A stretch of 64,000 nt of DNA from Mucilaginibacter sp. (lineage in GTDB: Bacteria > Bacteroidota > Bacteroidia > Sphingobacteriales > Sphingobacteriaceae), in contig NZ_JAQBOF010000035.1 of assembly GCF_028288185.1 (NCBI RefSeq), forward strand, positions 124,001 through 188,000, written 5' to 3'. How positions within the stretch are numbered: position 1 is the first letter of the stretch; every line of letters starts with the position of its first letter. Below are positions 1 through 64,000 of this stretch, one piece after another. A program made the translations under genes and the position numbers. The notes below the pieces were generated by a model that was given only the letters and a program-made list of their open reading frames with translations, searched no databases and was not told where the DNA came from.

Positions 1-209
1 AAACAACGCGAACAATAGTAAGAGCGTTACCATACCCCCATACGGTTTAAGCAGGCTGAAAATACCCGGCGGCTTTTTTTGATCGGTATGTGGTTTTTCT
101 GGTGGCATGTGCGTTTATTTGCAAATATTAGGCAATTGTTTCAATTCTCAATACCAATGTAGACGATTGTTTGGATAAAACATTTTAACAATTATAAAAA
201 AATTAACAA

Positions 210-812
210 ATGGCCCTAAACTTCAATAAAGAAGCAGAATATACGTTAGAAGATGATAGCGTGTTGTTAAGACCACTGCAATTAACAGATGCGCCGAACC
301 TTTTAGCCATTTCTGTTAACGAGCCTGAAACGTGGGAATATTCTTCCAAATCTGCCGCAGGCGAAGAAGCTTTGAAAGCCTATATAGAAGAAGCAATAAC
401 CGCACGAGCGGCAGGAACAGAATATGCTTTTATAGTTTATGATAAAACTACACAAGCCTATGCTGGCAGTACCCGTTTTTATGATATACAAACAAAAAAC
501 GAAGCATTACAACTAGGCTACACCTGGTACGGCAAAGATTTTAGGAGAACCGGCTTAAACAAACATTGCAAATTTTTACTACTGCAATTTGCTTTTGAAG
601 CCCTGGGTGCCGAGCGTGTTGAGTTTCGGGCCGATAACCGTAACGATCGTAGTATTGCTGCTATGAAGAGCATTGGCTGTACGGTTGAGGGCGTAATAAG
701 AAGCCATATGCCCCTGCACGATGGTACCCGCCGGGATTCAATTATACTAAGCATTTTGAAAAATGAATGGCATAATACTGTAAAAGAGAACCTTAAAAGC
801 AAACTAAGATAG
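210..812 (+). CDS. GNAT family N-acetyltransferase (RimJ/RimL-like)
   Basis: 200 aa ORF; LRPLQLTDAPNL start, LGYTWYGKDFRRTGLNK and RAMKSIGC-like acetyl-CoA binding pattern (ERVEFRADNRNDRSIAAMKSIGC). Confidence 0.9.
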   Translation: MALNFNKEAEYTLEDDSVLLRPLQLTDAPNLLAISVNEPETWEYSSKSAAGEEALKAYIEEAITARAAGTEYAFIVYDKTTQAYAGSTRFYDIQTKNEALQLGYTWYGKDFRRTGLNKHCKFLLLQFAFEALGAERVEFRADNRNDRSIAAMKSIGCTVEGVIRSHMPLHDGTRRDSIILSILKNEWHNTVKENLKSKLR

Positions 813-882
813 TTTCTGAATAGCACATAATCGGCAAAACACATTTGCTTTAAATTATATTTGCCGAAACATAATTTATAAC

Positions 883-1101
883 ATGAGTACAAAACTTACT
901 ATTAATAACAACGGATCTGTAAAGATTGAAGGCGATTTTGAAATTGTTGATATGCAGGGCGACAATTACGGCTTACAGGGCCGTACAGTATTATCTATTT
1001 GCCGTTGCGGCTTATCAGCCAATAAACCATTTTGCGATGGATCGCACAAAGGCCATTTTGAGCATAACGCCGTTGCGTTTGATTTGCCTCCGAAGAAATA
1101 A
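883..1101 (+). CDS. CDGSH iron-sulfur domain protein
   Basis: 72 aa; CRCGLSANKPFCDGSHKGH matches the CDGSH motif (C-X-C-X2-(S/T)-X3-P-X-C-D-G-(S/A/T)-H). Confidence 0.93.
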   Translation: MSTKLTINNNGSVKIEGDFEIVDMQGDNYGLQGRTVLSICRCGLSANKPFCDGSHKGHFEHNAVAFDLPPKK

Positions 1102-1186
1102 GCCCCCTCTAAATCTCCCCCGGTAGGGGAGACTTAATTAAAACATTCAAAAAGCCCTCCCTACCGGGGAGGGTTTGGGAGGGGCT
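1102..1186. repeat. Palindromic intergenic repeat, copy A (REP/MITE-like)
   Basis: gccccctctaaatctcccccggtaggggagactt...aagccctccctaccggggagggtttgggaggggct; near-identical arms occur in inverted orientation at 2441-2537. Confidence 0.85.
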
Positions 1187-1188
1187 CA

Positions 1189-1998
1189 ATGCGCTATTTC
1201 GTACACATAGGTTATCATGGCACTAAATACAGTGGCTGGCAAAAGCACCCTGGTGTATTAAATATCCAGGAAGTTTTGGAAACTGCTTTGAGCGGACTTT
1301 TAAAAACGCCCATCTATATTGTAGGTTGTGGCCGTACAGATGCGCAGGTACATGCCAGCCAGTTCTTTTTCCACATGGATGTGAAGCAAGAATGGAAGTT
1401 CGACCTGTTGTTTCGACTCAATAAAACATTGCCTGATGATATAGCCGTGTTTGACATCATCCCAATGGAGGGCCTCCCCCACGCCCGCTTTGATGCCATC
1501 CAACGATCATACGATTATTTTATTCATACTTATAAGGACCCTTTTTTAAGCGAGTATAGCTCACTCTATTTAGAAAAGAATTGGGATCTGGATAAAATGA
1601 AAGATGCCGTAGCCTTACTACCGCTCTATACAGATTACCGCGGTTTCTGCAAAAGCCCTGACAGGAACGACCATACTATTTGCAACATATCATCAGCCAC
1701 TTTATATGCCGATGAAAGCGGCGATAAGCTGCGTTTCCAAATCTCGGCCAATCGGTTTTTAAGTAAGATGATAAGGATTATTATGGGCAGGTTACTGGAC
1801 ATCGGCCGTGGCAAAATGAGCGTGGATGAGTTTGAGTCGTATCTTATCAGCAAAGAAACTCCGGCTATTATTATCCCGGCTTATCCGCAAGGATTGTATT
1901 TATCAAAGGTTACTTACCCATACCTGGATCTGCCACCCAGGAGTACCTTTTCACGTATTTTGCAGAATAGGGTTAATAGTAATTGGATAGCTATTTAG
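1189..1998 (+). CDS. truA: tRNA pseudouridine synthase A
   Basis: 269 aa; GCGRTDAQVHA matches the TruA catalytic GRTDxGVHA-type motif; FLSKMIRIIMGRLLDIGRG C-terminal motif. Confidence 0.92.
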   Translation: MRYFVHIGYHGTKYSGWQKHPGVLNIQEVLETALSGLLKTPIYIVGCGRTDAQVHASQFFFHMDVKQEWKFDLLFRLNKTLPDDIAVFDIIPMEGLPHARFDAIQRSYDYFIHTYKDPFLSEYSSLYLEKNWDLDKMKDAVALLPLYTDYRGFCKSPDRNDHTICNISSATLYADESGDKLRFQISANRFLSKMIRIIMGRLLDIGRGKMSVDEFESYLISKETPAIIIPAYPQGLYLSKVTYPYLDLPPRSTFSRILQNRVNSNWIAI

Positions 1999-2007
1999 CG
2001 AGTTTTT

Positions 2008-2215
2008 TGTTTCACTGGCTTTGTTTCACTCTATGAAAAATATCTATTTTGCAATCATTTGATTATTAGCAAATTAAACAAATATCACAAATAAAAATCC
2101 TGACCAATAAGTTGTTTCATTTTGTTTCACGGGTTTTCGCAATCAGCTAATTATCAATACAATAACTTAAAATCTTGTTTCACTTGTTTCATCTGTTTCA
2201 CACTCACGTGAAACA
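2008..2215. repeat. Cluster of TGTTTCAC/T elements (7 direct, 1 inverted)
   Basis: tgtttca[c/t] at 2008, 2022, 2113, 2123, 2176, 2185, 2194 and gtgaaaca at 2208, in the gap between convergent genes. Confidence 0.85.
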
Positions 2216-2225
2216 ACAGTGTCGG

Positions 2226-2438
2226 TCACTTACCCTTCAAATACAGTTCTTCTACCTTCTTCCTGGCCCAGTCGGTTTTGCGCAGAAACTTCAGGCTTGA
2301 TTTAATGCTCGGATCTTCTAAAAAACAATTGATGCGGATGCGATAACCTAACTCGGGCCAGCCGTATTTGGCAACCAACTCAGTGAGAATAGTCTCTAAA
2401 GTTATACCATGAAGTTTGTTGTTAGGTTGTTCCTGCAT
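2226..2438 (-). CDS. VF530 / DUF2132 family DNA-binding protein
   Basis: 70 aa; [60 protein letters not shown] is typical of this small conserved family. Confidence 0.88.
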
Positions 2439-2440
2439 GT

Positions 2441-2537
2441 AGCCCCTCCCAAACCCTCCCCGGTAGGGAGGGTTTTAAAATTATATTTGTTAAAACAATA
2501 TTGAAGTTTCCCCTACCGGGGGAGATTTAGAGGGGGC
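2441..2537. repeat. Palindromic intergenic repeat, copy B (inverted relative to copy A)
   Basis: agcccctcccaaaccctccccggtagggaggg...tttcccctaccgggggagatttagagggggc; reverse complement aligns to copy A arms, with a different spacer. Confidence 0.85.
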
Positions 2538-3192
2538 GACTCGCGTTTACTATCGCGATAGCTTGTTTAGTAGCTTCGGTTAGTTCGGCATATTTCTTAC
2601 CTTCCATAACGCTCGCGCTTATTAGCTGGCTGCCCATACCTACCGCGCAAACCCCTGCTTTAAACCAGCCGCCAATGCTTTCTTTGGTCAGTTCAACACC
2701 ACCTGTAGGCATAAACAACAAGTTAGGGAACACTGCTTTAACAGCCGATAAAAACGATGGCCCTAACACATTACCCGGAAACAGCTTAATAACCTTAGCG
2801 CCTAAATTCTCGGCTTTAATGATCTCTGACGGGGTCATGCAGCCCGGCACCCAAAGTATGTTATTTTTGTCTGCAACCTCAACTACCTCGTCAACCAATC
2901 CGGGGCTGATGATGTAATCGGCACCTGCATCAATAAACGCTTGTGCGCCTGCGCGGTCTTTTATGGTACCGATACCCAGGTACATTCCGCCCAGCTCTTT
3001 ATCACAAACCTCGCGCAGTTTAGCAAAGTTTTTTAACGCGGCTTCGCCGCGATTGGTGTATTCGATAGTCTTTATGCCGGCAGCATATAAAGCATGCAAT
3101 ATATCTACGCTAACATCAGCGTCTTTATTAAAAAATAGTGGTAAAATACCTTGCTCTGGTATCAGTTTTAAAATCGCGGCTTTCTTATCCAT
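2527..3192 (-). CDS. eda: Bifunctional 4-hydroxy-2-oxoglutarate / KDPG aldolase
   Basis: 221 aa; GIGTIKDRAGAQAFIDAGADYIISPGLVDEVV, WVPGCMTPSEII, KLFPGNVLGPSFL, MPTGGV motifs. Confidence 0.92.
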   Translation of the reverse strand: MDKKAAILKLIPEQGILPLFFNKDADVSVDILHALYAAGIKTIEYTNRGEAALKNFAKLREVCDKELGGMYLGIGTIKDRAGAQAFIDAGADYIISPGLVDEVVEVADKNNILWVPGCMTPSEIIKAENLGAKVIKLFPGNVLGPSFLSAVKAVFPNLLFMPTGGVELTKESIGGWFKAGVCAVGMGSQLISASVMEGKKYAELTEATKQAIAIVNASRPL

Positions 3193-3406
3193 TTTGTGTT
3201 AAATAATTGGATGGTAAATGTAGAAAAGAAATCTCAAAAACGATAAACGGGCCCTTACAAATACTTACAATACTTATGCAATCGTTTGTAGTGATTTTTA
3301 TGCTAAAACTTCGTATTTAGTTAGGTTTAATGTACTTTTGGTCGCTTCGGTAAAACTATACCGTACCTGTAAACTTAATTTTTCAATTTTAAATAAAGCA
3401 ATAACG

Positions 3407-4432
3407 ATGTCTAAAAAAGTGGTAACACTGGGAGAAATAATGTTGAGGTTATCAACTCCTGATTATAAAAGATTTGTACAAAGCGATAGTTTTGATGTTA
3501 CCTACGGTGGCGGCGAAGCTAACGTAGCAGCAGCGCTTTGCAATTATGGCTTAAACGGAACATTTGTATCTAAAGTACCGGCAAACCCAATTGGCCAGGC
3601 AGCTATAAACCACCTGCGCCGTTATGGTGTAGACACGCAGTTTGTTGCTCGTGGCGGCAAACGCTTAGGTATTTATTTTTTAGAAACTGGTGCTTCTATG
3701 CGTGCATCGCAGGTTGTTTATGATCGTGCCGATGCTTCTATATCAGAAGTTGATGCCAGCGAATTTGACTTTGATAAAATATTTGAAGGTGCCGATTGGT
3801 TCCATACCACTGGTATTACTCCTGCCTTAAGCGATAAAGCTGCCGCGCTTACTTTGGCTGCCTTAAAAGCCGCAAAAGCAAAAGGAATTACTACCAGCAT
3901 CGACTTAAACTATCGTAAGAAACTTTGGAGTAAAGAAAAGGCTCGCCAGGTAATGACCGAGCTTTGCCAATATGTTGATGTTTGCATAGGCAACGAAGAA
4001 GATGCTGATACCACTTTAGGCTTCACCAGCGAAGGTACTGATGTAACCAAAGGCGAATTGAATTTAGACGGTTACAAAAGCGTTTTCAAGCAAATGAAAG
4101 AGAAATTTGGCTTTAAATATATCGCATCAACGCTAAGAGAGAGCCATAGCGCATCTGATAATGGATGGAGCGCGTTGGTATATGATGGTACCGAGTTTTA
4201 TCATACCAAACAGTACGAAGTACGCATTATCGACCGGGTAGGCAGTGGCGACTCATTCGCCAGCGGATTTATTTACGGTTTGGTTACTAATATGAAATTA
4301 AGCGATGCTGCCGAGTTTGGCGTTGCAGCATCGGCTATTAAACACACCATTCCGGGCGATTTGAACCACGCTACTTTAGGCGAAGTTCAGGAACTGGTTA
4401 AGGGTGATGGTTCGGGCAGGGTACAACGTTAA
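3407..4432 (+). CDS. kdgK: 2-keto-3-deoxygluconate kinase, PfkB family
   Basis: ATG at 3407 (inside track ORF 3338..4432); VVTLGEIMLRLS, GGGEANVAAALCNYG, DRVGSGDSFASGFIYG carbohydrate kinase motifs; next to eda. Confidence 0.88.
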   Translation: MSKKVVTLGEIMLRLSTPDYKRFVQSDSFDVTYGGGEANVAAALCNYGLNGTFVSKVPANPIGQAAINHLRRYGVDTQFVARGGKRLGIYFLETGASMRASQVVYDRADASISEVDASEFDFDKIFEGADWFHTTGITPALSDKAAALTLAALKAAKAKGITTSIDLNYRKKLWSKEKARQVMTELCQYVDVCIGNEEDADTTLGFTSEGTDVTKGELNLDGYKSVFKQMKEKFGFKYIASTLRESHSASDNGWSALVYDGTEFYHTKQYEVRIIDRVGSGDSFASGFIYGLVTNMKLSDAAEFGVAASAIKHTIPGDLNHATLGEVQELVKGDGSGRVQR

Positions 4433-4442
4433 TAATTAGCCG

Positions 4443-4892
4443 ATGATCATAGATACACTGGCAAGCGCCGAAAAATATTATGGCCTGCATAAAAACTTTA
4501 AGGCTGCGTTTGAGTACATTAATGCAACTGATTTAGAAACATTAGCCACGGGGAAATACGATGTTACTGATGGCCTGATAGTAATCGCATCAGAAGCTGA
4601 AGGCAAAACTGCTGACACCGCTACTGAGAAGTTTGAGTGCCATAATAAAAATATCGATATCCAATTTTGCATACGCGGTAATGAAACCATTGGCTGGAAA
4701 CCCCGCACCGATTGCAAAAGCCCCAAAGGCGAATACAGTGATGAAAAAGACGTTTTGTTTTTTGCCGATAAGCCTGATATGTACTTTGCACTGAAAGATA
4801 GTCAGTTTGTTATTTTTTACCCCGAGGATGTGCATGCCCCAATGATTGGCGAAGGGTTGATTAAGAAGTTGGTATTTAAGGTGAAGATATAG
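4443..4892 (+). CDS. YhcH/YjgK/YiaL family protein
   Basis: 149 aa; NKNIDIQFCIRGNETIGWKP and FFPEDVHAPMIGEG-like signatures (FVIFYPEDVHAPMIG). Confidence 0.85.
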   Translation: MIIDTLASAEKYYGLHKNFKAAFEYINATDLETLATGKYDVTDGLIVIASEAEGKTADTATEKFECHNKNIDIQFCIRGNETIGWKPRTDCKSPKGEYSDEKDVLFFADKPDMYFALKDSQFVIFYPEDVHAPMIGEGLIKKLVFKVKI

Positions 4893-4910
4893 GTAAATTT
4901 AACACTATAT

Positions 4911-4949
4911 AAAAAAGAAGGGCTGACCAGTGGTCAGCCCTCTTTTTTA
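4911..4949. terminator. Rho-independent terminator hairpin
   Basis: aaaaaagaaGGGCTGACCagtGGTCAGCCCtctttttt, 9-bp GC-rich perfect stem flanked by A and T runs. Confidence 0.9.
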
Positions 4950-4957
4950 TATACAAC

Positions 4958-5053
4958 CGTCATTGCAAGCGTAGCGTGGCAATCTCTACATGCCAGGTAA
5001 TCATAAACCTATCGTGTAGAGATTGCCACACTCGTTCTTCATTCGTAATGACG
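4958..5053. repeat. Palindromic intergenic repeat, second family
   Basis: cgtcattgcaagcgtagcgtggcaatctctaca...tgtagagattgccacactcgttcttcattcgtaatgacg; long imperfect inverted arms. Confidence 0.8.
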
Positions 5054-5067
5054 TGGTTTATTATGTT

Positions 5068-6474
5068 CTACTCATAAAACCCAAAATACTCCCTGGCGTT
5101 ATTGTAGCATATATCCTGTACTATTTTACCGGTCCACTCAATATCATTGGGCAACTCGCCGTTTTCAATATCGGTGGCTAACAGGTTACATAATATCCTG
5201 CGAAAATACTCATGCCTCGGGAACGACATAAAGCTGCGCGAATCTGTAAGCATACCCACCAAACGGCTTAATAAACCAATATTTGATAACGAGTTGAGTT
5301 GGTCTATCATCCCCCCTTTTTGATCCATAAACCACCAACCTGATCCAAATTGTATTTTACCGGCGACAGAGCCATCATTAAAATTACCCGTCATAGCAGC
5401 AAACAGGTCATTATTAACCGGGTTGCTGTTGTATATGATGGTTTTGGCCAATTTGTTATCAGTATCCAGTCTATCAAGGAACCTTGACAGCGCTTTTCCG
5501 TGACTAAAATCGCCTATCGAATCCCAACCGGTATCGGGGCCTAAAGTTGCCAGTCCGCGAGTGTTGTTATTGCGCAAGGCACCCAAATGATATTGCTGTA
5601 CCCAGTTTTTTTCATGATCCCATAATGCAAACTGATGTAACATGGCCGATTTAAATTTCAAATTCTCGTCAGCAGATATGGCCCGGTTACTTCTTATTTT
5701 ATTGAAGATGGTTTTAATTTCCCCATTTGTATAATCCACCGCATAGATATGATCTAAGCCGTGATCTGACAACTTACTACCGTTGGCTGCAAAATAATCA
5801 TGGCGGTCCTTCAGGGCTTTTAAATAACTGTGCAGGTCGTTAATAGTTGTACCTGATACTTCTTCCAGTTTATCAATATAGGTATTTAACACCTCTATAT
5901 TATCAGCATTCATTGCCTTATCAGGCCTGAATGACGGTAAAACTTTTACACCAAAATTATCTTGTTTTATTTTTTGATGATAATAAAGGCTATCCAACGG
6001 ATCATCTGTTGTGCCTACTACCTCAACCTTAAAACGTTTTAATAAACCGCGCACACTAAACTCCGGCGACTGCAACTTCTCGGCACATTCATCATATATA
6101 TTTTTTGCGGTAGATGGTGATAAAATTTCTTTGATACCAAAATAGCGCTGCAATTCTAAGTGCGTCCAATGGTATAACGGGTTACGTAAGGTATAAGGCA
6201 CTGTAGCGGCCCATTTTTCAAATTTTTCTCGGTCGCTTTTATTGCCGGTAATATAATCTTCGTTTACACCGTTGGCACGCATAGCGCGCCATTTATAATG
6301 ATCGCCGTTTAACCAGATGCGTGTTATGTTTGCAAACTGTTTATCTTCGGCTATTTCATCGGGCGGCAGGTGGCAATGGTAATCAATAATAGGCATCGAT
6401 TTAGCATAGTCATGATATAGTTTTTGCGCAGTTTTGCTTTCTAGTAAAAAGTCATCGTCAAGGAAATTCTTCAT
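5068..6474 (-). CDS. uxaC: Glucuronate isomerase
   Basis: 468 aa; MPIIDYHCHLPPDEIAEDKQFANITRIWLNGDHYKWRAMRANGV; FGSGWWFMDQKGGM; LTDSRSFMSFPRHEYFRRILCN. Confidence 0.95.
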   Translation of the reverse strand: MKNFLDDDFLLESKTAQKLYHDYAKSMPIIDYHCHLPPDEIAEDKQFANITRIWLNGDHYKWRAMRANGVNEDYITGNKSDREKFEKWAATVPYTLRNPLYHWTHLELQRYFGIKEILSPSTAKNIYDECAEKLQSPEFSVRGLLKRFKVEVVGTTDDPLDSLYYHQKIKQDNFGVKVLPSFRPDKAMNADNIEVLNTYIDKLEEVSGTTINDLHSYLKALKDRHDYFAANGSKLSDHGLDHIYAVDYTNGEIKTIFNKIRSNRAISADENLKFKSAMLHQFALWDHEKNWVQQYHLGALRNNNTRGLATLGPDTGWDSIGDFSHGKALSRFLDRLDTDNKLAKTIIYNSNPVNNDLFAAMTGNFNDGSVAGKIQFGSGWWFMDQKGGMIDQLNSLSNIGLLSRLVGMLTDSRSFMSFPRHEYFRRILCNLLATDIENGELPNDIEWTGKIVQDICYNNAREYFGFYE

Positions 6475-6546
6475 TATGCGGTTATAATTTTGCAGACAGC
6501 AATTATACTTTTTATAACCTGCTTTATCAACTATAAAATCACTAAA

Positions 6547-7569
6547 CTATGCCATCGTTTGCGGAGCGGAAAACGACAATAACTCGGCAACCAGCGCGGA
6601 TAAACTTACCGATGCACAAGCTATAATATCATCGCCCGCACCATAGTAAATGTATAGCATATCATCAAACAAAGCGGTACCCGTAGGGAAGCACACATTG
6701 TCTACATCGCCCGCTAATTCATAATCCTGATCGGGGCTAAATAAAGCGTAAGGTAAACGTGCTATTTCTTTTTGCGGATTATCCAGGTCGAACAACGCAG
6801 CACAGGCCGAATATTTATATCCTTCATTTAAGTGTTCTACACCATGATAAATAATTAACCAACCATGCGCTGTTTCAATCGGTGGGCAGCCACTGCCAAC
6901 ATAACTTATCTCGTGCAGATATTTTGATGTTAACAGGATATTGTATTTTAAATTTGTGATATAATCTTTCCAAAAATCATCCGTTAACTCATCCAAATTA
7001 TTAACCGCAACTATCTGTATATCGGGTTTAATGCGATGCAAAAAGGTGAGTTTACCATTTATCCTTCGTGGAAAGAAAACAACATCCTTATCCATCATAA
7101 TAATATCGGGGTTGCCATAATCACGGCGGTACCGTTCAATAATATCAGCGTTGCCTTTTGCCAGTTTATCAAACTCACCGCATTTTAACTGGGGCACTAT
7201 TATGCCTTGTTTAGTAAAATGTTGTAAATCTGTAGAGGTTGCTACCGCTCCCAACGCGTCATTGCCATCAAAAGCGATGTACGACAGGTAGTACAACTCA
7301 TCAATTTTAACTATCCTGGGGTCCTCCATACCATGCTTTTCGTAATCATGCTCAGGCGATAATAGCGGGGCAATTAAACGGGTAGTGATCTTTAACGGCC
7401 CATCCAGTTTACAATAACCAATGGTTGATATATTGCCCTTGCGCACGGCACGATAAAAAAGATGTACAGTATTACCCTCTTTAACTATAGCCGGGTTTAA
7501 AACGCCTTCGTTTTCAAATTCGAGGTCGGTAGTCTGCAGGATGACTCCTTCTTTTTTAACTGTTATCAT
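6547..7569 (-). CDS. Glycoside hydrolase family 130 protein (beta-mannoside phosphorylase-like)
   Basis: 340 aa; VLNPAIVKEGNTVHLFYRAV, GMEDPRIVKIDELYYLSYIAFDG, IGSGCPPIET-like (VGSGCPPIETAHGWLIIYHGV). Confidence 0.85.
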   Translation of the reverse strand: MITVKKEGVILQTTDLEFENEGVLNPAIVKEGNTVHLFYRAVRKGNISTIGYCKLDGPLKITTRLIAPLLSPEHDYEKHGMEDPRIVKIDELYYLSYIAFDGNDALGAVATSTDLQHFTKQGIIVPQLKCGEFDKLAKGNADIIERYRRDYGNPDIIMMDKDVVFFPRRINGKLTFLHRIKPDIQIVAVNNLDELTDDFWKDYITNLKYNILLTSKYLHEISYVGSGCPPIETAHGWLIIYHGVEHLNEGYKYSACAALFDLDNPQKEIARLPYALFSPDQDYELAGDVDNVCFPTGTALFDDMLYIYYGAGDDIIACASVSLSALVAELLSFSAPQTMA

Positions 7570-7575
7570 TAAGAT

Positions 7576-7794
7576 CTATACAGATTTTTTAGAAGTAGCT
7601 ACCACAACTATACCGCCAATTAATAGTATACCACCCAGGTAAGGAGGCCAGTTAACAGTTTTTTGCCTGTCGGCTGATACCTGTATCGGGCCGGCATCAA
7701 TAATTTTTTCCTTTTTGGTATAGGTAAACCCAGTCCAAATGATCATGATGGCACCAACGATAATAAGGGCGATTCCGATTAGTTTAGTATTCAT
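7576..7794 (-). CDS. Small two-TM membrane protein (DUF3185-like)
   Basis: Likely start ATG at 7794 (MNTKLIGIALIIVGAIMIIWTGFTYTKKEKI...); two hydrophobic helices. Confidence 0.65.
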   Translation of the reverse strand: MNTKLIGIALIIVGAIMIIWTGFTYTKKEKIIDAGPIQVSADRQKTVNWPPYLGGILLIGGIVVVATSKKSV

Positions 7795-7846
7795 GGCAGT
7801 GTGTTTGTTATACAATAGGTTAATTATGGAAATTGTTTGATTAAAG

Positions 7847-8617
7847 CTAAAACGCATTATCATACTTTCCCTTTTTATCCAAACAAGCTATTATACCTTC
7901 AATCACACGCTTGGTTTCATTAGGGTCTTTTATACAGACAGAAGCAACACCGGCTTCTTTAGCAGGATAATCATTACCACCCGGGAAAATGGCATCGCCA
8001 ATAAATATCATTTCTTTCTTTTTGATGTTTAATATCTCCTTGAGTTTTTTTATACCGTAGGCTTTGTCAATACCCGGCTTAGTAATATCAACCGATGTGG
8101 TGCCGCCTAAGTTCACAGAAAACTCCGGGATGGTTTTGTTTAGTGCTGCCTGTATCTTTTTCCTTTTAGCAAAGCCAGGGTCCCATTCTTTTTTAGCATC
8201 CAAAGGCGCCTGCTGCCCCAAAGCCGAGTAGGTGATCTGGCTGCCCCTATCCTCAATTTGTTCGCCCCAGGTTTTTTCAGGCTTGAAGCCTTGATCTTCA
8301 ACTGCGGTATTTAATGATGTGATGATCTTCTTTTTTTCATCAGCAGTAAAATCTTCCGAATACAATTTTTTCCAGCCCGATTTATATTGGTAAAACTTAG
8401 TACCGCAGGTGGGCAATATAGATAAGTTTTTAAATGATTTTTTATTGGTTAGGTGTAGCAACACCTGCTTTTCAAACTGGGGCCAATCGCCGCCCGATAT
8501 AATGGCAACTTTGGCAACATCAATCAGCGCGTTCAATATCTTTATCATCTCCTCATCAATGGCAGCCTTACTTTCGGCAAGCGTGCCATCCAGGTCAAAA
8601 ACAATTAGTTTCTTCAT
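7847..8617 (-). CDS. HAD superfamily hydrolase (phosphomannomutase-like, HAD-IIB)
   Basis: 256 aa; VFDLDGTLAESK motif I, IISGG, FIGDAIFPGGNDYPAKEAG. Confidence 0.88.
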   Translation of the reverse strand: MKKLIVFDLDGTLAESKAAIDEEMIKILNALIDVAKVAIISGGDWPQFEKQVLLHLTNKKSFKNLSILPTCGTKFYQYKSGWKKLYSEDFTADEKKKIITSLNTAVEDQGFKPEKTWGEQIEDRGSQITYSALGQQAPLDAKKEWDPGFAKRKKIQAALNKTIPEFSVNLGGTTSVDITKPGIDKAYGIKKLKEILNIKKKEMIFIGDAIFPGGNDYPAKEAGVASVCIKDPNETKRVIEGIIACLDKKGKYDNAF

Positions 8618-8628
8618 ATAATTTAATT

Positions 8629-9651
8629 CTACCAGGTTTCCAGATCAACGCTATATTCTCCCCTGCGTGCCAGGTTATCCATACTTGCTCTGAAATAAAG
8701 CATTTGCTGCGCGGCTATAACATTTTCGTCTTTACCCTTCCAAATCTCCAACGCCGGTTGCTGTATGGCCCTGGCAAATGAAAAGGTTAGCGGCCAGGGT
8801 AGTTTATCTTCATACTTAATATGCATGGCATTTAGATGGCCCGTTGCTTCCCATGGCTCCTGTCCGCCCGATAAAAAGGCTACGCCCGCAACTTCAGGAG
8901 GTACTGTTGCTAACAGGCACTCTACAGTCGCGGTTGCTACCTCGTCCGCACTGTTTTGTACGAGGCAATCTGTACCGGCAATTACCATATTGGGTTTTAA
9001 CAATAAACCCTGCAAGTTCACTCCTTGTATTTTTAACTGGTTAAATAGTTCTTTAATGGTTTCTTCGGTTACATGGCGGCAGGCTTCAATCGTATGATCG
9101 CCATCCATTAAAACTTCTGGCTCCACTATGGGCACTATATTAGCTTGCTGGCACAATGCTGCATACTTGGCTAATGTTTGTGTATTGGCTTTTATATTTT
9201 CGTCAGTGGGTATGCCTTCACCTATAGTAATAACTGCACGCCATTTAGCAAAACGTGCACCCAGACTGTAATATTTATTTAACCGTTCGGGCAATCCGTC
9301 CAAACCATTGGTGATTTTTTCATTTGGCGATCCGGGCATTTCAACAGTTCCCTCATCAACCTTAATACCGGGGATAATACCAGCTTGCTTTAATACATCA
9401 ACAAACAAAACGCCATCATCTGTTTTTTGATAGATGGTTTCATCAAACAATATAGCACCGCTTATACACTCGCCTAAGTTGGGTGTGGTAACTATTAGCT
9501 GACGATATTTTCTTCTATATTCTTCGGTTTGGGGGATACCGGCTTCGGCAAAGCGTTTATTGCAGGTTGGAAGGCTTTCGTCCATTGCTAACAGACCCTT
9601 ATCCCCTGCCATTAATGCCGTTGCGGTTTGTTTTAATTCTTCAATATTCAT
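8629..9651 (-). CDS. Class I fructose-bisphosphate aldolase
   Basis: Start at MNIEELKQTATALM; GLLAMDESLPTCNKRF, KWRAVITIGEGIPT, LEGxLLKPNMV-like (LQGLLLKPNMVIAG), FLSGGQ. Confidence 0.93.
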   Translation of the reverse strand: MNIEELKQTATALMAGDKGLLAMDESLPTCNKRFAEAGIPQTEEYRRKYRQLIVTTPNLGECISGAILFDETIYQKTDDGVLFVDVLKQAGIIPGIKVDEGTVEMPGSPNEKITNGLDGLPERLNKYYSLGARFAKWRAVITIGEGIPTDENIKANTQTLAKYAALCQQANIVPIVEPEVLMDGDHTIEACRHVTEETIKELFNQLKIQGVNLQGLLLKPNMVIAGTDCLVQNSADEVATATVECLLATVPPEVAGVAFLSGGQEPWEATGHLNAMHIKYEDKLPWPLTFSFARAIQQPALEIWKGKDENVIAAQQMLYFRASMDNLARRGEYSVDLETW

Positions 9652-9758
9652 AGCATAGCAACAACAAGCAGTAAGGCTAATTGTGTTGTACAATCAGCAT
9701 AAAAAAAGGGACCGCCCTATTCGGACAGCCCCTTTTTTATTTTATCAATAAATTATAT

Positions 9759-12011
9759 CTATCTACCTCTCATTGGCTTTATCAGGTCCAACTCAGGCAT
9801 AGTATAACCTTTGGTACGGCCTGTTGTTGCGTCTCTTATTTTTTGCACATCTTCCGGCAATACCACACTTCCTTTGTTGCCAAAATCACTGCGGATATAG
9901 CTCAATACAGATGCTATGTAAGCATTATCATTACCGCCCAGCGCAGGCATGGCATCATTATAGGTAGTACCCCTAATTGGGCCGCTTAAACCATATAATA
10001 ATATCCTTATCAGTTTATCAGGAGCCATAGCATTTACGTCAGGGTTTCCGGCTAATGCAGGAGCGGTCAATTCTGTTCCGCCTGATAAGATACCTTTACC
10101 ATCCGCACCGTGGCAGGTAAAGCATAGTTGTTTAAATACGATCTGCCCTTGTGCAACCAGTTTAGCGCCTTGCTCATTTAACAATTTCTGCCTTGCTAAT
10201 TGCTCTGCCCTTGCCCGTATTTTGTTCTCATAAGTTCTTTGCGAAGCAGCAAGCATTGGATCATCAGGATAGTTTTTGATCAGATCGGCAATTATTGCTT
10301 TTGATTTAGCCGAATTAACAAAGCGCATAGATAACAATAACTGGAAACGCACATCGGCGCTTAGGTCGGTGCTCATTTTCTCCAGCATATCAATAGCGTT
10401 GCTATCTTTTTTCATAAAGTCCTCGCCTATCCAAACGGTGGTTTTACGGACTTCCGGGTCTTTATCTTTTAAAGCTATTGCAAAAGTTTCGGCATCCATC
10501 GCGTCTAAACCGTTTAAGGTCCATAAAGCATGGATACGTGCTAATTGGCCGCCATTAACTGCCAATGCTTTTAAAGCAGGCACTACAGATTTATCGCCTC
10601 TGATAACCAATAGTTTTTGCGCGTTATCTCTCCACCAGCCATTAGGACTGTTTAAGTGATCAACCAATTGGGCACTGGTTTCTTCCAGCATGTGCGGACG
10701 CTCTTTTGATAATTTATAATCATCATGCACCAAACGGAATATACGGCCACGACCCACGTTTTTATCCAATCCTTTTTGACGAATCTTAGGGCGCAGGTAA
10801 CTATCAGCTTTTGTCCATTCGCTTTCCTGGATTATGCCGTGGTACATATCTACAATATACATGCAACCATCCGGGCCGGTAGTGGTATTTACCGGCCGGA
10901 AATTCAGATCGGTAGAAGCCAGGAATTCTGATTTATCATACGCGTTCCTCAAAGTTATCTTACCATTGGTATTGGTTACTTTAGAACGGCGTATTAAACG
11001 GCCTACCGGCTCGCAAATAAACAGATCGCCTTTCATATCAGCAGGCAATTTATCACCCCTGAATATAGACTGACCGTTACTTGCAGTAAAGTGATTAAGC
11101 GTACTATCAGGCAAGCGTAATCGTCCAAAACCACCCTGTACATCAGGAGTAGTAACTATTGGCCATACGGGTATAAATTCCGGGTCATAACGGTCTCTAA
11201 AATCAAACTGGCCATAATGAACGTTTTGCTGGAACATTAAGGCAGGATCTTCGCCACCGGCTGACGAGTAGAATAAGCGTCCATAATCGTCATTACCCAT
11301 GCCCCATTGTCCGGCGGTGCCTTCAACCAAAGTATCCGGTATTACTTTATCACCTTTTAGCGTATATCTTACCGGATCATAAGTTAAATACATACGGTTA
11401 TCCAGGTTCCATATTAAACCGCTTTTTTGGTGCTCCAGGTTATTGGTATTGGTGCCATGGTTCTCATAAGCCAGCCAGTTTTTATCGGCTACGCCGTCAC
11501 CATTGGTATCCTGGAAACAATAAACACTGTTTGTCCATGTTTGGCTTACCAATAAACGTCCCTTATCTAAAGGTTGCAGGGTACGTGGTAACATCAGGTT
11601 ATCGGCAAATACGGTCATTTTATCCATAACACCATCGCCGTTGGTATCTTCCAATAATTTTATTTTACAGGTTGCTTCATGCTCATGGCTGCCGTTAACA
11701 TCAAGCATATAGGTGTTTAGCTCGGCAACATACATACGGGCATCACCATCCCAGGCAATAGCAACGGGCTGGCTAACCATAGGCTCGCTGGCAACTAATT
11801 GCAGGTGATAACCCGGCGGTACATAAATATGCTTCATTTCCTCGATAGGAGATTTTGGGGTTGGGTCTGGATGCATATCAACCAATATACGGCCTGACGC
11901 ATCACGCTGTACGGGATACTGGGTAACATACTTTTGTACCGATTTACAAGTGTAAAACAGCACTACCGATGCGCATACCACACTTAAAAGCCATTTGTAA
12001 TTTTTCTTCAT
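9759..12011 (-). CDS. PVC-type heme-binding / membrane-bound dehydrogenase-like protein with HEAT-like segment and c-type cytochrome domain
   Basis: 750 aa; signal/lipobox region LFYTCKS, repeated D-x-NGDG loops (DTNGDGVMDK, DTNGDGVADK), CFTCHGADGKG heme site near the C-terminus. Confidence 0.82.
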   Translation of the reverse strand: MKKNYKWLLSVVCASVVLFYTCKSVQKYVTQYPVQRDASGRILVDMHPDPTPKSPIEEMKHIYVPPGYHLQLVASEPMVSQPVAIAWDGDARMYVAELNTYMLDVNGSHEHEATCKIKLLEDTNGDGVMDKMTVFADNLMLPRTLQPLDKGRLLVSQTWTNSVYCFQDTNGDGVADKNWLAYENHGTNTNNLEHQKSGLIWNLDNRMYLTYDPVRYTLKGDKVIPDTLVEGTAGQWGMGNDDYGRLFYSSAGGEDPALMFQQNVHYGQFDFRDRYDPEFIPVWPIVTTPDVQGGFGRLRLPDSTLNHFTASNGQSIFRGDKLPADMKGDLFICEPVGRLIRRSKVTNTNGKITLRNAYDKSEFLASTDLNFRPVNTTTGPDGCMYIVDMYHGIIQESEWTKADSYLRPKIRQKGLDKNVGRGRIFRLVHDDYKLSKERPHMLEETSAQLVDHLNSPNGWWRDNAQKLLVIRGDKSVVPALKALAVNGGQLARIHALWTLNGLDAMDAETFAIALKDKDPEVRKTTVWIGEDFMKKDSNAIDMLEKMSTDLSADVRFQLLLSMRFVNSAKSKAIIADLIKNYPDDPMLAASQRTYENKIRARAEQLARQKLLNEQGAKLVAQGQIVFKQLCFTCHGADGKGILSGGTELTAPALAGNPDVNAMAPDKLIRILLYGLSGPIRGTTYNDAMPALGGNDNAYIASVLSYIRSDFGNKGSVVLPEDVQKIRDATTGRTKGYTMPELDLIKPMRGR

Positions 12012-12144
12012 GTTTAATGGTTTATAATTCTATTTATAATATTTTAATATAGCATATCCTATCGCCTTAAATCATTGCGGTTTGGCGGATAGTATAGCAT
12101 TATCTATATGGCCTAATTTAGGTTAGGTTTGGTAAAATTTTAAA

Positions 12145-12187
12145 AGCCGGTATAGTAATCTATATAAATATGATTGCTATACCGGCT
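12145..12187. terminator. Hairpin, probable terminator of the cytochrome gene at 12254
   Basis: AGCCGGTATAG-taatc-...-gattg-CTATACCGGCT, 11-bp perfect stem with an inner AATC/GATT extension. Confidence 0.65.
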
Positions 12188-12253
12188 AGTAAGCTTTATT
12201 ATTTGGGGTTATAAACACATTGGTTAGATGTCATAACCTGTATAAGTTTGTTT

Positions 12254-12655
12254 TTATTTAAGCGATAAAATGTATTGTACCATTTTTTTAACATCAGCTG
12301 GTGGCACTGATGGGTGTGCTGCCATTGGTACTTCGCCCCATACGCCGCTACCGCCGGCAATTACCTTTTGCGTTAATTTTTCGTAGTTAGCTGCTGTTGC
12401 AGGATATTTTTTAGCAACATCAATATAAGCAGGACCTACAATTTTAACGTCCATTTTATGACAGCTAAGGCAATCATTCTTTGCAAGCAATTGTTTTCCT
12501 TCTTCAAGAGCTACAGCGCTTGGTTTAGCTGATACAGCAGTTTTTTTAACAACCGTAGTTGTTTTTTTGGTGGTTTTTTTAACAACTGTTTGTGCAAATG
12601 AGTTTACAGCAAACATTGCGATAATAAAAGCAGTTAAGATGGTAATCCTCTTCAT
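12254..12655 (-). CDS. Small periplasmic c-type cytochrome
   Basis: 133 aa; signal peptide, Lys/Thr-rich linker VVKKTTKKTTTVVKKT, CLSCHKMD heme site, M in VPMAAHPSV. Confidence 0.85.
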   Translation of the reverse strand: MKRITILTAFIIAMFAVNSFAQTVVKKTTKKTTTVVKKTAVSAKPSAVALEEGKQLLAKNDCLSCHKMDVKIVGPAYIDVAKKYPATAANYEKLTQKVIAGGSGVWGEVPMAAHPSVPPADVKKMVQYILSLK

Positions 12656-13004
12656 GTTGGTATTAGTGTGTAATTTAAAATTGATTTTTATTGTTAGTAC
12701 GACTTATTATCAGGAAAGAGGTTTAACAAGCGCACAAATGGTTTGCTTATACCTTTTTAATAACAGCGATGAACAAAGTTAATTAATATGGCTACAAAAT
12801 CAATAGCTATGTAATACTTAAAACACTAAATGCATTTGCAAAGTTTATATCTATTTCATAGCATGAGCTATTAAAACACCATTAAAGTGCTTTTTTGAAC
12901 TTTCAATACAGCTTTTTATGCGATAACAGAGCTTATGGCCAATGTTTGGTGAGATAAATACTACCATTTTTGTAGTATAATTGTTACTTAAAAAAGTAAC
13001 CAAC

Positions 13005-13039
13005 AAAAAAAGGGATAGCTTTTGCTATCCCTTTTTTTG
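13005..13039. terminator. Rho-independent terminator
   Basis: aaaaaaaGGGATAGCttttGCTATCCCttttttt. Confidence 0.9.
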
Positions 13040-13060
13040 TAAACTGGAGAATATATCCAA

Positions 13061-13156
13061 TTAGTTAGCCCTTCTTGACTCAGCTTTTTTTGCTTGATAA
13101 GCTAAAGGAACAATAATGGCAGCTAATAATGCAACAACTTCTAATACTACTAACAT
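13061..13156 (-). CDS. 31-aa putative single-TM small protein (not in ORF track)
   Basis: ATG at 13156, TAA at 13063-13061: MLVVLEVVALLAAIIVPLAYQAKKAESRRAN; hydrophobic helix then basic tail; terminator directly downstream. Confidence 0.55.
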   Translation of the reverse strand: MLVVLEVVALLAAIIVPLAYQAKKAESRRAN

Positions 13157-14049
13157 GATGTTTGGTTTTAAATGTTTTTTAAATGATTATGTCTTTTATA
13201 GAAAACAATTATTTCTTTCTGATACGCCTGGTGATCTTACAATTAGCAGCCACATCGGAAAGAACAAACTGTATTCTTTCGTACAGCCTGCGTCACAAAA
13301 TATGCCATAAAATTTTGAGGTCATTTGTGAGCCTCAAAGTCAAATTTTGAAATTAACTAATTAAAATAATCGTTTATAAATGTTAGATTTTCCCCGGATA
13401 TTATTTGCTTTTTAAAATCTTCATGAAAAAAAAGGCTTATTACAAAAGGCAAAAAAAATAATTTTTAGAAAAAATCAGAAATCAATGCAAAAAACACTGT
13501 CAATTGGAAAAAATGCGAATTTTCTGCTCTTAAAACTTCAAAAAGTGATACAAAATGCAGTTTCGACCAAAAAAATAACGGCCATTTTAGGTTTTTGCGC
13601 AAAAAATATCATTTCTAAACTTCAATTAATATCACCTTAATAAAACAAAATATTTTTACGGCCAATTTGTCATAAACATGACATGACTGACATTTACTGA
13701 CAAAATGTACGTAAAATAGCCTGATTTGAGAGTCGAAATAACAAAATGGACCACTACCAACTATAAAATCACCTAAAATACACCATGCCAATTTCATTTA
13801 AGCGATATAATGGCATTTTAATTATGATGTTTGTAATAAACGGAGGATATTATTGAGTAGTTATCATTTCGCGGCAATATTTTCGAAATAGCACAGGTGT
13901 TTAAGTATTCGTATTAACTTTTAATAATATAACAGCAAACCCACGCTTAACTTGTAAAAAAGCGGATATTCAATAGGTTTGTTCGCTTTATTTTTATCGT
14001 ACCTTTTCAGAATAATTAAACTCATTTATTATTAATGCGTTAACTCTTT

Positions 14050-15597
14050 ATGTCGACAGTAGCACTACGCAGCACGGCGGGCAAATGGATCATGGTATCA
14101 ACCATATTGGCATCAGCAATGGCGTTTATTGATGCTACCGCGTTAAATGTTGTTTTACCATCATTACAACAAAGTTTAAAAGCTACCGGTGCCGATTTGT
14201 TTTGGATATTAAACGCCTATCTGCTCATGCTGGCCTCGTTAATATTAATAGGCGGCGCCATGGGCGATAAGCTGGGCCGTAAAAAGATATTTATGGCCGG
14301 CATATTTATATTTATCCTCGGGTCGGCAGCTTGCGGTATAGCCGACAGTGTGTTGCTATTGGTTGTTTTCAGGATTTTGCAGGGCATAGGCGGCGCGTTA
14401 ATGATACCAGGGAGCTTATCCCTTATCTCGTCATCTATCAACGCTAAAGAACGCGGTAAGGCTATAGGCACATGGTCGGCTTTTACAACGGTGGTAACTA
14501 TGGGCGGCCCCATATTAGGCGGCGCTTTGGCCGATGCAGGTTTATGGCGATACATATTTTTCATTAACGTCCCCATAGGGATAGCTGCATTATTAATGCT
14601 GGCATTTAAAGTAAAAGAGATAAAAGACGAGGATAATAAAGCCGGTCTTGATTTCCTTGGTGCTATAACCATAGCTTTAGGATTAGCCTTAATAACCTTT
14701 GGGTTTTTGCGGGTACCAACTGTGGGCCTATATAACATACAAACTTATGGTTCGCTGGTTTTGGGTTTGCTTTTTCTGATTGTATTTATCATCATCGAAA
14801 TAAAAAGCAGCAATCCCATGATGCCGCTTAAACTATTTGCCAATGCAACCTTTAGCGGGGCCAATTTGCTTACGTTTTTCTTATATGCCGGATTAGGTGC
14901 GGGTATGTTGTTCTTGTCATTAAATCTGGTACAAGTGCAGGGTTATAGCCAGCTGCAATCTGGACTTACCTTTTTGCCTTTTACTGTGTTAATGATAACT
15001 ATTGCCCGCTTTGCCGGTGGCCTGGCTGACAAACATGGCCCTCGGCTATTTTTAATTGGCGGGCCGGCAATTGCCGGAGTGGGTTTACTCATCCTATCCT
15101 TTGTTAAACAAACCAACGGACCGGCAGACTACTGGACCACCTTTTTCCCCGGTGTATTGGTTTTGGGTTTAGGCATGTCGTTTACAGTTGCACCGCTTAC
15201 TGCCGCAGTTATGGGTTCGGTAAGCGATCATTTTTCGGGCACGGCATCGGGTATTAATAATGCTATGACGCGTATATCAGGTGTTTTTGCTAACGCGATA
15301 TTTGGAGCGCTGGCAGTGCTGTTTTTTTCGGGAGCGTTGCAGCAGCAACTCAAAGCAATGCCACTTAACGCAAAGGATAAGCAATTAATAATGCAGCAAG
15401 CTACCAACCTGGGCAATGCTATAGTACCTATCAGCATTTCAACTACAAATAAAACAGCTATTGAGAAAGCCTATCATGCAGGTTTTATAAATGCGTATGC
15501 GGGCATTATGCGCATATCCGCAGGGCTGGGTTTTTTGGGCGCGTTTATGGCATTGATCTTTATCAGAGATAAAGCAGTAAAAAGGCTTGATAGCTAA
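14050..15597 (+). CDS. MFS transporter, DHA2 (EmrB/QacA) family
   Basis: 515 aa, ~14 TM; GGAMGDKLGRKKIFMAGI, RILQGIGGALMIPGSLSLI, GPILGGALAD. Confidence 0.92.
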   Translation: MSTVALRSTAGKWIMVSTILASAMAFIDATALNVVLPSLQQSLKATGADLFWILNAYLLMLASLILIGGAMGDKLGRKKIFMAGIFIFILGSAACGIADSVLLLVVFRILQGIGGALMIPGSLSLISSSINAKERGKAIGTWSAFTTVVTMGGPILGGALADAGLWRYIFFINVPIGIAALLMLAFKVKEIKDEDNKAGLDFLGAITIALGLALITFGFLRVPTVGLYNIQTYGSLVLGLLFLIVFIIIEIKSSNPMMPLKLFANATFSGANLLTFFLYAGLGAGMLFLSLNLVQVQGYSQLQSGLTFLPFTVLMITIARFAGGLADKHGPRLFLIGGPAIAGVGLLILSFVKQTNGPADYWTTFFPGVLVLGLGMSFTVAPLTAAVMGSVSDHFSGTASGINNAMTRISGVFANAIFGALAVLFFSGALQQQLKAMPLNAKDKQLIMQQATNLGNAIVPISISTTNKTAIEKAYHAGFINAYAGIMRISAGLGFLGAFMALIFIRDKAVKRLDS

Positions 15598-15608
15598 TCA
15601 TGGAATAA

Positions 15609-16127
15609 TTACATAGTAGGTACCTGCGGATAAATGTTCCACAACTGTTCGGGTGTATTACGCTTTGCTGCTAATATAATGGCCGAGTTAACCATACCTT
15701 TACTATCCGCCGGGGTTACATACAGATCAGTACCTTTTAGTTTGATTAGATAAGTATCTTTCTTAACCGCTATAAATTCATACTGCTGTTTGGTATCGCC
15801 GGGTACAAGTGGTTGCTCATCAAACGCTACATCAGCACTTGCCAACGTAATCGGTTGGAAGGTTTTATGTGTTAGCAGGTTTTGCAACTGGTAAGTGTTT
15901 TCATCTGTCTTTTTAAAGTTCCAGGTCATGCACTTCCAGTTTTCGGGGTAGTAGGCTACCAGTGGTGTACCGTTTTTTGATCCAGCATCTTTTACACGTA
16001 ACAGCATACCCGTCTGCACGTTTTTGATAGCATAATCGCCTTTAATATCCTGCGAAAAAGCAGCAAACCAAAAGCTTACAAAAGCTATTAACAGTGCTGC
16101 TTTTTTCATAATAGTATATTTTGGCAA
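15609..16127 (-). CDS. RICIN-type beta-trefoil lectin-like secreted protein
   Basis: 172 aa with signal peptide; GDYAIKNVQTGMLLRVKDAGSKNGTPLVAYYPEN...W-F-K and LWNIYP pattern. Confidence 0.65.
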   Translation of the reverse strand: MPKYTIMKKAALLIAFVSFWFAAFSQDIKGDYAIKNVQTGMLLRVKDAGSKNGTPLVAYYPENWKCMTWNFKKTDENTYQLQNLLTHKTFQPITLASADVAFDEQPLVPGDTKQQYEFIAVKKDTYLIKLKGTDLYVTPADSKGMVNSAIILAAKRNTPEQLWNIYPQVPTM

Positions 16128-16130
16128 TAA

Positions 16131-16586
16131 CTATGGATGTACGATAGTCCAGCCCTCGTTACCTCGGATGATGATCTCGCCGTTACCACTTGGCACATAG
16201 CTTATAAAATCAAACAGGGTTGCTTTGTCTATCTTTCTTTCTTTTATGGTATTCTCGCACTCTGCCAATATTACGCCTTTTTTCTGCAAGCCCAATAGTA
16301 GCGATTCATACTTGCCCGATTTTAAAAACATGGTATAACCACCTGCAAACGCAACCAACTCTATCTCTACTTTACCTTTTAAACGTGGATCTTCCAGCGC
16401 ATTATTGATATTACGCAGGGTCATACCAATTTTGGTGGATGCTGTATCATCAACAAAATAAAGAGCTTTGTAATGTGATAGTGAAGCTGTTGCCCCTTTA
16501 AAATCAGCGTTTGATGTTTGGGCTGATGCAGTTCTTATTGTCGCTACAGCTAAAATGATTATAAAGTATTTAAGTAGATTTTTCAT
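16131..16586 (-). CDS. Secreted DsrE-family protein
   Basis: 151 aa, signal peptide then KALYFVDD, LRNINNALED, VELVAFAGGYTMFLK, GVILAECENTIKERKI. Confidence 0.68.
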   Translation of the reverse strand: MKNLLKYFIIILAVATIRTASAQTSNADFKGATASLSHYKALYFVDDTASTKIGMTLRNINNALEDPRLKGKVEIELVAFAGGYTMFLKSGKYESLLLGLQKKGVILAECENTIKERKIDKATLFDFISYVPSGNGEIIIRGNEGWTIVHP

Positions 16587-16595
16587 AATATAAAG

Positions 16596-17489
16596 TTATG
16601 ACTTTTTAGTTGTTGATTTCTGTTGATTATCTGCAATTGGTTTATACGGGCCAAATTTATGCTGGCTTTGGCTAAACTTATCCGCATAAGGGCCAAATGG
16701 AAAGTCTATGGGTTTTTTACTAATATCTTTCCAATCTTTATGCTGATCAAAATGCGGCCGTGGTTGCGAATTAACAAACGCCGCAACATTCCAGGCTTCT
16801 TCATCTGTTAACTGCGGATTTTTATACGTAGTACCAAACGGCATATTGCTCTTAACAAACGCTGCGAAAGTGGTTATCCTATACAAACCCGCACCATCAT
16901 TATAACTATTTTTATCCCACAAAGGCGGGTAAATATAAACCGATTGATCTGCTGATAACAACCCGTCGCCTGTTGCGCCGTGGCAAACCTGGCATTTTTG
17001 TATAAATACTGTTTTACCTTTTATCGGGTCGGCGGCTTTATCCATATAGGCAAGTTTTAGCACACTACTGCCTGCCGGTTTTTGCCCTTTTGGCACATCC
17101 TTTCCCAGCCATTTAATATAAGCTATCATGGCTTTCATTTCCCGGCTTGTGGTATCTAAAGTCTTACCGTTTAAACTTCGCTGAAAGCAGCCATTTATCC
17201 GTCCGGCTATTGACATCACATTATTGGTACGCGGCATATATTGCGGATATGTCGCGGCGGTAGCCATTAAGTTTAATCCATAAAATTTGGTTCCTGCATC
17301 ATTATGGCAATTTTGACAATTCATACCGTTGGTTAAGGCGGCAACTTTTCCTTTGGGCCCTAAATAATAAGCCGTGCGCGCTATCAGATCTTTGCCGTAT
17401 AACAATTCCTTATCGGCAGGGAGTTTGGCGTTCTGCGACCGGGCGATCATCCCACTCAATAAAAAGAAAATAATAAGCCTAACGCGCAT
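16596..17489 (-). CDS. Di-heme c-type cytochrome, TsdA-like
   Basis: Start at MRVRLIIFF; GMNCQNCHNDAGT and CQVCHGATGDG heme sites; DEEAWNVAAFVNSQPRPH. Confidence 0.8.
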   Translation of the reverse strand: MRVRLIIFFLLSGMIARSQNAKLPADKELLYGKDLIARTAYYLGPKGKVAALTNGMNCQNCHNDAGTKFYGLNLMATAATYPQYMPRTNNVMSIAGRINGCFQRSLNGKTLDTTSREMKAMIAYIKWLGKDVPKGQKPAGSSVLKLAYMDKAADPIKGKTVFIQKCQVCHGATGDGLLSADQSVYIYPPLWDKNSYNDGAGLYRITTFAAFVKSNMPFGTTYKNPQLTDEEAWNVAAFVNSQPRPHFDQHKDWKDISKKPIDFPFGPYADKFSQSQHKFGPYKPIADNQQKSTTKKS

Positions 17490-17520
17490 GGTTATAATTG
17501 TAGATGGCAAAATAACAAAA

Positions 17521-17547
17521 AAGCGAATAACCAAAGGTTATTCGCTT
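17521..17547. terminator. Terminator hairpin downstream of the GH29 gene
   Basis: AAGCGAATAACC-aaa-GGTTATTCGCTT, 12-bp perfect stem. Confidence 0.8.
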
Positions 17548-17566
17548 GTAACGTTTTTAATAAATA

Positions 17567-18958
17567 TTAACGCTGCTCGTTATAAACTTCAAATTCTGAT
17601 ATAGACGGCGTGCGGTTATAACCTAATATTTGTATGCGCACTTTGTTGGCCCATAAACGGTTAAAGCGGTGTACTTTAACGTTCTTGGCTATCTCGCCAT
17701 CCAGCAAAGTTTTCCAGGCACCATCAACATAATACTCTAATTTATATTTGTTGATGTTGGCTCTATTCTCGGCAATTACAATGGTGTTAAAGCCGGTTTC
17801 GCGTTTAAAGCTAATTTCTAACCAGGGCTGTTTAACCGTAGGGCTTGATGTCCATGAGCTTCTGAAACTATCATCATTGGCAAAATCGCTGATGTTCATA
17901 TCATCGCTCCAACTTGAATTTGCCGGCATATTTTTAGCCAGATTTTGCGATATGATCGGCGCGTCCAGATCAGGCAATGCAGCAACCGGGCCGGTGTTTT
18001 TCCATAGCTTACCAATGGCTTTCAAACCTTCTAAAGCGTTATCATCAAACAAACCGTCACGGTTTGGCGCAACGTTCAATATAAAATTACAACGATCATC
18101 ATTTAATGTTATCAATTGGTCATTAACCAATTTGGTGGCATCCTTAACCGGCGTGGTAGGGAAATCGGTTTTCCAGAACCATGAGCTTTGTATTGGCAAA
18201 CAAGCTAATGACGGCATATAGTTGCTGGCTTTTTCCATATGTTGGCCGGCACCCATTTCGTAAGTTTTAATATCAGTGTAGTATAAACCCTGGCCAGGAT
18301 ATTTGGCGCCGTTAAGGTCCATCAATAAACAATCAGGTTGTAGTTTTTTTACCAGGTGATAAATGTCTTCAAAAGGTACATCATCATAAGTGATCCTTGA
18401 CCATGGCGCATCCCAGCCGTCAATAATCAACGCTTCAATTTTACCGTATTTGGTTAACAGCTCGGTTATTTGTGTTTTAACCATTTCAATATGGCTGGGC
18501 TGTATCTGGTTAGGGCGCAGTTTATGGTGCGTATCCAGTATAGAATAATACAGCATCACCTTTAAGCCGTTGGCTCTAAACGCGTCAACATACTCTTTAA
18601 CTACATCGCGTTTAAGCGGACTATTCATTACGTTATAGTCGGTACTTTTAGTATCCCAGATACAAAAACCGCTATGATGCTTAGTGGTTAAACAACCGTA
18701 GGTCATGTTGGCTGATTTTGCCGCTTTTGCCCATTGGTCGCAGTTTAATTTAGTAGGATTAAATAATGAGGGCGATGCTTCCGGGTCGGGCCAGTCGGCA
18801 TCCGCATACGTAGGGATGTTAAAGTGGATGAACATACCAAAACGCAGATCAACAAACTGTTGCTGCAACTTTTTTAAATGCTGTACATCTTGCGCAAAAA
18901 CTGATGAAAGGCTTAACAAAGTAAACAGCGCTACTAATTGTAATTTTTTAAGGATCAT
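17567..18958 (-). CDS. Alpha-L-fucosidase, GH29
   Basis: 463 aa; FGMFIHFNIPTYAD, YGCLTTKHHSGFCIWDTKSTDYNV, LLMDLNG, C-terminal discoidin-like region. Confidence 0.92.
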   Translation of the reverse strand: MILKKLQLVALFTLLSLSSVFAQDVQHLKKLQQQFVDLRFGMFIHFNIPTYADADWPDPEASPSLFNPTKLNCDQWAKAAKSANMTYGCLTTKHHSGFCIWDTKSTDYNVMNSPLKRDVVKEYVDAFRANGLKVMLYYSILDTHHKLRPNQIQPSHIEMVKTQITELLTKYGKIEALIIDGWDAPWSRITYDDVPFEDIYHLVKKLQPDCLLMDLNGAKYPGQGLYYTDIKTYEMGAGQHMEKASNYMPSLACLPIQSSWFWKTDFPTTPVKDATKLVNDQLITLNDDRCNFILNVAPNRDGLFDDNALEGLKAIGKLWKNTGPVAALPDLDAPIISQNLAKNMPANSSWSDDMNISDFANDDSFRSSWTSSPTVKQPWLEISFKRETGFNTIVIAENRANINKYKLEYYVDGAWKTLLDGEIAKNVKVHRFNRLWANKVRIQILGYNRTPSISEFEVYNEQR

Positions 18959-19189
18959 AGTAATTATTATATCCGGGTGATGTATTTTATATTAACTGTT
19001 TTACAAATAACGCATTTGTTGCGCCTGTTAAGTTTTGCATAATAAGCTATTTGTTAAGCAATATTGGAAAATAGTTATCTAATATTAACTCATGATGCAT
19101 ATTAGACTAAACTTTGGGAAGTTACAAATAAAAGCAAACATCTGTAACCAACTTACCCACTTCTGTGTCTTATAACAAAACCCCGAGAC

Positions 19190-20242
19190 ATGAGATATCT
19201 ATCCTTACTGCTATTATTATGTTTAACAACCAAACATATTAAAGCGCAAGAGCCCAACATCAACCTAAAAGACTCAACCGCCGTTATCAAATGGCTACAA
19301 GAAAAACATATCCCCGCATTAGGCATCGCTTATGTAGAAAAAGGGAAAGTTAAAAACATGAAGCTATACGGCGATCTTAAACCTGGCGTACCCGCCCCAC
19401 TAAACGCTGTATTTAATGTGGCATCTATAACTAAAACCATTACTACAATGGTTACGCTTAACTTAGTCAACTCCGGTGAATGGCAGTTGGATGAGCCAGT
19501 GGCACATTACTGGACCGACCCGGATCTAAAAGACGACCCCAGGAGCCAAAAACTAACCACCCGCGACATATTGACACATCGCACAGGTTTCCCTAACTGG
19601 CGCTCTCAATTGCCCGGCGGTAAGCTGGCTTTTCAGGCTGATCCCGGAACAAAATACCAATACTCGGGCGAAGGATTTGAATATCTGCGCCGCGCGCTGG
19701 AAAGTAAATTCCATCGTGGCCTGGATCAACTGGCCGATTCCATCATATTTAAACCATTGGGTATGAAGGACACGCATTTTATATGGAACGATGCAGACGA
19801 AAGCCGCTTCGCCTATCCTTTTGACGCGACAGGGAAACAACTGGAAGCAACCAAAAACACCAAACCCAATGCTGCCGACCTTTTAGAAACCACCATACCC
19901 GACTACACTAAATTTATCCAATGGATGCTGCAAGGCGGCGGGTTATCAAAAAAATTATTTGCCGAAATGACGAGTCACCAAGTACAAACTAAACCGGGTG
20001 CCTACATGGGTTTAAGCTGGGCAATTTATGATCCGATTGGAAACGGCGAGTACGCCCTATCGCATAGCGGGCATGATGCTGGCGTACATACCATAGCCTT
20101 TATGTTCCCCAGATCAAAACGAGCATTGGTGATCTTTACCAATTCTGACAATGGTATGCAGCTTTATCCTGGGCTGATAGCCGGCTACATGGGTTCGCAG
20201 GGACAAGCGATAGTGGATATTGAAACGAAGAAGATGCCGTGA
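19190..20242 (+). CDS. Serine hydrolase, beta-lactamase/class C family
   Basis: 350 aa; signal peptide, NVASITKTITTM (SxxK), YQYSGEGFEYL (YxN-like), ALSHSGHDAGVH. Confidence 0.88.
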   Translation: MRYLSLLLLLCLTTKHIKAQEPNINLKDSTAVIKWLQEKHIPALGIAYVEKGKVKNMKLYGDLKPGVPAPLNAVFNVASITKTITTMVTLNLVNSGEWQLDEPVAHYWTDPDLKDDPRSQKLTTRDILTHRTGFPNWRSQLPGGKLAFQADPGTKYQYSGEGFEYLRRALESKFHRGLDQLADSIIFKPLGMKDTHFIWNDADESRFAYPFDATGKQLEATKNTKPNAADLLETTIPDYTKFIQWMLQGGGLSKKLFAEMTSHQVQTKPGAYMGLSWAIYDPIGNGEYALSHSGHDAGVHTIAFMFPRSKRALVIFTNSDNGMQLYPGLIAGYMGSQGQAIVDIETKKMP

Positions 20243-20289
20243 TAAATTATTAAATAAAGCATGATATTTTTAAACTATTAGCCCACGCT

Positions 20290-21180
20290 CTACACACTAA
20301 CAAACTCCCCAAACTCAACTAGCGTATTCTTGCCTGTACTCACCAACCACCCCTCCTTACCAACCTCAACCGTACAAGGCCCATATGTAAACACCCTGAT
20401 GGTTCTCTTTTCCGCTTCACGATTTAATTTTTGCAATACACACTGCAGCATTTTGCCCTCAAACGGGGTGTACATAAAAAACACAGTACCCAATGAATAA
20501 TCAACATCGCGGGCATCTGTATTAATAAACTCCACATCGGTTAAATTAAGCCCGGCGGCACAAACATATGCATAACTGCAAAAAGCAGGTTCGAACTCTA
20601 TGCCCTTTGCTATTACGCTTGTAAATAGGTTTACTAATATGCTTAGCTGCCCTAATCCTGAACCAATGTCGATAAAAACATCATTCGGTTTAAAATCAGC
20701 ACGTTTAATTAATTCTAAAATTATACGGACCGGTGTTTTTTGATAAAATACCATTTCGGGCTCACGGGCCTCCGTTTCGGCAGGTAGGGTTTCATCGGTC
20801 AGCAACCCATTAAAAAACACATCCAAATTGTCATAGCCAGGTTTATCCTCCCGAAGAAATGAGTTTAAATCGTTATCAAAATATTCGCTGATTTGGTCCA
20901 GCAATAATTGGCCCCTTAACTCCCCTGTTGATATCTTGGCGCGAAGCTGGCAGAAGATTTGGGTATTTACAGCTTCCAGATCGTCTTTAACTTTTTCGGC
21001 ATATTGCTTCAGGGTAGTTAGCTTGTTAATACCGGCTATTCTATCAATGACATGAAACTCAATGTCATCAATGGCCTGCGCCCTTAAATTGAAATTAGTT
21101 TCATGGTAAAGTCTTTCGTCATTAACAATGATGTTTATATCATCTAATAGTTCAGCATGTAACTCGTCTTTCGATTGCAT
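20290..21180 (-). CDS. Class I SAM-dependent methyltransferase-like protein
   Basis: 296 aa; NDVFIDIGSGLGQLSILVNLF, KGIEFEPAFCSYA, FFMYTPFEGKML. Confidence 0.72.
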   Translation of the reverse strand: MQSKDELHAELLDDINIIVNDERLYHETNFNLRAQAIDDIEFHVIDRIAGINKLTTLKQYAEKVKDDLEAVNTQIFCQLRAKISTGELRGQLLLDQISEYFDNDLNSFLREDKPGYDNLDVFFNGLLTDETLPAETEAREPEMVFYQKTPVRIILELIKRADFKPNDVFIDIGSGLGQLSILVNLFTSVIAKGIEFEPAFCSYAYVCAAGLNLTDVEFINTDARDVDYSLGTVFFMYTPFEGKMLQCVLQKLNREAEKRTIRVFTYGPCTVEVGKEGWLVSTGKNTLVEFGEFVSV

Positions 21181-21194
21181 TAAATAAGTTCTTA

Positions 21195-23663
21195 CTAAAA
21201 TTCTTTATCGCCTACATCGCTGGTAGGTAGCTTTAACTTACTGGTAAACTTGTTCAGGTTAAAACTTAGGTTTATTAAAAACACATCCGTTTCAGAGATA
21301 TAATTAGTAGTTGTATAAAAATCAGTACCCGAGGTTGTTATGCGTTGCTTATTTGCCCCCATGAAACCCATATTCATGTTTTGCCAAAGTAGCGAAGCTG
21401 ATAACCGACCATTCATGAACGTTTTTTTTACAGAAGTATTTGGCACAAAAAACTGGCCGTCTTCGCCCTGTCCTGTTGGCCTTTTAGACAGGTAATTTAC
21501 ATTGGCCCCCAGGCTCAATGTTTTACTTAACTGAAAATTGGTATTACCATTGATAGAATATGCCCAACTGCTGTTTAAAATAGTTACCGGTGTATTTAAT
21601 ATGGATATATTACCCTGAATTTTATAATTGTACAGATTACCACCAATATAAATACTCCACCATTTAAACGGTGCCAGATTGGCGCCGGCCTCCATCCCAA
21701 ACAAACGCGCGTTGCCTGCATTGGTATAAACGCGGTTAAGAATGGTATCGGCATAAACGCTGTTAAGCCTTTGTATAGGGTTTTTAATACGCTGATAATA
21801 TAGGGTGGCAAAAAATGATCCTTTTTTAAATTCACGGATCAGACCCAGTTCAGCCAAGTCTACAAATTCAGGCAACAGGTCCGGGTCGCCCTCTTCTAAT
21901 GTTTCAGAATGCTCGCGTTCTGGTATGGGGTTCAGTTCTAAGTTAGTTGTGCGCTGCACGCGTTTGCTATAACCTGCTTTCAGTTTCAAACCATCATTAA
22001 TGCCATACAACAAACTGGCCGATGGAAACAAATTAGATAAGTTAAGATTATGCGCGTTTGCATCATAAGATAAATTAACCGCACGTGTGGCGTACTCATA
22101 ACGAAGCCCGCCGCTGTATTCCAGCTTTGCCATTTTACCGGAGTATTGGCTGTACACAGAGTTGATCTGGTTTTTAGCATGCGTACTACCTTTAAATTTG
22201 GCCAGATCGGATTGTGATGTAAGAGGTGTTACAAAATAATCAAAAATGCCATCCTGGGTATCGTGCCTGAATTGGTAACCACTTTCTAACTTTCCTTTAC
22301 CAATATTAATACTGTGATCCAGTTTAAAGCGATAGGAACTAATAGGCCTTTTATAAGGATTATTTACGTATTGTATAGTATCGGCAGTATTTGGGTATTT
22401 TAAGTTACGATTTTGGGTTCCCCCATATAGGTTATCATGTTCATAAAGCAAACTCGCGGTTAAAGATGATTTATCGGCAAAGGTGTGTGTATAATCAAAA
22501 TTACCCAGGTTAAAAGTCCCCTCTTTTGTTTGCAGGTTAGAGTTATAATAAGTTGTGCTTTTTATAAGCGTGTTAGTTGCTAAGTTTGATGTGGTATTAT
22601 TGTACAACAAATTGGCTAAACGTGCCTGGTATCTTTTGCCGCTGTAAAGCCCAACTGAAACTACGTTATTGGCATCGGCTGTATAACTTATGGAGGCCCT
22701 TCCGGCATAATTGTACCGGTCAAAACTTCTTTCGCCGTTAGATGGGAAGCGCGAAATGGTATTATTAACAAAGTTTTTGGTGTAGACATTCCCTTCTCGA
22801 TAACCCTCATTGTCATTACGGGTATAGTTGCCGCCTACAGATATATCCCATTTTGCTTTCTTGAAATTGATGGTTGCATCGCCTCCAAAGCGTTTAGGTT
22901 TTTTCAGATTCCCATAGTCGGTAGTGCTTGGCAGGCCGCCTTGCGCATTGGCCGTAATTGTAAAACCATCGCTGGCACCTTTTTTAGTAACAATATTAAT
23001 AATACCGCCACGGCCATCAGGATCATATTTAGCAGATGGCGCGGTAATCAATTCAATATTATCAATAGCATTAGCGGGCAATTGGGTTAGTACGGTCTGC
23101 GCATCTGCTAAAACAGGTTTGCCGTTAATTAACACCATAAAACCGGCCGACCCGCGTACACTAATATCCCCTTGCGAATTAACCGCTACTGACGGCAGGT
23201 TCTTTAAAACATCAATAGCCGATCCCCCTTTAGCTGATTCGAACTGACCGGCCTTATAACTTTGTTTTTCAATTTTATTTAATGCCGTAACCTTTTGGCC
23301 AGCAACAGCTACCTCATTCAACATTTTGCTTGACGGATTAAGAGCAATGATTCCCAGATCAAGGTTTTGGTTATTAGTCAGATGAATATCTTTAAAATAC
23401 TTTGTTTCATAGCCAATAAAAATGACCTTTAATTGGTAATTGCCTTGCGGTATTTTCACCAATTCAAATGCACCATTTTCTTTGGTAACTATCCCTGTAA
23501 CTAAGGTTGAATCTGTTGATTTAAACAGGGCCACGCTGGCATATTCTATAGAAAAATTATTTTTGGCATCAGTTACTTTCCCTTTAATAGTAGCATTTTG
23601 CCCAAATGTGTTAAAAGAGATAGTAAGAAATAAAACAAAGCAAATGGGTAATGTTATTTTCAT
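21195..23663 (-). CDS. TonB-dependent / outer membrane beta-barrel receptor with CarboxypepD-reg-like N-terminus
   Basis: 822 aa; ATIKGKVTDAKNNFSIEYASVALF, DVLKNLPSVAVNSQGDISVRGSAGFMVLINGKP plug motif. Confidence 0.9.
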   Translation of the reverse strand: MKITLPICFVLFLTISFNTFGQNATIKGKVTDAKNNFSIEYASVALFKSTDSTLVTGIVTKENGAFELVKIPQGNYQLKVIFIGYETKYFKDIHLTNNQNLDLGIIALNPSSKMLNEVAVAGQKVTALNKIEKQSYKAGQFESAKGGSAIDVLKNLPSVAVNSQGDISVRGSAGFMVLINGKPVLADAQTVLTQLPANAIDNIELITAPSAKYDPDGRGGIINIVTKKGASDGFTITANAQGGLPSTTDYGNLKKPKRFGGDATINFKKAKWDISVGGNYTRNDNEGYREGNVYTKNFVNNTISRFPSNGERSFDRYNYAGRASISYTADANNVVSVGLYSGKRYQARLANLLYNNTTSNLATNTLIKSTTYYNSNLQTKEGTFNLGNFDYTHTFADKSSLTASLLYEHDNLYGGTQNRNLKYPNTADTIQYVNNPYKRPISSYRFKLDHSINIGKGKLESGYQFRHDTQDGIFDYFVTPLTSQSDLAKFKGSTHAKNQINSVYSQYSGKMAKLEYSGGLRYEYATRAVNLSYDANAHNLNLSNLFPSASLLYGINDGLKLKAGYSKRVQRTTNLELNPIPEREHSETLEEGDPDLLPEFVDLAELGLIREFKKGSFFATLYYQRIKNPIQRLNSVYADTILNRVYTNAGNARLFGMEAGANLAPFKWWSIYIGGNLYNYKIQGNISILNTPVTILNSSWAYSINGNTNFQLSKTLSLGANVNYLSKRPTGQGEDGQFFVPNTSVKKTFMNGRLSASLLWQNMNMGFMGANKQRITTSGTDFYTTTNYISETDVFLINLSFNLNKFTSKLKLPTSDVGDKEF

Positions 23664-23933
23664 GGAGGCGTGGTTAGTATTCAGCCAAAAATACCACGTT
23701 TAGTTTAGCATTACATGTAGTTTATGTAACATTTATATAAATACCTTTAACGTATACATCACTATAAACTTTTATAAAGTAATAGAATTTACACTATGCA
23801 CCATATTAAATAAATAAAACGTTAAACACTTATTTTCAAACTATTACCATAAAAAATTTCCTTAAAAACAATTGCAAATAAGCGATTTATGTTTAACTTA
23901 GTACATAAGTATTAAAAATTAGGAGGAGTTGCC

Positions 23934-24110
23934 ATGAAGAAAAAAGCTACCCTAGTTGCCCAGCCCGATAAGACTGAAACTAAGTCAGAATTAACACCTT
24001 GCCAAAACTTTAATCAAAAAATGTATCGTGACCATGCACATGTCGATCACACACACGGCAGGATTAATAAATTTCCATTTGGAAGCAGTCACGGGCCGTC
24101 GCCTTTTTAA
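23934..24110 (+). CDS. 58-aa His-rich small protein (not in ORF track)
   Basis: aggaggagttgcc-ATG; MKKKATLVAQPDKTETKSELTPCQNFNQKMYRDHAHVDHTHGRINKFPFGSSHGPSPF*; AGGAGG 8 nt upstream of ATG. Confidence 0.6.
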   Translation: MKKKATLVAQPDKTETKSELTPCQNFNQKMYRDHAHVDHTHGRINKFPFGSSHGPSPF

Positions 24111-24251
24111 TAAGGTATCGGACTGATCGTTTGCTATAAGCTAATTACTTTTGGCATGGATATATTTTGCCTGTAAAAAACTCTTATCATCTGCCGGTGG
24201 CCCATAAATAGGCTGCACAGTATATCGAAGTGTTTCGAAACACCACACTTG

Positions 24252-27200
24252 CTACTCCACCCCCCAATGCTCATTGGGCTTTGGCCCCATCTCTAACACT
24301 AACGATCCGCCTTTTAATAACTCGGCTGCCTCAAACTTAAACGAGTTTAATTGCTTGCCATTTAACGTAGCCTTTTGCACATACATATTATTGCGCGATG
24401 TGTTGTTAGCGGTAATGATAAACTTGCCGCCCCTGCCAAACTTATGGCCAAGGTCTATCTGCACTTGCTTAAATAGCGGGCTGCCTATCTCGTAAACCGG
24501 GTTGGCAGCAGTGCCGCCATCCGTTTGGAACAACCCCATAGCCACCATCACCAGCCAAGCACTCATCTGGCCCTGGTCTTCATCGCCTAAGTAAGCATCG
24601 CCAATATCATACCCATAAAAACGCTCCATTATTGATCTGCTCCACTTTTGGGTAGACCACGGCTTACCGGCCCAGTTAAACAAAAACGCAAAATGCATAG
24701 ATTGCTGGTTGCCCTGCACTACCGGGTAATCCCAATATTGGTCGTTCATACCGTTATAGCGCCATGGTTCGCTTTGTTTAAAACCCCACTCCAGGCGGTC
24801 AATAAATTTCTTCTTACCTATCATATCAGCCAATGCCGGCACATCCTGCGGCACAAAGTAGGTTAACTGCCAAGCGTTACCTTCTACATATTGCTCATTA
24901 GCGCCGCTTTTAAACGGATCGAAATTTTTAGACCACTCGCCGTTACTCAGTTTCATGTGGCAATAGCCAGCCGTATCAATGGCGTTTTTCCACCAGTAGC
25001 CCCTATCATTAAATTTGTTGTAAATAGCTGTTTTACCTAATGATTTGGCTAGTTGCCCCACTGTCCAGTCATCATAAGAACTCTCCATAGTATTAGAGAA
25101 CCTACCCAGATCAGACGGCACATAATGATATTTTTCATAAGCCACCAAATCTCTGTTACCCGCAAAACCTGTAAAGACTTTCTGTGCGGGTGTGGTCTGC
25201 ATTTTTACCGAGGCGGCCAAAACCTTATTCGCATCAAAATTTCGAATCCCCATCTGGTATGCCGATACGATCAGCGGGATCTCATGCTCACCCACCATGA
25301 CCGGTACAAAGTTCATCCCGGCAGGGCCCTTTGCCAGCCAGCCGTAAGCATCGTACATAGCCAATTGCGAGTTTACCCAGCGGTTGCTCCACTCGGGTGT
25401 TACCAGGTTCCACATTTGGTTCAAGTTCCAAAAAGTATTCCAGAACGCATCGCAGCCCATAGCTACGTCATCCTTATTTTTTAACTGCTGAATTTTGCCA
25501 TCCGTACCGCGCCATTGCCCGTTTATATCGCTCCACGTACTGCGACTGCAAACAGAGCGGTACATAGAGTTATAAAATCGTATTTTGTCCAATCTATTGG
25601 TGGTAGTTATTTTTACACGGTTAAATATATCGTTCCAGGCATTTAGCTGGTTTTGTTTGATCGCGCTAAAACTCCAACCGAACGGCTTGGTAACTTCGGT
25701 AATTAAATTCTCATCAGCATTTGCCAAACTAACCAATGATATTGCCGACCGCACCTGCACAACCGGGTTAACCTTAGCATCAAACTGTAAAAACACACCT
25801 GCATTTTTTATGTCTTTTGCTTCCAACTCATCGCCATGTTGTATGGCGTTATTTATCCAGCTACCCATATTTTTTATAGGCTTGTCAAACTCCAAAACAA
25901 AGTAAATGGTATAATCCTGATCAGCATCGGTACTCCATATCCCCTTAGAGAACTGGTGCGAAGAACCCTCCATACGGTAATCGTTAACCTTTTTAAGTTT
26001 TACATTTTTAAGCTGATAATCATACTCTGCCGGTATATGCAGATCAACCAATATCCTCGCGCTGTCCCTATCTTTAGGGAAAGTAAAGCGCTCAAAACCG
26101 CAACGGGTAGTGGCAGTAACTTCGGCTTTGATATTGTAATCGGTTAATTGTGCTTTGTATAAGCCTATCGGCGCTTCCTCGGTTCGTTTATCAATAGCAG
26201 AGCGATAACCTATGCCTGATTTTAACTCGTTACCCACAACGGTTTTTAATTTACCATTAGTTGGGAAAATACCCAGGCCACCCATCGTCCACTCGTGGAT
26301 ATGGCTAAACGTGCCTATACTTTCATAACTGGGCTGATATCCTGCCTGCCAACCCGCGTTTTGGTTATCAGGGCTCATTTTAACCATGCTGAATGGCATC
26401 CATGGGCCGGGTGCTATCATCCAGCGGGAGTGAGCGGTGCCTAAACGGGTATCAACATAATTAGCCAGGGTTTGTATCCTTTGGGGCGATCTTTTTACGG
26501 TGCCTTGTTCAACTAGCCTATCATTCTCGAATATTTTGTAGCTACTTTGCTTTGCTGTAGTTACAGTCGGCATTGGGGCCTCAAACTCGTATGATCCTTT
26601 TTCCAAAGTCTCTGTAAATATCGTTTTACCATCCAACTCAACTCTTAGCTTTGGTGTACCTTTTAAATATTTGGCGGCAACTATTAAAGGTTGCGTCTTT
26701 TTTCCATTATCAGCCAACTCATAATCGGCAGTTTTTACGCTGTTTACAAATAATTGCCCCGGCTGCTGTAAAGCAGTTTGTGCCGGACCTTCCAAGCTAA
26801 CCTGGTCAAACATTATCCATGAGCCTTGTACAACAGTTATAGTAATGCTGTTGCCCCCTTTTTTTATCATACCGGCTTTAACAGGTATTTCAATTGTTTT
26901 TGGCGTTGCCGATGCCAGGTTACCAACTAATGCGGCGGTATCTATAAACTTTTCATTCAACTTTGGATTAGGTTGTTTATTCACATCGTAACCCGCAGCA
27001 GTTAGTTGCAGGCGCTCGTCCTGCTCATTAATACTCACTTTAAGCATCGGCAGAAATTTCTTGGCATAGTCGGCTAGTTTTATAACCAGCTTATAGCTTC
27101 CTTTAGCGGGCAGATCTTTAACTGTAAACAATAAGTTTACCTGGTTTGTGCGCCAGCCGGCAGTGGGCCACGTACCGCCCCAGGTATCAACGGGGCCGGG

Positions 27201-27431
27201 CAGCACATATGGAAAATCATTTTTCTCTTTAGAGTAACCTATTACAAAAAATTTATCCTCGTAGCCAAAATCATGCTCTATAAAATTTTTAAATCCATTT
27301 GGGGCCAGCGAAAATTCGTTAGGCAAATTATCAGCCTTACCAACGGCCCAAACAGTCTTTTGATCGAATTGCGCATTAGCTATAAGTGCTAAGGTATTAA
27401 TCATACAAACCAGTAAAAATCCCTTTTTCAT
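24252..27431 (-). CDS. GH92 family alpha-mannosidase with N-terminal polysaccharide-lyase/CBM-like region
   Basis: 1059 aa; YVDTRLGTAHSRWMIAPGPWMPFSMVKMSPDNQN, GCDAFWNTFWNLNQMW, GDEDQGQMSAWLVMVAMGLFQTDGG, GxPLF. Confidence 0.9.
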   Translation of the reverse strand: MKKGFLLVCMINTLALIANAQFDQKTVWAVGKADNLPNEFSLAPNGFKNFIEHDFGYEDKFFVIGYSKEKNDFPYVLPGPVDTWGGTWPTAGWRTNQVNLLFTVKDLPAKGSYKLVIKLADYAKKFLPMLKVSINEQDERLQLTAAGYDVNKQPNPKLNEKFIDTAALVGNLASATPKTIEIPVKAGMIKKGGNSITITVVQGSWIMFDQVSLEGPAQTALQQPGQLFVNSVKTADYELADNGKKTQPLIVAAKYLKGTPKLRVELDGKTIFTETLEKGSYEFEAPMPTVTTAKQSSYKIFENDRLVEQGTVKRSPQRIQTLANYVDTRLGTAHSRWMIAPGPWMPFSMVKMSPDNQNAGWQAGYQPSYESIGTFSHIHEWTMGGLGIFPTNGKLKTVVGNELKSGIGYRSAIDKRTEEAPIGLYKAQLTDYNIKAEVTATTRCGFERFTFPKDRDSARILVDLHIPAEYDYQLKNVKLKKVNDYRMEGSSHQFSKGIWSTDADQDYTIYFVLEFDKPIKNMGSWINNAIQHGDELEAKDIKNAGVFLQFDAKVNPVVQVRSAISLVSLANADENLITEVTKPFGWSFSAIKQNQLNAWNDIFNRVKITTTNRLDKIRFYNSMYRSVCSRSTWSDINGQWRGTDGKIQQLKNKDDVAMGCDAFWNTFWNLNQMWNLVTPEWSNRWVNSQLAMYDAYGWLAKGPAGMNFVPVMVGEHEIPLIVSAYQMGIRNFDANKVLAASVKMQTTPAQKVFTGFAGNRDLVAYEKYHYVPSDLGRFSNTMESSYDDWTVGQLAKSLGKTAIYNKFNDRGYWWKNAIDTAGYCHMKLSNGEWSKNFDPFKSGANEQYVEGNAWQLTYFVPQDVPALADMIGKKKFIDRLEWGFKQSEPWRYNGMNDQYWDYPVVQGNQQSMHFAFLFNWAGKPWSTQKWSRSIMERFYGYDIGDAYLGDEDQGQMSAWLVMVAMGLFQTDGGTAANPVYEIGSPLFKQVQIDLGHKFGRGGKFIITANNTSRNNMYVQKATLNGKQLNSFKFEAAELLKGGSLVLEMGPKPNEHWGVE

Positions 27432-27609
27432 AATAAAAGTGCTACAGTTATATTCGATTTAATAATATGTACATACATTACTACAAAAAACAAGACATAT
27501 ATAGAATATCCTCCTTGTCAAATTTTAATGCAGTATGGTTGTTGAATCGGTATACATAACAAAGAAACTTAAAATACATTAAATTTCAAGTCAGTTCAAA
27601 AAAAAACAA

Positions 27610-29742
27610 TTATTTACTGTCTACAGCACATCTAAACCCAATGGTAGCTGCCCGATCCAGGCTTGGCGCCATCAGCAAATACTTTCCATATTTATTTAAT
27701 TCAAGTGCTGCCGGAAAATACCAGCCCGATGTTTGCGCATGGTAATAGCTACTTCCTTTTAAAATAGCAGACCGGCTGTGTAAATCGACGTACTCGTCGG
27801 TCCACTGCCATACATTGCCTACCATATCCATCACGCCAAAAAGGCTTACGCCCAGTGGGTATGCGTTTACATCTGTTGGTTTCCTCATTACCCTGGAAGT
27901 ATCTGGTGCCGGATATTTACTATTGTCTTTATTATTGCCCCACGGATACAAGCGCCCATCATTGCCTTGAGCGGCATATTGCCATTCCCACTCATGCGGC
28001 AATCTTTTTCCGGCCCAATTTGCATAAGCGCGGGCGTCTTCTAATGACACCCATGTAACGGGTTGATTTTCTGATCCGACTAGATAACTACCGTTTGCCC
28101 AATATTTTAAAAAGTTATGATCATCTATCGGATGATATTTGGTTGCATTTATAAATTGTTTAAACTGCTTATTAGTTACCGGGTATTGATCGATATAAAA
28201 TGATTTGATGTTAATATTATGTTTTTGTGATCTCGATGGATGGGATTCCCACTCATGTTGTACACCTACGGCAGTTGGAAGCTCATTTCCCTCGATCATC
28301 ACACCTACTGATTCAAAGTGATAATCATTTATCGCCGGTATTTTGATCATCCCTCCCGGAGTGGCTGCCGATAGGATTGTATTTTTAATGGTGGTTATTT
28401 GTTGTGGGATAGGATTCCATGCCGCTGAAAAGCTTTTAAGGCTTCTTTTACTCCTGCTATTCATCTTTGTTAAAAACCCTGTTAATGTTGATGATTTAGC
28501 ATCACTGTTCATTACCAATAATGCACTATAGCCATTACCTTCAATGGTAAAGCTTAAAACAGCTTTGTTATCTTTAATTTGTGGAATGATTTGCTTACCG
28601 TTCCACAAATCATAATACTTTGCATTTGTAGTTAATGGCAAAGCTATTTGCCGACCGCTACTTTCTGTACTATCCCTGTTAATAAATGTATAAATGGTTT
28701 TATTGTTATCCGGAAATTTGGATGCAAAAACATTTTGATGCAGAACGGGTATAAATGGCTCCCAGTTCCTATTGCTCCATGCACTTGGAAAATATCTGTA
28801 AATAGCAGCTATTCTCCTGATGACCTCTGCATATCTATCGGGTATTTGGTTCCAAACGCTCCAAATATTTTCCCATGAATTATAACCTATTCCGTTAAAA
28901 AAAGCATATTGCAGATCGTTGGTTTTATCAGTGGCCCATCTGTTGGTTATATTAACCTGATGCCGGTGCTCAAACCATTTATAAACACTAACACCAGGTT
29001 TAAATTCATATCCCCAGTAATAGCCCCAACTTAGGGTATTCCATTCTATAGTTTTAAGGTCCTTTAAATTTAATTCGGGTTGAAATGCCAGCGGGTAGTT
29101 TTCGCTTTGTGCAGCCTGGTAGAAGTCTTCCGACACACCAGACATTGTATCACCATTCATGCCATCGGCACCCAAATCCTTCATCTCTTTAACTAAAGCT
29201 CGCGGCATGATAAGTTTGATGCTATTGGTGCCATGATCCCATATCATGATTGGGAAAAACACATGCACACCATTTCGCTTAAAGTCTTTTATCATTTGTC
29301 TTACCGCGGCTTTACCTCCCGGTAAATCTGCTGTAAGGTCAAATTGATTGCGGTTATCCACACCGATATTAGGATAGGTTGGCCATATCAATACGGCATC
29401 AATACCACCATAGCGTTTTTTCAAATCGTTTAAATAATGGGTTACGGTGTATTTATGTGTTGACGCATCATAAAAGTAACGGTCATGCGCCATCATCTGG
29501 GCATATATAAAAGTATGTTTAACCCATTGCAAAGCTGGCTTTGAGTATGCGGTACTATCGTACTTAATCCTTATCTTTTCTTCACGCCGCCATTTTCTCA
29601 GATCGGCTAACCATTGGTCGCGTTGTTCAGCATTCGCCGGGGCCTTAAATACTTCTTTTAGGGCCCCCGAATAAATAGGAACTTGCGCGAAAAGGCTACA
29701 ATTTAAAAACAGCAATACAACGAAGTAATATTTATTCTTCAC
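27610..29742 (-). CDS. TIM-barrel glycoside-hydrolase-like domain fused to an FGE/SUMF1-like domain
   Basis: 710 aa; N-terminal GIDAVLIWPTYPNIGVDNRNQ...MKDLGADGMNGDTMSG; C-terminal YPVTNKQFKQFINATKYHP, WAGKRLPHEWEWQYAAQGNDGRLYPWGNN, GNVWQWTDEY, GFRC. Confidence 0.78.
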   Translation of the reverse strand: MKNKYYFVVLLFLNCSLFAQVPIYSGALKEVFKAPANAEQRDQWLADLRKWRREEKIRIKYDSTAYSKPALQWVKHTFIYAQMMAHDRYFYDASTHKYTVTHYLNDLKKRYGGIDAVLIWPTYPNIGVDNRNQFDLTADLPGGKAAVRQMIKDFKRNGVHVFFPIMIWDHGTNSIKLIMPRALVKEMKDLGADGMNGDTMSGVSEDFYQAAQSENYPLAFQPELNLKDLKTIEWNTLSWGYYWGYEFKPGVSVYKWFEHRHQVNITNRWATDKTNDLQYAFFNGIGYNSWENIWSVWNQIPDRYAEVIRRIAAIYRYFPSAWSNRNWEPFIPVLHQNVFASKFPDNNKTIYTFINRDSTESSGRQIALPLTTNAKYYDLWNGKQIIPQIKDNKAVLSFTIEGNGYSALLVMNSDAKSSTLTGFLTKMNSRSKRSLKSFSAAWNPIPQQITTIKNTILSAATPGGMIKIPAINDYHFESVGVMIEGNELPTAVGVQHEWESHPSRSQKHNINIKSFYIDQYPVTNKQFKQFINATKYHPIDDHNFLKYWANGSYLVGSENQPVTWVSLEDARAYANWAGKRLPHEWEWQYAAQGNDGRLYPWGNNKDNSKYPAPDTSRVMRKPTDVNAYPLGVSLFGVMDMVGNVWQWTDEYVDLHSRSAILKGSSYYHAQTSGWYFPAALELNKYGKYLLMAPSLDRAATIGFRCAVDSK

Positions 29743-29775
29743 AAGCTTTATATTAGAGATACATTTTAGTCTTTT

Positions 29776-30771
29776 TTATCTGCACCCTGCCTGCGCGTTG
29801 TAATAACCGGCACTTTTGGCAGTACCTTGCATTACATGATGAAAAAAGCAGGCTACATTGCTCATCATAATTTTACCGGTAAACTCAACCGGGCCATGCT
29901 TGCCACCTATTGATGTATTAAATACCGCTGTTTGCCCTGCTGCCAATGTTTGCCTGTAAAGGCAGGCCGAGCCGTATAACTCGGGCGCACTTGTGCAATT
30001 AGGTATGTAGTATCCTTTGTCGTATGGAACCGTTTTATCGGCGGTGCCATGATAGAATATGGTGGGTATCGCATTGGCTTTGGTAATTAAAGTAGAATCG
30101 GGCAAGGCACCCCACATATCACAAATGCCTTTTATTTTAAATTTATCAGCATAGGTATTATCTGCATTATTAATATTCCCCAGGGTAGTAACGGAATTGC
30201 CCAGTTTTTCGCTGGCGAATTTTTGAGTAAGATAGGTTATATCCAATGCTATAACACCACCCGCGCTACCGCCGCCAATAAATAACCATTTGGTATCTAT
30301 ATGATACTTTTTCGCGTTCGCGACAAGAAAACGCATAGCCGCATGCGCATCCTGGATACCACGGTAGTTGGCCAGTGTAAGACTATTTATATCTAAACTT
30401 GCGCAACCGCCAAGCGCGCTTAGCGCATTCCAACCCAAACGATAGTTTATAGTAACAGCAACAAATCCAGAATCAGCCAGTTGTTTACAAAGCTCGCCCA
30501 TATTTTCTTTATTTCCATTTAAGAAAGTGCCGCCATGTATCAACATTACCATCGGATATTTTTTACCATCGACAATATTTGGCGGATAGTAAATATCCAT
30601 ATTTAGTGCCTGGTTTTTGCCTTCGCTGTTGATATTACTTCCGTAAATAACATTACGCCCACTGGTATCTCGTTGAGGTTTGATAACTTTTGCAGTGTTA
30701 CCGGATCTCCAGGCAACAGAGCCTAATACCATTATTAAACAAAAAAGGGTTAGATAAATTGATTTTTGCAT
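29776..30771 (-). CDS. Alpha/beta hydrolase, BD-FAE/acetylxylan esterase-like
   Basis: 331 aa; MVMLIHGGTFLNGNKENM oxyanion HGG, IGGGSAGGVIAL nucleophile elbow. Confidence 0.82.
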   Translation of the reverse strand: MQKSIYLTLFCLIMVLGSVAWRSGNTAKVIKPQRDTSGRNVIYGSNINSEGKNQALNMDIYYPPNIVDGKKYPMVMLIHGGTFLNGNKENMGELCKQLADSGFVAVTINYRLGWNALSALGGCASLDINSLTLANYRGIQDAHAAMRFLVANAKKYHIDTKWLFIGGGSAGGVIALDITYLTQKFASEKLGNSVTTLGNINNADNTYADKFKIKGICDMWGALPDSTLITKANAIPTIFYHGTADKTVPYDKGYYIPNCTSAPELYGSACLYRQTLAAGQTAVFNTSIGGKHGPVEFTGKIMMSNVACFFHHVMQGTAKSAGYYNAQAGCR

Positions 30772-30810
30772 GATTTTAAATTACAGGGATAACTGGCTTG
30801 TAATTTAAAT

Positions 30811-30845
30811 AAAAAACCCTTCATATAAATTATTTGAAGGGTTTG
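30811..30845. terminator. Rho-independent terminator
   Basis: aaaaAACCCTTCAtataaattattTGAAGGGTTtg. Confidence 0.75.
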
Positions 30846-30900
30846 CTTGCCGATTTTATTAATCAGACTGAAATTAGTCTAGTTAACTACAATTTGGCTG

Positions 30901-33354
30901 CTATGGTTGTACCACTTTCCATTGATTATCATAAAAACTTGCATGCACCAACTGCCCTACCCCTTCCTTTAACATACCCAAACGGAATACCATAATGTCA
31001 GCGAAGCCGCTTCCGCCGGTAAAATATTGGTTAGCATTTGTTGCGTTCATTCCCTCAATACCAGTTCCTGCAATTACAGAGATTGTATTGTCTGATGTCC
31101 CCGCCATTGGCCAAACAAAGTAAGTTCCCAAATCGCCACCTGTCCATTGTTTTGTTCCAATTTTCACCATACCGTTTGAAACATTTACAGGGCAATCATT
31201 TAGCAAAGTTTTCCATGCAGCGTTGGTAGATGAATTGCCGATCAATACCACATTTCTGCCTGTATATTTTGCTTTCGAATATTCTTTATCACTGATAATA
31301 TCAAAAGCACCATTACCGCGGTAATACCAGCTTTCTGCATCATAATGAGCCTTGGCTATACTCCACTGTTTCTCTTGCTCCGTACCCCCTGTCGCGTATA
31401 CATACAGCATGTTTTTATTGAAACCGTCTTTAAAAGTGCCGTTACGATGAGGGCCCTTATCATGCAAATCAGGCTGTGCGACAAGCTTCCATGTTTTATC
31501 CGCTTTCTTTAAAAAGATGCTGTCATTGTCACTCAGTGTAGTGTATTTAACCGGGCTCGAGCCATCCAGAACAACACTTATCACTTTGTTCTTTGGGAAA
31601 GCCGCCAGTTTCAACTTTAACAACTCTACATTATCTAATGATCCGGTTATTGTGGCTAATTTTTTATCCCTGTTTAACCTTATCCTGCTGTATTGAAATG
31701 GAATAATCTGCTGATATATTGTGGCCCAATGATTTGAGGCGGAAATACCGGGACTGGCTGTTGTGAAATCAATGACATTTATATCATTATCAAGAGGAAT
31801 AGTATGCCTTTTAAACATATCAAATATAGGCTGCCAATCCACCGCCTGATCGCTCCACCAATGCGACCCACCCGGATACTCGTAATACTGAAAATCGGCA
31901 TGGAAGCCGGCTAAAAGCTGTTTCATTTGGCGTGCAAATGCTACGGGTACGGTTTCATCTGCATCTCCATGCAAAATATGCACACCCACCTGCTTATAGT
32001 TTAGCGCTAACTTGGGCACATCACTTTGGTTGCTGGCACTCAATAACAGCTTGCCAAAAGCAGTCGAACTGGTGTCCGGAATTATCCCATCTGCCGAGCC
32101 ATAAGTTTTTAAAGTCGGGTAACCAGAGCATGGTGCAATCGCGGCCCATTTATCCGGGTACGTAGCCCCCAAAAACCAGGTACCATGCCCGCCCATTGAG
32201 TGTCCCGTAAGATAAATATGCTGCGGCTCAGGCTTAAATTCTCTTTTTGCAATATCTAATACTTCCATGGCATCTAAACGCCCCCAGTCTTCCCAGTTAA
32301 AGCCGCGTGGCCTGCGGTTGGTAGGGCTAACCAAATTACCCCAGTCTTTAGATTTATAGGCTCTTACCTGGTTAATAGCCTCAACCCCTGCCCCGTGAAC
32401 AGAGAAGAACAATGATGCACCATCTTGCTGCCCGCCAACTTGCGGCGCAACCGAATAATATTGCAAGCTGCCGTCAATAGCGCTTACAAAGGTTTCGCTG
32501 TATTTATCTCCTTTTGTTGTACTTTCAATTTTAAGCGTTGCCTTATCAAGCGGTTTCCCGTTTTGTAATAACGTCAGCAAGCAATCATTCATCGCTTTCG
32601 TCTTGATGGCGGTTCCATCTAAGGTAAAATAGATCTTCCGGGTAGCATAGGCCGGGATGGTTTGCAACGTGCTGCCGGCTCCTTTGCCCAATAAACTGCT
32701 AACTATCATCAAATTTTTAAGCGGTACCGCGGTAGTATTAATAACTACTATGGCAGCCTTCATTTTATCTGTACCGGTACCGGCCACAATAATTGGCTTG
32801 GTGGCATCCTTTACATCCAGCAATACCGGTTTGTCGGGGAAAGATAAACTGCCCTGCACCATTCGCCCGCGGGCAAAAAAGTCATTGCGGCCCTTTTTTA
32901 GCTTTACAACAATATTCATCCAGCCAAAACTGTAAGGGTCGCCCATGTGTAGCTCGCCGTTAACAAAAACGGCACTGTTGCCATTCATATTGAGGATAGC
33001 CACCTGGTCTTTAGGCGAATCGTAATTAAAGTAAAGATAGGTACCCTCCCCGCCCCTTATCCTGAATTTGTTAGCGGTATCTGCCGATATCTTGGTCCAT
33101 TTTGGGTCGTTATCCGTTTTGTTATTGCCGATATTGCCCCCCTCTACCGGGGTTGCCAATGCGCCCTTATACATGGTATATGCCAAAGGGTCCTGGTATA
33201 GCGCCGCACGGTTATAATTAACGTTAACCCTTATAGAAAGGCCTTGGGTAAACGGGTAACTTTTTTGAGCATAGGTTTTAACCGTTAAAGACATAAATAT
33301 CAGCAGAACACAACAAAACTGATGTGGATTAAATTGAGAAGGGGATTTGGTCAT
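30901..33354 (-). CDS. Prolyl oligopeptidase-family / PHB-depolymerase-like serine hydrolase
   Basis: Likely start at MTKSPSQFN (33354); HIYLTGHSMGGHGTWFLGATYPDKWAAIAPCSG, VHILHGDADETVPVAFARQM, GGSHWW. Confidence 0.82.
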   Translation of the reverse strand: MTKSPSQFNPHQFCCVLLIFMSLTVKTYAQKSYPFTQGLSIRVNVNYNRAALYQDPLAYTMYKGALATPVEGGNIGNNKTDNDPKWTKISADTANKFRIRGGEGTYLYFNYDSPKDQVAILNMNGNSAVFVNGELHMGDPYSFGWMNIVVKLKKGRNDFFARGRMVQGSLSFPDKPVLLDVKDATKPIIVAGTGTDKMKAAIVVINTTAVPLKNLMIVSSLLGKGAGSTLQTIPAYATRKIYFTLDGTAIKTKAMNDCLLTLLQNGKPLDKATLKIESTTKGDKYSETFVSAIDGSLQYYSVAPQVGGQQDGASLFFSVHGAGVEAINQVRAYKSKDWGNLVSPTNRRPRGFNWEDWGRLDAMEVLDIAKREFKPEPQHIYLTGHSMGGHGTWFLGATYPDKWAAIAPCSGYPTLKTYGSADGIIPDTSSTAFGKLLLSASNQSDVPKLALNYKQVGVHILHGDADETVPVAFARQMKQLLAGFHADFQYYEYPGGSHWWSDQAVDWQPIFDMFKRHTIPLDNDINVIDFTTASPGISASNHWATIYQQIIPFQYSRIRLNRDKKLATITGSLDNVELLKLKLAAFPKNKVISVVLDGSSPVKYTTLSDNDSIFLKKADKTWKLVAQPDLHDKGPHRNGTFKDGFNKNMLYVYATGGTEQEKQWSIAKAHYDAESWYYRGNGAFDIISDKEYSKAKYTGRNVVLIGNSSTNAAWKTLLNDCPVNVSNGMVKIGTKQWTGGDLGTYFVWPMAGTSDNTISVIAGTGIEGMNATNANQYFTGGSGFADIMVFRLGMLKEGVGQLVHASFYDNQWKVVQP

Positions 33355-33494
33355 ACACAAACCTAATAAAAAAAGAGTGGCTGGCAAAGGCGGGGTTTCG
33401 CGCTAAATGGAAGCGGGGCATCATTAGTGAAATGACCTTCAATCTAACCTTAGTCATTGGATTTTGTTTATCTTTAGGTGATAAAACGTTAATA

Positions 33495-33995
33495 ATGAAA
33501 AAAATAACTTTGGCGATATTACTGGCCGCTGCCTTTTTGGCGGGTTTCGGGTTTAGCCGTTTGACCACTACGCCGAATACCGGCCCGCGTGTAACAGGTA
33601 TTGGCGGGATCTTCTTTAAAGCCAAAGACCCGGCAGCGCTGAAAACCTGGTACAGCAAAAACCTGGGTATCCGCATGGGGGCTTACGGTTCTAATTTTGA
33701 ATGGCGGCAGGGTGCCGACAGCACCAAAAAAGGGTTCACACTATGGGCACCCTTTAAGGAAACGACCAAATATTTCCTGCCCTCTGAAAAACAATTCATG
33801 ATCAATTATAGGGTTGAAGGGCTACAGCAACTACTGGCCAATCTCAAGGCAGCGGGTATCCTGCCGACCGACACGATCGAGAAAGCCAGTTATGGCAGCT
33901 TTATCCATTTGATGGACCCTGAAGGCAATAAGATTGAATTATGGGAGCCTAATGATGTGGAATATGCTAAATTGGGAACAGCGACAACTAAATAG
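33495..33995 (+). CDS. VOC family (glyoxalase/bleomycin-resistance-like) protein with N-terminal TM/signal
   Basis: Start ATG 33495 (MKKITLAILLAAAFLAGFG); GGIFFKAKDPAALKTWYSKNLGI, DPEGNKIELWEP. Confidence 0.88.
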   Translation: MKKITLAILLAAAFLAGFGFSRLTTTPNTGPRVTGIGGIFFKAKDPAALKTWYSKNLGIRMGAYGSNFEWRQGADSTKKGFTLWAPFKETTKYFLPSEKQFMINYRVEGLQQLLANLKAAGILPTDTIEKASYGSFIHLMDPEGNKIELWEPNDVEYAKLGTATTK

Positions 33996-34140
33996 CACCG
34001 CTCTGCCTGCTGCTCCGCTCCTGCAAGCGTCCCCGCTTATAGTATACCCGACCATATCTCTTGTAAACCTGTAAACATTTGGAAACCATTATGTAACGTC
34101 CTAAAACAGGTTGACTTTCCAGATCTTACAAAATGGGTAA

Positions 34141-34494
34141 TCAAAATTGCATTTTGCTTTCTGCAAAATCGCATAATCCCCCTAATATTTCGCTCAATTC
34201 TTCACCTTTAGCGGTTAAAGTATATTCACTTCTGGGTGGGTTACCCGGTATACAACTTTTATAGACCAGCCCAAGTTGCTCAAGGTTCCTCAGCCTGTCG
34301 GCAAGAATATGATCACTGATATGTTCCAAATCTTCTTTCAAATTGTTAAAGCGTGAGTTGCCTTCTTCAATGCTGAAAAGAACCTCGGTCATCCATCGCT
34401 TACTCAACAAATACAAAAGTTCGTTAAGCGCGCACTTTTCTTCCAGGAATGATTGATTATAAAAATTCGTGGAACTTAATTTTCTTTCTGACAT
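34141..34494 (-). CDS. HxlR-family winged-helix regulator
   Basis: 117 aa; LNELLYLLSKRWMTEVLFSIEEGNSRFNNLKEDLEHISDHILADRLRNLEQLGLV. Confidence 0.9.
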   Translation of the reverse strand: MSERKLSSTNFYNQSFLEEKCALNELLYLLSKRWMTEVLFSIEEGNSRFNNLKEDLEHISDHILADRLRNLEQLGLVYKSCIPGNPPRSEYTLTAKGEELSEILGGLCDFAESKMQF

Positions 34495-34655
34495 ACTAAC
34501 TTGTTAATGAGTTACTAATTAACGGTTAAGCCGTTGGCTGCCACGTTAATTGTTTGTTCCTTTGTAGTAGTGAATGCCTTATTCAACAGGCAGAACTTCA
34601 CAAAGTTGATAATTGATGTGCAATAAACAAAGAATGTAACTAAAATTAAACAATC

Positions 34656-35651
34656 ATGAAATATCGAAAATTAGCAAATACAGACCTATTGCTTTCTGAA
34701 GTTACTTTTGGAGCATGGGCGGCCGGAGGCTGGATGTGGGGCGGTACTGAACGCAAAGATGCCATTGATGCCATGAGGGTTTCCTACTCCATGGGTGTAA
34801 CTTCTATAGACACGGCTCCTATTTATGGACAGGGGACCAGCGAGGAAATCGTTGGCGAAGCGATCAAAGGAGTCCCACGAGACCAGATCCAAATTCTGAC
34901 CAAATATGGTATGAGGTGGGACCTCAAAAAGGGTGATTTTTCATTTAGCAGTAAAACCAATAGCGGCGAGAATATTGACATTTATAAGTATGCAGGAAAA
35001 GAAAGCATTATTAAAGAATGTGAAGACAGTTTAAAACGCCTGGGAACCGACTACATTGATCTATACCAGATTCATTGGCCCGACTCAACTACATCAATCG
35101 AAGAAAGCATGGAGGCCGTTTCCCGCTTAATCGAACAAGGCAAAGTAAGGTATGCTGGTGTTTGTAATTATAACGCCGGCCAAATGGAAGAAGCTGCAAA
35201 ATATATCTCGTTGGCTTCTAACCAGGTACCTTATAGTATGGTTAAACGCGATATTGAAGCAGAGCTTGTTCCTTATTGTATAGCAAATAATAAATCTATA
35301 CTGGCATACAGCCCGTTAGAGCGGGGGCTTTTAACAGGCAAGATGAAGCCCGGATACAAATTTGCTGAGGGCGATCACCGCAGGCAATTGTCGTTTTTTA
35401 AGGATGACAATTTAGAAAGAACCAATGAGTTTTTAAATCTCATCAAGCCTATTGCTAACGAAAAACATATTACGCTGGGGCAATTGGTTATCCTTTGGAC
35501 ACTGGCGCAGCCGGGAATTACCATTACACTGGTTGGGGCACGGAACGCTGAACAGGCCATCGAAAATGCCAAAGCCATTGACAGTACACTAAACAAAGAA
35601 GAAGTGGCAATAATTACAGATTATCTTGAACAATTGGAACTAACGGTGTAA
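34656..35651 (+). CDS. Aldo/keto reductase
   Basis: 331 aa; GVTSIDTAPIYGQGTSEEIVGEAI, DYIDLYQIHWPDSTTSIEE, AYSPLERGLLTGKM. Confidence 0.93.
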   Translation: MKYRKLANTDLLLSEVTFGAWAAGGWMWGGTERKDAIDAMRVSYSMGVTSIDTAPIYGQGTSEEIVGEAIKGVPRDQIQILTKYGMRWDLKKGDFSFSSKTNSGENIDIYKYAGKESIIKECEDSLKRLGTDYIDLYQIHWPDSTTSIEESMEAVSRLIEQGKVRYAGVCNYNAGQMEEAAKYISLASNQVPYSMVKRDIEAELVPYCIANNKSILAYSPLERGLLTGKMKPGYKFAEGDHRRQLSFFKDDNLERTNEFLNLIKPIANEKHITLGQLVILWTLAQPGITITLVGARNAEQAIENAKAIDSTLNKEEVAIITDYLEQLELTV

Positions 35652-35753
35652 TTACCGATGAAAGGAAAAATCTGCCCACACACGAAGATTGTATTTTAGA
35701 GTAAAAAATCCCTGAAAAATAAATCGGTACATTACACCATAACATACAAGATC

Positions 35754-36608
35754 ATGAACACAACAAAAATAGGTTGGGTAGGGTTGGGCAAAATGGGTAT
35801 CCCCATGTCACAATCATTAATAAAGGCTGGCTTTCCGATAATTGTATACAACCGTAGTAAAGAAAAAGAAGATGGTTTAAAAGTAAGCGGTGCGGGTGTT
35901 GCATCAACACCCGCCGCTTTGATACAGCAGGCGGACGTTATTATCCTGATGGTTACTGACGATAAAGCTATCGATGATATCTTTAAAGGGGACAATGGCC
36001 TGTTAAGTGCAAGCACCAGCGGGAAGATCATCATTAACATGAGTACTGTGTCGCCGGCGATCAGTAAGGAGATGGCAGCTGCCTGTGCAAAGCAAGGCAA
36101 TCAATATTTGGATGCGCCTGTGTCGGGCAGTGTAAAGCAAGCACAGGAAGCACAATTGGTTATTATGGCAGGTGGTGATGAAAATACATTTGAAAAAGTT
36201 AAACCAATACTTGAAAAAATTGGCCGCATGGCCATGCTGGTAGGTGATATAGGCGCGGGCAATACCGCAAAACTGATTATTAATACTTTGCTTGGCATAC
36301 AAGCCCAGGGGTTGGCGGAGGCGTTTGTTTTTGCGCAACAGAAACATATTAAAAGTGCAGACCTCGCGATGCTCATTAACAACAGTGCATTAGGCAGCCC
36401 GTTGATTAAAATAAAGAGCGAAGCAATCGTCAACAATAACTTTAATGCCCTGTTCTCATTAAGTAACATCGCGAAAGATCTGCGCCTTGCAAAGGACATT
36501 GGCCTTTCCATGCCGCTTGGTGAGGTTACTTATCAAACATTCCAGGATGCGGAGCCAGCTTTGGGTGATGAGGATATTATCGCGATTTACAAACAAATAA
36601 GTATATAA
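35754..36608 (+). CDS. NAD(P)-dependent oxidoreductase, beta-hydroxyacid dehydrogenase family
   Basis: 284 aa; IGWVGLGKMGIPMSQSLIKAGF, YLDAPVSGSVKQAQEAQLVIMAGG, GAGNTAKLIINTLLG. Confidence 0.92.
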   Translation: MNTTKIGWVGLGKMGIPMSQSLIKAGFPIIVYNRSKEKEDGLKVSGAGVASTPAALIQQADVIILMVTDDKAIDDIFKGDNGLLSASTSGKIIINMSTVSPAISKEMAAACAKQGNQYLDAPVSGSVKQAQEAQLVIMAGGDENTFEKVKPILEKIGRMAMLVGDIGAGNTAKLIINTLLGIQAQGLAEAFVFAQQKHIKSADLAMLINNSALGSPLIKIKSEAIVNNNFNALFSLSNIAKDLRLAKDIGLSMPLGEVTYQTFQDAEPALGDEDIIAIYKQISI

Positions 36609-36986
36609 TTTTGCCCGCCCGGGATTTCACGGTACAGTTTGCATCAAAACGGCAGCTTTTTAAGTCAAAAAAGGCCGAAAACGGGTCAATTTATCCTCAT
36701 CCACCGCGCCTCGAACAAGCTCCTTAGCCAGCTCAACGAAGTGATCGTATGGGCCAAAAAACAAAGCCATAAAACCAGCTTTTACCCCAAAAGAATGTGG
36801 CTCGCGGAAGGTATTGAAGAACACTGCGTGAATCGTGGCTGTGCTTACCGCCAAATCGTTCCCGAGATCTTCAAGTAAATCCAAACAATTTATATAGGTG
36901 ATTATTGCACATTTTACCATTAATTGGTCATATACCTTTACAGCGTGCTGTTTTCACGTTAATAGGAGACAGTTAATAGTTAATTA

Positions 36987-37026
36987 AAAGGAATCTGCAC
37001 GCGAGGTACAGATTCCTTTATTTTTT
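36987..37026. terminator. Terminator hairpin
   Basis: aaaAGGAATCTGcacgcgaggtaCAGATTCCTttattttttt. Confidence 0.75.
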
Positions 37027-37139
37027 AAATGAAATTCAATTACAGTGTAGTTTCCACTCACCCTTAAAGGGTGGTTTTTAACTATTAAAATATTTTTTTA
37101 TTGATTTTAACTAGCTTAGAAGATTGTAGAATTTAAACA

Positions 37140-40085
37140 TTGCGTAAATTAAATATCCCCCTTTTTATTATTGCTCTTGGCTTATTTTTACTTAAAGCTA
37201 TAGGGGGCTACGCCCAGCGCTATGCTTTTTCGCATTACGAAATAGAAGACGGGCTGATCCAATCGCAGGTTAACAAGTTGGTACTTGACAATACTCATCG
37301 TTTATGGATAGCTACCCTTGGCGGCGCTTGCCGTTTTGATGGTAAAGACTTTATATCCTATACCAAAGCAAAGGGCCTTGAAAGTAATTTTGTTTATTCG
37401 CTTTTTAGTGATAAGTCTAATCGTGTATGGTTTGGCACCAACAATGGCTTGTCATACCTTAATCATGACAGTATTTACAATAGTAAAATCCCTTCTTCGG
37501 TTACTAAAAGATGGGTAACCAATATAGTACAGGATGTAACCGGGAAGATCTGGGCCCATATTGGGTCCAACTTATTTAGTGTGAAAGGTAGTCAAGTAGA
37601 AGCTGATGAAACCTGGAAAAACCGGCCAATATCAGCAATCACCATCGATAAAAATGGAAAGTTATGGGTATCTGTAAATTCACAGGACTTATATAAATTA
37701 GAAAAAAACACATGGATACACGTATTAGCAAAACTGCCGGGCAAAGAATCAATAAGGCAGTTATTGTTTGATAAAATCGACCCTAACAAATACTTTATTT
37801 TAACAGCAAAAAATATTTACCAAATAATCAGCGGCAACATACAGACTTTAGCTACTGCAGGTGATAATACATTTTTAACAATCGAGGAAGATGAGCAGGA
37901 CCAGTTATGGTTGGGCACGTTTAACGGGGCCGGCTGTTTTAAAAACAACAACTGGGTTTGGTTTAACGCAGGTAATGGTTTTACAGACAATGCTGTTACA
38001 CAAATTTATAATGACAAAGACAATAATTTATGGTTTGCCACCAATGGCGATGGTTTTTATAAATTCCAGGGTGATAACTACGCATTTTTTGGTAAAGATC
38101 AGGGCCTAATAAAAAATGCCGCTGTTATGGGACTAACGCTTGATAAGGCAAATAATATTTTATTAGGCACCGATGGCGGCGGTGTATTTAGGTTTGACGG
38201 AGCGAAAATAAAAAACATATGGTTGCCACCTTCAACCATGCAAAATGCAGCCAATATTGAATGTTTTTATAAGGACAAAAATGGCGTTATCTGGATTGGT
38301 ACCCGCCATGGCGGTTTATGGCAATATGATAATAATAAGTTTAATTTAATGCTAAATACCTATGGCTATACTATTAGCGCCATAGCCATTGATGATGAGA
38401 AAACATTATGGGTTGGCACCCCGCTTGGCTGCCGGTATATACAACACGGAAAGATTACTGAAATACCCGGTATAAACTCGTTCTGTGCATCAATACTTCT
38501 ATTGGGTAAAGACTCTGTTTTAGTTGGCAGCCAAACCGGGCCCCGATTAATAATTAATAAAAAAATAGATACTAAGTTTAATTTGCCCGAATTAAACAAT
38601 GTGGGTATTTTATGCATGCTAAGATATAAGGATAACATAATATATGGTTCGAGCGGAAGCGGACTTTATTTGTATAACTTAAAAACAAAGATTATTAAAC
38701 TGTATACCACCAAAGATGGCCTAAACTCTAATATAATTTATAGTTTAGCTGTTGATAGCAGGGGTATTGTATGGGCCGGTACAGAGCGTGGCACAAACAG
38801 GCTTATAGTAAATAGCAAAAACATTACTTGCGACATATTACCTTATTATCTGCCTAAAAGCGAAATATTTGAAGCTAACCAAAACGCTATGCTGTTGGTT
38901 AAGGACAAAATGTGGATAGGTAATAGCAAAGGTGTTAGTGTTATTGATACCCGGTTACGCAAAGAAAACGCCGCGCCTCCATATACAATTATCCAATCAG
39001 CACAATATTTCCAGCCGAATTCAAAACACAGCAATGACCCCAATAAGGTTATTCGGGGCGATATTTTGCAGGATAATGCCACTTTAAGCTATAAGCAAAA
39101 TCATATCACCATATCATACATTGGGGCTTATTTAAAAAATCCGCAAAGTATTGTTTATAAATACAAGATGGTAGGATTAGATAGCGATTTTTCTGCTCCG
39201 GTAAGCTATTCCACTGTTGATTATCCGGCACTACCGCCCGGCAAGTATAAGTTTGTAGTTACATCGTTAACAAAAAACGGGCTAAACGCTGTTAATAATG
39301 CAGCCATCTCATTCGAAATACTTTCGCCATTTTACCAAACACTACTTTTTAAGCTGACATTAATTTTAGCATTCATTTTACTGGGTGTTGGTTTAAAATC
39401 TTATTATGACAGAAAACGGCTTAAAGACAAAATGGCCGTTGAATTAATAAAAACCGAAGAACAATTAAGATTAAGAGTACAAACTGCAGAAGATTTTCAT
39501 GATGATCTGGGTAACAGATTAACCCGTATTAACGTATTAACCGATATACTAAATACAAAAATTGATGCTGACAAGGCAGACCAACGAAGGCTTGTAAACC
39601 AGATAAAGCAAAATGTGGAAGCCCTGTATAATGGCACAAAAGATATTTTATGGGCGCTTGATCCTGCAAACGACAACTTGCATGACCTGCTTTTACATAT
39701 AAAAGATTTTGGTGCCGAGCTGTTTATGGATACCGATGTAAACTTTATGATGGAAAAGCCTGAAATAAAATTTAAGCAAATTAAGCTGGCGATGCAGGAA
39801 AGCCGCAACTTGAACCTAATATTTAAAGAATTACTCAATAACGTATTAAAGCATGCTGAAGCTACTAGCGTCTTACTGACGGTATCATGTTTGTCATTAA
39901 ATGAAATTAATATAATAGTAACCGATGATGGCAAAGGATTTGATATTAATAGTGTAAAAAGAGGGCAAGGATTAAATAATATATTTAAGCGTATCAACCG
40001 TATTAATGCAACGCTTAATATTAACGCAACTACCGGTGGCAGCACAAGTTTTGAATTAAACTATAAACCAGCAAAACTCAAATAA
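37140..40085 (+). CDS. Two-component sensor: reg_prop beta-propeller + Y_Y_Y + TM + histidine kinase
   Basis: 981 aa from a TTG start; repeated LWIATLGGACRFDGKD / VWFGTNNGLSYLN / LWFATNGDGFYKFQGD units; FHDDLGNRLTRINVLTDIL; VTDDGKGFDINSVKRGQGLNNIFKRI. Confidence 0.92.
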   Translation: MRKLNIPLFIIALGLFLLKAIGGYAQRYAFSHYEIEDGLIQSQVNKLVLDNTHRLWIATLGGACRFDGKDFISYTKAKGLESNFVYSLFSDKSNRVWFGTNNGLSYLNHDSIYNSKIPSSVTKRWVTNIVQDVTGKIWAHIGSNLFSVKGSQVEADETWKNRPISAITIDKNGKLWVSVNSQDLYKLEKNTWIHVLAKLPGKESIRQLLFDKIDPNKYFILTAKNIYQIISGNIQTLATAGDNTFLTIEEDEQDQLWLGTFNGAGCFKNNNWVWFNAGNGFTDNAVTQIYNDKDNNLWFATNGDGFYKFQGDNYAFFGKDQGLIKNAAVMGLTLDKANNILLGTDGGGVFRFDGAKIKNIWLPPSTMQNAANIECFYKDKNGVIWIGTRHGGLWQYDNNKFNLMLNTYGYTISAIAIDDEKTLWVGTPLGCRYIQHGKITEIPGINSFCASILLLGKDSVLVGSQTGPRLIINKKIDTKFNLPELNNVGILCMLRYKDNIIYGSSGSGLYLYNLKTKIIKLYTTKDGLNSNIIYSLAVDSRGIVWAGTERGTNRLIVNSKNITCDILPYYLPKSEIFEANQNAMLLVKDKMWIGNSKGVSVIDTRLRKENAAPPYTIIQSAQYFQPNSKHSNDPNKVIRGDILQDNATLSYKQNHITISYIGAYLKNPQSIVYKYKMVGLDSDFSAPVSYSTVDYPALPPGKYKFVVTSLTKNGLNAVNNAAISFEILSPFYQTLLFKLTLILAFILLGVGLKSYYDRKRLKDKMAVELIKTEEQLRLRVQTAEDFHDDLGNRLTRINVLTDILNTKIDADKADQRRLVNQIKQNVEALYNGTKDILWALDPANDNLHDLLLHIKDFGAELFMDTDVNFMMEKPEIKFKQIKLAMQESRNLNLIFKELLNNVLKHAEATSVLLTVSCLSLNEINIIVTDDGKGFDINSVKRGQGLNNIFKRINRINATLNINATTGGSTSFELNYKPAKLK

Positions 40086-40097
40086 TTACTTAAAACG

Positions 40098-40727
40098 ATG
40101 GGCAACGATATAATTAAACTTATTATTATAGAGGATGATGAAATCATCAGGAAAGGATATGAGTTTTTAATTAACAATAACCCTGGTTATAAAGTAGTAG
40201 CAACGTACCCATCTTTTGACGAAGCGCTTAAAAAAATTACCAGCAATGAGCCTGATGTAATATTATTGGATATTGAATTACCCGGCACCAATGGCATAGC
40301 AGCCATACCCATACTAAAAAAATTACTTCCCGAAACACATATTATTATACTCACTGTCTATGAATCTGAGAAATTGATATTTGAGGCCTTAACCAATGGT
40401 GCATCCGGCTATCTTACTAAAAATACACCTGCGCAAAAAATTATTGACTCTGTAAAAGAGGTAATGGAAGGCGGTGGACCTATGAGTGTAAACATAGCCC
40501 GGCTGGTTATCAGATCGTTTCAAAAAAATCCTGACTCACCCTTGTCTAAGCGCGAAACACAGGTGCTTGAACTGGTAGCCGATGGTAAAAATCGCAGTCA
40601 GATAGCTAAAGAATTATTCATCGATCTTGAAACTGTAAAAAGCCATATCCGCAATATTTACTTTAAATTGGATGTAAATTCGCGTGCTGATGCCATCCGG
40701 ACAGCCAAAGCCAACAAGTTAATTTAA
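40098..40727 (+). CDS. NarL/FixJ-type response regulator with LuxR HTH
   Basis: 209 aa; IIEDDEIIRKGYEF, DVILLDIELPGTNG, LSKRETQVLELVADGKNRSQIAKELFIDLETVKSHIRNIYFKL. Confidence 0.95.
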   Translation: MGNDIIKLIIIEDDEIIRKGYEFLINNNPGYKVVATYPSFDEALKKITSNEPDVILLDIELPGTNGIAAIPILKKLLPETHIIILTVYESEKLIFEALTNGASGYLTKNTPAQKIIDSVKEVMEGGGPMSVNIARLVIRSFQKNPDSPLSKRETQVLELVADGKNRSQIAKELFIDLETVKSHIRNIYFKLDVNSRADAIRTAKANKLI

Positions 40728-40875
40728 AACCATAGTACTCCGTTTCACCCTTATTTAACATAGATCTAAAACCTTTTCCAAATCTCTCATATTTCCCCCT
40801 GCTGGGGTGATGCGCGCCGCCTACCCTTTGATTAAATTTACTTATAACTATTAACTGTATATTAATTTATAAGTA

Positions 40876-41250
40876 ATGTCTTTAAAAATAAAATACGTCC
40901 CGGTGTTCGTAAAAAATGTTAAAGCAACAATTGATTTCCTTATAACGAACCTTGAATTTAAAAACTTCGGCCCTTCGCTCATCTTCGATAATAACTCCTG
41001 CATCTTACTTAAAAATGAAGAAACTGATTTAATGCTTGGCGTTTTTGAAAGGCATGCAAATGATAATTACATGAACCTTATTATTTTAAATACAGTTGAT
41101 TGTTTAAAAGATTATCATAAACTAAGGGCAATGGGTATAAACTTTTTAAGTACCCCCCAATACTCTGAAATGGGTTTGGCAGCCAAATTTGCCGATATGG
41201 CAAATAACAACTATTTACTGATTGAAGAACGCAATTATACAGATCAATAA
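40876..41250 (+). CDS. VOC-superfamily (bleomycin-resistance-like) protein
   Basis: 124 aa; KIKYVPVFVKNVKATIDFLITNLEFKNFGPSLIF, LMLGVFERH; ends 1 nt before the AraC start. Confidence 0.65.
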   Translation: MSLKIKYVPVFVKNVKATIDFLITNLEFKNFGPSLIFDNNSCILLKNEETDLMLGVFERHANDNYMNLIILNTVDCLKDYHKLRAMGINFLSTPQYSEMGLAAKFADMANNNYLLIEERNYTDQ

Positions 41251-41251
41251 A

Positions 41252-42115
41252 ATGGGTTATTTAAAAGTTCTAAACAATAACAACAAAGTTTACAGCAATG
41301 TGTCAAGTCAGCGATATCAAAAACCGCAGACTGGGGATCTGAGCTTTAAATTTGTTTTATCCGGCGAAGAAAAATATAGCCTGGGAAGACGGCAGCTTGC
41401 TATACACCCGGATTCATTTTTATTAATTAACAAAGGTACAGAGTTTACCAGCACAATAGAATCAAACTTACCCGTAGAGTCTTTTTCTATTGATTTTGAC
41501 CAGCAGTTTTTACAGGATTTTACAAACTGCCTGCGGTTAAAAAGCAGTCAGCTACTTGACCATACAACGGATAGAATTAGCATTATTGATTTTGATGAAA
41601 CAATTTATCCGTTTAAAGGAGATATAAATTATAATATTAAACACCTAAAAAGGCACTTGGATGCTGGCTTACAAGATGAGTTGCTCATTAACGAATACCT
41701 GCACCATAGCCTGGTAAACTATTATAATATCTATGATACAGAGATCGTAAAAAAATCAGAGAACCTTACGTTTTTAAACAAAAGCACCAAGATTGAGATT
41801 TTGCGCCGATTAAACCTGGCAAAGGAATACATGCTGAGTAACTACAACAACAGTATTGATCTGGATATGATAGCTAAACATTCCTGTCTATCTGTTAATC
41901 ATTTCTTACGCACATTTAAACAAGCTTACTGCCAATCTCCTTATCAGTTTTTAACACAGGTGAGGCTACAGCGGGCACGCATTTTACTAAAAACCACAGA
42001 TTATTCTGTTAATGAAATTGTAAACCTGGTTGGTTTTGAATGCTCAAGCTCTTTTATCAGGCTTTTTAAAAGCAAATACCAAATAACTCCCTCAAGGTTT
42101 AAAATTCCTGCCTGA
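41252..42115 (+). CDS. AraC-family transcriptional regulator
   Basis: Start at ATG 41252 (MGYLKVLNNNNK); IDLDMIAKHSCLSVNHFLRTFKQAYCQSPYQFLTQVRLQRARILLKTTDYSVNEIVNLVGFECSSSFIRLFKSKY. Confidence 0.93.
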   Translation: MGYLKVLNNNNKVYSNVSSQRYQKPQTGDLSFKFVLSGEEKYSLGRRQLAIHPDSFLLINKGTEFTSTIESNLPVESFSIDFDQQFLQDFTNCLRLKSSQLLDHTTDRISIIDFDETIYPFKGDINYNIKHLKRHLDAGLQDELLINEYLHHSLVNYYNIYDTEIVKKSENLTFLNKSTKIEILRRLNLAKEYMLSNYNNSIDLDMIAKHSCLSVNHFLRTFKQAYCQSPYQFLTQVRLQRARILLKTTDYSVNEIVNLVGFECSSSFIRLFKSKYQITPSRFKIPA

Positions 42116-42358
42116 TACTTTTTTCGCTGTCATAATGCGGCTCAAAGTCACGAATGGTGATTTTCGCATATCCGCTCATTGGCTTATTCCCTAATATTAC
42201 AATTATGGCCCCGCTAACCCTGTAAGGCCTGTTGTTAACTGATATTATTATAACTTATGAAAAGATCAAATCCGCCATGACTATGGCTGTAGGCACCACT
42301 TATTCTCCCCCGTGCAATCCATACTCATTAATCTAAAGTATTATTAAAACAAATCAAC

Positions 42359-45300
42359 ATGAAACAAAATTTACTTATTTTATTATTTTGCTTTTCCACG
42401 TTGACCAGTGCTTTCGCCCAAAACCGAATAGTAACTGGCCGGGTTACAGCAAGCGATAATGGCCAGCCAATTGCAGGTGTAACCGTTATTGTAAAAGGAA
42501 CAAATACCGGCGCGCAAACAAATGCAGATGGCCGTTATAGCATTCAGGCTGCTACCGGCAGTTCATTAGTATTCTCCTACATCGGCTTTATAACACAAAC
42601 TGTTGCTGCAAAAGGCACTGTAAATGTAACGCTGTCTCCGGCGACGAACGCGTTGAACGAGATCGTGGTCGTTGGTTATGGCACACAGCTTAAAAAAGAT
42701 GTAACCGGGTCATTATCCAGCATAAAAGGAGCTGAATTTACAGACAGGGCAATTCCATCGTTTGATAAGGACCTTGCTGGTAAAGCAACCGGCGTACAAG
42801 TTACAAACCCATCTGGCATACTGGGTCAACCCACCCAGATACGCATACGTGGTACCAACTCTATTAATAATGGTGCAAGCCCATTATTTGTGGTTGATGG
42901 CATACCTGTACCCGTTAATAACACGGGCGATGTGGGCGGCTTTACTGCATCAAATCCATTGGCCGATATTAACCCCAATGATATTGAAAGTTTTGAAATT
43001 TTAAAAGATGGTGCTGCTACCGCTATTTACGGTTCAAGAGCAGCAAATGGTGTAATTTTAATTAACACTAAAAAAGGCAAGTCGGGTGTAACTACTTTTA
43101 ACTATGATGCCTATTATGCTACTGCAAAAGTTTCTAAAAAATATGACCTATTAAATGCCAACCAGTTTATTGAGGTAGCAAATGAGCGTTTAGTAAACGC
43201 AGGTAACCCAGCGCAGGCTTTTCAAACTCCTGATGGTAATGGCGGTTTTGTAAATACCAATTGGCTGGATTATATCTTTAAAAGAGCATCGCAACAAAAC
43301 CATTCTATTTCTGCTTCGGGTGGTAATGACAAGGGAAAATATTTCTTCTCTTTAGGCTACTCAGACCAAAAAGGTGTGGTTATTTCTAATGCGTTAAAAC
43401 GTTATACTTTTAGAGCTAATTTAGATCAAAAAGTAAATAAATTTATAAGCGTAGGTATAAACGCAGGCGTAACTTACCAGGACAATACAGGCCCGACAGT
43501 TAGTGGCAATGCCATATCAGGTGATATATATGGTGGTATACGTATGTTACCTAACGTAACTATCTTTAATCCTGCAGACCCAACCGGATACAATATTTCT
43601 GCGGACAGAAAATCATTGGGATTGGGCGCAAACCTTACTCCTATATCTGATAATACACCAAACCAGGTATTTATATTGGAAAAAAATAAAAACCGGTCAC
43701 AAACTTATCGTTTGCTGGGCAATGCGTTTATGCAATTAAACCTGGCTCCGGGACTAACATTTAAAACCGTGTTTGGTATTGATGATCAATTTATTGATGA
43801 TTTTCAGTTTAGAGACCCCCGTCATGGCGATGGATTTGCAGCAAATGGACTTTTGCAACAAGCTTATACACCAAGTACCAGCTGGGATTGGCAAAATATT
43901 TTAAACTACACAAAAACCATTGCAGACGATCATCATTTAGATGTTACCTTAGTAAATGAGTATCAAAAAACACGTTTGTCCTTCTTCCTGGCAACAGGAT
44001 CAAATTTATCAGATGTTTTCTTTAACCAAAACATCACTACAAACACTTTCGTAACACCTACAGCAAGCGGCGGTTTAACGTACAGAAGTATTGACTCTTA
44101 CGTAGGTCGTATAAACTATAACTACAAAAACAGATATTACATAAGCGGATCACTGCGTTCTGATGAATTATCAAATTTACCTGCATCAACACGTAAAGGA
44201 TACTTCCCTGGTGGGGCTGTTGCTTACCGGATATCAGAAGAACCATTTTTTAGTGAAATTAAGGCTTTAAGTTTTATCTCTGATCTGCGCATACGTGGTT
44301 CATACGCTAACGTTGGCAACGTTGATATTGGCTCATTTCCTTATTTAGGCACTTACGGCGCGGCTGCTTATGCAGGGCAAAGCGGTATAGGTTACAACCA
44401 AACAGGCAACCCACAGCTTAAATGGGAAAGACAATCAAAGTATGACGGCGGATTGGATATCGGTTTATTTGGCGGGAGGGCAAGCATAGTAGCTGCTTAT
44501 TATCTACAAGATAGTAAAGACCTGATATTGGCGGCACCAACTCCACCATCATTAGGTATCCCAAGTAATACTATTAACCGTAACATCGGTGCTGTTAGAA
44601 ACTCAGGTATTGAGTTAGCGTTAAGCGGCGATGTATTAAGGACCAAGGACGTACGCTGGACCTCGACTTTAAACTTCAGCACACAACATAACAAGGTATT
44701 AGCATTGGTTGACGGGCAAGACTCGTTCTTTACCATTGGTAGTGGTACCTATAACGTTAGGCGCGTAGGCGAACCGCTGAACGCGTTATTTGGTTATCAA
44801 TACTCAGGTGTTAACCCTGCAAACGGCAACCCGTTATACACTAAATCTAACGGGCAGGTAATTCAAGGTAACGTAAGTACTTCGGCATATTTTAATTATG
44901 ATCCTGCTAATCCAACAGCGCTAACTACTGCAGCAACATTAGCATCTACAGACCGTAAAGTATTAGGTAATATATTGCCAACCTATTATGGCGGCTTTAA
45001 TAATACCGTTACTTACAAAAACTTAGATCTGAATGTTTTCTTACGTTTTTCTGGCGGTAACAAAATTTATAATCGTGCCCGTGTTGACGAGTTGAACCAG
45101 AACTTTGTAAATAATGGCACCGAAATATTAGGCAGGTGGCAAAGCGTTGCTGTACCGGGCGATGGTGTTACACCAAAACAATACTTTGGTAACAGCACAT
45201 TTATCAATTTAGATACACAAGCATCAACCCGTTTTGTTGAAGATGGCAGCTATGTAAGGTTAGACAATGTTACTTTAGGCTATACCTTGCCTGCAGACAT

Positions 45301-45511
45301 TGTGAGCAAATTAAAAATTAGCCGTTTAAGATTATATATATCCGGACAAAACCTATTTGTTATTACCAAGTACAGAGGTCTTGACCCTGAAACCAGTACA
45401 ACAGGTACGGTAAATACTGTTAACTCGCCAAATATTGCTGCTACTGGTGTGGATTATAATGGTAACCCGCAACAACGCACATTTACTTTTGGACTTAACC
45501 TTGGCTTTTAA
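42359..45511 (+). CDS. SusC/RagA-family TonB-linked outer membrane protein
   Basis: 1050 aa; VTGRVTASDNGQPIAGVTVIVKGTNTGAQTNADGRYSI, NEIVVVGYGTQLKKDVTGSLSSI, IRIRGTNSINNGASPLFVVDGIPV, ILKDGAATAIYGSRAANGVILI. Confidence 0.96.
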   Translation: MKQNLLILLFCFSTLTSAFAQNRIVTGRVTASDNGQPIAGVTVIVKGTNTGAQTNADGRYSIQAATGSSLVFSYIGFITQTVAAKGTVNVTLSPATNALNEIVVVGYGTQLKKDVTGSLSSIKGAEFTDRAIPSFDKDLAGKATGVQVTNPSGILGQPTQIRIRGTNSINNGASPLFVVDGIPVPVNNTGDVGGFTASNPLADINPNDIESFEILKDGAATAIYGSRAANGVILINTKKGKSGVTTFNYDAYYATAKVSKKYDLLNANQFIEVANERLVNAGNPAQAFQTPDGNGGFVNTNWLDYIFKRASQQNHSISASGGNDKGKYFFSLGYSDQKGVVISNALKRYTFRANLDQKVNKFISVGINAGVTYQDNTGPTVSGNAISGDIYGGIRMLPNVTIFNPADPTGYNISADRKSLGLGANLTPISDNTPNQVFILEKNKNRSQTYRLLGNAFMQLNLAPGLTFKTVFGIDDQFIDDFQFRDPRHGDGFAANGLLQQAYTPSTSWDWQNILNYTKTIADDHHLDVTLVNEYQKTRLSFFLATGSNLSDVFFNQNITTNTFVTPTASGGLTYRSIDSYVGRINYNYKNRYYISGSLRSDELSNLPASTRKGYFPGGAVAYRISEEPFFSEIKALSFISDLRIRGSYANVGNVDIGSFPYLGTYGAAAYAGQSGIGYNQTGNPQLKWERQSKYDGGLDIGLFGGRASIVAAYYLQDSKDLILAAPTPPSLGIPSNTINRNIGAVRNSGIELALSGDVLRTKDVRWTSTLNFSTQHNKVLALVDGQDSFFTIGSGTYNVRRVGEPLNALFGYQYSGVNPANGNPLYTKSNGQVIQGNVSTSAYFNYDPANPTALTTAATLASTDRKVLGNILPTYYGGFNNTVTYKNLDLNVFLRFSGGNKIYNRARVDELNQNFVNNGTEILGRWQSVAVPGDGVTPKQYFGNSTFINLDTQASTRFVEDGSYVRLDNVTLGYTLPADIVSKLKISRLRLYISGQNLFVITKYRGLDPETSTTGTVNTVNSPNIAATGVDYNGNPQQRTFTFGLNLGF

Positions 45512-45528
45512 TTAAAAGATTAAAAAAA

Positions 45529-47142
45529 ATGAATATAAAATATTTTTATCCTAGGAAAGCTTTAGCTATTCCAATGCTAACCTTATTGATAGTAGTAGGG
45601 TCCTGCAAAAAATTTACCGATCTGCAGCCAAATAACAGTTTTTCAGAAACTACCGCTTTTACATCAACGGATCGTATCGCACTGGCTGTAACCGGCGTTT
45701 ATAGCGCGGCACAATCAAGCCCGTATACCGATGGCAATAACCGTGGCTATCCGTTTGGGGCTGCCAATACTGAGCAGGGTGACGCACGTGGCGAAGATGT
45801 AATTGCCGTACCTTCATTTTTCCTGATAACTTATGGCAATACTTATGATGCTACAACCGGTAACAATACAGCGTTATGGACATCATTATATGCTACTATT
45901 AACCGTGCAAACATTGTTATTGAGGGTTTAAAAGGAGCGGTAGTAAGTGGAGTGATTAATGATGCGACTGAGCTTGCTTACGAAGGGGAATGCCGCTTTT
46001 TAAGAGCATTGTGTTACCATGAATTATTAACTCATTTCGCTCAGCCTTATTCATTGTCGGCAGGTGCTGCGGCAGGTGTTCCGCTTCAGTTGAGTGCCAT
46101 CACTTCACCATCACGTGTGGACGAAGCAAAAGCAAAGGGCCGCGCGACTGTTAAAGAAGTTACCACCCAGATTTTAGCTGACCTTGATTTTGCCGAGACT
46201 AATTTACCGGCAACCCGTACCGGGAGTTTGAAGGTTACAAGAGCTACAAAAGGGGCGGCAGTAGCTATTAAAACCCGTGTCAAACTTGACATAGGCGATT
46301 ATGCCGGTGTAATTACCGAAGGCGCAAAAATGGGCACCAGCGCTTTGGCTGCTCCATTTACAGCGCCTGCCGGTTACGGCAGCTATGCTTTAACAGCATC
46401 GCCTGACGGACCGTTCTCTACTGTTGCTGCCAATGGTTCAAATGCAGAGTCTATTTTCTCTATAGAACACTCTACAACCCGTAATGCGGGCACCAATGGT
46501 TCTATAAGTACCATGTACTCTAAAACTCCGGGCCGTGGCCTTATTGCTATATCGCCAATTATTTGGGATATGCCTTTCTGGAAAACAAACGATTTAAGGC
46601 GTACGCTATTATGTATAAATGATGGCCGTGCCTATTTCACCAGCAAATACAAGGACCCGGCTACGTTTACAGATTATAACCCTATAACCAGGTATGCTGA
46701 AGTATTATTAAATGTAGCCGAAGCCTATGCCCGTACTACACCTTCGAGTTCTAACGCTTTAGCATTGCTAAACGCGATTAGAAACAGATCTGTTCCTACC
46801 GTTATAGACCAATATACCGCAGCCAACTTTGTTGGTAATGGCAATGCTTTGATACAAGCTATATTGGATGAGCGTCGGATAGAATTTTTATGCGAAGGTA
46901 AACGCTGGTTCGACCTTCACCGTTTATCAACAGATGCCACGTTTGGTGGTTTAGGTGTGCCTGCAAAAGTGGCTTATGCTAATGCTACATTTGCTACCTA
47001 TACAGCTGGTGTACCTTTTGCCGGAACAAAATCATTTGTGGCGTTACCTGCTACAAACTTTAGATTTTTATTCCCTATACCATCGTTAGAAACTAGTTCT
47101 AACCCAGTATTGGCTGCCCAACAAAACCCTGGGTATCAATAA
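45529..47142 (+). CDS. SusD/RagB-family lipoprotein
   Basis: 537 aa; lipobox VVGSCKKF, RYAEVLLNVAEAYARTTPSSSNALALLNAIRNR, ILDERRIEFLCEGKRWFDLHR. Confidence 0.95.
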   Translation: MNIKYFYPRKALAIPMLTLLIVVGSCKKFTDLQPNNSFSETTAFTSTDRIALAVTGVYSAAQSSPYTDGNNRGYPFGAANTEQGDARGEDVIAVPSFFLITYGNTYDATTGNNTALWTSLYATINRANIVIEGLKGAVVSGVINDATELAYEGECRFLRALCYHELLTHFAQPYSLSAGAAAGVPLQLSAITSPSRVDEAKAKGRATVKEVTTQILADLDFAETNLPATRTGSLKVTRATKGAAVAIKTRVKLDIGDYAGVITEGAKMGTSALAAPFTAPAGYGSYALTASPDGPFSTVAANGSNAESIFSIEHSTTRNAGTNGSISTMYSKTPGRGLIAISPIIWDMPFWKTNDLRRTLLCINDGRAYFTSKYKDPATFTDYNPITRYAEVLLNVAEAYARTTPSSSNALALLNAIRNRSVPTVIDQYTAANFVGNGNALIQAILDERRIEFLCEGKRWFDLHRLSTDATFGGLGVPAKVAYANATFATYTAGVPFAGTKSFVALPATNFRFLFPIPSLETSSNPVLAAQQNPGYQ

Positions 47143-47225
47143 TAAATCTAATAAAGGGAAGAGGTCAATGCTATTAAATCATTTGATTTAATCTGCCCCT
47201 TAAAGCTAACTCAAATAGCCTAATG

Positions 47226-47260
47226 AAAAACCCCTTAAATCAGTGATTTAAGGGGTTTTC
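47226..47260. terminator. Terminator downstream of susD-like gene
   Basis: aAAACCCCTTAAATCActgTGATTTAAGGGGTTTT-type perfect stem. Confidence 0.85.
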
Positions 47261-47405
47261 GACTTCGCACTGGATGCGTTTTGTGCTCCAAAATGTGCAA
47301 CTTTCGCACCATTTTTTAGACGACATGCGGCTTCTTGCCAATTTGCTAAAGGATTCGTGAGAACCTTAGTGGGTAACATCTGCACCATTTCCCGGATATC
47401 TTATA

Positions 47406-48052
47406 TTAATTGGTTCTTCTGCTCTCCTCCTCTGCTCCGGTGCGATGTCTGGCGCCAGCTTTTACCTTGTTGCTACCAAAGCGGTAATTGAAAGCTACCC
47501 GCAACAGGGTTGTTTCGCCGCCGCTGCTGGTTTGGAGCTGTTGTCTGGAAACATTGCTCGAAACCTGGTTCTTTTGTGTATGGAAAATATCGGTCACAGC
47601 TACCCTTAGAGAGCCCTTGCCAGAAAATAGATTTTTTTGCACCCCCAAGTCAACATCGCTATTGGCTTTGCTTTTAAAGGTACCCTGTAAGATCGCCGGT
47701 GAATTGTATAGGGTAGTCAGTTTCGCCCGGTAACCCTTGCCCAGGTCAAAGTCTTGCTGTAAAAAGGCTTCCAATGCACAAGTACTCAAAACCAGATCGG
47801 GCATCCGTATTATTTCATAATCGACATGGCTGGCTGTTAAAAGTAGCTGCCTGCCGGAGCTGGTAACCGGTAAAGCCCGGAGGCATCTGTCACGGCCAGT
47901 TTAACTGCGGTGAAGTCCTTTGTTCTTTTCAGGATGAGGGACGTGCCTTTGAGCGGCCGGTTGTCCGGGTCTTTAACCATGCCGCTGATTTGTTGCGCTT
48001 TGGCAGGAAGTATAGTCAATAGCGTAGCTATGGAAAGCAATAATGTTTTCAT
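47406..48052 (-). pseudogene. Remnant of a TonB-dependent/outer-membrane beta-barrel receptor (frameshift plus internal deletion)
   Basis: 48052..47837 encodes signal peptide + CarboxypepD-reg-like start (...PAGSYF*); 47804..47406 encodes the barrel C-terminus. One extra T in the TTTT run at 47838-47841 would restore GSYF-LTASHVDYEIIRMPDLVL. Plug and most of the barrel are absent. Confidence 0.8.
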
Positions 48053-48089
48053 TTGATGAGCATTTAAAATGTAAGTGGACGGGACTTGC

Positions 48090-48863
48090 TTATCCTTTTT
48101 CTTTCAGGTTGCGAATGTTCCAGGCACCGGACAGGAGCGCAATGACCAAGCACACCGATGAATTGATCATCAGTTGCGGCAGCTTTTCAGGATGTTTGCT
48201 GAAGTCTGAAAAGAACATGAGCGGCGCGTACATATACGGGTAGTAGATGATCTTATCCCAATCCAGCAATATCACGCCTGTTACCCACAAACCCATGCCG
48301 ATACCTAGTGGCGTGGCAAAGTTTTTAAAGCGCAGGCTGAGCCAGTATTGTATGGCCATTACCGGCAGGATACCTAAGTAGATTCTTGCCGCAGTGTCTA
48401 TCATTTCGGTAAAAGGGATGGCATGATCTGAAACGTGATAGTTTGCATCGGCCGCGCCTACCGCTAGTCCTGATAAAGTGAAGAACAGGCTGAATAAAAT
48501 AAAGAAGGATAGAACCAGAGTGTTGATCACGATCAGTTTGGAAAAGAAGATATCACCGAACCTGCGCGGTGAAGCATAAACCTGTTTCCAGGTATTGTTC
48601 CGGTATTCAATTTGAACGATAAGGCTGGTGATGAGTATCGCATAGATAGGCACGATAATAGCCGCCGTGTTTTTCCATACAAACTGCAGATAAAGCAACC
48701 AGAAACCGGGCTGCATCCGGTGGGTCATCACGTCGGGTCGCTCCAGGCAAATGATAAAATCGATAACCGGTACAAACAGGGCGGCGATCAATGTGATCCA
48801 TATCACGGACGTCCTTTTGGCTTTCAGGAACTCCGCACGGGTATTTAAAAAGAAATTGTTCAT
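48090..48863 (-). CDS. ABC-2 type transporter permease
   Basis: 257 aa, ~6 TM; NNFFLNTRAEFLKAKRTSVIWITLIAALFVP; adjacent to ATPase. Confidence 0.85.
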   Translation of the reverse strand: MNNFFLNTRAEFLKAKRTSVIWITLIAALFVPVIDFIICLERPDVMTHRMQPGFWLLYLQFVWKNTAAIIVPIYAILITSLIVQIEYRNNTWKQVYASPRRFGDIFFSKLIVINTLVLSFFILFSLFFTLSGLAVGAADANYHVSDHAIPFTEMIDTAARIYLGILPVMAIQYWLSLRFKNFATPLGIGMGLWVTGVILLDWDKIIYYPYMYAPLMFFSDFSKHPEKLPQLMINSSVCLVIALLSGAWNIRNLKEKG

Positions 48864-48867
48864 GGTC

Positions 48868-49782
48868 TTAGTTGTTGATGATTTGCATGAATAGGTCTTC
48901 CAGATTGCTTTTTAGTAAAGTTAGCTGGTAGATATTAATATGGTGTTGCATCCATATCCGGGCGATTTCGGCTACCTGCTCTTTGTTTTGGATGCTGATG
49001 TGCAACTGGCCTTCGGCTTGTTTTACATTAAAATTGCGGCTAATGAGCGAAGTCGCTTTCATCGGATCATCTACCTCGGCAGCTAATGTCAATCTAGCGG
49101 TTTTAAATTGCTGTAATTCAGGCAGGGTGCCCTGGAAGATCAGCTTACCTTCGTTAATGATGCCTAAATGCGTAACGATCTTTTCTACTTCCGGCAACAG
49201 GTGGCTGGAAATTAAAATGGTAGTACCGTATTGCCGGTTCAGATTCCGTAACAGGTCCCTGATCTCGACAATGCCGTTGGGGTCAAGCCCGTTGGTGGGT
49301 TCGTCCAAGATGAGCAAGTCCGGTTCATGAAGCAGGGCAATGGCGATAGCCAGCCTTTGCTTCATGCCTAAAGAATATTCCTTTGCCCTTTTATCCGCAG
49401 CAGCTTGTAAGCCCACTGTAACCAATACTTCGCTTATCCGGCTTCTGTCACACCCAAAAGAAAGCCGGAATACTTCCAGGTTTTCTTTAGCTGTTAAGTG
49501 TCCGTATAGAGAAGGCTGCTCGATCAGTGAACCGATGCGTTTTAAAACTGCCATTCGGTTTGGCCAAAAATCCTGCCCAAAGATTTGAATGGAAGATTGC
49601 TCCTGTTTGATCAGTCCCAATAATAATCTTAGGGTGGTCGTCTTACCTGCCCCGTTTGGCCCTAAAAAACCGTAGATGCTCCCGGCAGGTACCTGGAGGT
49701 TAATATCCTTCAGGATAGATGCACCCTGATGAAAGGAGAAATTCAAATTCCGGGTTTCGATAATATTTGATCGTGCTTCCAT
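48868..49782 (-). CDS. ABC transporter ATP-binding protein
   Basis: 304 aa; GFLGPNGAGKTTTLRLLLGL, EYSLGMKQRLAIAIALLHEPDLLILDEPTNGLDP, ILISSHLLPEVEK. Confidence 0.96.
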   Translation of the reverse strand: MEARSNIIETRNLNFSFHQGASILKDINLQVPAGSIYGFLGPNGAGKTTTLRLLLGLIKQEQSSIQIFGQDFWPNRMAVLKRIGSLIEQPSLYGHLTAKENLEVFRLSFGCDRSRISEVLVTVGLQAAADKRAKEYSLGMKQRLAIAIALLHEPDLLILDEPTNGLDPNGIVEIRDLLRNLNRQYGTTILISSHLLPEVEKIVTHLGIINEGKLIFQGTLPELQQFKTARLTLAAEVDDPMKATSLISRNFNVKQAEGQLHISIQNKEQVAEIARIWMQHHINIYQLTLLKSNLEDLFMQIINN

Positions 49783-49894
49783 TGCTTTGTTTGTTTTACA
49801 GCAACAAAGGAATGTTTTAGCAAAACCGGCGAAGAATTAAATCATCAAAGGGGGGATTTTAGCCGTCAACGGTCAGAAATTTGGCGTCAAATAT

Positions 49895-50578
49895 TTAGGG
49901 GCTAATCCGCTTCATCAATTCTTCCCTATATTGATCGCCGATGGGTATTTTAATTGCTCCAATTAAAATCGTATTGCGTTCGATACTATTGATCTTATTC
50001 AAAGCAATAACAAAGGAACGGTGAACCCGGACAAAGCCTGTCGCCGGAAGCTTTTCTAAAAGGGCGGTGATACTGAGTAAGGTATTAATGGATTGTCCGA
50101 TGGTATGGATACAAACATAGTCCTTCATGCCTTCAATGTACAGGATCTCGTTTAAGGCAACCCGGAGCGTTTTATAATCGGATTTGATAAATAAATGATC
50201 CGGCTGGATAGTCGTTTCCGTTGGCTGCAATCTTTGCTGTGCCTTTTGTACCCCTTTTAAAAACCGGTCAAACGGAATCGGCTTGATCAGATAGTCCACC
50301 GCGTCCACTTCAAAGCCCTCGGGTGCGAATTGCGCATAAGCTGTGGTGAAAATGACCAGCGGCGCTTTTTTAAGGGTCTTCAGGAAAGCAAGGCCATTGA
50401 TGTCCGGCATTTCAATATCCAGGAACAGCAGGTCAACAGGTTCGCCCGTTAGCAAAGGCAAAGCTTCAAGGGCATTGGTAAAAGTTCCCGCCAATTCCAG
50501 AAATGGCAATCGTCCCACGTAGTTCTCGATCACCTCCAGGGCTAAAAACTCATCGTCTATGGCAATGCACCGGATCAT
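49895..50578 (-). CDS. LytTR-type response regulator
   Basis: 227 aa; CIAIDDEFLALEVIENYV, DLLFLDIEMPDINGL, LNEILYIEGMKDYVCIHT, FVRVHRSFVIALNKI. Confidence 0.95.
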   Translation of the reverse strand: MIRCIAIDDEFLALEVIENYVGRLPFLELAGTFTNALEALPLLTGEPVDLLFLDIEMPDINGLAFLKTLKKAPLVIFTTAYAQFAPEGFEVDAVDYLIKPIPFDRFLKGVQKAQQRLQPTETTIQPDHLFIKSDYKTLRVALNEILYIEGMKDYVCIHTIGQSINTLLSITALLEKLPATGFVRVHRSFVIALNKINSIERNTILIGAIKIPIGDQYREELMKRISP

Positions 50579-51561
50579 AATTTGTTTGAAAAATTTATTG
50601 CAAGTGTGGCTGTAAAAGTACCATCGTTTTTCTGAAGTTTCAATGAATGCCTATCTGGATACAATAATGCTAACCGGCGCTTTAAATTAATCAAACCAAT
50701 TCCTCCTGTAGTCGTTAATATATCTTCATTTATCTTGTTCGATGTAGTGAGCCGTACATGCCCTTCGGTTACCGTCAAAGTGATCTCAATCGGAACCGCA
50801 CCATGTTTAAAGACGTTTTCGATCAGCGGCAACAATAAAAGGGGCTCGATCTGTAAAGTATCAATTTCGCCAACAACCTTAATTGGAGCATAATGCTCGG
50901 TTTTGGTTTTTAACTGCTGTAAGGAAATATACGTATTAATCATGTCTACTTCCTGCTTTATCGGCACCCTGGCAGCATCTGTTTCGTAGAGCATATAACG
51001 CATGATCCCTGATATTTTTAAAATAGTCTCCGGCGTCTCGGGCGCTTGTTTTAACGACAGTGCGTATAAATTATTTAAAGAATTGAAAAAGAAATGGGGA
51101 TTAACTTGTCCTTTCAAAAAATCAAGTTCTGTTTTTAAGTGCTGATTTTCCTTTTCCTTTTCCAGCTGTTTATGCAAGAACCAGTCGGTACTAAAACGGA
51201 TCAGTATAGACAAAACTAAGAACCAGGAAATATTTAGAAACGTGATCCAAAGTAATTGATGTGCTAGGCCAGACAGGCATAAAGCGAATAAAAATACTAA
51301 TAAACAATTAAAGAACAGGTATTTTAAAACTTTGAGTTTAGCCAGTGTCTCCTGGATTAAATACAGATAGTTAATATAAAAAACAGCGGCCTGAAAAAGA
51401 AATTTAGGACTATAACGTACAATGAATTTATTAAGATCGTTTTTCTCAAAATTACCATTATATACGGCCGCGAAATAGACAAGCCAGGCAATGCTGTGAA
51501 GCATCGCCGGGAGATAACGATCTATGATTTGTCGATAATTGGATCTGTTGAACATGATCAA
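50575..51561 (-). CDS. LytS-like sensor histidine kinase (His_kinase family)
   Basis: 328 aa; LDFLKGQVNPHFFFNSLNNLYALSLKQ, LLLLPLIENVFKHGA; 4-nt overlap with the response regulator. Confidence 0.93.
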   Translation of the reverse strand: MIMFNRSNYRQIIDRYLPAMLHSIAWLVYFAAVYNGNFEKNDLNKFIVRYSPKFLFQAAVFYINYLYLIQETLAKLKVLKYLFFNCLLVFLFALCLSGLAHQLLWITFLNISWFLVLSILIRFSTDWFLHKQLEKEKENQHLKTELDFLKGQVNPHFFFNSLNNLYALSLKQAPETPETILKISGIMRYMLYETDAARVPIKQEVDMINTYISLQQLKTKTEHYAPIKVVGEIDTLQIEPLLLLPLIENVFKHGAVPIEITLTVTEGHVRLTTSNKINEDILTTTGGIGLINLKRRLALLYPDRHSLKLQKNDGTFTATLAINFSNKL

Positions 51562-51714
51562 ATGCTATTATAAGCATAATTCTGCTTTCACGCATATTTT
51601 TGCTTTAATAGACAGTATTTATCGATGAACGTGGGAATTATTGCCTCGAATTAATCGTCTTCAAAAATTTGGTTAGTTAAAGTCAATGTTATAGACCAAA
51701 TAAGAAGAAACAAA

Positions 51715-51746
51715 AACCGGCGGAGAAAAATCTTTCCCCGCCGGTT
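51715..51746. terminator. GC-rich hairpin, probable terminator
   Basis: AACCGGCGGag-aaaaatcttt-ccCCGCCGGTT. Confidence 0.6.
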
Positions 51747-51773
51747 CCGGCTTTGCCGCCATTGTCAAACCTC

Positions 51774-51851
51774 GTGCGCCCACCTGGGCTCGAACCAGGG
51801 ACCAAAAGATTATGAGTGTTGCACCCTCGAACCAACTGAGCGTAGCAGAGC
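51774..51851 (-). other. tRNA-like sequence / probable att region beside the integrase
   Basis: Reverse complement GCTCTGCTACGCTCAGTTGGTTCGAGGGTGCAACACTCATAATCTTTTGGTCCCTGGTTCGAGCCCAGGTGGGCGC has a perfect T-arm (CCTGG-TTCGAGC-CCAGG), a D-arm-like GCTCAGTTGGTT and CTCATAA, but acceptor and anticodon stems do not pair. Confidence 0.55.
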
Positions 51852-51886
51852 TAATTTTCCCTTATAAATGAAGAAGTGCGCCAAAT

Positions 51887-53023
51887 GTGCGCCAAATGTA
51901 TACAGAACCAAAGATCGTTTCAACGAGTGAATTACAAACAAGATCCTATATAACATTCTATCTCGACAACAAACGAGTTAGAGAGTACAACGGGAAAAGC
52001 ATTAATTTAACAATCAATCCCAATCGTGCTTCTACTTTAGAGGAGCGTGGTAAGCTTTTAAGACAACTTCAATTTGAGTTACTCAAATCATTACAAGCTA
52101 ACAACTATCCTGCGAAGAAAGAAATCGATATCGCTCCTGCTGATGAGCCTGGGACTAAATTCCTTTTAAAAGCCGCGCTTGATAAGAAGATGAATGCAAG
52201 TCTAAGCAAGACTTACAAACGAAACCTCAGATTGATCTATGAACAGTTTATAAGATTTCTAACTGAGCAAGAGCAGAACTCCCCAATTACTACATTAACT
52301 ACAACTCGAATCGAAGCGTTTCTATCTAATTATAACTCCTCCGGAACCTATTACATGGACAGACGAAGAGACTTAGGAGTCCTATTTGCATCGGTTGGTC
52401 GCATGCTTGATAAAACGCTGAACGTGGTTAAAAGAACTGAACCTGCAAGGGTTAAAGCTAGACTACATAAAGCGTATGACAAAGAACAAATCAAGCCCAT
52501 TCTTGAATATCTTAGAGCAAAGAATTACAATTTATACTTATGCTGTCTATTCACTTATGGTGCTTGGTTAAGACCTCATGAAGAAGTCAGATTATTAACA
52601 AAAGAACACTTTATGAACAACTATACGGAAGTGCATTTATCGGGATCAGAAAATAAAGGAGGCAAGGTCCGAGTTGTATATCTCCCTGAATACATAAGAA
52701 CAGAGATTATCCCTGTCCTAGACCGCATAGAGCGGTCAGATAATATCTTCACAGGTAGTCCGAAACCATTTAACGACGCCTACTTCAATACGCAATGGAA
52801 ACGTCATTGGGTTAAGATGTTTGAGAAAGGCCTAGTATTCAACAACCAAACGATTTACTCATTCAGACATACAGCAGCAGTCCAAGTCTTTAAGCGAACC
52901 AAAGATGTATATCTCCTACAGAAGCTCTTAGGTCATTCGTCAATTATGGTTACCCTTAAGTATCTGCGCAGTTTAGGAGAATTCAATAGTGAAGAACTTA
53001 AAGAAGCAGCGCCTACCCTTTAA
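51887..53023 (+). CDS. Tyrosine-type site-specific recombinase/integrase
   Basis: 378 aa; TYGAWLRPHEEVRLLTKEH (R), TIYSFRHTAAVQVFKRTKDVYLLQKLLGHSSIMVTLKYLRSL (HxxR...H...Y). Start is GTG at 51887 or ATG at 51896. Confidence 0.93.
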   Translation: MRQMYTEPKIVSTSELQTRSYITFYLDNKRVREYNGKSINLTINPNRASTLEERGKLLRQLQFELLKSLQANNYPAKKEIDIAPADEPGTKFLLKAALDKKMNASLSKTYKRNLRLIYEQFIRFLTEQEQNSPITTLTTTRIEAFLSNYNSSGTYYMDRRRDLGVLFASVGRMLDKTLNVVKRTEPARVKARLHKAYDKEQIKPILEYLRAKNYNLYLCCLFTYGAWLRPHEEVRLLTKEHFMNNYTEVHLSGSENKGGKVRVVYLPEYIRTEIIPVLDRIERSDNIFTGSPKPFNDAYFNTQWKRHWVKMFEKGLVFNNQTIYSFRHTAAVQVFKRTKDVYLLQKLLGHSSIMVTLKYLRSLGEFNSEELKEAAPTL

Positions 53024-53030
53024 AAACAAA

Positions 53031-53056
53031 AGGCCCACCTTAGCAGGGTGGGCCTA
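53031..53056. terminator. Bidirectional terminator between convergent genes
   Basis: AGGCCCACCttagcaGGGTGGGCCT. Confidence 0.85.
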
Positions 53057-53059
53057 ATA

Positions 53060-53524
53060 TTACGATGCATCGTCACTAACTTCGGGTCTAACCCTTGCAA
53101 TCGGGCTATAGCCAGTCAGTGTTCTAAATTCGTTACCATTGGTATCAGTGTTCGTTACATATAGTTCCTCAAACACAAAGAGTTGGAAGAAATCAGCCTC
53201 ACTACGAATCTTAAGTTTCGTTTTGTAAGCATCCAATTCGAGAGTACGCCTAACGATACCTACGATACGAATTACATCACCAGGTGTAACAGGTTTGTTT
53301 AACTCGAATGCCTCATACAGAGCAGTAAAGTAATCTTGTTCATCGTGCTTAGCCTTTATCACGGCTTCGCTTTTGTCTACAAAGACCGCATAAGAGCTCT
53401 TACCACGGTTAGTTAATCCTTTTACTATATCTATTGCTTGTCGATCACCGTAGGTGTCTATAAGTGAATAGTATCTCTGTTGTTGGGTTGTTGTTAAATC
53501 ATTAACATTAAAGTTTGTTGTCAT
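53060..53524 (-). CDS. Hypothetical protein
   Basis: 154 aa; MTTNFNVNDLTTTQQQRYYSLIDTYGDRQAIDIVKG...; well-formed ORF, no family recognised. Confidence 0.65.
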   Translation of the reverse strand: MTTNFNVNDLTTTQQQRYYSLIDTYGDRQAIDIVKGLTNRGKSSYAVFVDKSEAVIKAKHDEQDYFTALYEAFELNKPVTPGDVIRIVGIVRRTLELDAYKTKLKIRSEADFFQLFVFEELYVTNTDTNGNEFRTLTGYSPIARVRPEVSDDAS

Positions 53525-54075
53525 TTGAATAAGTTTTTAAATATAAAAGTTACGTCTAATGATCTCTTTGCTTAATGTTTATCTAGCTACTATGGGATTA
53601 TTACAGCCCAGGCAATAGCCTGCCTTTGCATCCCCTACGTGCACGTAGGGAACTACAATATATAATCTGTACAAAGCATGGCCATGCCGGTACAGCTACT
53701 ATTGGTCAATTTTAAATTTAAGCAATAAGCTTAAAGTGTATACAGCATGTCAAAGAACATAAAAAATTCAGTTACCCAGAGGGTATGTACGTTGGTTGAT
53801 TGACGGCCTATTTGGTTAATTTGGTAGTCGGCCTAGCGGGAATTCGGTAAGTAAGCATGTGGTTGCTCCCGCTGGTGACAAAGATAGTATTGATTTTATT
53901 ATTTTCAAATAAAATGTAAAATAAACTGAAATTCCTGTTTTCAGGGGCTTCACCTGACCGCAAGTGCAGCAAATGGAATATTGACTTAATATGTTGATAT
54001 TTAGATGTTTATTTGATAAAGTCGGGATATTTTCTTATATTTACATAACATTTCAGAGTACGGTACAGGCTTAAT

Positions 54076-54106
54076 AAAAAGCTCTGTTTAGCTAACAGAG
54101 CTTTTT
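54076..54106. terminator. Orphan intrinsic terminator
   Basis: aaaaAGCTCTGTttagctAACAGAGCTttttct with no annotated gene ending upstream on the + strand. Confidence 0.75.
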
Positions 54107-54219
54107 CTTTACCTAAGATTTCCTCTCCCGCGCCAATTGTTACAGATAATCATTTAAAGCCAGATACACCATGTTACACTCCACAGATCAACAACGTAAA
54201 TACTGTATTATGCAAAGAA

Positions 54220-56031
54220 ATGATAAAACCAATAATTATTACCCTGAACAACACCGATTACTTAGATAAAGCATTTAGGACCTTACCTTCAAACGCGTTT
54301 ATACATAAAGGAAGATGTGGCATAGGTGGTACCACACTAGAGATTTTAGCCAAACGTTGCTCTATTATAATTGTACCGACAAAGGGGATTATAACCAGTA
54401 AGTGCAATAAGCACTCAGAGTTATTCGGCGTAGATGGAGACGTTAGTGTTGAAGCTATTGAGGCTTATCTGCAGTCTCCCACCAAATATAAAAAGATCAT
54501 GTCAACGCCTGATAGCTTTGGTAAAATTATAACCGCAGCTATTAATACCGGTAAATCAACACAACTCTATCAGGATTATTTCTTGCTTATGGACGAGTGT
54601 CATACTGCAATTACTGAAGCATTCAGAAAGAATATACTGAATCCATTCAAGTACCTATGGAATTTCAAACGCAAGACTTTTATCTCAGCTACACCATTTA
54701 AATTTAGCGACAAGCGATTTGAACAGTTTCAGCCTATTTATATCAGGTTCCATCAGACATACTTGGGTAAAGTGATCGTAAGACCTACCGGTAACGTTGA
54801 TGCCTGTGTTGATTATTATATCAGCAACAGGGATGCGTTTACAGGCAAGCTATTTATTTTCTATAACTCAGTTACAGAAATGACGGAATGTATTAAACGT
54901 AACAGGTTGACAGCCGACCAGGCCCATATCTATTGTGCAGCTAATGAAGACAACTTTGATAAGTTACCGGATAACCTATTGGTATTTCAACGTGAGCCAA
55001 CAGATAATAAGTACGCAGACTTCAATTTCTTTACTTGCAAATACTTTGAGGGCATAGATATTAACGAGGAGAACGCAACAGTGCTGCTGGTTACCGACAT
55101 ACATAAGGCACACACCAAAGTTGGTATTACCAATAAAGGTGTACAGGCTATTGGCCGCTTAAGGAAGCCGACACAACAGATCATACATATAACTAATAAC
55201 AGACACATACAAGGCATGAAAACTATTGATCAATTCAGGAAAGAGTATGAGATACACATTCAACCTATAGAAAGCTACAACAGCTATGTTGCTCGCTGCA
55301 ATACATTTGGAGTAAAGCCTTTAGAAAGTTATGCTAAGCCTATTGAGTGCTTTGCAGATATTGATGAAGAGACAGGAATCGCAACTTTCAATACCACCAG
55401 ATTAGACCAGGTGCTAAACGGATTGGTGTGTAATGAGCAATTTAACAACCTTGATACCATAAACGAGGCATGGGAACAGGCGTTGTATGAAGTAGAGATG
55501 AAACCCTATGGCGCAGCAGCATCGAAGCAACGTAAGTCTAAAGCTGATAAACTCAAAGAGGATATTCAGTTGATAGAAGAACTGTTACAGCATCAGGGTG
55601 ATTATGTAATGGGTCATGTTGCAAAGGAGCTTGCACGCATACAGAAAAGTAATCCTCTTGCCTATGAAGCCTATAATGGACTAAGCAAGACAAAGCTAGC
55701 TGAACTAAAATACAAACAGAAAGCAGTGAGAACGGCACTCATTGAAAAGCATAATGCAGATGCAGAAGTATTGTTACTGGCTCACCTAGATCACAACTTA
55801 GATGTTGGCCAACGTTGCTCAATAGAGGGATTGGTAAACATACTACAGTTCGCTTATACACTATTGAAGATACGCAACCCCAAGACTGGAGTGGTAAAGA
55901 AAGCAAATGCTACCGATCTGAACGAGCCAGGAAGGTATAAACTGCATGGATGCAAAGTAGAACAAGGCGGTAAGCTAGTAAACGGTTACATCATTGAGCA
56001 TTGTTACTTTAACCTGTTAAAAGCAGCGTGA
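54220..56031 (+). CDS. SF2 helicase-like protein with variant Walker A
   Basis: 603 aa; HKGRCGIGGTTLEI (P-loop position, no GKT), LLMDECHTA (DECH), FISATPF (motif III), QAIGRLRKPTQ (motif VI). Confidence 0.75.
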   Translation: MIKPIIITLNNTDYLDKAFRTLPSNAFIHKGRCGIGGTTLEILAKRCSIIIVPTKGIITSKCNKHSELFGVDGDVSVEAIEAYLQSPTKYKKIMSTPDSFGKIITAAINTGKSTQLYQDYFLLMDECHTAITEAFRKNILNPFKYLWNFKRKTFISATPFKFSDKRFEQFQPIYIRFHQTYLGKVIVRPTGNVDACVDYYISNRDAFTGKLFIFYNSVTEMTECIKRNRLTADQAHIYCAANEDNFDKLPDNLLVFQREPTDNKYADFNFFTCKYFEGIDINEENATVLLVTDIHKAHTKVGITNKGVQAIGRLRKPTQQIIHITNNRHIQGMKTIDQFRKEYEIHIQPIESYNSYVARCNTFGVKPLESYAKPIECFADIDEETGIATFNTTRLDQVLNGLVCNEQFNNLDTINEAWEQALYEVEMKPYGAAASKQRKSKADKLKEDIQLIEELLQHQGDYVMGHVAKELARIQKSNPLAYEAYNGLSKTKLAELKYKQKAVRTALIEKHNADAEVLLLAHLDHNLDVGQRCSIEGLVNILQFAYTLLKIRNPKTGVVKKANATDLNEPGRYKLHGCKVEQGGKLVNGYIIEHCYFNLLKAA

Positions 56032-56125
56032 GTAGTGATAATTTGATGTTTCCTCTCGGAGTTCAAAACTTACCTTTATAGAGGAATGAAAAATAATTGT
56101 TTCTAAACAGGAACAGAGCCTCAAG

Positions 56126-56150
56126 ACCCGCCTTAAAGCGGGTTTTGTTG
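56126..56150. terminator. Intrinsic terminator downstream of helicase
   Basis: ACCCGCcttaaaGCGGGTtttgttg. Confidence 0.75.
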
Positions 56151-56480
56151 TTTCAAAGCAGCTAGTTGCACATCGATTCGTTCAAACCATCGTTTAGCAT
56201 GTTTTACTTGTAAAAACAGTGTTTTGGTATTACGAAACGAAACATGGTATTATAAATACAAAACACTTCGATGCTACATCCTTCAGAAGGGTACCCTTTT
56301 TAAAGCAAAGGTTTGGATAATTGACATCTGCAAGTTTATCTTTTCTTTGTGTACACGAGCTTTTTTGCTTATCTTTATGTTAATAAAGCAATGATAACCG
56401 TTTCGTCGCTTCTATAGATCTCCATTTGCTCAAGCAGCATCCACAAAAGATATTTTAAGTTTATTATAACACAAAATAAT

Positions 56481-56801
56481 ATGACCATGGATTATTTCGC
56501 CCAGGAATTTGATAACGAGACGTTATCGCAATCAGATACACAATATACAACAACAATCGCTGGACATGAGAAAGCTAACTGTTCGATAAGTAAATCAGGA
56601 GACTTAAGTTGCCCTCAATGCTTTTTAAATGATTTATTTAAAGCAACAGCCAAAGTGATTTATGAAAACACGACACTCGAGCCGATCAGCTCATTCGCAA
56701 TAATGGCAGCCAATTTGAAAATGGAAAAATTAGCAATTGATGAAATCTCTAAGCTGTCCATCCGAAACTTGTACGAAGACTTTAGAAAGTTACACTTATA
56801 A
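56481..56801 (+). CDS. Hypothetical protein
   Basis: 106 aa; followed by terminator aaaaaaGGTGCcttaGTGCACCttttttt. Confidence 0.6.
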   Translation: MTMDYFAQEFDNETLSQSDTQYTTTIAGHEKANCSISKSGDLSCPQCFLNDLFKATAKVIYENTTLEPISSFAIMAANLKMEKLAIDEISKLSIRNLYEDFRKLHL

Positions 56802-56829
56802 AAAAGGTGCCTTAGTGCACCTTTTTTTG
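56801..56829. terminator. Intrinsic terminator
   Basis: aaaaaaGGTGCcttagtGCACCttttttt. Confidence 0.8.
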
Positions 56830-57245
56830 TTTTATACCCATTCCCAACCCTTTACTTTACAAGGGCATCTTTCTGAGCAAACACATAACCGTCAAACTCA
56901 ATTTTCAAAATATATTTTTTTGAGGCGCTCCATATGATCTTACCCCGCCCTTTTTAATAGCACTTTGCTTTAGTATTAACAAATGTTCTCCCCTGAAATA
57001 TATTCTGAGTGTTCAAACCGGAGATCGGCCGCTTAGAATTTCACCCCCTTACCTGATACCGGTATAAAATCAAATTGAGTGTGGGACTTAAGGGCACACA
57101 GCCTATGTTGAAAGCACACTTTTGCAAGCAAAAGCTGAAACCCTGTGAATGCTTTGCATTCATACTATCACTGCTGCCTGGCTTTCAATTCGGCTTATGC
57201 CTTAGTCACAAACTCATTCTATTCACTTACCTAAAACCACATAAC

Positions 57246-57731
57246 ATGCGAGAGATCAAACACGTTGGAGACATCATCCAACAACATTTTCCATTATCAC
57301 AAAGCCGAGGAAACAAGCGTTGGACCGTTGCTCATCAACGCAAGAAGTATGACCAAATGACGACGCACAATGAACCCATTGAAGTGGCTTACCATCGCAT
57401 TGTCAATGTCGTAAAGTCGCTTTACATGCTGCCTGGAGATGTCTATTTTGAACGTGATTACAAAGAAGATAGGTCAGAAGGACTTTATGGTATGCATGCC
57501 TTGCTCACACCTCATTTTTATTGGAGACTTGATTGTGCATTCACCTACAATTATGAAATAACCTATGCCTTTAACAATTGCAGTTATGAGTCAGAGATAA
57601 GAAAGCTGATGCAAGCCTATCCGTTAGACAGAGCAGCCATTGAGAAGCAATTTGCACCTGACTTTAATACTTTCTACAATTCTGTATTGGCTGTGCAAGA
57701 GCCAATACACATCCATTCCTTTACAAGGTAA
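57246..57731 (+). CDS. Hypothetical protein
   Basis: ATG at 57246 (MREIKHVGDIIQQHFPLSQSRGNKRWTVAHQ...), 161 aa; the upstream part of track ORF 57075 looks untranslated. Confidence 0.6.
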   Translation: MREIKHVGDIIQQHFPLSQSRGNKRWTVAHQRKKYDQMTTHNEPIEVAYHRIVNVVKSLYMLPGDVYFERDYKEDRSEGLYGMHALLTPHFYWRLDCAFTYNYEITYAFNNCSYESEIRKLMQAYPLDRAAIEKQFAPDFNTFYNSVLAVQEPIHIHSFTR

Positions 57732-57758
57732 TCATTTGAGATTGCCTTACAACATATC

Positions 57759-57786
57759 AAGCCTTGGTCTAACGACCAGGGCTTTT
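57759..57786. terminator. Intrinsic terminator
   Basis: AAGCCTTGGTCtaacGACCAGGGCTTtt, 11-bp stem with one T-G pair. Confidence 0.8.
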
Positions 57787-57819
57787 ATCGTTTACACTAA
57801 CTCACTAAACAAATAATTT

Positions 57820-58305
57820 ATGAAACAAACACCATCTAAACCAGTGCAATCCCCTTTTAACAAAGAGGTTCAAACGGTATTTTTTAAAATCCTTAAAGAA
57901 GCAAAGGCATTGCTTGCTACATTGGAGCGCGAAGAACTCAGATACTCATTGATAAGAGAAGATCGCTTAAGTGATTCGCTAAGCAGAATTATCCACGAGT
58001 TCTGTAATCCGTTGCTTTATCTACGCCTTGAAAGCGACATTGACGGCAAGCTTAGTATTCGTTATGGATTTGAACCATGTGAGGACTATGCTCATATCAC
58101 AGTTGCATTTACACGCTTTCTTTATAAGGCCACTATGCGGGAAGCTACGTCTCAGAACATTGAGGATAGCATTAAAACAAGTTTCTTTATACATAATCCT
58201 GACGAAATGTACGCATATCTCGAAGAGCAGATGAAGCATCACACCTTTCATTTAATTAAGTACAAGCCAGCAGCTGTAAGAAGAAAACAAATGAAGGCTG
58301 CATAG
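57820..58305 (+). CDS. Hypothetical protein
   Basis: 161 aa ORF, no family recognised. Confidence 0.6.
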   Translation: MKQTPSKPVQSPFNKEVQTVFFKILKEAKALLATLEREELRYSLIREDRLSDSLSRIIHEFCNPLLYLRLESDIDGKLSIRYGFEPCEDYAHITVAFTRFLYKATMREATSQNIEDSIKTSFFIHNPDEMYAYLEEQMKHHTFHLIKYKPAAVRRKQMKAA

Positions 58306-58414
58306 TATCACAACTGTTTATTAACTTTACAATAAAAAAGGAGGAAACCGCCAACATACCATTACAAGAAAATTTTATTATTAAGATATAAGCGTTAAGC
58401 TTTGTTTGTCTTGG

Positions 58415-58590
58415 CTAAGAAACCTTGGAAATTTCAATTACACCAAAGACAGATGAGTTCAACGTCCTACGCGATAAGCGTAAGGGCGAAGACTTGTTTG
58501 TTGGTGTTGGGCTTTTCCAAGGGCCTCTTAGTCACAAATTAAGTTCAGTCCTTGCGCTTATTGTGTTTACCAACCTACCATAGAGGACTG
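58415..58590 (+). ncRNA. Candidate structured RNA / cis-regulatory leader
   Basis: Nested helices CTAAGA(58415)/TCTTAG(58526), CCTTGGAAA(58423)/TTTCCAAGG(58514), ACACCAA(58440)/TTGGTGT(58501), CCTACGC(58466)/GCGTAAGG(58478-58485), then CAGTCC(58546)/GGACTG(58585). Confidence 0.6.
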
Positions 58591-58610
58591 ATATGGTACC
58601 AAATCATATA

Positions 58611-59342
58611 ATGAAATTTAAACCTTTACTTATCTTAAGCATAGCTATGCTTGCCACAGCTTGTAGTCATGGATTTTACTACAGACCAGATCCATTTACA
58701 ACCGGACAAAATAATATCATCATCAATAATGGAGTTGCTTATGCAATCTCGCAGAAGGGTGAAACTTCGGTTATCTTAACAGCCATTAAGCCAGTCGACG
58801 GTGAACTTGAACTGAGAATAGGTTACGTTAACAACAACGCCAACCGAGTTGACGCAATACCGGAACAAATTCAAGTATATACCTTAAACGGTAAGAAGCT
58901 TAAATCCTATGCAGTATATTCCGCTGATCAATACATCAACAAGCTACAGAGAAAGCAAAATTTCGCAATGGCTGTGCAGGCGTTCAGCGATGGTTATAAT
59001 AACACCGCTGCAGGCTATTCTACTTCAAGAACCAATGCAGCAGTAGTTTCATCCAACGGCAGCTATGCGGTAGGAAGTTCATCCACTACAACTTACGATG
59101 CGAGTAAGGTATCAGAAGCAGACTATAGAAGCAGGCAAGAATTAGAACACGTGGCAACAAACTTTGCTCAGCAAAATCAAAACATAAGTCAGCAACTTAT
59201 TCGGAGCAACACTCTTTTAAAAGGACAGAGCATTGAAGGCTATGTAATTGTTAACACAAGTAAATCTTTTAAAGAAAAAATTTACGTTGACGTACCTATT
59301 GGTAACGACAAACATGAATTTATGTTAATACCTAATCTTTAA
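58611..59342 (+). CDS. Putative lipoprotein
   Basis: ATG 58611; MKFKPLLILSIAMLATACSHGF lipobox (LATAC); 243 aa. Confidence 0.75.
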   Translation: MKFKPLLILSIAMLATACSHGFYYRPDPFTTGQNNIIINNGVAYAISQKGETSVILTAIKPVDGELELRIGYVNNNANRVDAIPEQIQVYTLNGKKLKSYAVYSADQYINKLQRKQNFAMAVQAFSDGYNNTAAGYSTSRTNAAVVSSNGSYAVGSSSTTTYDASKVSEADYRSRQELEHVATNFAQQNQNISQQLIRSNTLLKGQSIEGYVIVNTSKSFKEKIYVDVPIGNDKHEFMLIPNL

Positions 59343-59349
59343 ACCCTAC

Positions 59350-59371
59350 AAGGCAGACTTTTGTCTGTCTT
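59350..59371. terminator. Hairpin after lipoprotein gene
   Basis: AAGGCAGAC-tttt-GTCTGTCTT, 9 bp with one G-T pair. Confidence 0.6.
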
Positions 59372-59386
59372 GCTAATCACAATCTT

Positions 59387-59782
59387 ATGTTTAACAAACT
59401 AATTCTCACATGCTTCCTTGTATTTGGCACTTTAACCATATCCAATGCGCAAAGCCTTAAAATCACTGATGTTAACTCATCAAATGATAAAATGTACAAA
59501 CAGGCATCTGAAGGCTTAGGCAAAGCGATTATCATCACTATTTACGACAAAAGCGTTAAATTACAACTGCCGGATGATGCCAAACCAATAGTTCTTAGAG
59601 CTATATCTGCTAATGAATACTATGATGTCACAGAAGAAAGTGAAAAGGAAAAGTGGACAGCTCGTCTAACAGTCAATAAAACACTTGGGGTAGTAACTTC
59701 CGCGCTTTTAACTATAACTGTTGCGGAGAAAGGAGGAAAGTATCAAAGCGCAAGCTGTACGTTTACTGCTAAAAGGTTCTAA
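59387..59782 (+). CDS. Secreted hypothetical protein
   Basis: 131 aa; signal peptide MFNKLILTCFLVFGTLTISNAQS. Confidence 0.65.
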   Translation: MFNKLILTCFLVFGTLTISNAQSLKITDVNSSNDKMYKQASEGLGKAIIITIYDKSVKLQLPDDAKPIVLRAISANEYYDVTEESEKEKWTARLTVNKTLGVVTSALLTITVAEKGGKYQSASCTFTAKRF

Positions 59783-59809
59783 AGAAATAGTACCAATTAC
59801 TTACTAACC

Positions 59810-60076
59810 ATGAAGTATAACCCAATCACTCAAACACTATTTACAGATAGCTTAACAGCTTTAAAAAAACTTCATTGCCCTTTAAACAAACATTGGGACG
59901 AACTAACGAATATAGCACATAGTCAAGACAGACTATGTGCTACTTGTCAGCATCAAGTTTTAGATACAGCCCTTTTAAATGAAAGGGATTTACAACGACT
60001 CCTACAGCTAAACCCCAACACTTGCTTAAAGGTCGACATTAACCAATTTAACATCACGATCACTTATGATACATAA
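59810..60076 (+). CDS. Small Cys-containing hypothetical protein
   Basis: 88 aa; RLCATCQHQVLDTALLNERDLQRLLQLNPNTCLKVD (CxxC plus distal C); overlaps the next gene by 11 nt. Confidence 0.65.
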   Translation: MKYNPITQTLFTDSLTALKKLHCPLNKHWDELTNIAHSQDRLCATCQHQVLDTALLNERDLQRLLQLNPNTCLKVDINQFNITITYDT

Positions 60077-60563
60077 ATTATTCCGCAAGGAGCAAAGCTC
60101 ACATTTGATTGATTTAACTACAGGCTTGCGCACAATATTAACTGCAAGAACAAAGGAAGCCATTAATAAGGCTGCTAGCAAAGGTTATATGCCTTTAGTT
60201 AAACTGGTAGTGCCTAACCCATCCATTAAAAGCAAGTTCGCAGTCTTACAAAACCCGATCACAGGTGAAATAGAATTAATACATGACTTCCGCGCCGAGA
60301 GTAGCAATAAAGGATTGATAACAGTTATTGACTTTACCGACTATAACCCACATCACAACCAATCACCCTATGCAGCCTACCTCGTACCTAAAAACCTAAA
60401 AGCTGGTGAGGATGTATGGTTAGACGACTTGATTGAAAACATAGTAGGTGCACAATGGAATCAAGGAGATTGCTTTCGATTACCATCATGTAAGGCAACT
60501 TGGGATGGTAACGACTTTATCCTACAAGTTCCAAAAGACGGACCTGCGATAATGGTCGGCTGA
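60066..60563 (+). CDS. Hypothetical protein
   Basis: 165 aa; start ATG lies inside the end of the preceding gene (ATGATACATAA). Confidence 0.65.
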   Translation: MIHKLFRKEQSSHLIDLTTGLRTILTARTKEAINKAASKGYMPLVKLVVPNPSIKSKFAVLQNPITGEIELIHDFRAESSNKGLITVIDFTDYNPHHNQSPYAAYLVPKNLKAGEDVWLDDLIENIVGAQWNQGDCFRLPSCKATWDGNDFILQVPKDGPAIMVG

Positions 60564-60571
60564 CACCGACC
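60554..60571. terminator. Hairpin overlapping the 3' end of the 60066 gene
   Basis: GGTCGGctgacaCCGACC, 6-bp GC-rich stem. Confidence 0.5.
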
Positions 60572-60657
60572 TGCTTCGCAACTCTCTTCGTTCGCTGTGC
60601 TATAAGATGTGTGAGAAGTAATAGCAACATTACTTAGTGATTGTATATATTTAACCT

Positions 60658-61560
60658 ATGAAAGTAAAAGATACATATGCATTTTGGCTGATTGGTTTAG
60701 GTGCGAGTTCCTTCATTACCTTATTAATCTTATTCCTTTGGAAAGACTCTACAGTATTCTCAACATCGACAACAATAGACCACAGCAAATTGAGCAGTTT
60801 AGGTTCCATTATGAGTGGGTTAGTAGGGACATTCTGGTCTTTAGCTGGTGTATTACTTTTCTACATAGCATTGACAGAACAACGTAAAGACATGGAGGTG
60901 AATCGTAAAGCGTTGGGCCTGCAAACCGATGCTTTAACTAATCAAATTAAAGAATTTGAACTTCAAACCGCTGAACTTCAAGCTAGCAGAGAAGTGTATA
61001 CTGAGCAATTGGCTACTCAAAGTCTACAGCGATTTGAAAGCACCTTCTTTCAGATGGTCACATTGCATCATAATTTAGTAAATTCAGCAGCTGCAAGGGA
61101 TGAGCGAGGAAATGCAATTGCTGTTGGTCGAGAAAGCTTTATAGCTATCAATGGATGGCTTATTAAAAGGTGGAACCCCCTAAAAAACCTGGCTGAGGAA
61201 GATATAATAAGTACATATCTTTCTCTATATGATTCATATCAGCATGTACTAGGCCACTACTTTAGAAATCTGTATCATATCTTCAAATTCATTGATGAAT
61301 CTAGCATTTCAAATAAAAAGCTATATGCGAACATCATAAGAGCACAATTATCATCTAACGAGCTTTTGTTATTAGTTTATAACTGTCTATCAACCAATGG
61401 TGATGAAAAGTTCAAGCCGTTGGTCGAAAAGTACTCCGTACTTAAGAATCTTGACTGGACACTGATTGAAGGAGGAATGGACGTAATCAGACGTTATAAA
61501 GCAAAAGCTTTTGGACACAAAGATTTTTCATTTTTAGATGGTCATAAAGATTGGCTCTAA
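60658..61560 (+). CDS. putAbiC-type phage abortive infection protein
   Basis: 300 aa; two N-terminal TM helices, then SLQRFESTFFQMVTLHHNLV, YFRNLYHIFKFIDE, YANIIRAQLSSNELLLLVYNCLS, KFKPLVEKYSVLKNL. Confidence 0.78.
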   Translation: MKVKDTYAFWLIGLGASSFITLLILFLWKDSTVFSTSTTIDHSKLSSLGSIMSGLVGTFWSLAGVLLFYIALTEQRKDMEVNRKALGLQTDALTNQIKEFELQTAELQASREVYTEQLATQSLQRFESTFFQMVTLHHNLVNSAAARDERGNAIAVGRESFIAINGWLIKRWNPLKNLAEEDIISTYLSLYDSYQHVLGHYFRNLYHIFKFIDESSISNKKLYANIIRAQLSSNELLLLVYNCLSTNGDEKFKPLVEKYSVLKNLDWTLIEGGMDVIRRYKAKAFGHKDFSFLDGHKDWL

Positions 61561-62238
61561 TGTATGACAGTAGCTTCACTAACCTCACCCGCTTCTGTTG
61601 CTTACATTGGGTAAGGTTAGCTACGCTCCTGTTGGCGCTCCGGGCCTTTCACACACAAGGAAATATGGTATTACGCAACTGCCAATGCTTTCAAAGCTGT
61701 CGCCAGATGTCTTACCTGATAAAGAATGCATACGCATACATTATAAGGTAATGCTTCGCGTGGATTGCGGCACATTTTTATTTCATACCCTATACACATA
61801 TACCACCCATTCATAAAATGTGCTGTTTAAGATCCACACTTCGCAATCTGTCACCCTGCTTTGACTATAGCAAAGTTGTTGCTTCATATTTGCTCTCTCT
61901 TGATTTAAGCAATTTTCATTTATGCTTCGGTTACTTGGTTTGCAACCAGGTAAACCTTGCAACACTCAATCTGCTTGAATCAAGTCGCAAATCATAATTT
62001 TGCTCACCTTACGCCTCGGGTTAGGCATCAGCATTGTCACGGCATTTGCAATTACAATGCTACTCGCATTGTTCAAATGCAGCGCCAATGCCTTGTGATG
62101 CATTCCTTATAGTCGCCTTGCGGCTATCTCTATAAGGACCTAACCCTCTATTCGCGTAGAACGGTTCGCGAAAGAAAGAAGGCTATTGTTATTTGATAGG
62201 CAATTATTTACCTTAGAGGCAAACTTAATCACATCACA

Positions 62239-63459
62239 ATGAAAAAAATACTTCTAACACTAGCTATAGCCATATTTACCCAGTTTTCTTATGCGCAATT
62301 TAATACTAGTAGTGGTAATACGACGACAATGGATAATGTTGGTATTGGAACAACAAGTCCGCAAGCATTGGTTCACATAAATTCAGGCACTACACCGTCC
62401 AATTCTCAGTTTCGCATTAGTACCAATGGACAAGGGAGCCTTTCTGCTCTTAATTTTGCTCCCGATAATACGAGCATCGGCTTTGACGTTGACTTCTCAA
62501 GTGGTGGATGGATTGCTCGTAACTCCAGTGTAGCATCGTTGTACAAAGCCGGAGGCCTGTTTCGAATAATGGGATCGTCAGGAAATACAGTTGGAGGATC
62601 AGCGACCTTGAACGATTTATTGGATATAAACCTATCAAGCGGCAATGTCGGTATTGGCACAACCAGCCCTGGCGCAAAACTACAAATCAATTCTCCTGCT
62701 GGAGCAGCTTATGCGCCCGTGCTTTCTTTTACGGAGGGCGGGAACCCGACCTACGGCTTTAGCTTCTTGCAAGATGACCTGACAACGGGAGACCTGCAGC
62801 TCAACAGGGTAAATGCCGGCACGAGCACCCAGCTACTGACATTCCAAAGAAATACAGGCTACGTCGGCATCGGCACAACAAATCCCGAGGCACCACTTAC
62901 TGTTTATGGTAAATCTCTTTTTTTTCCACGTAGAATAGGTGCTGGAGATGCACGATCTTTTCAAGTAGACTATGATATAAGTAATCCCGATTTTATTAGT
63001 AATGATTATCCTATAGTTTTGAAAACAGGAGGAGGAAATCAACCGCTTATTTTAGATGCAGCAAGAATAGGTATAGGCACAACAACACCCGACGCTAAAT
63101 TAACCGTAAATGGCACGATCCATTCCAAAGAAGTAAAAGTAGATCTAAATGTGCCAGGTCCGGACTATGTTTTTAATGCCGACTATAAGCCAATAACCTT
63201 GTCAGAGATAAAAGATTATGTAGTTAAGAATCATCATTTACCTGAAATACCGTCAGCAGCACAAATGGCTAAGGAAGGGATCAATCTAGGTGACATGAAT
63301 ACTAAATTGCTTAAGAAAGTTGAAGAGCTGACTTTATACGCTATTGACCAACAGAAACAAATTGAACTTCTAAAGCAACAACAAGAAAAGAGTAAGCAAC
63401 AAGACGAACGCATAGCTGTTTTAGAAAAAGCGCTGGCAAAGTTAACAGATAATAAGTAG
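62239..63459 (+). CDS. VGIGTT-repeat fibre/tail-like secreted protein
   Basis: 406 aa; signal peptide; NVGIGTTSPQA, NVGIGTTSPGA, YVGIGTTNPEA, RIGIGTTTPDA; C-terminal HHLPEIPSAAQMAKEGINLGDMNTKLLKKVEELTLYAIDQQKQIELL coiled coil. Confidence 0.85.
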   Translation: MKKILLTLAIAIFTQFSYAQFNTSSGNTTTMDNVGIGTTSPQALVHINSGTTPSNSQFRISTNGQGSLSALNFAPDNTSIGFDVDFSSGGWIARNSSVASLYKAGGLFRIMGSSGNTVGGSATLNDLLDINLSSGNVGIGTTSPGAKLQINSPAGAAYAPVLSFTEGGNPTYGFSFLQDDLTTGDLQLNRVNAGTSTQLLTFQRNTGYVGIGTTNPEAPLTVYGKSLFFPRRIGAGDARSFQVDYDISNPDFISNDYPIVLKTGGGNQPLILDAARIGIGTTTPDAKLTVNGTIHSKEVKVDLNVPGPDYVFNADYKPITLSEIKDYVVKNHHLPEIPSAAQMAKEGINLGDMNTKLLKKVEELTLYAIDQQKQIELLKQQQEKSKQQDERIAVLEKALAKLTDNK

Positions 63460-63567
63460 TTATCATGTTAGATTCAATACGATTAATGATTTGACTAACA
63501 TTTATTTGGCTTTTTGATTATTGCTAACTATCTTTAACCCAGTACCCCAGCAGTTTAAAACCTTATC

Positions 63568-64000
63568 ATGAAAAAACTCTACACAACTCTAGTTGCAATA
63601 TTTGCAATCGCTCATTTTTCTTATGCACAATGGAATCCAGGAACTGGTGGAATATATTATGGTTCGGGTAACGTAGGCATTGGTACAATTACCCCTCAAC
63701 GCAAACTTGATCTTTCCAACGCTGGTCAAATAACTTTTGGTGACGATGTCGTTACTAACTCAACAAATGGTTTGTTTTGGCACAGCGGACTTGAGTACGG
63801 AATTTACCGTACGCCCGGTGAATGGAGTGCGCCTTATCAGCAATTGCGTTTGCAATTTGATACAGGTATTCAGCTTGGAGCAGGTACCGGTGATAATACA
63901 GGTTTTGGGAAAAGTTATGTAGAAATAATAAATGGTAAAGGTCTTATGGTGTCTGCGGGAAACGTAGGCATAGGCACGACAAACCCTACACAACCCCTCA
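63568..64000 (+). CDS. Second VGIGTT-repeat fibre-like protein, truncated by window end
   Basis: ATG 63568, open to the edge: MKKLYTTLVAIFAIAHFSYAQWNPGTGGIYYGSGNVGIGTITPQRKLDLSN...NVGIGTTNPTQPL; missing from the ORF track because no stop is in the window. Confidence 0.85.
   Translation, partial: MKKLYTTLVAIFAIAHFSYAQWNPGTGGIYYGSGNVGIGTITPQRKLDLSNAGQITFGDDVVTNSTNGLFWHSGLEYGIYRTPGEWSAPYQQLRLQFDTGIQLGAGTGDNTGFGKSYVEIINGKGLMVSAGNVGIGTTNPTQPL

Follow-up and report, generated by a model that had tools for sequence, protein, structure and literature searches.

By comparison with other genomes, the stretch of DNA which a sequence-only reading had flagged as a switch-like structured RNA of no recognised class is one copy of an uncatalogued RNA family found across the Bacteroidota. 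In the window (the whole stretch of 64,000 nucleotides of Mucilaginibacter sp. DNA analysed here), it sits between the conserved core and the variable cargo of a small integrative island. The family is new to Rfam 15. We consider it likely that this RNA, like the rest of the new family, is a 5′ leader that works in cis and that its two mutually exclusive folds represent regulatory states. In that role, it probably switches genes of exported proteins, and the cargo of mobile islands, on and off.

When 200 genomes of the same taxonomic family were searched at the DNA level, the RNA region had about 25 clear matches, 24 of which were used to build a covariance model. With this model, the RNA was detected in 239 of 401 genomes of the order and in 30 of 297 genomes of the phylum, which are lower bounds due to the strict filters applied; among the phylum matches, L090 is weak and looks like a chance match, and L094 is doubtful. 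A degenerate DNA pattern matched at least 120 GTDB stretches, and the 80 titles among the matches listed were all from Bacteroidota or plausibly so, including the genera Flavobacterium, Chryseobacterium, Mucilaginibacter, Pedobacter, Maribacter, Sphingobacterium, Dyadobacter, Bacteroides and others. Two annotated plasmids carry distant copies of the RNA, each in an unannotated gap. A phage or plasmid origin of the window copy was rejected, as its DNA had no match among phages and plasmids and the degenerate pattern was not found in viral contigs.

None of the 4227 families of Rfam 15 matched the window at the family cut-offs, and a permissive search of positions 58300–58700 returned only matches at chance level. 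The same was true of 20 homologous loci, which had no Rfam match, and of six loci from other clades, where a permissive search revealed no Flavo-1, 6S-flavo or other credible match. A known RNA family was therefore rejected for the window and the homologous loci, in agreement with the earlier reading. We found no description of the RNA family in the literature, but a prior description is not excluded because the coverage was partial. The homology is not carried by the lipoprotein gene downstream, which has a match in only one other of the 200 family genomes; because the lipoprotein is nearly without relatives there while the RNA has about 25, conservation of the RNA does not depend on this gene. 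A small open reading frame at 58425–58583 was rejected as a gene, since its homologs contain gaps and compensatory changes and do not keep the frame. A match to a known unrelated gene or repeat, which would have refuted the sequence-only reading, is thus not in evidence, given that there is no Rfam match, no second copy in the source genome and no homology linked to a coding gene.

Table 1. Features of the RNA and its surroundings in the window; z-values are from the swap test.
Feature	Position	Strand	Remarks
161-aa protein	58305 (end), 57820 (start)	+	Island core
Promoter -7 box TAACTTTA	58322–58329	+	Bacteroidota type (TANNTTTR); leader transcript would start near 58335
Conserved RNA	58385–58568	+	Covariance-model match, 156.8 bits; sole match in the window and its genome
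Outer helix TATAAGCG	about 58388–58394 / about 58556–58562	+	Island-clade feature; z −7 (whole family)
PK1, TGTCTT(GG) / (CCA)AAGACA	about 58407–58414 / 58441–58449	+	z −19.5
Rod fold	58416–58531	+	P2-P3-P4-P5
P2, CTAAGA / TCTTAG	58416–58421 / 58526–58531	+	z −43
P3, CCTTGGAAA / TTTCCAAGG	58423–58431 / 58514–58522	+	z −24
P4, ACACCAA / TTGGTGT	58440–58446 / 58501–58507	+	z −35
P5	about 58447–58459 / 58491–58500	+	Weaker, z −7
P6, apical hairpin CCTACGC-gataa-GCGTAaGG	58466–58472 / 58478–58485	+	z −17 (all loci)
ALT helix	58470–58487 / 58548–58565; extension 58491–58495 / 58541–58545	+	z −22
P7, CAGTCC / GGACTG	58546–58551 / 58585–58590	+	Co-varying partners; z −3.8 (islands)
P8, TACCAT / ATGGTA	58576–58581 / 58593–58598	+	z −12
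Lipoprotein, function unknown	58611–59342	+	Lipobox LATAC; proposed regulated gene, first cargo gene of the island

The conserved RNA is about 180 nt long, with an added pseudoknot at 58546–58598 (Table 1). The four helices proposed from the sequence alone (P2, P3, P4 and P6) were all found at the coordinates claimed and in the claimed order of nesting. The pairing between CAGTCC and GGACTG was likewise present where it had been placed, but it does not form the plain hairpin it had been taken for; it is one stem of an H-type pseudoknot with P8, in which the 3′ strand of P7 lies inside the P8 loop and which ends 12 nt upstream of the ATG at 58611. This pseudoknot had gone unnoticed before, as had the conserved helix PK1, which is a pseudoknot relative to the rod fold but nested within the alternative fold and has a duplex energy of −8.8 kcal/mol in the window. 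The complementarity between the apical arm and a downstream strand turned out to be more extensive than claimed, comprising 18 consecutive pairs and five extension pairs with an energy of −32 kcal/mol. This ALT helix and P6 have one strand in common and are mutually exclusive. The outer helix competes with ALT as well, and most sequences of the island clade fold with the outer helix. Folding of positions 58400–58620 yielded −78.9 kcal/mol, compared to −48.8 ± 4.5 kcal/mol for dinucleotide shuffles (z −6.7), and none of 200 shuffles was as good.

Covariation was analysed in 159 non-redundant sequences aligned without structure. Under a tree-based null, for which substitutions were re-placed along the tree, 14 column pairs were significant at E < 0.05, all of them within the strands of P2, P3 and P4; most of them correspond to the actual base pairs, and the remainder couple columns within one helix. 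No column pair of the other helices passed this null. We also applied a swap test, in which the strands of each RNA are exchanged for those of other RNAs to see how the pairing energy changes, and which ignores relatedness. While the helices gave the z-values listed in Table 1, three unrelated strand pairs used as controls gave +0.6, +2.1 and −0.1 (−0.9 to +2.1 across both runs); a further control pair (75–85:117–130) was not clean because it overlaps P4/P5. The two-hairpin alternative scored −15.6 for the 5′ extension (26–36:90–100), −18 for the ALT core and −16 for the ALT extension. In the named subset alone, the values were −6.3 for ALT and only −1.7 for P6, because the P6 sequence is nearly invariant there. 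A local hairpin around P3 found no support in the named set (z −0.3).

Alignment A2 was based on a model which contained neither PK1 nor ALT and was fitted to the rod. PK1 nevertheless showed 47 double changes on this alignment compared to 10 in shuffles, and ALT was 95.5% paired compared to at most 70% when slid; the rod itself reached a covariation score of 0.53 compared to at most 0.20 when slid, on an alignment fitted to it. The partners of P7 also co-vary between loci (AGTCC/GGACT, GTTCC/GGAAC, AACCC/GGGTT and TCCCG/CGGGA). The homologs which the sequence-only reading had named as a check therefore contain abundant compensatory changes in both competing folds, and its notion of two exclusive, switch-like pairings is supported by comparison, with actual switching being inferred. 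A switching leader would be expected to conserve two mutually exclusive folds, and the swap test and the excess of G-U over A-C pairs indicate that both are conserved here.

The island containing the window copy extends from 51887 to 62000 and consists of a tyrosine recombinase, a helicase-like protein of 603 aa with a weak DEAD match and a GIGGTTLE motif, tandem proteins of about 160 aa and then the cargo. Its gene order is similar in many genomes of the family, with differing cargo, and except for the integrase none of the core families received a confident Pfam, PHROGs or NCBIfam name. The 161-aa protein upstream of the RNA has a fairly confident AlphaFold model (pLDDT 83), but the window copy matches no Pfam family, and neither its sequence nor its fold has a significant relative in the PDB; its role as an obligate partner of the RNA is unsupported, since it is not found upstream of the RNA in other contexts. 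One cargo protein of the island (60658–61560) strongly matches putAbiC (PF16872, E 4e-26), a putative abortive-infection protein, and relatives of it occur in the cargo of L015 and L026.

Upstream proteins cluster, with 48 of 101 belonging to the family of the 161-aa protein, and downstream proteins mostly do not (46 singletons among 98). Judged by a crude signal-peptide rule, the downstream gene product looks exported in 44 of 58 island loci; the corresponding figures are 29% for background ORFs and 7 of 101 for the upstream genes. Elsewhere, a divergent small gene, mostly of the Cro/CI-type HTH, lies beside the RNA in 49 of 78 loci, and the downstream genes code for TonB receptors, ECF sigma factors, thioredoxin-like proteins or response regulators. 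The genes following the RNA thus code mostly for exported proteins, TonB receptors, ECF sigma factors and response regulators, without any single pathway emerging. In four loci, an IS1595-type transposase gene is divergent to the RNA. Seven loci (L079, L146, L148, L169, L171, L178 and L213) have the RNA about 20–200 nt before response-regulator-like genes, in several cases directly after a small HTH-like gene, and may represent a conserved module of a Bacteroidota mobile element. In L124, L137 and L141, the RNA precedes proteins of 75–77 aa that by eye resemble the C-terminal domain of the RNA polymerase alpha subunit.

Because the downstream genes are so diverse, we keep it possible, if unlikely, that the RNA acts on RNA polymerase by processive antitermination and lets it read through unrelated downstream operons. 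The RNA remains constant in front of functionally diverse genes and heads the cargo operons of mobile islands and plasmids, and conserved unpaired bases flank P3 (GAAA, AAnTT, GG and CC), as would be expected of a binding site. However, the terminator-like 3′ end and the P7/P8 pseudoknot by the start codon point to a local decision and not to an effect over long range.

The earlier claim of a leader upstream of the lipoprotein gene is backed by a promoter box and a fixed distance to the start codon. A TANNTTTR box occurs within 110 nt upstream of the RNA in 47 of 59 island loci, compared to 12 expected from shuffling, with its position peaking 60–80 nt ahead of the RNA; outside the islands, it peaks mainly at 20–40 nt. 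In 98 of 101 loci, the RNA and the first ORF after it share a strand. In the islands, 43 of 58 start codons are located 35–60 nt from the RNA, nearly all of these at 38–54 nt; the lipoprotein start was set at 58611 since that start yields a signal peptide. By comparison of loci and without transcript data, the RNA therefore has the place at a transcript's 5′ end, the strand and the distance expected of a cis-regulatory leader. GGAGG is present at 58340–58344, about 45 nt upstream of the RNA, and in 28 of 59 island loci compared to 1 of 99 elsewhere; no start codon follows it closely. Bacteroidota make little use of Shine-Dalgarno sequences and rarely use motifs of the GGAGG type.

The 3′ ends differ between clades. 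A T-run (at least 6 T in 8 nt) follows the ALT strand in 49 of 60 named and 30 of 40 other non-island loci, compared to a background of 6% and to 12 of 59 island loci, and takes the place of the P7/P8 pseudoknot in the other clades. The family at large thus exhibits the hairpin and subsequent T-run of an intrinsic-terminator attenuator, a combination that the window does not show, as its run (GCTTATTGTGTT) is weak. In many non-island loci, the next start lies 100–490 nt past the T-run, and a free-standing small RNA is not excluded for these. That the family as a whole represents such trans-acting RNAs, positioned before genes by chance, is very unlikely despite their own promoter and the terminator-like end in most non-island loci, because the islands have a constant spacing of 38–54 nt and a pseudoknot co-varying against the start codon, and the strand is nearly always that of the next gene.

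For the switching leader, we propose the following mechanism. Fold 1 would be the rod P2-P3-P4-P5 capped by P6, leaving the 3′ strand free. In fold 2, P6 would be open: its 3′ arm would form ALT with the 3′ strand, and its 5′ side would pair with the RNA's 5′ end. In most non-island loci, where the T-run comes right after the ALT strand, fold 2 would act as an intrinsic terminator and fold 1 as the antiterminator. In the island clade, including the window, the free 3′ strand would form P7 with the P8 loop, immediately ahead of the start codon, and the same strand exchange would govern ribosome access and thus translational output. The trigger may be a small molecule or a protein. In the absence of expression or probing data, it is an inference that the folds are alternative regulatory states, that switching occurs and that there is a trigger, as is any assignment of the ON fold or of what is sensed. 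The constrained energies of the two folds are close in the named set (ALT minus rod, +3.1 ± 6.8 kcal/mol), and the data are compatible with either persistence of P2–P4, which would create a pseudoknot, or their melting once ALT forms. We give scarcely any credit to a constitutive 5′ structure which, without switching, would protect the mRNA or insulate the cargo from upstream transcription; a transcript beginning with a very stable rod would suit this reading, which however has no need for a conserved second pairing that destroys the apical hairpin.

Comparison of the loci also identifies the transcript strand. G-U pairs far outnumber A-C pairs (715 versus 179 overall and about 170 versus 10 in ALT), and therefore the plus-strand RNA appears to be the selected molecule. 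The 7-pair core of ALT consists of 83% Watson-Crick, 15.7% G-U and 0.9% A-C pairs, and P6 has 17% G-U versus 2.5% A-C. A DNA-level element such as a recombination or transposition site, a MITE or an attC-like folded strand, which the large imperfect palindrome at the border of conserved core and variable cargo might suggest, is practically ruled out by this ratio of about four to one where equal counts would be needed, by the single copy in the source genome and by the numerous copies that lie next to TonB receptor genes, away from such islands.

Beyond the switching leader itself, we only tentatively suggest that the family is a bistable RNA class, phylum-wide and undescribed (a new riboswitch class or an RNA-encoded antitermination element of Bacteroidota), which reads an envelope-related or physiological signal and has been adopted by mobile islands, plasmids and IS1595-type elements to gate their cargo. 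If this is true, a widespread structured leader of a major phylum is missing from the reference library. It would then offer a testable handle on two questions: how surface transport and exported proteins are controlled in Bacteroidota, where Shine-Dalgarno sequences are little used, and how cargo is held silent or active once a mobile island is in a new host. With transcriptional and translational output modes within one family, the switching logic would be directly testable.

6S-like RNAs are rod-like, too. Structured RNAs known in Bacteroidota include Flavo-1 (RF01705), 6S-flavo (RF01685), Bacteroid-trp (RF01692), Bacteroidales-1 (RF01693) and Bacteroides-1 (RF01694) (PMC2864571). A study on Flavobacterium psychrophilum describes structured 5′ regions without Rfam matches (PMC9723704), which resemble our family in phylum, in being 5′ leaders and in lacking an Rfam match, without identity with it being shown. 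None of the five Rfam families was matched by cmscan, even at E-values up to 5–10. The put RNA of phage HK022 and the EAR element of Bacillales are structured RNAs which head operons of varied content and act on RNA polymerase. LoaP-dependent leaders also place a structured RNA at the operon head and act on RNA polymerase (PMC12691694). Our family shares with all three the position of a structured RNA before operons of varied content, but in contrast to them, what is conserved in ours finishes with a terminator or with a pseudoknot at the start codon. Compared to metabolite riboswitches, it matches none of those in Rfam by sequence or structure, its conserved unpaired bases beside P3 do not point to any ligand, and its diverse downstream genes would be unusual for a riboswitch of a single metabolite, which counts against our preferred explanation of a switching leader. 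It is nevertheless like metabolite riboswitches and attenuators with a shared switching strand in being a 5′ leader with competing helices that have one strand in common, with a T-run terminator in some clades and predicted start-site occlusion in others.
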